The notes under the pieces were generated by a model. The model saw only the letters and a program-made list of their open reading frames with translations, did no database searches and was not told where the DNA came from. Shown here piece by piece: positions 1 through 34,533 of a DNA stretch of 34,533 bases. The stretch is from Vulcanimicrobiota bacterium (lineage in GTDB: Bacteria > Vulcanimicrobiota > Xenobia > Xenobiales > JADMJV01). Position numbers and translations under genes: made by a program. Position 1 is the stretch's first letter, and every line of letters starts with the position of its first letter. The stretch lies in contig JALHOV010000005.1 of NCBI GenBank assembly GCA_022842865.1, forward strand, positions 1 to 34,533. Reading direction: 5' to 3'.

Positions 1-27
1 GGTGGCCGCCGAAGCTGGATTGGCCTA

Positions 28-182
28 GAAAAGGGGACCCGGGGGACAAAGGGGACCGGGGAGACAGTTTCACTTCTCCCATTTTTAGGGTTGGACTGGC
101 GCACACTTGCGAGTCCAACCCATAAATAGACCTTCGGAGAAACTTTCTCCAATGTCCCCAACGTCCCCCGGGTCCCCTTTCC
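28..182. repeat. Long imperfect inverted repeat with nested hairpins
   Basis: The outer arms at 28-47 and 163-182 are reverse complements at 19 of 20 positions, and weaker pairing continues inward (51-56 with 154-159). A second dyad at 88-97 and 112-121 is a perfect 10-bp stem, and its loop can add four pairs (100-103 with 108-111). Positions 136-150 form a self-palindromic GGAGAAACTTTCTCC. The whole block can fold into one long hairpin or cruciform of about 155 bp ending 15 bp before the methyltransferase start. It resembles a REP/BIME or MITE-like element, but no transposase is present and only one copy lies in this window. A regulatory leader is the alternative. Confidence 0.75.
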
Positions 183-197
183 ACGGAAAGACCTGAA

Positions 198-920
198 ATG
201 GCCAAACTCGGAAAACATAGTGCGAAGCTGAAGCAGTTGCTGCAGTTGGATAAGGCGTCGGTGAGGCGCGACTTGGGGCTCTTCCTGGTGGAGGGGCCCA
301 AGTTGCTGTTAGAGGCGCACAACGGTTATCACGAGCTGCGCGAGATTTTCTTTGATCCGGCTCGACACCAATTCGACCTGGGCGTGCCGGGCTGGCACGT
401 GGACTCGGAATTGCTCGATCGGGTTTGCGAGGCTCACCAGGGCGTCGTGGGCGTGGTCGAGTCGAAACCCTGGCCCGATATGCACCAGTACAATCGCCTG
501 GTGGTGGCCGACGGGCTCTCGGACCCGGGCAATCTGGGAACGCTTATGCGCAGCGCCTGGGCCTCCGGCATGGAAGCGCTGGTGTGCCTGGGCGGGGTCG
601 ATCCGTTTAACCCCAAGGTCGTGCGCGCCAGTGCCGGCGCCATCTTTCATTTGCCGGTCTACCGCTTGAAGTCGGGCCAGGAATTGGCCGAATACCCGTT
701 GGTGGGGCTCTCGCCTCGGGGTGGACGCGACCTGTATTCCATGCACTGGCCGCGGCGTTGGGGCCTGGTCGTCGGCAACGAAGCCCACGGACTGACCCTG
801 GAGGTGCAGGCCCTGTGCACCATCCCGATGGAGCACGGCTGCGAGTCGCTTAACGCGGCCACCAGTGCCTCGGTCGTCCTATTTGAGTACCGTCGTACTG
901 TTATGACCGGCAGTTCATAA
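198..920 (+). CDS. TrmH/SpoU-family RNA 2'-O-ribose methyltransferase
   Basis: Probable SAM-dependent methyltransferase of rRNA or tRNA ribose 2'-hydroxyls, cytosolic. All three SpoU motifs are visible: DPGNLGTLMRSA around residues 109-120 (motif 1, with the conserved Asn and Arg), GNEAHG at 193-198 (motif 2, usually GNExxG), and IPM followed by SLNAATSASVVLFEY around 209-231 (motif 3, the knot that binds SAM). The N-terminal 90 residues match the substrate-binding domain of the family, including the FLVEGPKLLLEA segment. Length (240 aa) is normal for a single-domain member plus this extension. The ATG is preceded by GGAAAG at 185-190. The exact RNA target (23S rRNA or tRNA) cannot be read from sequence. 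An inverted-repeat block sits directly upstream. Confidence 0.95.
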   Translation: MAKLGKHSAKLKQLLQLDKASVRRDLGLFLVEGPKLLLEAHNGYHELREIFFDPARHQFDLGVPGWHVDSELLDRVCEAHQGVVGVVESKPWPDMHQYNRLVVADGLSDPGNLGTLMRSAWASGMEALVCLGGVDPFNPKVVRASAGAIFHLPVYRLKSGQELAEYPLVGLSPRGGRDLYSMHWPRRWGLVVGNEAHGLTLEVQALCTIPMEHGCESLNAATSASVVLFEYRRTVMTGSS

Positions 921-965
921 CTCGGCAACCGATCCATCCACTCTGGACGCTATCCTAATAGAGCG

Positions 966-1730
966 ATGAACTCGATCAGCTCCAGCCTCAACTTGAACAG
1001 CAGAAAGCCGATGTGCTCCGGGAATCCCTGGGGCGCGGTGGCACCGCGTGCACACGTAGGAGGTTCCGAATACAAGCTGGTTCCAGACAGCGTCCAGATC
1101 ACACCCGCTGCGTCCCGGCCCGAGTCGGCGCCACCGGCGGCAGTCCGGCCCTCGGGCTATCCCAACATGGAGAGCCTCTCCAAGCAGACTGGCATCGCCA
1201 TCGCGGCGGCTGCCACCTCGTCCCCCCTGATGGTGGTGTTGCTCGGAACCCACGAATCTTCCAAAAAAGACCAGGCCGAAACCATCGCCAACAACCTGGG
1301 CCTCGTTCACCTCAACATGGGGGACATGATCGAGCAAGAAGTGAGTAGCGGCTCCGAACTGGGAGTAAACCTCAAGAAGGCTCTCGACAGTGGCGATGAG
1401 TCGCCGGCCCTGTTGCTCTACGACCTGGTCGCCAAGCGCGTGGAGCAGCCCGACGTGCAACAGCACGGTATGGTATTGGACGCCTACCCCGAAGACTTTA
1501 AACACCACAAAGCCGAAGCGCTGCTGGAAGAGCTGCAGGGCCTGCGCCTCATCGAACTCTCCCCTTCCGAAAAGAAGTGCGCCGATTGCACCCCGGTGGT
1601 GCAGGCCGCCCGTCAGCGCGGCGCGTATTTCCAGGTCGATGATGAAAAGGACCGCCAGGACACCGCAGATGTCTTGGAAGCTCTGGTGGATAATTTCCAC
1701 AGCGCTCCCGTCCGCATGTTGGCCATTTAG
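966..1730 (+). CDS. Degenerate adenylate-kinase-like protein with N-terminal extension
   Basis: Residues 88-245 follow the adenylate kinase fold order: a strand plus P-loop-equivalent (94-103), an NMP-binding stretch (LGLVHLNMGDMIEQEV), an ELG helix, a central QHGMVLDAYPEDF strand matching the kinase DGFPR element, and a C-terminal VDDEKDRQDT stretch matching the RxDDxxET region. The P-loop GxPGxGKGT has become GTHESSKKDQ, keeping a lysine but losing the glycines. The DGFPR arginine is replaced (DAYPE) and the LID is much reduced, leaving only a CADC remnant. Catalysis is therefore unlikely; a nucleotide-sensing or scaffold role is an inference. The first 85 residues are low-complexity (Ser/Pro/Ala). 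It ends 11 bp before the WD40 kinase gene, so the two probably share a transcript. A large antisense frame here is a shadow. Confidence 0.8.
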   Translation: MNSISSSLNLNSRKPMCSGNPWGAVAPRAHVGGSEYKLVPDSVQITPAASRPESAPPAAVRPSGYPNMESLSKQTGIAIAAAATSSPLMVVLLGTHESSKKDQAETIANNLGLVHLNMGDMIEQEVSSGSELGVNLKKALDSGDESPALLLYDLVAKRVEQPDVQQHGMVLDAYPEDFKHHKAEALLEELQGLRLIELSPSEKKCADCTPVVQAARQRGAYFQVDDEKDRQDTADVLEALVDNFHSAPVRMLAI

Positions 1731-1741
1731 CCAGACTCTCC

Positions 1742-3490
1742 GTGCGTGATCCTCTGCCGCCGGGCACTTTGCTGGGCGACGGTCCCTTTCAAATCGGAGA
1801 GTTAGTCGGCCAGGGCGGCTTCAGCCTCACCTATGCCGCCACTCAAGGCAATTGGCGAATGCCGGTGGCCCTGAAAGAGTTCTTTCCCCAGGGATGCCGT
1901 CGCCAGGGGCAACAGGTTGTGCCGGACCACGAAGCCGACTTTCACAGCGGCGTCGACTCTTTTCTTCAAGAAGGCAGTACGCTGGAACGCTTTTATCATC
2001 CCGGAGTGGTGCGCGTGCTAGGAAGTTTCCGCGCCAACGGCACCGCTTACCTGGTCGAAGAACTGCTGCAAGGAATCACCCTGGCCGTTGGCCTGGAACG
2101 GGCGGGCTCGATGTCGCTGCACCGCATGCTCGACCTGGCCTCTCAGGTGGGCCAGGCCATGCTGCTGGTACACGCGGCCGGATTGATCCACTCCGACCTG
2201 AAGCCCGACAATCTATTTTTGACCCGTCAAGGTCGTTATGTGATCCTGGATTTCGGCACCGCCCGCAGCGGCCACCAACAACTCCGCCAGCGCGAGGTCT
2301 CGCCCGGCTACTCCCCGCCGGAACAGTATGAGCGGGTCCCGCTCACTCCGGCCGCCGATGTCTATGCGCTGGCCGCCAGCATGGTTCACCTGGCCACCGG
2401 CAGCCCTCCCCCGGACGCGCGGGCACGCTTGCAGGGCGAAGTTCTGCCCCCCCTGGAGGGCCTCAGCGAAGGGCTGCGCCAGGCCCTTTATCAGGGCTTG
2501 CAGCTCGATCCCCGGCAGCGAACCGGCTCTATGCGTGCCTTTCTGGCCAGCCTGGGTCTGGAAGCCTCTCCGAAGTCGGCTCAGGGCGGCCTTCCCGGGT
2601 TTGAAGCGCTGGCTCGCAAGGCAGCCCACAGCGGCGGAGTCTACGCCCTTTGCCTGCACGCCACCAGTGCACGCCTCTACTCGGCCGGCCGCGACGGGTT
2701 CTGGCGCAGTTGGAGTTGGCCGCAACTGGAGTTGTTGCACAGCCAGAAAGCTCATGCCACTCCCATTCACAGCCTGGCCCTCTCGTCCGACGGAACCTAT
2801 TTGGTCACAGGAGCTCAGGACGGGTCGATCCGACTCTGGAACGCTCACGCGCCCTCGGGTGAAGGCTTTCCGCTGCTGAGCGAGGGCCCCGCCGTCAATA
2901 GCCTGGCCTTTCATCCCAGCCAACCGGTGGTGGCTGCCTGTCTGATCAACGGGGAATGCTGCCTGGTCGGACCTACCTTGGAAAAGCCCAATCGCTGGTC
3001 GGCCCATCAGGGCTCGGCCAACAGTCTGGCCATCGACCCCGGCGGAGTCTGGCTGGCCACGGCCGGAGATGACAAGGCGGTGCACCTCTGGTCTTTGCCC
3101 GAGGGAAGCTACGCAGGCAGCTTGCTGGGTCATACTTCTCGCGTCCAGGGTGTGCGCTTCATCCAAGACGGTGGTGGTTTGCTCACTTGCTGCGCGGACA
3201 TGACGGTACGCGCCTGGGAGCTCGAAGAGAAGCGAGAGGTACGCTGTCTGCGCGGGCACAAAGGGATGATTTGGACGGCTCAGGCCCACCAAAACCTGGT
3301 GCTGACCGCCTGCGCCGATCGCTGCCTGCGCGCCTTTCGCCTGGACGGCGGTCGCTTGTTGCTGCAGAGCGAAGCCCACGAACAATGGGTACGCTGTCTG
3401 GCCTACGATAGCGCCGGACAACTGGTGGCGAGTGGCGGAGGGGATGGGAAGATCTGCCAATGGCGCCTGCCGGATCTGGCCACATGTTGA
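1742..3490 (+). CDS. Ser/Thr protein kinase fused to seven WD40 repeats
   Basis: Predicted soluble bacterial Hanks-type kinase. Residues about 15-270 form the kinase: glycine loop GQGGFS (23-28), VALKEF with Lys45, catalytic loop HSDLKPDN (150-157), DFG at 170-172 and PPE (192-194) in place of APE. The catalytic loop is HSD rather than HRD, so this is a non-RD kinase that may not need activation-loop phosphorylation. Residues about 296-578 contain seven WD40-like units, each ending near a W or F strand (for example TGAQDGSIRLW and TAGDDKAVHLW), enough for one closed propeller. There is no transmembrane segment, unlike PASTA kinases. The start is GTG; I see no clear Shine-Dalgarno, so coupling to the gene 11 bp upstream is plausible. 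The propeller probably recruits substrates or partners. Confidence 0.95.
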   Translation: MRDPLPPGTLLGDGPFQIGELVGQGGFSLTYAATQGNWRMPVALKEFFPQGCRRQGQQVVPDHEADFHSGVDSFLQEGSTLERFYHPGVVRVLGSFRANGTAYLVEELLQGITLAVGLERAGSMSLHRMLDLASQVGQAMLLVHAAGLIHSDLKPDNLFLTRQGRYVILDFGTARSGHQQLRQREVSPGYSPPEQYERVPLTPAADVYALAASMVHLATGSPPPDARARLQGEVLPPLEGLSEGLRQALYQGLQLDPRQRTGSMRAFLASLGLEASPKSAQGGLPGFEALARKAAHSGGVYALCLHATSARLYSAGRDGFWRSWSWPQLELLHSQKAHATPIHSLALSSDGTYLVTGAQDGSIRLWNAHAPSGEGFPLLSEGPAVNSLAFHPSQPVVAACLINGECCLVGPTLEKPNRWSAHQGSANSLAIDPGGVWLATAGDDKAVHLWSLPEGSYAGSLLGHTSRVQGVRFIQDGGGLLTCCADMTVRAWELEEKREVRCLRGHKGMIWTAQAHQNLVLTACADRCLRAFRLDGGRLLLQSEAHEQWVRCLAYDSAGQLVASGGGDGKICQWRLPDLATC

Positions 3491-3506
3491 CCAGTCAAAG
3501 AGAGTT

Positions 3507-3541
3507 TTAACTTTTCTGCAACAAAAACCGACAAAAGTTAA
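3507..3541. promoter_or_regulatory. AT-rich 9-bp inverted repeat downstream of the kinase
   Basis: TTAACTTTT at 3507-3515 and AAAAGTTAA at 3533-3541 are perfect reverse complements separated by 17 bp. The block lies between the kinase stop (3490) and the small orphan gene. It is AT-rich against a GC-rich background. It could be an operator for the orphan gene or a weak terminator; there is no GC-rich stem, so I favour operator. Confidence 0.45.
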
Positions 3542-3545
3542 CATT

Positions 3546-3575
3546 TTGAGCCTCCCAAAGTCTTGCTCGTATGTA
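3546..3575 (+). promoter_or_regulatory. Candidate sigma-70-like promoter for the small Gly-rich gene
   Basis: TTGAGC at 3546-3551 and TATGTA at 3570-3575 are separated by 18 bp, giving a start point near 3582, about 37 bases before the ATG. It overlaps the edge of the AT-rich inverted repeat. Both boxes are imperfect, so this is only a candidate. Confidence 0.3.
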
Positions 3576-3618
3576 AAACTGAATGCAAGCAACGAAGAAA
3601 CCAGGAGGATTTACAGTT

Positions 3619-3900
3619 ATGGCAATCGGCGGTGGCGGTGGCGGTGGTTTAGGCGGTGGTGGACAGAACATCACCAACTACAACCAGCAAGCAATGGACC
3701 AGCAGATGCAGCAGACGGATCAGCGTCAAGCTCTTTCGACGCAGCGTCAGACCCAGCTCGAACTGAAGAAAGCAGATGAGAATGACCGCGCCAATGTGGC
3801 CAAGCTCATGACCTCAATCAACGATATCACCTTTGGTATCCAGAAAGACAAAATGGCCTCGGCGAACAAAAACTCCGAGTCCGCTCGCGCTCTTCTCTAA
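3619..3900 (+). CDS. Small Gly-rich/Gln-rich orphan protein (93 aa)
   Basis: I do not recognise a family. I chose the ATG at 3619 because AGGAGG at 3603-3608 sits at ideal spacing; an in-frame ATG at 3583 has no such site. The protein starts with MAIGGGGGGGLGGGG, continues with a Gln/Asn-rich stretch (residues about 16-45), then a charged, probably helical C-terminal half ending near SESARALL. It has no signal peptide, no transmembrane segment and no cysteine. It is flanked by a candidate promoter and a strong terminator, so it is likely transcribed alone, possibly at high level. A secreted helical protein of a type III-like system, a structural protein or a regulatory small protein are all possible; none is shown by the sequence. 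Confidence 0.8.
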   Translation: MAIGGGGGGGLGGGGQNITNYNQQAMDQQMQQTDQRQALSTQRQTQLELKKADENDRANVAKLMTSINDITFGIQKDKMASANKNSESARALL

Positions 3901-3920
3901 AGTTCGTCCCTCCAGAAAGC

Positions 3921-3950
3921 AAAAAGACCGGCCGCCAGGCCGGTCTTTTT
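3921..3950 (+). terminator. Intrinsic terminator after the Gly-rich orphan
   Basis: A perfect 13-bp stem (3921-3933 with 3938-3950) with a four-base loop has an A-tract on the left arm and a T-tract on the right. It is a textbook Rho-independent terminator that can work on both strands. It insulates the small gene from metH. Confidence 0.95.
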
Positions 3951-4050
3951 GTTTGTCGGAGGGGAACTTTGGGGGGAAGCGTATATAAATCACAATCTCC
4001 TACAAACTCGGGGTCCCGGGCTGCTTAGGTGTAAATGGAGAACCTCAGCC

Positions 4051-7000
4051 TTGAATATTGAAGATCTCATCAAAGAGCGTATCGTTATCCTGGACGGTGG
4101 CATGGGCACCATGCTGCAGCGCAAGGAAATTACGGAAGAACAGTATCGTGGAGAACGTTTCGCCGACCACCCCGGCAGCCTGAAAGGCAACTGCGACCTG
4201 CTCAACCTGACCCGCCCGGAGGTGGTGGAAGCCATCCACCTCGAGTATTTCCGGGCCGGCGCCGACATGGTGGAAACCAACACCTTTAGCAGCAACTCCA
4301 TCTCCCAGGCCGACTACAGCCTGCAGTCCCTGGTCAGCGAACTCAACCTGGCCGGTGCGCAGGTGGCCCGACGGGCCGCCGACCTCGCCGAAAAAGAAGA
4401 CGGCAAAAAGCGCTTCGTGGCCGGCTCCATCGGCCCCACCACCAGAACCTGCTCGCTGGCCGTCGATCCCAATGATCCCGGCTTCCGCGCCTCCAACTTC
4501 GAGGAAATGGCCGACGCCTACTACGAGCAAATGGTCGGTTTGCTGCAGGGCGGCGTGGACGTGCTGCTTTACGAGACCATCACCGACACCCTCAACCTGA
4601 AAGCCGGCCTCTTCCGTCTGGAGGAAGCCTTCGAAACGGCCGGTCGGCGGGTGCCGCTGATGATTTCGGTCACCGTCATCGATATTTCGGGACGAACCCT
4701 GTCTGGCCAGACGGTGGAAGCCTTTTGGGCCAGCGTGCGCCACGCCAAGCCCTTCTCGGTAGGCCTCAACTGCGCCCTGGGAGCCGATTTGCTGCGACCC
4801 TACCTGGAAGAACTGCACAACCTGGCAGACTGTTACATCAGTTGCTATCCCAACGCCGGTCTGCCCAACACCATGGGGGGCTTCGACGAAACTCCCGAAC
4901 ACTTCTCCGAGGTGCTTTGTGAGTACGGCCGTCAAGGCTGGCTCAACATCGCCGGCGGCTGCTGCGGCACGGGCCCGGAGAATATCGCCTTGCTGGCCAA
5001 GGAGATCGCCAGCATCCAACCCAGACAACGCCCGCAGCGCAACCGCCATCTCAGCGTGGCCGGTCTGGAGGCGTACACCTTAAAGCCCACCACCGGGTTT
5101 TCGATGATCGGCGAGCGCACCAATATCACCGGCAGTCCCAAATTCGCCGAACTCATTCGCCAGGGCGATCTGGAGAAAGCTCTGGCGGTGGCCCGCCAGC
5201 AGGTGGAAAACGGCGCCAATCTGCTCGACATCAACATGGATGAGGGAATGATCGACTCCAAGGCCACCATGGTGCGCTTCCTCAACCTGGTCGGCTCGGA
5301 GCCGGACATCTCCAAGGTGCCGCTCATGCTGGATAGCTCTCGCTGGGACGTGCTCGAAGCGGGCCTGCGCTGCGTTCAGGGCAAGTGCATTGTCAACTCC
5401 ATCAGTCTGAAAGACGGGGAAAGCGAATTTTTGCGCCGCGCGAGCCTGTTGCAGCGCTACGGTGCGGCCGCCGTGGTCATGGCCTTTGACGAAAACGGCC
5501 AGGCCGACACGCGCGAGCGCAAACTGGCCGTGTGCCAGCGCGCCTTCAACCTGCTGCGCGAAAAACTCGACTTCGCGGCCGAGGACATCGTCTTCGATCC
5601 CAACGTCTTGACCGTGGCCACCGGCATGGAAGAACACGATCTCTACGGACTTCACTTCATCGAGGCCGTCGGCGACATCAAGAAAGCCTGTCCAGGCTGT
5701 CTAACCGTCGGCGGCATTTCCAACGTCAGCTTCTCGTTCCGCGGCAACAACCCGGTGCGCGAAGCCATGCATGCGGCCTTTCTCTACCACGCCATCAAAA
5801 ATGGCCTGGACTTCGGCATTGTCAACGCCGGCATGTTGAGCGTCTATGAGGAAATCCCGGCTGACCTGTTAGAGCGTGTCGAAGACGTTCTGCTTTTCCG
5901 CCGTGCTGACTCCACCGAGCGAATGGTGGCCTATGCCGAGGAGCTGAAAGCCAAAAACGCCGCCGCCGGGGGCGGTCCGGTCGCAAAAGAAACGGCCGAA
6001 TGGCGAAGCTGGCCGGTGGCCGAACGCTTGAAGCACGCCCTGGTTAAAGGACTGGTCGAGCACATTGATGAGGACGCCGAAGAAGCCCGGGTCGCCTTGG
6101 GCCGTCCGCTACTGGTCATCGAGGGTCCTATGATGGACGGTATGAACGTGGTGGGGGACCTGTTCGGAGCCGGCAAGATGTTCTTACCACAGGTGGTCAA
6201 GAGCGCCCGCGTCATGAAGAAAGCGGTGGCCTACCTGGAACCGTTTATGGAAAAGGAACGGGCTGGTGCCAGTTCCAGCAAAGGCACGGTTCTGCTGGCC
6301 ACCGTAAAAGGGGACGTGCATGACATCGGCAAGAACATTGTGAGCGTGGTGCTGCGCTGCAATTCCTACGAAGTCATCGATCTGGGCGTGATGGTGCCCT
6401 GCGACAAGATCCTGGCCGCGGCCAAGGAGCATAACGTGCAGGCCATCGGACTTTCCGGCCTGATTACTCCGTCCTTGGACGAGATGGTGCACGTGGCCAA
6501 AGAGATGGAGCGCTTGCAGGTCGGACTGCCGCTGCTGATTGGCGGCGCCACCACCAGTCGCGCCCACACGGCCGTAAAGATCGCACCCAGGTATGGCCAG
6601 CCGACCGTTCACGTGAAGGACGCGTCGCGGGTGGTGCAGGTGATGCAGAACCTCAATGACCCGGCAGCACGGCCGGGCTACCTGGCCGAACAAGAGAAAG
6701 ACTACGAGGAACTGCGCCGCCGACACGGCGAGGGGCAGGCCAAAGAGCGATTTTTATCCTTGGAACAGGCACGAACCAATGGTCTGAACCTGGACTGGAG
6801 CGAGGCGAGACTGGCCCAGCCCGAGTTTTGGGGAGCGCGCAACTGGGAGCCGGAACTCTCGGAAATCGTGCCCTACATCGACTGGACGCCCTTTTTCAGC
6901 ACCTGGGAACTGCGTGGTGCTTACCCCCGCATTTTCCAGGATCCGCAAGTCGGGAGTGAGGCCAAAAAGCTGTTTGACGACGCCCAGGCCTTGCTCAAGC

Positions 7001-7719
7001 GCTTGGTTGAGGAAAAGATCCTCAAGCCCAGGGCGGTCTACGGCTTCTTCCAGGCTCAGGCTGAAGGCGACGACATCCTGATCGAAGGTGGCAAATGGCG
7101 TCTGCCCACGCTACGCCAGCAGATGGTGCGCGCAGAAGGCCTGCCCAATCTGGCCCTGAGCGACTTCGTCGCCTCCGACCGATCGGACTCGATCGGTGCT
7201 TTTGCCGTCACCAGCGGCCACGGCCTGGACGAGTTCGTGGCCAAACTGGACGCCGAACATGACGAGTACAACTCGATTATGGCCAAAGCTCTAGCCGATC
7301 GTCTGGCCGAGGCGATGGCCGAACTGCTGCACCTGAAAGTGCGGCGCGAATGGGGCTACGGCAAGGACGAGAAGCTGGAAATTCAGGATCTGATCAAGGA
7401 ACGTTACCGCGGCATCCGTCCGGCTCCGGGCTACCCGGCCTGCCCCGACCACCAGGGCAAAAAGATCTTGTGGTCGATGTTGGACGCGGGCACGGCCACC
7501 GGCATCAGCCTGACCGAAAGCCTGGCCATGTGGCCGGCCAGTTCCGTCTCGGGTTTCTACTTCGCTTCCGCCGAAGCACGCTATTTCGCGGTGGGCAAGG
7601 TGGGCAAGGACCAGATCGAAGACTACGCTCGTCGCACCGGCTGGGACCTGGCCGAAGTCGAGCGCTGGCTCAGCCCCAACCTCAACTACGAGCCCGACGC
7701 CCAGTTAGTCGTGCGCTAA
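4051..7719 (+). CDS. metH: Cobalamin-dependent methionine synthase
   Basis: Transfers a methyl group from 5-methyltetrahydrofolate to homocysteine through methylcobalamin; cytosolic. With the TTG at 4051 (GGAG at 4037-4040) the protein is 1222 aa, very close to the usual size, and starts like E. coli MetH just before ILDGGMGTM. An upstream in-frame TTG at 3949 lies inside the terminator and is unlikely. Domains in order: homocysteine/zinc barrel (1 to about 330, zinc ligands in VGLNCALG and GGCCGTGP near residue 303), pterin barrel (about 350-620), cobalamin cap and Rossmann domain (about 650-890, GDVHDIGKN with the lower-axial His near 757), and SAM-dependent activation domain (about 900-1222, [12 protein letters not shown] near 1122). 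All key motifs are intact. The 3' end overlaps the convergent histidine kinase gene by 15 bp. Confidence 0.98.
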
Positions 7720-9168
7720 GATCCGCGACCAGGGGAACTCAGCGCGCACCTGGGTTCCCCCACTGGCCATGTTGGTCACAAGCACCTCGCCGGCCCAACT
7801 GCGTGCGCGTTCCTGCATGCCGAGAATGCCGAAATTGACTCCGGGAGGCTTGACGTCAGAAGGCAAACCGCGACCGTTGTCCACCACCAGGGTCACCATG
7901 CGATCGTCTTCGTGTCTCAGCACAACTCGTACTTGAGTGGCAGAGGCGTGGCGCACCACGTTGGTCAGCGCCTCCTGCACAATGCGGTAGATGGCCAGCG
8001 AAGCTTCGGTGCCAAAGCGACAGTTGCTCACATGGCATTCGTAGACCGTCTCCATAGGATAGCGGTGAGAGATTTCTCCTACCAGTTCGTCGAGGGCGTG
8101 ACAAAGTCCCAGTTCCTCCAGGAGGGGCGGACGCATTTGCTTGGAGACGCGGCGCAGGCCGGCGATGGTGGAGTCGAGCAACTGATTGAGCGAGCCCAGT
8201 CTTTCTTCGACCTGCGGATTCTCGTCCAGATGGCGTTCCAACCAGGCCAGTTCAAACTTCATGGCCGCCAGTTGCTGGCCAAATTCGTCGTGCAGTTCGC
8301 GGGCCAGAGCGCGTAGCTGCTGCTCCAAAAGGTTCTGCTGGCGCACAGAGAGCTGACGCAGTTGCTGGCGAGACTCTTCCAGCTGCGACTCCGCGCGCTT
8401 GAGCCGGGAGATGTCACGAGCTACCACCACTCCGCCAATGGGCGCCCCCTGGGCGTCTCGCATGGCGGTGATCGAGCGCGAGACGGCCACTTCCTGGCCA
8501 TTCTTGTGCAGAACACGGGTCTCTAGAGGCGGCAGCTGCTGTTTCGATCGCGCTTTTTGCATAAGCGCTTCAATCTCGCGTTGGCGACCGGAGGGAACGA
8601 GACGAAAAGCGGAACGACCGATCATCTCCTCCGAGCTCCAGCCCAGCAGACGCTCGGCGCCCGGATTCCAGAGCAACACCGTGCCTTCCATGTTGACGCC
8701 GATGATGGCGTCATCACTGGCGGTGAAGAACCAGGACATCATCTGACTGGCCAACAAAGAGGCCTTCTCGTGGGTCACGTCGCGAATCACGGCGGCGCCG
8801 CCGATCAACTCACCGTTCGGATCGAGGAGGGGGCGCGCAAACACTTTGATCCAGCGGCCCTGGGGCAGGGCATCATTGATCACGACCAACTCTTGCTCGA
8901 CTTGCTCCATTCGTTCCAGGGCCAAGGACAGGGGCAGTTCTTCGGGGCGCAAGAGGCGCTGCTCGATAGGGCAGTGCAGGCCGTAGTGCGAGGCCCAATC
9001 CTGCTGGGCCAGGCCGACTACGGCGCCCTTGCCAAGAATCTTGGTGTTGGCGGCATTCCACACCTGGAAGCGTCCCGCCGCATCCACCACGCAAAAGCCC
9101 GCGTCCAGGCTGTCGATCATGGGACCGATCAATTGAGAATCGGCGGGGAGCTGAGCGAACTCATCCAT
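7705..9168 (-). CDS. PAS-PAS sensor histidine kinase, HisKA_3/NarL type
   Basis: Predicted cytosolic two-component sensor. Residues about 12-130 and 145-255 are two PAS domains (the second ends [15 protein letters not shown]), followed by a Gln-rich coiled coil. The HisKA_3 dimerisation domain has the phospho-acceptor His293 in [12 protein letters not shown], and the HATPase_c domain has an N-box (Asn403 in [11 protein letters not shown]), G1 (DNGRGLP, 430-436) and G2 (GILGMQER, 447-454). This architecture normally partners a LuxR/NarL-type response regulator; none is in the window, so it is an orphan. There is no transmembrane segment, so the signal is probably internal (redox, gas or ligand). 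Its ATG overlaps the last codons of aat by 8 bp, implying translational coupling. Its 3' end overlaps metH. Confidence 0.95.
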
Positions 9169-9736
9169 CCAGCGTGCAATCCTTCTCCCGAGAGCTACGG
9201 AACATCTCGAAATATTGAGCGAACGGGATGTGTCTGGCGCCGAACTGTGCCAAGGTAGAGGTCACGTCTTGACAGTCTATCAGATCAAAGCCTCCCTGGC
9301 ACATCCTGCGATAAAGCTCAACCAGACAAGCCTTACTGGCGTTGTCGGCGCAACTGAACATCGACTCGCCGCAAAAGGTCCCACCCAGAGCCAGTCCGTA
9401 GAGCCCTCCCACCAATTGCTCGCCCTGCCAGGCCTCGAGACTATGAGCCAGGCCAGCTCCATGCAGTTCGCAAAAAATGGACTCGATTTCGGGACAAAGC
9501 CAGGTATTGTTGCGCTGTCCGCAACGGCGAATCACTTCCGGGAAAGCCTGATCCAGCGTCAGGCGGTAGGGCTGCGTGCGCAACCAGCGAGTTAGACGAC
9601 GCGGAACGTGGAATTCCGCCAGTGGGAGGACCCCCCGAGGGTCGTAACAGTAAGCCCGCACCCGTCCATCTTGGTCCGCCATCGGAAAGTAACCCTGCTC
9701 ATAGAGTTCGAGGTATCTCTCAGCTAGAGGGGACAC
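9161..9736 (-). CDS. aat: Leucyl/phenylalanyl-tRNA-protein transferase
   Basis: Adds Leu or Phe from aminoacyl-tRNA to the N-terminus of proteins starting with Arg or Lys, feeding the bacterial N-degron (ClpS/ClpAP) pathway. Visible family motifs: GYFPMA (residues 15-20), DPRGVLPLAEFHVPRRL, the NNTWLCPEIE segment, the GLAHSLEAW segment, LVGGLYGLALGGTFCGESMFS and FDLIDCQ. The length of 191 aa is slightly shorter than the E. coli enzyme (234 aa), mostly at the N-terminus. The start is GTG at 9734-9736 with no strong Shine-Dalgarno. It is followed directly by the overlapping histidine kinase gene. I see no clpS or clpA nearby. Confidence 0.96.
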   Translation of the reverse strand: MSPLAERYLELYEQGYFPMADQDGRVRAYCYDPRGVLPLAEFHVPRRLTRWLRTQPYRLTLDQAFPEVIRRCGQRNNTWLCPEIESIFCELHGAGLAHSLEAWQGEQLVGGLYGLALGGTFCGESMFSCADNASKACLVELYRRMCQGGFDLIDCQDVTSTLAQFGARHIPFAQYFEMFRSSREKDCTLDG

Positions 9737-9793
9737 GGTGGTTGCGGGAAGTTCTGGCCATTTCTGGGGGGTCCTCCAGGAAGTGACTCCAAA

Positions 9794-9818
9794 CGGGCCG
9801 CTCTTTTGGAGCGACCCG
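9794..9818 (-). terminator. Candidate intrinsic terminator after the SpoVG-like gene
   Basis: A 10-bp stem (9794-9803 with 9809-9818, nine of ten paired) with a five-base loop lies 10 bp past the stop of the leftward SpoVG-like gene. Only three T residues follow on the minus strand, so termination may be partial, letting some transcripts continue into aat. Confidence 0.55.
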
Positions 9819-9827
9819 CCTGGGAAT

Positions 9828-10163
9828 CTAGGCGGCCACGATCTCGCCCACCTGGCCGGTGACCTTATGGTATTCCTGAATCGCCAGGGAGGTCAGGTTG
9901 TCTACCAGCGTTCGGTCAGTGATAAAGGCGTGATCCCAGTATTCTCCGGTCTTCTCATCCTTACGCGAAGGCATCCTGAGGAACAGGCCATTGTCTCCCG
10001 TGAACAACCGGGCGCGAATGCTGACTGGTCCATAACGCAGCAGCACGCCCGCGATGGCCCCTTTGCCCGTATCCGCCTTGTTCGGGTCGGGAGTCCAGGG
10101 GGTCACCTTCTGCACCTGGTAGGGGTGCGGATAGATGGTCTTGTGCATCGTTGGGTTTTCCAT
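9828..10163 (-). CDS. SpoVG-like nucleic-acid-binding protein (111 aa)
   Basis: Residues about 45-100 match the SpoVG core: a strand, then GDNGLFLRMPSRK (56-68), an acidic turn, a DHAFITD segment in place of the usual DIAHPI, and a C-terminal helix ending EYHKV. SpoVG proteins are small site-specific DNA/RNA-binding regulators found in many non-sporulating bacteria. I chose the ATG at 10163 because GGAGAA at 10172-10177 is well spaced; a longer frame to 10211 lacks a ribosome site. The N-terminal 40 residues (Pro/His/Lys-rich) are not part of the standard domain. The gene precedes aat and the histidine kinase on the same strand, separated by a candidate terminator. Family assignment is fairly confident; the target is unknown. 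Confidence 0.8.
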   Translation of the reverse strand: MENPTMHKTIYPHPYQVQKVTPWTPDPNKADTGKGAIAGVLLRYGPVSIRARLFTGDNGLFLRMPSRKDEKTGEYWDHAFITDRTLVDNLTSLAIQEYHKVTGQVGEIVAA

Positions 10164-10380
10164 GTGTGTTATTCTCCGTGTGTTTCGTAGGTTCGGGACC
10201 CTCAGGTCCACGAGCGCAGCCTAGCGCAGAACGAAGCCCATGTGTTTACACCAGTTCTGCCGTACTATGAATTTTCTTATTCGGGAACCAAGACAGTTTT
10301 GCGGCGATTCATTCTCAGCGGGAGTTTTCCGGGTCCAGCAGGAAACTCACCTAGATTCGTTATGATGAAAGAGGTCTCCG

Positions 10381-11931
10381 TTGCAGGCATCTCCCTCCAA
10401 GTATCTCGCTCTCTCTCTGACCACCGCTCTCTTGCTCTCCCACAGCGTGCTGGCCGCTCCCCCGAGCCCCGAAGCCGTGGGCGGAGCCGAATTCGTGAAA
10501 AATCTGACCGCGCTGATCAGCTCGGAATACATCTACAAGACCCCCTCCGAGAAACTGTTTGACGGCGCCGTCGAGGGCCTGAACGGGGCCATCAAAGCCA
10601 AGAAACTGGCTCCCTTGAAGCTGGCCAAGATCCAATCCAAAGGCGACTTCGAGAAGGCCGCCAAAGAATTCACGGCCGATTTCTACAAAGTGGCCGCCAA
10701 GCACCCCAAGCTTCTCAGCGAAGATTATCTCCAGGTAGCCGCTGTGCGTGGCATGCTCAAAAAGCTGGACGACCCCTACACCGTCTACATGGACAAGAAA
10801 GAGTTCACCTCGCTCAAGGAAGCGATGAACGGCACTATTTTTGGCGGTCTGGGTATCTACATCGAGCTGGACAAGAAGAATAACAACGCGCTGACCATCA
10901 TCGAACCCATGGCCGACACCCCGGCCATGCGCGGAGGACTGCGTTCCCGGGATGTGATCATCCAGATCAACGACACCTCGACCGTTACGGCCACCATTCC
11001 TCAAGCACAGACCCTGCTCCGCGGCGAAGTCGGAAGCAAAGTCAGACTGCTCATCAAGCGGGCCGATCAGGAGCCCTTCTGGGTGGAACTGGTTCGCGAT
11101 CAGATCCGCACCAGCAGCGTCAACAGCAAAATGGTCGACCAGGAGGGCACCAAAGTCGGCTACATCAAGCTCAAAGTCTTCGGTGAGAACACCAATAACG
11201 AGATGGAAAGCGCCATTCGCACCCTGGAAGAACAGGGAGCACAAGCGTACATCCTCGACCTGCGCAACAACGGTGGTGGCTACATCAACGCAGCCGTCGA
11301 CGTGTGCTCGAAATTCCTGGCCACGGGCAGTCGCGTCGTCACAGTCCAGGAGCGTGGCCAGGCCGAAGTCCCCTACCCCAGCCATCCCAACCTTCACCCG
11401 GTCAAACCGCTGGTGATGCTGGTGAACGAATACTCTGCCAGCGCCTCAGAAATCACCGCCGGCGCCATGCAGGACCTGGCGCGCGCCAAACTGGTGGGCA
11501 ATAAAACCTTCGGCAAGGGCAGCGTGCAGAAAATCTTCCCGTTGACCGAAGGCTCGGCCATGAAAGTGACCACTGCCCATTACCACACCCCCAATGGCAA
11601 AGACATCCACAAGCTGGGAATCGAGCCCGACATCAAGGTTTCGATGAATATTCAAAAGGTCGGCACCACCGAGGACGACCAGTTCAAAACGGCCCTGTCC
11701 ACCGCCATCACGGAGGTCAAGTCACAGCCGGTCGCGGCCGTGCCCGGACCGATGGTGGTCGCTTCGGTCGAAGACGAGCTGAAAATCATCGAAGAACAGA
11801 AAGCTCAGGGGTATTCCGTCACCAAGCGAGAATTTGTGCGCGAACAGGACCACCTGTTTGAAGAAATTACGCTAGAAAAGCCCGGTGACTCGCGCAAGCT
11901 GCGCTTGGAACTGCCCTTTCTTACGCACTGA
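10381..11931 (+). CDS. Secreted S41 C-terminal processing peptidase (CtpA-like), copy 1
   Basis: Serine protease of the periplasm with a Ser/Lys dyad. The TTG start at 10381 follows GAAAGAGG at 10367-10374 and gives a clean signal peptide (basic start, Leu/Thr-rich core, cleavage likely after SVLA, residue 25). Residues about 150-230 form a PDZ domain (GGLGIYIEL, GGLRSRDVIIQI). The protease domain contains YILDLRNNGGG (290-300), catalytic Ser354 in SASASE, Asp365 and Lys379 in TFGKGS; the Ser-Lys spacing of 25 residues equals that of Tsp. The last 70 residues form an extra charged tail. It is followed 17 bp later by a paralogue, and uvrC follows that, probably one transcript. Its role is likely maturation or quality control of envelope proteins. 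Confidence 0.95.
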   Translation: MQASPSKYLALSLTTALLLSHSVLAAPPSPEAVGGAEFVKNLTALISSEYIYKTPSEKLFDGAVEGLNGAIKAKKLAPLKLAKIQSKGDFEKAAKEFTADFYKVAAKHPKLLSEDYLQVAAVRGMLKKLDDPYTVYMDKKEFTSLKEAMNGTIFGGLGIYIELDKKNNNALTIIEPMADTPAMRGGLRSRDVIIQINDTSTVTATIPQAQTLLRGEVGSKVRLLIKRADQEPFWVELVRDQIRTSSVNSKMVDQEGTKVGYIKLKVFGENTNNEMESAIRTLEEQGAQAYILDLRNNGGGYINAAVDVCSKFLATGSRVVTVQERGQAEVPYPSHPNLHPVKPLVMLVNEYSASASEITAGAMQDLARAKLVGNKTFGKGSVQKIFPLTEGSAMKVTTAHYHTPNGKDIHKLGIEPDIKVSMNIQKVGTTEDDQFKTALSTAITEVKSQPVAAVPGPMVVASVEDELKIIEEQKAQGYSVTKREFVREQDHLFEEITLEKPGDSRKLRLELPFLTH

Positions 11932-11948
11932 TACAACGGAGTCTTTCA

Positions 11949-13385
11949 ATGAGTTTTCACCGCATGGGCGTCCTGATGGGCGGTTATTCCCTGGTTGGAT
12001 TGGGGTTTCTGAGCACGATCCTCCTTTCCCAACGGTATCTTCCCAATCCGGCCATCTCGCCGCCGGCGGTGTCCACTCAGGCCACGCCGGGTATTGTCGA
12101 AATCAATGAAACTCCGACCCCCAAGGAAACTCCCAAACAGCCGGTCGACACGATGGCCAACCTGGACGTGGTGCTCGACCTGCTGCACCAGGAATACCTG
12201 AACGAGGTCAATGACCGAGCACTTTTCGCCAGTTCCTTTCGTCTCCTGAAAGAGTTCCTGGCCAGCCAAAAGGTCGACGTCAAGGACTTCCCCACTCTGC
12301 CGCCCAAAATCGAAGATCGCGCCAGCCTGACCCGGGCCTGGAAAGCCATGATCGCCAAAGTCGAGCCCAAGGTGGCCGGCAAGTTCGACCACCAGCGACT
12401 CACCTACCTGGCTCTCAAGTGCATGCTGGGGGCCCTCAAAGACCCCTACTGCTCGGTGCTCGAGCCTCGCGAATTCCGCGTTTTTGAAGAACACATGTCG
12501 GGCGGCAACTTTAGCGGCATTGGCGTGATGATCGAGCTCGACCGCGATCACAAAAATCGCGTAACCGTGTCGCAGCCGATACCTGAGGGACCAGCCGACA
12601 AGACCGGCATTCAAACCGGTGACGTGTTGGCCAAGATCGACGGCCAGCCGACCGACGGCTGGGACATCGAGAAGGCCGCCAACAAAATCCGCGGTCCGCA
12701 GGGGACCATGGTCGCTCTAACCATCTACCGGCCCAAAGAAAAGCGCACCTTTGACGTCAGCGTGAAACGCGACATGATTCACGTGCGCAGCGTCACCTCC
12801 AAGATGGTAGCCCCCAAAATCGGATACCTTCAGGTCAATGTCTTCGGCGAGGAGACGGTCCACGAGTTCGAAGAAGAAATCGAAAACGTTCAGAAGAAAG
12901 GCGCCAAGTCCTATATCATCGACCTGCGAAATAATGGGGGCGGCTACATTAACGCAGCTTTGGAAATCTGCAGCCACTTCGTACCAACCGGGGAACGGGT
13001 CGTGTCGGTGGTCAACCAACGCCTGAATCGGTCGGAAGAACACGACAGCTTGGGCCGCGCTCAAATCGAAGGACCGATGGTGCTGCTGGTCAACCGTTTC
13101 TCGGCGAGCGCCGCGGAAATTACCGCAGGCTGCCTGCAAGACCACAAGCGCGCCAAACTGATCGGCGAGACCACCTTCGGCAAAGCCAGCGTACAGCAGG
13201 TGGAACATTTGGCCGACGGCGGCGCTTTTAAATATACGGTGGCCCACTACCTCACCCCCTCCGGCCAGGACATTCACCGCAAAGGCATCAAGGCCGACAT
13301 CAACGTGAAGGTGACGGTAAAAGATAAGGACGACAAAGTCCTGCAGGTGGGCATCAAGACGCTCCAGGAGCAGATGAAAAAATAA
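11949..13385 (+). CDS. Membrane-anchored S41 C-terminal processing peptidase, copy 2
   Basis: Paralogue of the preceding gene with the same domain order. Residues about 7-27 are a hydrophobic anchor without an obvious cleavage site, so the enzyme is probably tethered to the inner membrane facing the periplasm. A Pro/Thr-rich linker (30-66), an N-terminal helical region and a PDZ domain (about 184-265, FSGIGVMIEL) lead to the protease core: YIIDLRNNGGG (322-332), Ser387 in SASAAE, Asp398 and Lys412 in TFGKAS, again 25 residues apart. One change from copy 1 is Ala for Ser after the catalytic serine. The ATG has CGGAG at 11937-11941. The stop codon is one base before the uvrC start. Confidence 0.95.
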   Translation: MSFHRMGVLMGGYSLVGLGFLSTILLSQRYLPNPAISPPAVSTQATPGIVEINETPTPKETPKQPVDTMANLDVVLDLLHQEYLNEVNDRALFASSFRLLKEFLASQKVDVKDFPTLPPKIEDRASLTRAWKAMIAKVEPKVAGKFDHQRLTYLALKCMLGALKDPYCSVLEPREFRVFEEHMSGGNFSGIGVMIELDRDHKNRVTVSQPIPEGPADKTGIQTGDVLAKIDGQPTDGWDIEKAANKIRGPQGTMVALTIYRPKEKRTFDVSVKRDMIHVRSVTSKMVAPKIGYLQVNVFGEETVHEFEEEIENVQKKGAKSYIIDLRNNGGGYINAALEICSHFVPTGERVVSVVNQRLNRSEEHDSLGRAQIEGPMVLLVNRFSASAAEITAGCLQDHKRAKLIGETTFGKASVQQVEHLADGGAFKYTVAHYLTPSGQDIHRKGIKADINVKVTVKDKDDKVLQVGIKTLQEQMKK

Positions 13386-13386
13386 C

Positions 13387-15348
13387 TTGATCTCCGAAAA
13401 ACTGAAGCTTCTCCCCGATAAGCCGGGGGTTTACCTGATGCAGGACGCCAAAGGCCGCATCATTTATGTAGGTAAGTCGGCCTCGCTGCGCCAGCGCGTG
13501 CGCAGCTATTTCCAACCCTCATCCGACCACGCTCCCAAAATCCGCTGGATGGTTTCGAAGGTCAAGGACTTTGACACGGTGGTGGTCGACTCCGAGCTGG
13601 AAGCGCTCATCCTCGAATGCAATCTGATCAAAAAGCACCGCCCCTACTTCAACACCAAATACCGCGACGACAAGCGCTATCCGCTTCTGGAAGTGACCAC
13701 CGGCGAGGAATTCCCGCGGTTGCGCGTGGTGCGTCGCCAACGCAACCCGCGCAACCGTTACTTTGGGCCTTTTCCGGATGCCGGGGCGCTGCGGCGAACG
13801 GTCACCATTTTGCAGAAGATGTTCCAGATCCGAACCTGCTCGTTGGATATGGACAAAAAAGTGAAGCGGCCTTGTCTGGACTACTATATCGGGCTGTGCA
13901 CCGCCCCCTGCACCCGCTACATCGATGCTCCTCACTACCGCGAGCAGGTGGAGCAAGCCATCGACTACATGGAGGGCAACTCGGATAAGCTGTTGCGCCG
14001 CCTTCGCCAGGAAATGGAAGCGGAGGCCGAGGCGCTCAACTTCGAGCGTTGCGCCCGCATCCGCGATATGCTGCACGACCTGGAGCGCACGGGTCAAAAG
14101 CAGAAGATGGTGTCCGACAAGGACGAAAACGAGGATTACCTGGCGGTGTCCTCAAGCGGCGAACTCATCTGCGCTCAGGTCTTGCAGGTGCGCGAAGGCA
14201 AGCTGCTGGGACACCGCTCCTTTCTGCTGGAATCGCCGGGAGGCAGCGAAGACGGAGAGCAAATGTCGGCATTCTTCAAGCAGTATTACCAGCAAAACAG
14301 CTACATTCCGCGCCGCATCCTGGTCAGCGTACTGCCTGACGAGACGGAACTGCTGAGCGAGTGGTTGAGCAGCGTCTCCCAGACGCGGGTGGAAATCCGC
14401 CTGCCTCAGCGTGGATCCAAGCGCGAGCTCATGGAGTTGGCCCAGAAAAACGCCCGCCAGACTTTGGAACAGGAGAATTTGCGCCCTTCGCGCGGAGTGG
14501 AGCAGCGCCGTCTGGCCCTGGAGGAATTGCAGCAAGCGCTGGGTTTGAGTGAGGCTCCCTGGCGCATGGAATGCGTCGACATTTCCAACTTTCAGGGCCG
14601 CCAGGCCGTGGGTTCCCTGGTGGTGTTCGAACAGGGGTTACCCCGCAAAGATCAATATCGCCGCTTTCGCATTCGTAGCGGCGACACCCCCGACGATTTT
14701 CGCATGATGCGGGAGGTTCTCACACGACGATTCTCCCATTCGCCCGACGATCGGCGCAGCTTCGACGGATTGCCCGAACTACTGATCGTGGACGGCGGCA
14801 AAGGGCAGCTGGGTGTGGCCGTAGAGGTATTGGCCGAATTGGGCTTGAGCGACCGCGTGGCCCTGGCCGGATTAGCCAAAGAGAACGAGTGGCTCTTCGT
14901 GCCCGGGCTCAGCGATCCGGTGATTCTGGCGCGCACCTCAAAGGCTTTACTGACGGTCACCCACATGCGCGATGAGACCCATCGCTTCGCCGTGACCTAT
15001 CATCGCAGCGTACGCAAGACCGCCTTTAAACAGTCCGCGCTAGACGACGCTCCCGGCATCGGCGAGGGTCGCAAGCAGGCACTCCTGAAGCACTTTGGCT
15101 CGTTACGCAAACTGATGGCTGCGTCACTGGCGGAAATCTCTCAGGTCGAGGGCATGGGCGGCACGCTATCTCGCAAGTTATTCGAGTATTTACATGCTGC
15201 AGGCGAAGTGAACGGCGCCTCCGAAATGGCTTCGCATGGCCAGCAAATCGAACCGCAACAAGAAGAAAAACGAACCCGTCAAGGCGCAATCCACAGCTCC
15301 TCCAGTCGTGGAGGAGGTCGCCGCAGTTCCAACCGAGGTGGAGCCTGA
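13387..15348 (+). CDS. uvrC: Excinuclease ABC subunit C
   Basis: Makes both incisions around bulky lesions in nucleotide excision repair with UvrA/UvrB. The GIY-YIG nuclease (residues about 12-90; PGVYLM, IIYVGKS) makes the 3' cut. The UVR motif (about 205-240) binds UvrB. The RNase H-like domain (about 395-540; CVDISNFQG, LIVDGGKGQL, THMRDETHRFA) makes the 5' cut. The double helix-hairpin-helix (about 551-604; DDAPGIGEGRKQALLKHFG, QVEGMGG) binds DNA. The TTG start is one base after the previous stop. The last 48 residues are a Ser/Arg/Gln-rich tail not seen in the family, arising because the frame runs 113 bp into the next gene. The tail is probably dispensable. Confidence 0.97.
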   Translation: MISEKLKLLPDKPGVYLMQDAKGRIIYVGKSASLRQRVRSYFQPSSDHAPKIRWMVSKVKDFDTVVVDSELEALILECNLIKKHRPYFNTKYRDDKRYPLLEVTTGEEFPRLRVVRRQRNPRNRYFGPFPDAGALRRTVTILQKMFQIRTCSLDMDKKVKRPCLDYYIGLCTAPCTRYIDAPHYREQVEQAIDYMEGNSDKLLRRLRQEMEAEAEALNFERCARIRDMLHDLERTGQKQKMVSDKDENEDYLAVSSSGELICAQVLQVREGKLLGHRSFLLESPGGSEDGEQMSAFFKQYYQQNSYIPRRILVSVLPDETELLSEWLSSVSQTRVEIRLPQRGSKRELMELAQKNARQTLEQENLRPSRGVEQRRLALEELQQALGLSEAPWRMECVDISNFQGRQAVGSLVVFEQGLPRKDQYRRFRIRSGDTPDDFRMMREVLTRRFSHSPDDRRSFDGLPELLIVDGGKGQLGVAVEVLAELGLSDRVALAGLAKENEWLFVPGLSDPVILARTSKALLTVTHMRDETHRFAVTYHRSVRKTAFKQSALDDAPGIGEGRKQALLKHFGSLRKLMAASLAEISQVEGMGGTLSRKLFEYLHAAGEVNGASEMASHGQQIEPQQEEKRTRQGAIHSSSSRGGGRRSSNRGGA

Positions 15349-16888
15349 GCCTGTCGCCGTAGTCACCAAGGCGGCTCCCGCCAAGAAGGCCGGCAAAAAG
15401 GGGAAGTCGACCGAATCGGCCGTTGCCCTTCTCGATCCGCCTTCGGTCGAGAGTGCCGAGGTTGCGGTCGCCGAGGAAGCCGTGGCGCAAGGGCTGGCGG
15501 TGGTCCGCCCTCCCGACCCGGAAGTGGCCGAGCCGGCCCTACGCAGTCTGGGGCTGCAGGCCGAGATCGACAGTCTGCGTGCCCAACAAGCCGATTGGGA
15601 ACTAGCCCGCAAGGCCTGGGACCAGGAGCGCGCCCAGCTCATCAGCGAGCGCGAGATGGTCGAGCAGTTCCGCCGAAGCTGGGATGAAGAGCGCGCCCAG
15701 TTGGTGTCCGAACGCGACCTGGCGGAGCAGCAGCGCAAAAGCGAGAACGAGGAGCGCGCTCGGCTGGTGGCTGAGCGTGATTTGGAAGAGCAACTGCGCG
15801 AGAGCTGGAATGACGAACGCACGGCGCTGCAAGACAAGGCCGCCGAACTTGAGCTGGAACTTGAGCTGACCCAAAAGCAGATGGCCGACTTTCAGGCCAG
15901 CAACCTGGATTTGCAAACCCGCCTGACCGCCGCCGAACAGGATGCCGCCGACGAGCTGAAGCAGATTACCAGCTTGCAGGACGAAATGGCCGAGACTTCG
16001 CGTCGCCTCGAATCGCGCGAGAACGAAATGGAGCAATGGTCTCGCCGTCTGGGCGAGCTACAGGCGATGCTCGATGAAGTTCGCGAAACCGAATCCAATC
16101 TGCGTATGGAGATGGAAGAGTTGGAGCTCCTCAAGGAAGACCTGGAGGAGACCATCGTCGAGCGCCGCCGCGAACTCAAGGCGCTGCGCATCAGCGAGGC
16201 CGAGGCCCGCGCCTACGCCGAAGAATGCAAGCTTTTCCGAGAGTCCGCCGAGGCTGAGATTCAGGCCGCCCAGGGCGAATTGGTGAGCCTGCGCCAGTCG
16301 CATCAGGACGAGGTCAAGGTCCTGGGTGAGCGCCTGGCGTCTTCCCTGCTCCGTGAGGAAGAGCTGAAAGCCCTGGCCACGGAGGCCAAAAACAACGTCA
16401 ATCAGGACGCCCTAAGGGACGCCGAACGACGCCATCTGGAAGCCGAGAAACGCCTGATCGAGGTGAACGCCGAGCTGGACTCGTTGCGCCGTGATGGTTC
16501 GGACCGCGAGCGTCTGGAGCGCAGGTGTCTGTTGCTGGAGAACGACTTGAAGGCGGCCAACCAGGAACTGATGACGCTGGAGCGCAGCCAGTCACGCCTG
16601 GAGACCGAGAAGCAGCAGTTGGCCGAGGAGATGGAAAAGCTCAAGGTCGCTGGCACTGGCTCGGCCGGCGCGCCCGCATCCGACGAGGCGGAAATCCGCC
16701 AGTGGAAGCTACGCGCCGATGATCTACGCGAGTCCCTGCGCAAGCAACGCACCGAGAACGAACGCCTCCAGGAGCGCGTGGACGTGCTGATCAAGGCCAA
16801 AGAGCTGGAAGAAAAGCAGCGCAAAGAAGTGGAAAGCCGCCTGCGCACTGCCCTGCGCATCCAGGCCCGCCAACAGGGCGGCTTCTAG
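15236..16888 (+). CDS. Long coiled-coil protein with 21-residue repeats
   Basis: No enzymatic domain is visible. Residues 1-60 are basic and Ala/Pro/Val-rich and probably disordered. From about residue 105 to 545 the sequence is almost pure heptad-pattern Glu/Arg/Leu/Gln coiled coil. Residues 128-190 contain three near-identical 21-residue units (consensus WDEERAQLVSERDLAEQQRKS), three heptads each, encoded by 63-bp repeats at 15617-15805. A Gly/Ala break near residue 480 separates a final helix. There is no signal peptide or membrane segment, so it is probably a cytoskeletal, polar or chromosome-organising scaffold; this is inference. The start at 15236 lies inside uvrC with no strong Shine-Dalgarno, so translation may be coupled; the true start could lie further in. 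Confidence 0.85.
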   Translation: MASKSNRNKKKNEPVKAQSTAPPVVEEVAAVPTEVEPEPVAVVTKAAPAKKAGKKGKSTESAVALLDPPSVESAEVAVAEEAVAQGLAVVRPPDPEVAEPALRSLGLQAEIDSLRAQQADWELARKAWDQERAQLISEREMVEQFRRSWDEERAQLVSERDLAEQQRKSENEERARLVAERDLEEQLRESWNDERTALQDKAAELELELELTQKQMADFQASNLDLQTRLTAAEQDAADELKQITSLQDEMAETSRRLESRENEMEQWSRRLGELQAMLDEVRETESNLRMEMEELELLKEDLEETIVERRRELKALRISEAEARAYAEECKLFRESAEAEIQAAQGELVSLRQSHQDEVKVLGERLASSLLREEELKALATEAKNNVNQDALRDAERRHLEAEKRLIEVNAELDSLRRDGSDRERLERRCLLLENDLKAANQELMTLERSQSRLETEKQQLAEEMEKLKVAGTGSAGAPASDEAEIRQWKLRADDLRESLRKQRTENERLQERVDVLIKAKELEEKQRKEVESRLRTALRIQARQQGGF

Positions 16889-16943
16889 CGGTCCACCTCT
16901 CGCGAAGGTTGCCTCGCGCCCTCAGGCTACCTGGCGGCTGTCC

Positions 16944-17075
16944 GGCGGTTGCCGCTCCTGGAGGCAACTTTGCTTACCCCGGCGGCAACTCTGGCGGTTG
17001 CCGCTCCTGGAGGCAACTTTTGCCCACCCTGGCCGCAACTCGGGCGGTTGCCGCTCCCGGAGGCAACCTCCAGGC
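16944..17075. repeat. Three tandem ~50-bp repeats with internal hairpins
   Basis: The unit beginning GGCGGTTGCCGCTCCTGGAG recurs at 16944, 16993 and 17043 (last copy one base different and incomplete). Each unit contains GTTGCC and GGCAAC as a 6-bp stem, and adjacent units can pair alternatively, for example 16982-16989 with 16997-17004 (perfect 8 bp). On the plus strand the first two hairpins are followed by short T runs. The block fills the gap between the convergent coiled-coil and PilZ genes, so it may work as a multi-hairpin terminator or transcript end protector. A mini-satellite is the alternative. Confidence 0.85.
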
Positions 17076-17077
17076 GG

Positions 17078-17764
17078 CTAGTCGCGGTTGAAGAGCCGGG
17101 CCAGGAACGGGTCGGCGGCTTTGGCCTGTTTCTGGGCGGCCAATTCCTGTCGCAGGAAGTCGCCCAGGGCGTCAGCCTGGTAATGGTCGAGGTTGGTGAA
17201 CTGCAGAGAGTGCTGGGGGCGATCGTCGGCTCCCTGGCGGATCACCTGGGCGGGGGCATCGATGACGGTCCATGGGAGGCAGACGCTGACTTTGGCGATG
17301 CTGCCTTCGCGCAGCACCTGGTCGGGCAGCCTGGCCTGCACTCCGCCCTGGCTCAAGTCTAAGCTGAGAGCCTCGTAGGTGCGTCGCACGCCCGGAACCT
17401 TGATTTCCATGTAGACCTCGGTGGCCACGCGAATGCTGCTGCGGCGCTCGTTGCGACCGTTGCAGAGACGACCCACCCAATTCAGCGCCAGCCTTGAAGA
17501 GGGTTCAAGGAAGCGCAGACCCGCTTCCCCCTCCCGGGTCCAGCACACCTGGGCATACACCCAGGCGCGGGGGCCGCAGGGAAGCCATTCGCTGAAGGTG
17601 GGGCTGAGGCGCAGCAGAGTGCCCACGGGAGGAAGGTTAACGCCTTGAAGGCGCGCGCCGGTGAGGGAAACGTCTCTCACGAAGGCAACGCGCACCTGGC
17701 CCCGCACTTCGCAGTCCACCGCTTCATCACAATCGAAACGTCTCGCTTGTCTGGTCTCCAACAT
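17078..17764 (-). CDS. Tandem PilZ-domain protein (c-di-GMP receptor candidate)
   Basis: Two PilZ domains lie in 228 aa, each with both binding motifs intact. Domain 1 (about 3-98) has R5xxxR9 and DVSLTG (31-36). Domain 2 (about 105-205) has R108xxxR112 and DLSQGG (136-141). Both should bind cyclic di-GMP. There is no extra output domain and no membrane segment; a 25-residue Ala/Lys-rich C-terminal tail may contact a partner. The start is firm: the ATG is preceded by AAGGAGGT. The nearby FliM-like gene on the same strand suggests a role in motility or surface attachment, but the genes are separated by an opposite-strand gene, so this link is inference. Confidence 0.93.
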   Translation of the reverse strand: MLETRQARRFDCDEAVDCEVRGQVRVAFVRDVSLTGARLQGVNLPPVGTLLRLSPTFSEWLPCGPRAWVYAQVCWTREGEAGLRFLEPSSRLALNWVGRLCNGRNERRSSIRVATEVYMEIKVPGVRRTYEALSLDLSQGGVQARLPDQVLREGSIAKVSVCLPWTVIDAPAQVIRQGADDRPQHSLQFTNLDHYQADALGDFLRQELAAQKQAKAADPFLARLFNRD

Positions 17765-17868
17765 CGGTCTACCTCCTTGAGGAATTTTCTTCCACCATGA
17801 TTGGCGAACAAATTTTCGATGCCTCTTTGCTGCGGGAAGATTTTCCGGTGGACTGCGAACCTGTGGAT

Positions 17869-18423
17869 ATGCGTAAAATAGAAATGGCTCTGGTGGTCGT
17901 CCTGGTCGCGGCAGCCACCGCCTGTTGGAGTCAAAAAAGCCAGACTCTCAGCTCTGTCATCCCCATCGAAACCTCACACAGGCTCCAGACCCGCAGCGGC
18001 CGCCACGAGATTCACAGCCCTCCCTACATTCTGGCCGGCGTCCCCATCGGCTCGAACGCAGCTGCGGTGACCGCCGTACTGGGCAAGCCGGACCGCGAAG
18101 GCAGTCAGGGCCTGGAAGACTACAACCGCTGGTATTATGAGCGCGACGGGCAGACGCTGACGGTCACCTTCCTGGAAGAGCTTGTGATTGGAGTGGGAGG
18201 CACCGGGCGGTGGGGATTTGTACGAGCCGGAAAACCGGGAATGACGCTGTTCATGCAGCCCCGATCAAAGATCGTGGCCAACTTCGGCGAGCCCGGGCGC
18301 ACCGACAAGAACGTGGTGACCTATGACGCCCACCCAGGCGAGCTGACTCTCCACTACAGTGAAGGCGGAACGGTCGAACAGTTCTGGGTCGTGGGCGAGG
18401 TCAAGCCTTTGACTAAGAAATAG
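17869..18423 (+). CDS. Exported protein with two BamE/SmpA-like repeats
   Basis: I chose the ATG at 17869 because it puts a signal sequence at the N-terminus (MRKIEMALVVVLVAAATAC); a longer frame from 17797 would bury it behind 24 acidic residues. TAC at residues 17-19 could be a weak lipobox (Ala rather than Leu at -3), so this may be a lipoprotein. The mature part has two SmpA/OmlA-like units: about 53-105 (ILAGVPIGSNAAAVTAVLGKP ending in an aromatic strand) and about 120-178 (LFMQPRSKIVANFGEPG). Such folds occur in BamE and other small envelope proteins. It is divergent from the PilZ gene and convergent with the FliM-like gene. The specific role is unknown. Confidence 0.75.
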   Translation: MRKIEMALVVVLVAAATACWSQKSQTLSSVIPIETSHRLQTRSGRHEIHSPPYILAGVPIGSNAAAVTAVLGKPDREGSQGLEDYNRWYYERDGQTLTVTFLEELVIGVGGTGRWGFVRAGKPGMTLFMQPRSKIVANFGEPGRTDKNVVTYDAHPGELTLHYSEGGTVEQFWVVGEVKPLTKK

Positions 18424-18477
18424 CTGTCACGGGCGATCCGCGGGGAGTGGTCTTGCCGGAGGGCGCGGAGGTTGGAT

Positions 18478-18492
18478 GGCGGAGAGTCCGCC
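18478..18492. promoter_or_regulatory. Small GC hairpin between convergent genes
   Basis: GGCGGA at 18478-18483 pairs with TCCGCC at 18487-18492 around a GAG loop. A 14-bp direct repeat (18428-18441 and 18492-18505) brackets it. There is no T-tract, so it may be a weak terminator or an RNA end structure between the BamE-like and FliM-like genes. Confidence 0.3.
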
Positions 18493-18508
18493 ACGGGCGA
18501 TCCGCCCC

Positions 18509-19390
18509 TCAGTCCTCCAGCACCTGGGAAACGCGGACGGCGATGCGGCCTTGGGAGAGTCCGGGATGGCCATGGAACTTGGGGAGTCCGTTCACGGTCA
18601 CTTCCAGGGGGTCGCCGATTGGGCGGTCGAGCACGAATACATCTCCGACTTCCAGATTCAGCAGGTCCTGAAAAAGCACCTCGGCACCGCCCAGACGCAG
18701 CCCAAGTTCCAGCCGGCTGGAGCCCGGGATGCTCGGGCCGAGATGAGTGCTCGGGGGAGAAGTCCTGGCCAAGTCGCGGCGCAGCGGAGGCCAGGGTAAG
18801 ACCAGTTCCAGGGGCCCGCGGGCATAGGGCAGTTCCAACTGAAACACGCACACCAGCACGCTCTCATTGGGCGAGCAGATGGGCGCGCGGTAGGGGTTGA
18901 ACTCGACGTAATCCGGCTCGAGTTGAGGCGCGAACTGCAAATGTCCCCAGGCCGCCTGGTAAGCGCTCAACAAGGCATGCATGGGCGCGCGCAACAGGTG
19001 GCTCTCCAGCTCCGTTACGTAGGGGGCCCGAGCCAGGTCCAGCCGGCCGACCCCGCCCATCATGGCGTCGAACAAGTCGAGTAGCAAGGACAACGGCGTG
19101 CTGAAGAAGGCCCGGCCGCCCTGATCCAGGCCAAAATGCAGCATAGGGGCATCTCGCTCTCGGTCGTCCAGGTAGTGGAGATAACGGCGCGGGCTAAATC
19201 CCTGGAGCTTGAGCGAGAGCTGAGTGCGCAGGATGGGGGTCAGATGGACCACCACCTGGTCGCAGAAACAGGCCCATATGGCCTGCAGGGCAGCCCTTTC
19301 GCGGCGCGTGATAGCCAACTCCTGACCCAAGACCAGCGGCCTGAGCGGGGATGGTTCGGAAACGGTGGGGTCTTTCTGCGGAAGCGGCAC
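18509..19390 (-). CDS. FliM-like flagellar motor switch protein lacking the CheY-binding peptide
   Basis: Residues about 225-292 are a SpoA/FliN-type surface domain (LLNLEVGDVFVLDRPIGDPLEVTVNG, FHGHPG, RIAVRVSQVLED), matching the FliM C-terminus closely. Residues about 30-200 fit the FliM middle domain, including MGGVGR (111-116) in place of FGGxGR and the ESVLVCVFQLELP strand. The canonical N-terminal LSQxEIDALL peptide, which binds phospho-CheY, is absent; the protein begins MPLPQKDPTVSEPSP. The gene stands alone, not in a fli operon. It could be a second FliM, a divergent main copy, or an SctQ-like component of a secretion system. The FliM/SpoA family call is strong; its motor role is less certain. 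Confidence 0.85.
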   Translation of the reverse strand: MPLPQKDPTVSEPSPLRPLVLGQELAITRRERAALQAIWACFCDQVVVHLTPILRTQLSLKLQGFSPRRYLHYLDDRERDAPMLHFGLDQGGRAFFSTPLSLLLDLFDAMMGGVGRLDLARAPYVTELESHLLRAPMHALLSAYQAAWGHLQFAPQLEPDYVEFNPYRAPICSPNESVLVCVFQLELPYARGPLELVLPWPPLRRDLARTSPPSTHLGPSIPGSSRLELGLRLGGAEVLFQDLLNLEVGDVFVLDRPIGDPLEVTVNGLPKFHGHPGLSQGRIAVRVSQVLED

Positions 19391-19413
19391 AGGCCGATTC
19401 TAGCAGGATATTG

Positions 19414-19893
19414 TTAAGAATTTACCACAAATGCCTGGCCCAGCATTTTTGTATGGGTAGGAAAGGCGAGTTCCTGTGGTCCGTAGAGCACCACCATCTC
19501 GCTCACTTCCTGGTTGCGGAAGTCCAGCTGAACATGGTCTCTGGTGCGCGGTTGGGCTCGGCAGAAAATCAGGAGATTGCCTTCGGGCACGCTGATCAAC
19601 TCCAACAGGGTCAGTTCTTCGGGCTGAATGACCAGACTGGTTTCTTCATAGACTTCGCGGCAAGCAGCCTGCTGCCAGGTCTCGCCCCAATTGACGAAAC
19701 CACCGGGCAGAGCCAGTTGTCCGATTTGCGGGGGGATGGCCCGGCGCACGGTCAGCACTCCCCCATCGACCGGTAGGACCACCACCGCTACGGGCGTAGG
19801 ATTCTTGAAAAACTCACGAGAGCAGTGCGGGCATTTCCGGGGCCAACCGTTCTGCGACCCCATCTCACCGGCACACTGACTGCAGTAATTCAA
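19414..19893 (-). CDS. Zinc-ribbon Nudix hydrolase
   Basis: Hydrolyses a nucleoside diphosphate linked to another moiety. The N-terminus carries a four-Cys zinc ribbon (C4, C7, C21, C24), as in NudC-like and other ribbon-Nudix proteins. The Nudix box is perfect: G65 FVNWG E71, then seven residues and REVYEETSL (79-87). At 159 aa it lacks the extra N-terminal domain of NudC, so NADH or capped-RNA specificity cannot be assumed. The start is TTG, overlapping the stop of the upstream nucleotidyltransferase gene (TTGA), with GAGG and GAAGG upstream, so it is the last gene of a coupled three-gene operon. Confidence 0.93.
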   Translation of the reverse strand: MNYCSQCAGEMGSQNGWPRKCPHCSREFFKNPTPVAVVVLPVDGGVLTVRRAIPPQIGQLALPGGFVNWGETWQQAACREVYEETSLVIQPEELTLLELISVPEGNLLIFCRAQPRTRDHVQLDFRNQEVSEMVVLYGPQELAFPTHTKMLGQAFVVNS

Positions 19894-22469
19894 GCCTTCA
19901 TCCTCTCCTTCAGCCAGGCCTTCGCCTGTTCTTGGCTGCTCCAGCCCTCGTCCAACTGTTGGGAGAACGCTTCGTTCTTGATTTGAGCCACCTTCGGACC
20001 CTGTTCCACCCCCGCGGCCAAAATCTCGTCACCGACCAGCAGCGGCTTTTTGTCAGCCAACTCATCCAGAAAGCGCAAGATGCGCTCTTCCCCGCGCTGG
20101 CGGTTCATCTTGGAGTCGCGGTTGAGAGCCCAAACGACCACCATTTCATCGGGGGCCAGAGGCTTGAGCCCGTGATAGAGCTGACTGGCGCTGAGCTGTT
20201 CGCGGTTGAGCCTCCAGAGCACCTGGGGCAACGGATTGAAGGAGCTCAGCTGGAAATGATAGGTGCGTAGCAGTTCCTTGAGAGGCTCGGGTTTCCAGCG
20301 GTGCAGCCAGGCACGCACAAAAACTCGCCAGGGTTCAACGTGCAGGCGCCCTTGCAGCGCCTCAAGAGACGGCGGCACGGCCTGGAGCAGTTGGCGTACT
20401 TTCGGATCGATCATCAGGTCCGGATGCAAGCTGAAGAGGACACGCAGCTTATTGAGCCTCTCAAGGATGGTTACGGCTTGCTTTTCGGAAAGACAGAGCA
20501 CGATTTCATCGCGAATGCGTTGCGGTCCGGCCAGAGGCAGAATGCGCTGCTGCAGGGCTCCGCGCAGCAGGTTCTCGGTAGTGTTGCCCAGGTGAAAACC
20601 CAATCGCTGCTCCAGACGAACGGCCCGTAAGATACGGGTCGGATCGTCGATAAAGGAATGATTGTGGAGCACGCGGATGGTTTGCCCCTGCAGGTCGGCC
20701 TGACCGCCGAAGAAATCCACCAGCTCGCCAAAGTGACCTTCGGTCAGCCGCACCGCCAGGGCATTGATGGTGAAGTCCCGTCGGAACAGGTCTTGCTTGA
20801 GGTTGCTGCTCTGCACCTCGGGCAGAGCGGCCGGGCGCACATAGCTTTCCTGGCGGGCCCGGGCCACGTCCACTTTCTGTCCGTCCGGTAAGACCAGTGT
20901 GGCCGTCTCGAAGCGCGGATGGCGATGCACCGAAGCTTGCCAACTGGTGGCCAGTTCGTCCAGGAAATGGTCGACGGTGCCCTCCACGCACAGGTCCAGG
21001 TCCCAGGTGCGCTCGTCGAGGCGCTGCAGCAGCAGGTCGCGCACAAAGCCGCCCACCGCGTAGACCTCCACTCCACAGCGCGCCGCCACGGCGCCGGCCT
21101 GCTTGAGCAATTCCAGCGATCGATAAGGCAACTGGATGAGAAAATTGCTGGTCGGCGCGTCTTCACTGGGCAAGCGCAGCCGGCTGGTATCGTAGAGATG
21201 GCGAAGCAGGTCGGTGCGACTGATGATGCCCAGCAACTTGCCGTTCTCCATGACCGGCAGCCGTCCCACGTTGTGGTGAACCAGCTTGGCGCGCGCGTCG
21301 TCCAGGCTAGTGTCGGGAGTGACCGAGAGCACCGGCCGGGTCATCACCGACTCGGCCGGCATGTCCCCCAGCTTGTGAGCCAGAGCCTTGTCCAGGTCGG
21401 AACGGGAAAGCATGCCCACCACTTCGCCGTCCTTCAGCACGACGGTGGCCGTGCGCCCCAGCGCGCGCAGCTTCTGGTCGGCTTGGGCCACGCTGCAATC
21501 GGTGAGGTCGATAGGATCGACGCGCGGACTCATGTGATCACGCACCAGTTCCCCCTGGGACTCGCCGAAGCGCAGATGGGCCAGCAAGCGCATCAGCGCG
21601 TCGGCGGGATCTTCGTCGGCAATGGAGGCGGAGGCGGCGCAGGGATGACCGCCGCCACCCAGGGCCTGAAAGCCGGGCAGCAGATTGAAACGCGGATGTC
21701 GGCTGCGGCCCACCAGATAAAGCCGGCTGCCCATGGAAACGGCGGCAAGGACCAGATCCACTGGTTCTTGCTGGAGCAGGCGCCAGACCACTTCGTTCAG
21801 TTCCTCGATGTAGTGGGGCACTCGGGCGGTCAAAAGCAGCGATTGCGCTCCCTCGACCGGCACCCGCCGGGCATTGGCCATGAGCTGGTCGCGCAATTCG
21901 CGCTGCTCCTGGCTGAGCGGCTGCTGAAGAATCTCGTTGACCACGCTCAGCTTGGCGCCTTGCTCGAGCAGCCAGGCGGCCGTGCGCAGGTCGGCTGGAG
22001 TGGTCGAGTTGTAAGTGAGGTTGCCGGTTTCCTCGTAGATTGCGATCAGGAAGAGGGTCGCTTCGGCCACGCTCAATCGGGTTTCGGGCGGTAGTTGCTC
22101 GAGCACCACCGTGACGGCCGCGCCCAGCATCTTGATGTGGGAAACGTCGCCGTGGACGCACTCAGCGCTGGGTGGATGGTGGTCGTAAATGTGCACTTCC
22201 ACCCCACTCTGCTGGGCCAGCATGCGAAAAGGACCGAGGCGCCTGGGGTTGCTGGTGTCGACCATCACCAGGCGCGTAACCTGGGCGGCATCGATTTGCT
22301 TGGAGTTGAGCACCGGGAAATGGCCCTGGTGGAGGTGCAGAAACTCGCGCACCGCCGGGGCCGGTTTCCCCATGGTCACAAGCTTGGCCTCCGGGTAAAG
22401 CCGGTGAGCGGCCACCATGGATGCGTAGGCGTCGAAATCGGCACCCGCGTGGGAGACGATGATTTCCAT
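19890..22469 (-). CDS. DHH-CBS-CBS-tRNA nucleotidyltransferase (CCA/A-adding) fusion
   Basis: A single 859-residue protein combines a DHH phosphoesterase (residues about 1-300; DFD at 11-13, DHH at 96-98, GGGGHPCAAS at 270-279), two CBS domains (about 305-365 and 367-425) and a class II tRNA nucleotidyltransferase (about 445-859; VGGFVRD at 472-478, catalytic DLDL at 490-493, RRDFTINALA at 563-572, DDPTRILRAVR at 608-618). The enzyme adds or repairs the 3' CCA (or only the A) of tRNA; the DHH part may trim RNA ends or degrade a small nucleotide, and the CBS pair may sense adenine nucleotides. This architecture is known in several phyla. The sequence alone does not tell A-adding from full CCA-adding activity. 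It lies 3 bp after the glycosylase gene and overlaps the Nudix gene. Confidence 0.96.
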   Translation of the reverse strand: MEIIVSHAGADFDAYASMVAAHRLYPEAKLVTMGKPAPAVREFLHLHQGHFPVLNSKQIDAAQVTRLVMVDTSNPRRLGPFRMLAQQSGVEVHIYDHHPPSAECVHGDVSHIKMLGAAVTVVLEQLPPETRLSVAEATLFLIAIYEETGNLTYNSTTPADLRTAAWLLEQGAKLSVVNEILQQPLSQEQRELRDQLMANARRVPVEGAQSLLLTARVPHYIEELNEVVWRLLQQEPVDLVLAAVSMGSRLYLVGRSRHPRFNLLPGFQALGGGGHPCAASASIADEDPADALMRLLAHLRFGESQGELVRDHMSPRVDPIDLTDCSVAQADQKLRALGRTATVVLKDGEVVGMLSRSDLDKALAHKLGDMPAESVMTRPVLSVTPDTSLDDARAKLVHHNVGRLPVMENGKLLGIISRTDLLRHLYDTSRLRLPSEDAPTSNFLIQLPYRSLELLKQAGAVAARCGVEVYAVGGFVRDLLLQRLDERTWDLDLCVEGTVDHFLDELATSWQASVHRHPRFETATLVLPDGQKVDVARARQESYVRPAALPEVQSSNLKQDLFRRDFTINALAVRLTEGHFGELVDFFGGQADLQGQTIRVLHNHSFIDDPTRILRAVRLEQRLGFHLGNTTENLLRGALQQRILPLAGPQRIRDEIVLCLSEKQAVTILERLNKLRVLFSLHPDLMIDPKVRQLLQAVPPSLEALQGRLHVEPWRVFVRAWLHRWKPEPLKELLRTYHFQLSSFNPLPQVLWRLNREQLSASQLYHGLKPLAPDEMVVVWALNRDSKMNRQRGEERILRFLDELADKKPLLVGDEILAAGVEQGPKVAQIKNEAFSQQLDEGWSSQEQAKAWLKERMKA

Positions 22470-22472
22470 AGA

Positions 22473-23198
22473 CTAAAGCAGAGCTCCCAGTTCGGTGCCC
22501 CAGCCCTTGTTGGCGGCTGGATTGGCCGGACTGGGGTGAGGAATGCTCAGCACTTCGATAGGCAGGGCGTGTTTCTCCACCAGCGCCTTGCCCTGTTGCT
22601 CGGCCCACTTGCCCACCCCGACCAGCTTTTGGGGTTGCATTTGCTCCAGATGGGCCAGCAGAAACTCGTCGCACAGCTGCAGCAGCGGGATCCGTTCGGC
22701 TTTGGGAAGCTTGTCAGGAGTCAAGTTGGCGCCGCTCTCCGCCATAAACACCAGGGGGCAATAGTTGGCCACGTAACCTTTGGCAAAGAATGCTTTGGGG
22801 TCAGGGTAACGGTCTTTGAGGTAGCCCCAGAGGCGGCGGCCGCTGACCTCACTGCGCGGACACTCCCAGCCCTGGATGGGCCGTTTGGGGTGTTCCGGGT
22901 CGGGTTTGCCGATCTTGCCCTGAATGCGCAGCCAGTCGCGAGCCAGCTCCACTTCGCCGAAGGGAATGCCGGTCTGAGCCATGCCCCAAGGTCCGGGATT
23001 CATGCCCAGCAGCATCAGGTGTTTGCGGCCCTGGCCGTAGCGCCGCCAGTAGTCCAGATAAGCTTCCCCGGCGTATTCCCAGGGGTTGTAGACCCACGGG
23101 GCCGAAAACTTCAGTTTGGCAAACTCCTGGTTGAGCTTCTGGATCAGCTTTTCCACGGCGGTTGCTTTGGCCTCGGGCCCGGGGGACCCTCCCCTCAA
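22473..23198 (-). CDS. SMUG1-type single-strand-selective uracil-DNA glycosylase
   Basis: Removes uracil and oxidised pyrimidines from DNA. The match to the animal SMUG1 family runs the whole length: WVYNPWEYA (35-43), LGMNPGPWGMAQTGIPFGE (64-82, with catalytic-region Asn67 and the stacking Phe80), HPKRPIQGWECPRSEVSGRR (103-122), NYCPLVFMA (Asn145) and HPSPANPAANKGW (221-233, with catalytic His221). The frame begins at a TTG (23198) without a clear ribosome site; a GTG at 23156, just before the conserved domain, is an equally good start. It heads an operon with the tRNA nucleotidyltransferase and Nudix genes. SMUG1 is sporadic in bacteria, so transfer is possible, but base composition matches the neighbours. 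Confidence 0.95.
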   Translation of the reverse strand: MRGGSPGPEAKATAVEKLIQKLNQEFAKLKFSAPWVYNPWEYAGEAYLDYWRRYGQGRKHLMLLGMNPGPWGMAQTGIPFGEVELARDWLRIQGKIGKPDPEHPKRPIQGWECPRSEVSGRRLWGYLKDRYPDPKAFFAKGYVANYCPLVFMAESGANLTPDKLPKAERIPLLQLCDEFLLAHLEQMQPQKLVGVGKWAEQQGKALVEKHALPIEVLSIPHPSPANPAANKGWGTELGALL

Positions 23199-23215
23199 GC
23201 GGCGAAGTCTGTTAA

Positions 23216-23539
23216 ATGGCTGTTCTTATGGAAGACACCTCGCTCGAAAGCGAGCGATTTTTGGTGAGCCAGTGGGCGCAGACGACGCCTCAACGCGTTC
23301 AGCGTCAACTGACGGGAGCGTGGAATTTCTGGGTCTCCTCGCCGGAAGACATGGTGCTGATCAAGCTCGAGTGGTTCCGAGACGGACGCCAACTCTCCGA
23401 CCGCCAATGGAGAGACGTGCTGGCCATCTTAGCCGCCCGGCGCGGTCAGTTGTCCTTCGATTATCTCCACCACTGGGCGGGGGAACTGCAGGTCCAGGAT
23501 TTGCTGCAACAGGCTCTGGAGCAAGTTCGGCCCCTCTAG
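23216..23539 (+). CDS. C-terminal fragment of a nucleotidyltransferase-like protein
   Basis: The 107 residues contain NFWVSSPEDMVLIKLEWFRDG (about 37-57), a DRQWRDVLAIL helix and a C-terminal DYLHHWAGELQVQDLLQQAL stretch. This pattern (SPEDLILxKLxW, then WAxxLGVxDLLxxA) is the C-terminal half of a widespread family of putative nucleotidyltransferase-fold proteins often annotated as hypothetical. The N-terminal catalytic half is absent and is not found in another frame upstream, where the leftward glycosylase gene begins 18 bp away. There is no convincing ribosome site. It may be a remnant or a short stand-alone protein; the frame is open and codon use looks normal. Confidence 0.6.
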   Translation: MAVLMEDTSLESERFLVSQWAQTTPQRVQRQLTGAWNFWVSSPEDMVLIKLEWFRDGRQLSDRQWRDVLAILAARRGQLSFDYLHHWAGELQVQDLLQQALEQVRPL

Positions 23540-23552
23540 AGACGGGTTTGAC

Positions 23553-23564
23553 CCAAGCGCTTGG
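23553..23564. promoter_or_regulatory. Perfect 12-bp palindrome before the DUF2231 gene
   Basis: CCAAGCGCTTGG is fully self-complementary and lies 16 bp upstream of the GTG start. It could be a dimeric repressor operator for the membrane-protein pair downstream; one copy only, so weak evidence. Confidence 0.35.
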
Positions 23565-23580
23565 CGTGGAATGACGCAAT

Positions 23581-24684
23581 GTGGAAGTAAGTAAGTTTTT
23601 CGCCGAGTGGCACCCCGTGATGGTCCACTTTCCTATCGCTCTTTTGTATTTTGCGGTCTGCCTCGACCTGTTCGGTCTTGTGACCAGGAACACCAAGGCC
23701 GCCTGGGCCGGGCTGGTGCTGACGGCGGCCGGCACGGTAGGTCTGATGATGGCCTTCATCACCGGCAACTACGCCGAAATCGTGGCCGCCCATCAGCAGA
23801 TTCAGCAAAAACCCATCGGCGACCACGAGGCATGGGCTACGGCCACTTCCTGGACCTTTATCATGCTGACGGCCTGGCGTTCTTATCTGAAGACCGAGAA
23901 CCGCAAAAACATGGTTTTCTACCTGATGGCTGCGGTGCTCACGCTGGGCTGCCTGACGGTGACGGGCTACAAAGGCGGACGGCTGGTTTATGAACACGGA
24001 GCCGGCGTCAACATCGCCGCATCCGCCCTTCCCCACCCGGCCACTCCGCAAGATCTGGCCAATCTCAGTCTGAAGAACAGCTGGGAAGAACTGGAATACT
24101 CGGGGATGATGCACCACGTGTTCGGCTGGCTCACGCTGGGCCTCGCCCTGTGGCAGGCTTATCAGCACTTCAATTTGCCCGGCCAGGAAAGGGCCCGCGC
24201 GCTGGGTCCGATCATGCTGACGGGCGGAGGCATCTTCCTGATGATTTGCTCGGACTGGGACGCCTGGCCGCTGGGCAATACTCTGCCGATCACCGATCCG
24301 GAAGTTCTTTTTCACAAGATCCTGGCCACCATTATGATTTTCTTCGGCATCGGCATGAATCTGGCGCGGCGAAGACCCAAAGGCGAGGTCAACTCGCTGC
24401 AGTCGCATTTGCTGGCCATTCTGGCCCTGGTGGGCGGAGGCATGCTCTTTACCCACGTCCACACCGGGGCCCCCTTTTCCAGCACGGCCATGGGCGTCTA
24501 CGTCCAACACTTCGTGATTGGCTGCCTGGCGCTGGCCTGCGGGGGCGTGAAAATGCTGGAAACCGTCAAGCCGGAACAAAAGAAGCTCTGGGATCGTTGC
24601 TGGATCGTGTTGCTCATCGTCATTGCCGCCAACCTCATCTGGTATGTTGAGGGCTTCCCCTGGTATATTCATAGCGAAGCATGA
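23581..24684 (+). CDS. Polytopic membrane protein: DUF2231 plus CopD-like half
   Basis: About ten hydrophobic segments. Residues 1-145 match DUF2231 (HPVMVHFPIALLYFAVCLDLFG, then GDHEAWATATSWTF), a four-helix inner-membrane domain of unclear role. The second half (about 175-360) has MMHHVFGWLTLGLALWQ, LFHKILATIMIFFGIGMN and TGAPFSSTAMGVYVQHFVIG, with spaced histidines reminiscent of CopD-like copper or haem-binding helices. A metal, haem or electron-transfer role is inference. The start is GTG at 23581; an ATG two bases earlier is out of frame. It overlaps the next gene by 4 bp (ATGA), so the two products probably work together. Confidence 0.8.
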   Translation: MEVSKFFAEWHPVMVHFPIALLYFAVCLDLFGLVTRNTKAAWAGLVLTAAGTVGLMMAFITGNYAEIVAAHQQIQQKPIGDHEAWATATSWTFIMLTAWRSYLKTENRKNMVFYLMAAVLTLGCLTVTGYKGGRLVYEHGAGVNIAASALPHPATPQDLANLSLKNSWEELEYSGMMHHVFGWLTLGLALWQAYQHFNLPGQERARALGPIMLTGGGIFLMICSDWDAWPLGNTLPITDPEVLFHKILATIMIFFGIGMNLARRRPKGEVNSLQSHLLAILALVGGGMLFTHVHTGAPFSSTAMGVYVQHFVIGCLALACGGVKMLETVKPEQKKLWDRCWIVLLIVIAANLIWYVEGFPWYIHSEA

Positions 24685-25310
24685 TGTTTTTCGCCCACGG
24701 CAACGACCCCAGTTTTCTGCCTCCGATGGAACTCTTCGGCAATTGGGTGCTGGCCATGGTGACCCTGGTGATGGCCGGCGGCATGGCCCGCATGGCCCTG
24801 GCCCCTCTGTTCAGCCAGGATGACGAACCCAAGAGTCGCAGCGAAATCGCCGGCTGGACGGCCATCTCGGTGGGAGTGCTGGTGGCCATGGCCACCTGGA
24901 TCACCCGGCAGAGCCTGGTCGAGGCCATCGCTCCTCCGCCCGCCCCGGCCGAGCACGCCCACTCGATTTACCACGGCGGACAGATGGTGATGTGGGGCGA
25001 CTACCACGCCGAAGTGGCGCGCGCCGTCAGCGGCGAGTACCGAGTCTGGATGACCGACGTCTATCGCCGTTCCATCTCGGCCCAATATTTTAGCGGCACC
25101 ATCTTCCCCCGCGATGCCAAAACCGGCAAGCTGGGAGCTCCGGTCGAGTTGGAACCCAGTCTGGACAACGATTACCTGATGGCGGTCATGGACCGGGACA
25201 TCAAGTCCGTGGAAGTATTCCTGAAGTTTCCCGGCAACACCATTCGCCTGGACTTCGAGTTTGACTCGGCCAAGGGTCGCAAGTCGGTGAAGGAATGGTG
25301 CGGAAGGTAG
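24681..25310 (+). CDS. Membrane-anchored partner protein of the DUF2231 gene
   Basis: Two hydrophobic segments (about 18-42 and 56-78) are followed by a periplasmic or extracytoplasmic domain of about 125 residues. That domain starts with a His-containing stretch (HAHSIYHGGQMVMWGDYHAEVA), continues with a YRVWMTDVYRRSIS strand, an FSGTIFPRD turn and a LEPSLDNDYLMAVM element, and ends in an Ig-like beta pattern. GDYHxE-type segments and CopC-like beta folds occur in metal-handling proteins; I do not recognise a named family. It overlaps the preceding gene by 4 bp. Either of two adjacent ATGs (24681, 24684) may be used. It ends the operon before a palindrome. Confidence 0.8.
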   Translation: MMFFAHGNDPSFLPPMELFGNWVLAMVTLVMAGGMARMALAPLFSQDDEPKSRSEIAGWTAISVGVLVAMATWITRQSLVEAIAPPPAPAEHAHSIYHGGQMVMWGDYHAEVARAVSGEYRVWMTDVYRRSISAQYFSGTIFPRDAKTGKLGAPVELEPSLDNDYLMAVMDRDIKSVEVFLKFPGNTIRLDFEFDSAKGRKSVKEWCGR

Positions 25311-25330
25311 TCTAATCGCCCCCGCATACA

Positions 25331-25355
25331 AGGGTTCTAGGGCCCCTAGAACCCT
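25331..25355. promoter_or_regulatory. Perfect 12-bp inverted repeat before mdh
   Basis: Arms at 25331-25342 and 25344-25355 are perfect reverse complements around a single base, ending 20 bp before the mdh start and 9 bp before its ribosome site. No T-tract follows, so an operator or a leader hairpin that could affect mdh translation is more likely than a terminator for the upstream operon. Confidence 0.65.
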
Positions 25356-25375
25356 CCACTGTTTGGAGGCACCCT

Positions 25376-26365
<990 letters not shown>

Positions 26366-26375
26366 GTCTTTCTTG

Positions 26376-26409
26376 AAAAAAGGGCCCCGCCACCAGCGGG
26401 GCCTTTTTT
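26376..26409. terminator. Bidirectional intrinsic terminator between mdh and the glycosidase gene
   Basis: An 8-bp GC stem (26383-26390 with 26396-26403) with a five-base loop is flanked by an A-run (26376-26381) and six T residues (26404-26409). It serves mdh on the plus strand and the convergent glycosidase gene on the minus strand. Confidence 0.95.
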
Positions 26410-26419
26410 GTTTCCAGCT

Positions 26420-27196
26420 TTAGCGTTGCCGAACGACCAGGACGTTGGTCAGTTTGCGGCCGGGTTTGCTCAGGTAACTGCCCTGAAGGTAGAGGCCGGT
26501 GGAGGTGCCGCCGTCGAGGTTGATGGCGTCGTAGGCGCCGATTGCCTTCATGGCTTGGGCGAACTGACCCAGGGTGATGGGCTGGTTGACCGAGACCAGC
26601 AGCAGTCGTCCGCTTTTGGTGGTCGCCAGCCCCGAACGGCGGGCCTGGCGAAAAAGGCCCGGATCGGAAAACCCTTCGGCCTCGGGGCAAAGCACGATGC
26701 GATGTTTGCGCAACAACGTCGGGCCTGCCGAGATGGCCATTTCCGTATTCTTCCAGTTCACCCGGCCGCCGGCACGACCGGCGGTGGACATCCAGCGAAC
26801 CTTTCGGTTGCGATCCAGCGCGAAGGTGTGGCCGGCTCCCCCGGACTCTAGCAGGCGTCCGTTGCGAACGACATTGCAAATGATGGCGCCGCTATGAACG
26901 TCAAAGAATGTGCCGTTGATGGCCGCTAGCGGCCGGGTTTGACGCACAAAATCAGCAAAGGTCTGAAAACGTGCTCCCAGATCGCGGGCCCGAACCGTTT
27001 GCAGGCGCAGGTTGCGCGAGCGCAGATCGACGAAAACCACGTGGCAGGGCACTCCGGCCGCATAAATCAGCCGATAGCTGATCGGCTTCGAGACCTTGCG
27101 ACGCGGGGGAGCAGGTTGCACTTCCTTGATCGAAGCCAACGCCACTGAAGTCAACAGCAGCAAGCTCAACAGACAAAGGCTTAGAAAGCGGCCCAC
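26420..27196 (-). CDS. Secreted phosphodiester glycosidase (NAGPA-like) family protein
   Basis: The domain is related to the uncovering enzyme that removes GlcNAc from phosphodiester-linked sugars, and to the exopolysaccharide-linked YigE/DUF2233 group. A signal peptide (residues 1-21, Leu-rich core, ending SVALA) sends it to the periplasm or outside. Core motifs: PLAAINGTFFD (about 88-98), AISAGPTLLR (about 152-161), SGLATTKSGRLLLVSV (about 187-202) and the family signature AYDAINLDGGTSTGLY (about 222-237), followed by LTNVLVV. The start is GTG, with AGGAAA at good spacing. The physiological substrate is unknown; cell-wall or exopolysaccharide phosphodiesters are plausible. It is divergent from the permease gene. 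Confidence 0.92.
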   Translation of the reverse strand: MGRFLSLCLLSLLLLTSVALASIKEVQPAPPRRKVSKPISYRLIYAAGVPCHVVFVDLRSRNLRLQTVRARDLGARFQTFADFVRQTRPLAAINGTFFDVHSGAIICNVVRNGRLLESGGAGHTFALDRNRKVRWMSTAGRAGGRVNWKNTEMAISAGPTLLRKHRIVLCPEAEGFSDPGLFRQARRSGLATTKSGRLLLVSVNQPITLGQFAQAMKAIGAYDAINLDGGTSTGLYLQGSYLSKPGRKLTNVLVVRQR

Positions 27197-27302
27197 TTGG
27201 TGTTTTTCCTTAGATTACGCCGTTTCTCCTGCGATGGAGTTCGCGCAGGGGGAGTTCCCAAAGAAAGCGCCAAATTTCACAAAGATGCGAAAAGGCTATG
27301 CG

Positions 27303-28691
27303 TTGCAAGAACCCGCCATTATGTACCTGCTGGCTCGCCAGAAGGAGCGGAAGGCGCTGGAAGATCGGACCGTTCTCTCGGTCTACCTGGCCAGTCTCTT
27401 GCTGGGATTCTTTATGGGCTGGCTGTTTGACAACAACGCCCTGGTCGGCCCCTGGAGTGCGGTCACGGCGCTACTGGCCCTGATTCTGGTGCGCTCGATG
27501 AGCGACGCCGGCACTCTACATCAATTGCTGATTGGCGGTGCCTGGCGGGAAATTCGCTTGAGCCGCCTGCATTCCAGCCAGGTGGTGACCGGGATTCTGG
27601 GTGACGGGCTCCGTCACCAGGCCCTCTGGGCGCTGCTTCCTACCAGCGTCATGCTGGTCACGATGCCGGGCCACGGACTGGATTGGTTTGCCTCGCTGGC
27701 CATCGGCAGCTCGTTGGCCAGCCTGGTAGGCCAACTGTCGGTGGTCCAGCGCATCATTCCCCGGCCCAGCCTGACCCCGCTCCAGGCCATCCTCTCGGTG
27801 GCTGTGGCCCTGCAGATCATCCTGGCCAGCGCCTGGCTCTCCTGGTGGACTCTGTCGGTTCCCTCCGTTCTGGGAGTCGCGGCTTTGCTGTGGATGCTTA
27901 CCTCGAACGCCCTGGATCTGATCCCCGAAGGCCACATGGCCGCTCCCGAAATCGTGGTGGCGCGGCGCTGGGGCTCCTGGGTGCCGTGGAACGAAAATCC
28001 CATCGTGGCGCGCGAATGCGCTCGCGAGTCCTGGCGCCTGGGCGGCGGCTGGCTGCCGGCGATGGCATACTTCCTGGGCTGGGGCTGCGTATTCACGGCC
28101 CTGCCGGTCGGTTATCTGGCCCTGACCTATGGGTCCGAAGGCGCCTGGCCGGTTTGGGTGCGCGCCAACGGCACCACTCTCTTAACCGCTTACGTTTTGC
28201 TGGTCGGCCTGATTCAGTCGATGCGCTCCGCCCAACGGGTCTTTCGGGCCCTGGCTGAGGAGCGCGACCGCCAGACCCTGGACCTGCTGGTGGTGACCTC
28301 CCTCGATCCGGTCGACTTCGTGGATGGCTGGGCCCAGGTGGGCTACTCCACCCGGCAACTCGAACTGGCCCTGGTCAGCCTGGGCTGCATGTTCACCGCC
28401 TTCAGCTGGGGCCCGCCGCTGACTCAGCTGGCCTTGATCGGCTATGCCGGTCTGGTGGGTGTAGGACTCTGCGCGGCCGGGTCCTATGCCGGTTTGCTGC
28501 TGGGATTCCGCCACTGTGGCCGCATCAAGCGCAAACGCCACATGCTTTTCCCGCTGGGCATCTTCCTGTGGGTGGTCGTGACGGCCCCGTTCTACTACAC
28601 CCCCTGGGTTTATTTGATGATGCAGGCTTGTGCCGTCTTCCTGGTTCTGCAGTATTCCCGCCGCCAAGCCATGGCATCGCTGGGGAGTTAA
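27303..28691 (+). CDS. ABC-2-like multi-pass permease, no ATPase partner seen
   Basis: About eleven hydrophobic segments. Two internally similar halves carry ABC-2 permease hallmarks: an N-terminal cytosolic stretch before the first helix (EPAIMYLLARQKERKALEDRTVL), WNENPIVARECARESWR at the start of the second half, and EERDRQTLDLLVVTSLDPVDFVDGW, the ERExxTLELLLxTPL-type loop of such permeases. An exporter role is inferred. I chose TTG at 27303 because AAAAGG at 27290-27295 is well spaced; ATGs at 27234, 27285 and 27321 lack a ribosome site, and the frame is open back to 27096 inside the divergent gene. No ATP-binding subunit is adjacent. The start is uncertain but the gene is real. Confidence 0.8.
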   Translation: MQEPAIMYLLARQKERKALEDRTVLSVYLASLLLGFFMGWLFDNNALVGPWSAVTALLALILVRSMSDAGTLHQLLIGGAWREIRLSRLHSSQVVTGILGDGLRHQALWALLPTSVMLVTMPGHGLDWFASLAIGSSLASLVGQLSVVQRIIPRPSLTPLQAILSVAVALQIILASAWLSWWTLSVPSVLGVAALLWMLTSNALDLIPEGHMAAPEIVVARRWGSWVPWNENPIVARECARESWRLGGGWLPAMAYFLGWGCVFTALPVGYLALTYGSEGAWPVWVRANGTTLLTAYVLLVGLIQSMRSAQRVFRALAEERDRQTLDLLVVTSLDPVDFVDGWAQVGYSTRQLELALVSLGCMFTAFSWGPPLTQLALIGYAGLVGVGLCAAGSYAGLLLGFRHCGRIKRKRHMLFPLGIFLWVVVTAPFYYTPWVYLMMQACAVFLVLQYSRRQAMASLGS

Positions 28692-28844
28692 CCCCTGCTC
28701 CTTCACCCCGAGCCCTTCCTCGACGGGAGCATCGACGAAATTCTGGACTGGTCGTCGTTTCAGCTCACTCCCCGAAGTTTCAAGTTGTTCAGGAATCTTT
28801 GAACCGCTTCCACTAAACTGAGCCCCACACACAATCCAACACAT

Positions 28845-28860
28845 CACACACACACACACA
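28845..28860. repeat. (CA)8 dinucleotide tract before the dioxygenase gene
   Basis: Eight uninterrupted CA units lie 2 bp before the AAGGGGGT ribosome site of the next gene, in a CA-rich 40-bp stretch. Slippage here would change the untranslated leader length. The rest of 28692-28874 shows nothing else convincing. Confidence 0.85.
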
Positions 28861-28874
28861 AAGGGGGTCCTATT

Positions 28875-29489
28875 ATGGACATCACACGCGCAACCGGATC
28901 CGGCGGCTGGGGTAGCCCCGCTCCCAGAACACAGCCCAAACTGGAGCCCACCAGCCCCGACATCGTCGGCCCCTTCTTCCGAGATGGTTCCGTAGTTTCC
29001 GACCGTCTCTGCGAAGCCAGCGAGCCCGGCGAAAAGCTGATTCTACAAGGCAAAATTCTTGACCAGAGTGGCAAACCCGTGCAAGGCGCCAAAGTGGACG
29101 TCTGGCAAGCGGATCGAACCGGCGCTTACGACATCAGCGACCCGGCCGACAAAGACAATCCGGCTTTCCCCATGAAATTCCGCGCCCATCAAGTGACCGG
29201 CCCCGATGGCGAATTTGCCTTCAAGACGATCCGCCCCGGGCATTACCAGATCGGTGAAAATCAGTGGCGCACCGGCCACATCCACGTGAAGGTTAACGAC
29301 GGCCAACACAAGGACTTGACCACCCAGCTCTACTTCCCGGAAGATCTTATGACCCCGGGCAATGCCACTTCCGACCTGAACGACAGCGACCACTGGTTCG
29401 ACCCTAAGCGGGTTGTGGAACTGGTTTCTAACGGCAACCAGTGGACCCAGGCCAACTACAACATCGTGCTGGCCGACCCCGGCAAGTAA
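28875..29489 (+). CDS. Intradiol ring-cleavage dioxygenase family protein
   Basis: Non-haem Fe(III) dioxygenase fold that opens catechol-type rings between the hydroxyls. KLILQGKILDQSGKPVQGAKVDVWQADRTGAYD is the signature beta region (described by positions 54-86), and the four iron ligands can be placed at Tyr85, Tyr124 (PGHYQI), His135 and His137 (GHIHV). TTQLYFPEDL follows. At 204 aa it is a compact single-domain member close to protocatechuate 3,4-dioxygenase beta-like proteins. There is no signal peptide, so it is cytosolic. AAGGGGGT precedes the ATG. No other aromatic-degradation gene is near, so the substrate is unknown. The stop directly abuts that of the convergent TPR gene. Confidence 0.93.
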   Translation: MDITRATGSGGWGSPAPRTQPKLEPTSPDIVGPFFRDGSVVSDRLCEASEPGEKLILQGKILDQSGKPVQGAKVDVWQADRTGAYDISDPADKDNPAFPMKFRAHQVTGPDGEFAFKTIRPGHYQIGENQWRTGHIHVKVNDGQHKDLTTQLYFPEDLMTPGNATSDLNDSDHWFDPKRVVELVSNGNQWTQANYNIVLADPGK

Positions 29490-30242
29490 CTATTTGACCT
29501 CGACCTGGAGTTCGGCTGAGTCTTTGCGCGTGCCGTCGAGCACGCGCCGAACCACTTTGGCCAGCTCCGGGTTTTTGGCGAGCAATTGCTTATAGGCTTT
29601 TTCGGATAGCTCCTTGTGGCCCAGGCCGGATTCGGCCAGGGCCACACTGGCATACAGGGAAGAGAATCCGGGAGCCGCCTGGAGGCCGTTTTGGGCCACC
29701 GCCAGGGCGTTCTTGTAATCATTGCGCTCTCGATAGAGGCGACTGGCCGACAGGTAAAGCTCCCCGCAGGTTGGGTAGAGCTTGATAAACTCCAGACAGC
29801 GCTGCAGAGCCATGGGAGTCTGCCCGGCCTGGTGCAGTCCGGTGACCAGCGTGTTCGAGAAAGAGGCCATCTGATTGGCGTCTTTTTTCTCAGCTACGCC
29901 GAACTCCACTGACTTCTCCAGATAAGGAATGGCCTCGCTTGCCTGGTTTTCCAGCACCAGCAGCAGACCCAGAAGGGCGTTGTAGTCGGAACTTTTGGGG
30001 TCAGCCTTGACCAGTTCGGTGGCATGCCCGTGCGCGGTCGGCAAGTCATTTTGGGCCAGCGCCGACTTGGCGAGCACCAGACGCGCTCCCCGGCTTTTCG
30101 GATCGACCAGCAGCTCTTTCTCTGCCAGGGAACGAGCCTCGGCCGGCTGGCCTTTGCTCAACAGCTCATTGGCCCGCTCCAGGTCAGCGGGAGTCGCCCA
30201 GGCGCACGAGGCCAAGAACACAACCACAAGAAGATTTTTCAT
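29490..30242 (-). CDS. Exported TPR-repeat protein
   Basis: Signal peptide (MKNLLVVVFLASCAWA, cleavage near residue 16), then about five to six tetratricopeptide-like helical pairs over residues 20-235 (for example EAIPYLEKSVEFG, ALAVAQNGLQAAPG, LSEKAYKQLLAKNPE). It is a periplasmic protein-interaction scaffold with no catalytic motif. A Cys at position 13 inside the signal core is not a good lipobox. It sits tail-to-tail with the dioxygenase with no intervening base, and 35 bp downstream of the degenerate kinase gene on the same strand, so co-transcription with the latter is likely. The specific partner is unknown. Confidence 0.88.
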   Translation of the reverse strand: MKNLLVVVFLASCAWATPADLERANELLSKGQPAEARSLAEKELLVDPKSRGARLVLAKSALAQNDLPTAHGHATELVKADPKSSDYNALLGLLLVLENQASEAIPYLEKSVEFGVAEKKDANQMASFSNTLVTGLHQAGQTPMALQRCLEFIKLYPTCGELYLSASRLYRERNDYKNALAVAQNGLQAAPGFSSLYASVALAESGLGHKELSEKAYKQLLAKNPELAKVVRRVLDGTRKDSAELQVEVK

Positions 30243-30277
30243 CCCGGAGTATTCCGGCCCGCCATGCCCACTCCTGG

Positions 30278-31264
30278 TCAGGCAAACTTGAGTCGGCTCA
30301 ACTGACGCCAGGCATCCGCGTCCAGCGCAGCCGAGACAGCCGGGCCTGGACCGGCCGGGTTGAGAGCGCGCCGCTCCTCTTCTTTGAGCGCGCCCAGTGC
30401 CAGACGCGCCGCTCCCACCTCGGGAAAGGCGTCGGCAACTTGCCAGCTCAGCTCCGGCAGGTATTTGCTAAATTCGACCTGCATGGCCTCCCAGAGAGGG
30501 CCGCTCAAAGTCCCGTCCAGCCAGGCGGCCCGAGTGGGATTCTGCAGGCGCACCCGCGATGTCAGTCGACGCAGCAAATCCGACAGGCGGCGAGCGGTCT
30601 TGGCCAGCACGGCCAGGCAGGCCGGGTCCGGTCCCGGGTAATCGGCCAGATCGATGACCGCTCGGCGCACGGCCAGCGCCCGAGCTCGCATCGGTTCCCG
30701 ATCGCTGGGGTTCCCGCGGTATTCGCCCAGCGCCCGCTGCAGGGGGTGAAGCGATGGTCCCTTGACTTCGTCCAGCAGACGAAGCGCTTCTCGGGCCAGC
30801 CATTCCAGGCCGCCCTCGCCGTGAGCGACCGAGAGCGTCCGGTGGTTGGCCTCGCGAGCCAGGGCCAGCACCTGGCAGATGGCCTCGGGACCATTTTTGG
30901 CGGCACAGCCGGAATACATGGTCCAATGCTCGGTGGTAAAGAGTACGCCGGGCTTGCCGGAAAAGGCGCCGGCCAGGGCCGCGTCGGGCCAACTACAGCC
31001 GAACCAGCGGCCGGGAAAGCCTTCCACCCAACGGCGCAGCTCCGCCTCGCGCTCGCGGGTGCAGCTCACCGAGTAAATGCAATCTTCCTTCAGCTCGGGC
31101 AGGCGATCCCAGCTTTCCAGCACTTTGCCATTGCCGTCACAACGCGCCGCGCGGGTCTCTCCCAGGCGAGCGGCCACTCCTATCAGCATACCTTGGGGAT
31201 TCTGTGGTGGGACTTGGGTACCCTGGCCGGCGTTACTGACAAACCTGTCGACGGTCTTGGCCAT
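30278..31264 (-). CDS. Degenerate BadF/N-acetylglucosamine-kinase-like protein
   Basis: The frame follows the BadF/BadG/BcrA/BcrD ATPase (ASKHA) order. Its first strand MLIGVAARLGETRAA aligns with the usual GIDGGGTKT phosphate loop but has lost the glycines and Asp. PGVLFTTEHWTMYSG aligns with the GVxLIxGTGS loop, again without the Gly-Thr-Gly. SVAHGEGGLEWLAREALRLL corresponds to the conserved LGDEGSGxWLGREAL segment and is well kept. The C-terminal half is helical, with VRLQNPTRAAWLDGTL near the end. ATP phosphotransfer is therefore doubtful; a sugar- or peptidoglycan-fragment sensor is one idea. The ATG at 31264 is my choice (328 aa); an ATG at 31189 starts exactly at the domain. It is divergent from mscS. 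Confidence 0.75.
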   Translation of the reverse strand: MAKTVDRFVSNAGQGTQVPPQNPQGMLIGVAARLGETRAARCDGNGKVLESWDRLPELKEDCIYSVSCTREREAELRRWVEGFPGRWFGCSWPDAALAGAFSGKPGVLFTTEHWTMYSGCAAKNGPEAICQVLALAREANHRTLSVAHGEGGLEWLAREALRLLDEVKGPSLHPLQRALGEYRGNPSDREPMRARALAVRRAVIDLADYPGPDPACLAVLAKTARRLSDLLRRLTSRVRLQNPTRAAWLDGTLSGPLWEAMQVEFSKYLPELSWQVADAFPEVGAARLALGALKEEERRALNPAGPGPAVSAALDADAWRQLSRLKFA

Positions 31265-31296
31265 CGTTTTAAGGTCGGAGAAGGAGGTTCGTACCC

Positions 31297-33675
31297 ATGA
31301 AGTTTTCCCATTGGATTTTCTTGGTTTTGTTGTGGACAGCGCCGTGCCGGGCCGATAAGGACCCGGTCGAGGCCACCCCCACACCCGTAAATATCGTCAC
31401 TGCCATTCCGCTGGGGGACATCTCGAGTACGGCCGACACAGTAGCGGCGCGCCTGGCTTCGCTAGAAGCCGAACTGAAGGACGACAATCTGCTCTGGGCG
31501 ATCCGCGACAAACTGCCGCCGCTGACCCAAGAAATCGACGTGCGCCGCAATGAGGACGCCCGTGTGTTGCAAACGCGTCCCGACCTGGACATCCTGCGCG
31601 GCCTCGAAAGCAACTGGAAAGTGCTGGGCCAGCAACTGCCGGAGTGGAAGCAAAATCTGGCTGTGCGCGTCACGCACCTGGATGAGGAGCTTAACCAGCT
31701 CGATCAGACCAGCGCCGCCTGGACTTCGACGGTGGCGGCTGCCGGATTGGCTGGCCTGCCGGCCGATTTGCTGATGTCGGCTCAATCGACGGTAGAAACC
31801 ATCAAGAGCACCCAGGATGCCCTGCGCAAGCGGCGCTCCGAAGTGGTGGCCTTGCAGAACGCCGTAGCCCGCCAGGATGCACGCGTGCAAGAGGCCATGG
31901 ACTTGCTCAACGCCGCGCGGGTGCGCACCGTGAGCAACGTCCTGGTGCAAGACAGCCCGCCCATGTGGAGTTCCGAAGTCACCAATCGAATGGGCCCTGC
32001 CATGGCCTACGACATCGTGTATTCCTCGGCCGCCCAGGTCGAGGCTCTGGGCGCGTATCTGCAGCGTCAGCCAGGTAAGCTGCTCACCCCCATCGTTTTC
32101 TTCTTGATCTTCTTTCTGCTCCTTTCGCGCGCTCGACACTGGGTTCGCACCAAGGAGTCGGCCGAAGGCAACACCGCCGATTTCACCCCTGCCCTGATGA
32201 TTTTGCAAAGCCCGGTAGCGACTGCCGTGCTGTTGGCCGTGATGGCGACCCGTAATCTCGACCACTCGGCCCCCCGATTGCTGATGGCGGGCCTGGGGGC
32301 GATCGCGCTGATTCCGGCCATTGCCCTGATGCGCCGGTTGGTGGAGCCCTACCTGTGGCCCATTCTGAATGCTCTGGTCGGTTTTTACTTCGTCGACCAA
32401 TTGCGCGCCATCACCGTCACCATTCCCCTGCTAGCACGTATGCTGCTGCTGCTGGAGGGTCTGGTGGGACTGGTTTTCCTGGTCTGGTTCAGCAAGATTG
32501 GCCACATCTGGCTGCGCCGAGCCACCGCCAGCGAAAACTCGAGTCGCATCGATCTTTCTATCCAAATCTTTGCCATCAGCCTGGTCACCGCCGCCGTAGC
32601 CAACATACTGGGTTATGTGGCCCTGGCCAATCTGATCACCAATGGCCTGCTGGGAGCCGCCTACCTGGGCATCATTTTTTACGGCATCTTGAAAATCATT
32701 GACGGATTGCTGGTGATGCTGCTGCAGCTGCGTCCCTTCTCCCTGATTCGCAGCGTGCGTCTGCACACCCGGGTCTTTCAGCGGCGCATCATGCGTCTTT
32801 TCCGCATGCTGGCGGGTGTGCTCTGGACTTTGAAGGTGCTGGACCTGCTGGGCGTGCGCGAAACCACCATCACCGGGTTGGGGAACCTTCTCCAGGCGCG
32901 GATTGGATTCGGCAACTTCGCTTTCTCTCTGGGACCGATCATCGGCTGCATCCTGGTCATCTACCTGGCCGTCCTGATTTCACGCTTTACCCGCTTTGTG
33001 CTCAACGAGGACGTCTTTCCGCGCCTCAAGCTGGGCAAAGGCGTGCCTTACACTATCAGCACCACGGCTCACTACGTGGTGCTGGTTACCGGCGGCCTGA
33101 CGGCCCTGGCCGTAGCCGGCGTGGACACCACCCGGTTCACGGTGGTGGCCGGCGCGCTCTCGGTGGGTATTGGCTTTGGCCTGCAGAACATCGTCAACAA
33201 CTTTGTGTCGGGTATTATCCTGTTGGTGGAGCGCCCGGTCAACGTGGGAGACACGGTCAAGCTGGGCGAGCACCAGGGCGAGCTGCTTCGCATCGGTTTG
33301 CGCTCCAGCGTGCTGGTCATCGGGGATGGTTCTCAGGTCATCGTGCCCAACACCGACCTGATCAACCAGCGCGTGGTCAACTGGACCAAGTCCGGCATCT
33401 CTCGCCGCTGCGAGCTCAAGTTCGGCATCACGCTGGATTCTTCGCCCGAGACGGCCCTGGGCATCATGGCCAAGGTAGCCGACGAGAGTCCTCAGATCAT
33501 GAAAACCCCGGCCCCGGCCACCTATCTGCTCGGCTTCAATGGCCGGGCGGTGGAGATGCAACTGCTCGCCTGGGTTGAGGACTACAAAAACATGTCCCGA
33601 GTCCGTTCCGAGCTGGCCGTGGAGGTAACGCGCCAGCTGCGCGAGGCCGGCATCGAGCTGATCGCGCCGACCTGA
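31297..33675 (+). CDS. Large MscS-family mechanosensitive channel
   Basis: Tension-gated inner-membrane channel protecting against hypo-osmotic shock. The 792 aa start with a signal peptide (cleavage near residue 19), then a helical, coiled-coil periplasmic domain (about 45-260). About eight to eleven transmembrane segments follow (265-620). The pore helix and beta domain (about 605-700) are canonical: VVAGALSVGIGFGLQNIVNNF, ILLVERPVNVGDTVKL and IGDGSQVIVPNTDLINQ, then the C-terminal alpha-beta domain to 790. The large N-terminal part places it nearer MscK/MscM types than small MscS. AAGGAGG at 31281-31287 precedes the ATG. It converges on the pseudouridine synthase gene with a 13-bp gap and no visible terminator. 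Confidence 0.96.
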   Translation: MKFSHWIFLVLLWTAPCRADKDPVEATPTPVNIVTAIPLGDISSTADTVAARLASLEAELKDDNLLWAIRDKLPPLTQEIDVRRNEDARVLQTRPDLDILRGLESNWKVLGQQLPEWKQNLAVRVTHLDEELNQLDQTSAAWTSTVAAAGLAGLPADLLMSAQSTVETIKSTQDALRKRRSEVVALQNAVARQDARVQEAMDLLNAARVRTVSNVLVQDSPPMWSSEVTNRMGPAMAYDIVYSSAAQVEALGAYLQRQPGKLLTPIVFFLIFFLLLSRARHWVRTKESAEGNTADFTPALMILQSPVATAVLLAVMATRNLDHSAPRLLMAGLGAIALIPAIALMRRLVEPYLWPILNALVGFYFVDQLRAITVTIPLLARMLLLLEGLVGLVFLVWFSKIGHIWLRRATASENSSRIDLSIQIFAISLVTAAVANILGYVALANLITNGLLGAAYLGIIFYGILKIIDGLLVMLLQLRPFSLIRSVRLHTRVFQRRIMRLFRMLAGVLWTLKVLDLLGVRETTITGLGNLLQARIGFGNFAFSLGPIIGCILVIYLAVLISRFTRFVLNEDVFPRLKLGKGVPYTISTTAHYVVLVTGGLTALAVAGVDTTRFTVVAGALSVGIGFGLQNIVNNFVSGIILLVERPVNVGDTVKLGEHQGELLRIGLRSSVLVIGDGSQVIVPNTDLINQRVVNWTKSGISRRCELKFGITLDSSPETALGIMAKVADESPQIMKTPAPATYLLGFNGRAVEMQLLAWVEDYKNMSRVRSELAVEVTRQLREAGIELIAPT

Positions 33676-33688
33676 TGAGGCGCCTTCT

Positions 33689-34533
33689 TCAGGGCATGGG
33701 GCATTCGAAGGCAAAGGGCTGACCTGTCAGCGGGTGACGCAGGCCGATTTTCCAGGAGTGTAGACACATAGGCGGGTCATCAGGGGTCAGGGTCTGGCGA
33801 GCCGACCGGCGCCCCTCGGGCAGATAGCTGGGGTCGCCCACCACCGGGTGGCCCAGGGACCAGAGATGGACACGGATCTGATTGGTCCGTCCGGTCACAG
33901 GTTGAGCTTCCAGCAGGGTCGTTCCATCCTCCCGCCGCTGGCGCACCTTAAATAGAGTGCGGGCCCCTAAACCCGGGCCGGTGTCGCGCAATCCGGCCTC
34001 ACCGGGCTGCGCCGAGAGGGGGAGGTCGACCTCGAACTCATCCCGCTCCGGATGGCCGTGGACCACCGCCAGATAGCGCTTCTCCACTTGACCCTGGGCA
34101 AACTGCCGCTGAAGGAGCCGGGCGAAGTGGTGGTTGCGAGCGCACACCAGCAGGCCGGTGGTATTGGCGTCCAGGCGATGGGCGGGGTGTGGTACTTCGG
34201 GAGCAAAGGCGAGTTCCAGCAAATGACGGACCGTGTTGCGGGCGTAGCGACCACAAGGATGCATGGGCAGCGGCGCCGGCTTAAAAATAAGCAATAACGC
34301 TTCATCCAGGTAGAGGACTTTCAGGTCGGCACAAACCTCCGGTTCCACTTGGCACTTGTGAATTCGCAGATAGCGTTCGCCGGCCTGGACCGGTCGGTTC
34401 CAGTCGACTTCTCGACCGTTTGCGTCGCGCAAGTTGCTCCAATCTTCGACCTGGGGGAAGAGCAGCTGGAGTGCCTGTCTTAAAGGCATCCCCTGGCAAC
34501 GGGCGGGAATGTTCAGAGGAATGCGATTCTCAG
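33689..34533 (-). CDS. RluA-family pseudouridine synthase (5' end beyond window)
   Basis: Isomerises uridine to pseudouridine in rRNA or tRNA. The catalytic Asp is in HRLDANTTGLLV (the usual form is HRLDxxTSGLLL). VTGRTNQIRVHLWSLGHPVVGD is the second signature, and the C-terminus ends in the typical LRHPLTGQPFAFECP. The N-terminal part resembles an S4-type RNA-binding domain (DWNRPVQAGERYLRI). An ATG at 34489 exists, but the frame stays open through it to the window edge, encoding an S4-like lead-in (RIPLNIPARCQG), so the gene is probably cut by the right edge. The exact subfamily (RluA, RluC or RluD) is not resolved. Confidence 0.93.
   Translation of the reverse strand, partial: ENRIPLNIPARCQGMPLRQALQLLFPQVEDWSNLRDANGREVDWNRPVQAGERYLRIHKCQVEPEVCADLKVLYLDEALLLIFKPAPLPMHPCGRYARNTVRHLLELAFAPEVPHPAHRLDANTTGLLVCARNHHFARLLQRQFAQGQVEKRYLAVVHGHPERDEFEVDLPLSAQPGEAGLRDTGPGLGARTLFKVRQRREDGTTLLEAQPVTGRTNQIRVHLWSLGHPVVGDPSYLPEGRRSARQTLTPDDPPMCLHSWKIGLRHPLTGQPFAFECPMP

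Follow-up and report, generated by a model that had tools for sequence, protein, structure and literature searches.

A maintained adenylate kinase homologue with ruined active-site motifs, probably a pseudoenzyme, encoded beside a WD40 Ser/Thr kinase in one bacterial genus

Near the start of the window, a 34,533-nucleotide stretch of a Vulcanimicrobiota bacterium genome (contig JALHOV010000005.1), lies a gene for an adenylate kinase (Adk) homologue, referred to here as psAdk, which we read, at roughly even odds (about 0.5), as a noncatalytic, protein-binding pseudoenzyme within the pathway of the Ser/Thr kinase encoded downstream. The parts of this reading differ in strength. To judge from its motifs, psAdk is near certain to lack catalysis, and its binding of nucleotides is likely to be poor or nil. 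It plausibly acts through protein contacts of its N-terminal 45 residues and C-terminal tail, and the adjacent kinase is, from its position and conservation, a plausible partner. The features of the locus are:

198–920, forward strand: SpoU-family RNA methyltransferase, the conserved upstream neighbour
913–928, forward strand: 16-bp element GTTCATAACTCGGCAA, identical in five genomes and overlapping the methyltransferase stop codon
966–1730, forward strand: psAdk, an Adk homologue near certain to be noncatalytic, 254 residues, ATG start, with orthologues in all five genomes of the genus
966–1100, forward strand: conserved N-terminal extension, residues 1–45 (MNxI...NPWGAVAPR...D.VQ), in outline common to intact accessory Adks of sister families
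1101–1220, forward strand: variable Ala/Pro/Ser-rich linker, residues 46–85 (pN/pS 0.57)
1245–1274, forward strand: degenerate P-loop GTHESSKKDQ, residues 94–103 (GPPGSGK[SG]TQ in intact relatives)
1479–1493, forward strand: DAYPE, residues 172–176, replacing DG[FY]PR and invariant in five genomes
1563–1589, forward strand: deletion point of the LID and arginine-bearing helices, at about residues 200–208 (hhalign and MAFFT alignments with four intact extended Adks)
1590–1727, forward strand: C-terminal part of the CORE and tail (QDTADVLEALVDNFHS.PVRMLA), near-identical in all five genomes of the genus
1742–3490, forward strand: Ser/Thr protein kinase with a WD40 propeller and catalytic motifs, GTG start, the next gene in all five genomes
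3619–3900, forward strand: small Gly-rich protein, 93 residues, the conserved downstream neighbour

Residues 92–187 of psAdk match the Pfam ADK family (PF00406; 1.2e-14, with 55.2 bits where the cut-off is 26.8), covering only positions 1–93 of the 151 in the profile. Matches in NCBIfam comprise 21 models, 20 of adenylate kinases and one of a UMP-CMP kinase, all far under their curated cut-offs, and a sequence search of the PDB returned 94 distinct sequences at E ≤ 1, headed by maize Adk (1zak, 6.5e-15). Given the Pfam match and the 94 PDB sequences, the likeness to Adk is not a matter of chance; with its significant profile match and predicted Adk fold, psAdk belongs to the PF00406 homology family.

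The P-loop does not fit the GxPGxGKGT pattern in psAdk and is degenerate in all five orthologues. Retained are the first glycine (Gly94), Ser98 and the Walker lysine (Lys100); the other glycines and the threonine are gone, GxGK being reduced to SSK and the threonine position holding Asp or Gly. The change of DGFPR to DAYPE, again in every orthologue, replaces glycine with alanine and the AMP-site arginine with glutamate. At the NMP site, the Ser-[Thr/Val] pair of intact relatives is replaced by Asn/His-Met, and the arginine a few residues beyond is Glu, Lys or Arg depending on the species. Roles in ATP binding, AMP binding and catalysis are assigned to these positions by reference to E. coli Adk. 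Absent by comparison with the closest intact relatives is a block of about 25 residues comprising the whole short LID and the remaining conserved arginines; no LID with catalytic arginines, whether short or zinc type, is left, the region being deleted relative to four intact relatives, and a Pfam search gave no ADK_lid (PF05191) match at E ≤ 1. Past the deletion, PVV.AARQRG.Y.QVD corresponds to PV..YFR..GE...[VI]D in intact relatives. Gly94, Ser98, Lys100 and Asp172 are invariant among the five orthologues, as is the glutamate at the AMP-site arginine position, and the C-terminal tail is nearly so. The destroyed P-loop and lost DGFPR arginine described in a first-pass annotation of this sequence are thus borne out, the latter with a Gly-to-Ala change besides; its ‘reduced’ LID was correctly seen as affected but understated, the whole short LID having gone together with the remaining conserved arginines.

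Prediction of full-length psAdk is poor (mean pLDDT 45.3). A model of the core (residues 84–254), built from an alignment that joins three orthologues to the N-terminal portions of six Adks from viral contigs, reaches a pLDDT of 73.9 and a pTM of 0.71, its strands and helices reading in the Adk order; alignments A5 and A6, with misplaced C-terminal parts, were left out of folding. As only four psAdk rows cover them, the predicted C-terminal strand and helix are independent of intact Adk rows, and confidence in this part is lower (block means of 59–77, below 50 for the last ten residues). The best Foldseek match to the core model has an E-value of 2.7e-10, and the 50 matches listed are by title all Adks or AK isozymes except 5ukd, a UMP/CMP kinase. 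Superposition on Adk, the structural check proposed in the first-pass annotation, succeeds for the predicted core (VIA-align against AK2, Z 17.4, rmsd 2.9, 158 of 171 residues), and the CORE and NMP-side helices of Adk are predicted to be retained in the product.

The core model also superposes on human AK4 (Z 16.0), which, unlike psAdk, is a full-length human mitochondrial Adk. AK4 retains its LID and its nucleotide binding. The title of a 2009 study by Liu et al. calls it ‘enzymatically inactive adenylate kinase 4’, and it reportedly interacts with the ADP/ATP translocase. Adk-like domains of two ciliary proteins are similar as well, that of FAP42 (7n6g) in sequence (4.7e-10) and fold (Z 15.4) and that of AK9 (9d2f) in sequence (9.9e-11); these are large eukaryotic multidomain proteins.

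All five genomes available for the genus carry a psAdk orthologue, those of the other four being 68, 83, 85 and 89% identical to the window protein; the source genome (G000) amounts to 8.0 Mb in 809 contigs, with 82.2% of expected markers and 6.25% contamination. Named records with orthologues, at 80–88% identity, are two Candidatus Eremiobacterota MAGs and Bacterium isolate SZAS-1, which carries the label EREM; the Eremiobacterota are a little-studied bacterial phylum. A profile of the five psAdks, run against 149 genomes of the phylum, gave full-length matches in five, all of its own genus, and matches at E ≤ 1e-8 in 27, with the score dropping from 483.6 to 76.7 bits at the sixth-best. Among 68 distinct Adk-like ORFs (at least 100 residues, phmmer E ≤ 0.01, from selected loci rather than a phylum census, six from viral contigs), the P-loop is canonical in 63; the remaining five are exactly the psAdk orthologues of the genus.

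Encoded elsewhere in the source genome, on contigs other than that of psAdk, are four further Adk homologues, all with intact P-loops, and the best-quality genome of the genus (G003; 97% complete, 2% contamination) yields the same five Adk matches. The second, intact adk that the first-pass annotation had suggested looking for therefore exists, and one of the four is in a secY-linked setting: the Adk on contig C687 (G000:C687) has intact motifs and lies after a SecY-like gene and before map and ribosomal-protein genes, as named from their sequences. The order secY-adk-map is the usual location of the housekeeping adk. This housekeeping-type protein shares PF00406 with psAdk and differs from it in its intact P-loop, its ADK_lid domain (PF05191) and its gene order. 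Against the ADK profile, the four intact paralogue types (three represented by their G000 copies, the putatively exported type by its G003 copy) score 4.9e-50 to 5.9e-51 along most of its length. One paralogue in each of the five genomes (L005, L051, L053–L055) has a signal-peptide-like hydrophobic N-terminus (for example, LRRLLLLLCLSL) and on that account is possibly an exported adenylate kinase; another, the C676 type (L002, L038, L039, L040), adjoins a gene whose product resembles flagellar FliP in sequence. In G005, the single genome that represents a different genus of this family, every Adk match has an intact P-loop.

With four intact-P-loop paralogues in the same genome, psAdk might be the heteromer partner of one of them, regulating or placing it. 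However, the four sit on other contigs, and LID-bearing bacterial Adks are mostly monomeric. We hold this to be improbable, even though allosteric regulation and scaffolding are among the pseudoenzyme roles named in the accessible part of a review (PMC10211241).

Among the five psAdk genes, dN/dS (Nei–Gojobori) is 0.066–0.131 in nine of the ten pairs, the G000–G004 pair being saturated; the values are approximate because dS is high for several pairs (0.73–2.57 where finite). The four intact paralogue types span 0.038–0.178, 0.051–0.122, 0.051–0.147 and 0.068–0.359, with four genomes compared both for the putatively exported type (the frame of the G000 copy diverges from the rest towards the end) and for the C676 type (the G004 member was not found). 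Given the range in nine of ten pairs, psAdk is a maintained gene under strong purifying selection, comparable to that on its paralogues. A decaying pseudogene or an assembly error, for which the motif losses alone would speak, is rejected on the dN/dS values and on an open frame that recurs, with identical motifs lost, in five independent assemblies. Constraint varies along the protein, with pN/pS at 0.262 for residues 1–45, 0.570 for 46–85, 0.146 for 86–191 and 0.171 for 192–254. What had been described as an 85-residue low-complexity extension therefore fits only the variable linker at about residues 46–85 (0.57), residues 1–45 being conserved (0.26).

Purifying selection similar in strength to that on the intact paralogues would also suit a psAdk that is still an enzyme, working by migrated catalytic residues or a different phosphotransfer, and some pseudoenzymes may catalyse by migrated residues, according to the accessible part of the same review (PMC10211241). 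With the LID and the recognised catalytic arginines missing, this is very improbable. The marks of a pseudoenzyme are instead found together in psAdk: catalytic residues lost from a fold predicted to be kept, maintenance by selection (dN/dS in nine of ten pairs), and relatives in the same genome with intact motifs (four homologues with intact P-loops, one of them in secY-adk-map order). The earlier suggestion of a likely pseudoenzyme is strongly supported by the losses in all five genomes and the four intact-P-loop homologues, and further by the strong purifying selection and the Adk-superposing predicted core.

Trees place psAdk among Adks with an N-terminal extension. In a 68-row tree it falls inside a 12-row group (SH-aLRT 99) made up of psAdk, the extended Adks of G006, G010, G011 and G012, and three others. 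A more careful 59-row tree, lacking 12 mostly long-branched loci, three of whose proteins are back in it as L105, L111 and L118, gives the 12-row group 96/97 and psAdk with the four extended Adks 95/75, the latter below the level that the program stars. The psAdk stem is long (2.84–3.02 changes per column, versus 0–0.21 for end branches within the group) and may be attracting long branches. Outside the tree data, M1, N2, I4, P21, W22, A24, P27 and D41 of the N-terminus are common to eight rows, and a global hhalign comparison of psAdk with extended intact Adks has a probability of 99.8, an E-value of 1.4e-27 and 30% identity over 233 columns, the rows of both comparisons having been chosen because they share the extension. 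The shared N-terminus and full-length match further support the grouping. These accessory extended Adks (L010–L013, from G011, G006, G010 and G012) are collinear with psAdk over its full length and begin with the same MNxI...PWxA..P...D outline; unlike psAdk, they retain GPPGSGK, DG[FY]PR and a short LID with arginines, and the four neighbours of psAdk are absent from their 10-kb stretches. The accessory Adk of G011 matches the ADK profile at 3.5e-39.

On the trees, the long stem, the shared N-terminus and the hhalign match, the ancestor of psAdk is likely to have been an N-terminally extended accessory Adk of the type still intact in sister families. Most likely, such an intact-motif enzyme became noncatalytic along the branch leading to this genus and has since stayed constant. 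Sequence comparison and trees indicate a burst of change on that branch, which removed the P-loop glycines and threonine, the AMP-site arginine, the entire LID and the rest of the catalytic arginines, followed by purifying selection on the altered protein.

The gene order methyltransferase, psAdk, kinase, small Gly-rich protein, metH recurs in all five genomes of the genus (in G004, metH is a 78-residue piece within the stretch compared). The distance from the psAdk stop codon to the kinase GTG at 1742 is 11 nt, as first annotated, and to the aligned first codon of the kinase in G003, G001, G002 and G004 it is 8, 8, 2 and 24 nt, the true start in G002 being uncertain because the aligned codon is CTG. 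The kinase has its glycine-rich loop, lysine, H.D[LI]KP.N and DFG motifs in every genome of the genus. Over the matched part, the small Gly-rich protein is 83–97% identical in the other four genomes, and it has no Pfam match at E ≤ 1. As other neighbours are conserved too and each genome has about 80 kinase-like matches (at least 79–81), the position of psAdk beside the kinase is on its own weak evidence. A paralogue of the kinase, 49% identical to it, is encoded at G000:C51. Beyond the genus, the best three matches to the kinase (in G006, G005 and G016) are 34, 32 and 38% identical and were rejected as orthologues; in the stretches around six further kinase copies (L123–L128), neither psAdk nor the methyltransferase, the small protein or metH has a match at E < 1e-3.

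Since neither the ATP site nor the AMP site looks functional, psAdk most likely acts by binding other proteins. Its N-terminal 45 residues and its C-terminal tail, both conserved, would contact the partners, the first candidate being the downstream WD40 Ser/Thr kinase, which psAdk would recruit, inhibit or present with substrate. That this LID-less Adk is a dedicated regulatory subunit of the kinase, as adaptor or sensor, is a tentative extension.

Owing to the invariant Walker lysine, first P-loop glycine, Ser98 and Asp172, psAdk could possibly still bind phosphate or nucleotide. A noncatalytic sensor, in which the CORE and the remaining P-loop lysine hold an adenine nucleotide or other phosphorylated ligand and the energy state is signalled to the kinase, would draw on the invariance of these four residues in five genomes and on the adjacent kinase in each; standing against it are SSK in place of GxGK, Asp or Gly in place of threonine, glutamate in place of the AMP-site arginine, Asn/His-Met in place of the NMP-site Ser-Thr and the missing LID, so that both substrate sites look damaged. 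We consider it rather unlikely. The retained P-loop lysine and DGFPR aspartate are compatible with the energy or nucleotide sensor proposed in the first-pass annotation, but do not amount to support for it; the invariant glutamate at the AMP-site arginine and the Asp or Gly at the P-loop threonine speak against nucleotide binding.

Rather than binding a partner, the N-terminal extension might be an export or sorting signal, with psAdk acting at the export apparatus or beyond the cytosol. M.I[ST] N-terminal tails on another Adk paralogue type and the many FHIPEP export-gate matches in the genus would suit this. However, the psAdk tail profile matches nothing else in its own genome (next best E 0.244), and the sole full-length gate protein classified is flagellar FlhA. 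FHIPEP matches are uninformative on export, as they occur in all 12 relatives searched. This placement is improbable, to about the same degree as partnership with an intact Adk. The N-terminus was also rejected as a genome-wide sorting tag, its profile finding psAdk alone at E < 0.2 in its own genome.

The M.I[ST] tails occur on the paralogue type L003, L017, L049 and L050 and on the window ORF at 28875–29489. Matches to FHIPEP (the FlhA/SctV export gate) number 11 in G000, 15, 17, 19 and 13 in G001–G004, 10 in G005 and 8 in G006, with 2–3 in each of six f3 genomes searched, some being pieces of one frame. The loci include G000:C455 (L132:1216–2490), G000:C95 (L133:25–2667) and L130, which passes the FlhA cut-off; most other matches are limited to roughly the cytosolic half of the model. 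An 880-residue protein with a match also has a FliG-like stretch.

Upstream of psAdk, the element GTTCATAACTCGGCAA is identical in five genomes despite widely differing synonymous sites; it is a possible control site. Its last 15 bases occur once in their own genome at up to one mismatch. A regulon of the upstream element was rejected, TTCATAACTCGGCAA having one site in the source genome (≤1 mismatch) and the reversed control pattern likewise one. In window positions 1–4100, no sigma-70-like promoter was found, against 1.0 expected by shuffling.

A model enzyme, Adk is both essential and highly conserved. In the literature searched, which lay largely outside subscription journals, we found no bacterial Adk clearly inactive yet kept by selection. 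The inactive Adk described, in the accessible part of the source, is human AK4 (PMC10056885), and the accessible main texts of a pseudoenzyme review (PMC10211241) and a bacterial pseudokinase review (PMC12599244) make no mention of ‘adenylate kinase’. Among the matches listed, and as far as the sources were accessible, ‘inactive adenylate kinase’ leads to eukaryotic material or E. coli Adk and ‘adenylate kinase-like domain’ to human HYDIN.

As the intact ancestor type persists in sister families, the path from enzyme to pseudoenzyme, through changes in P-loop, AMP site and LID, is open to reconstruction and experiment, as is the new function. If psAdk binds the neighbouring kinase, the Adk fold would be tied to Ser/Thr kinase signalling in genomes with at least about 80 kinase-like matches each. 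Were it a dedicated subunit of that kinase, this would be a bacterial kinase pathway in which an enzyme of energy metabolism has been recruited, stripped of catalysis and kept as an adaptor or sensor.
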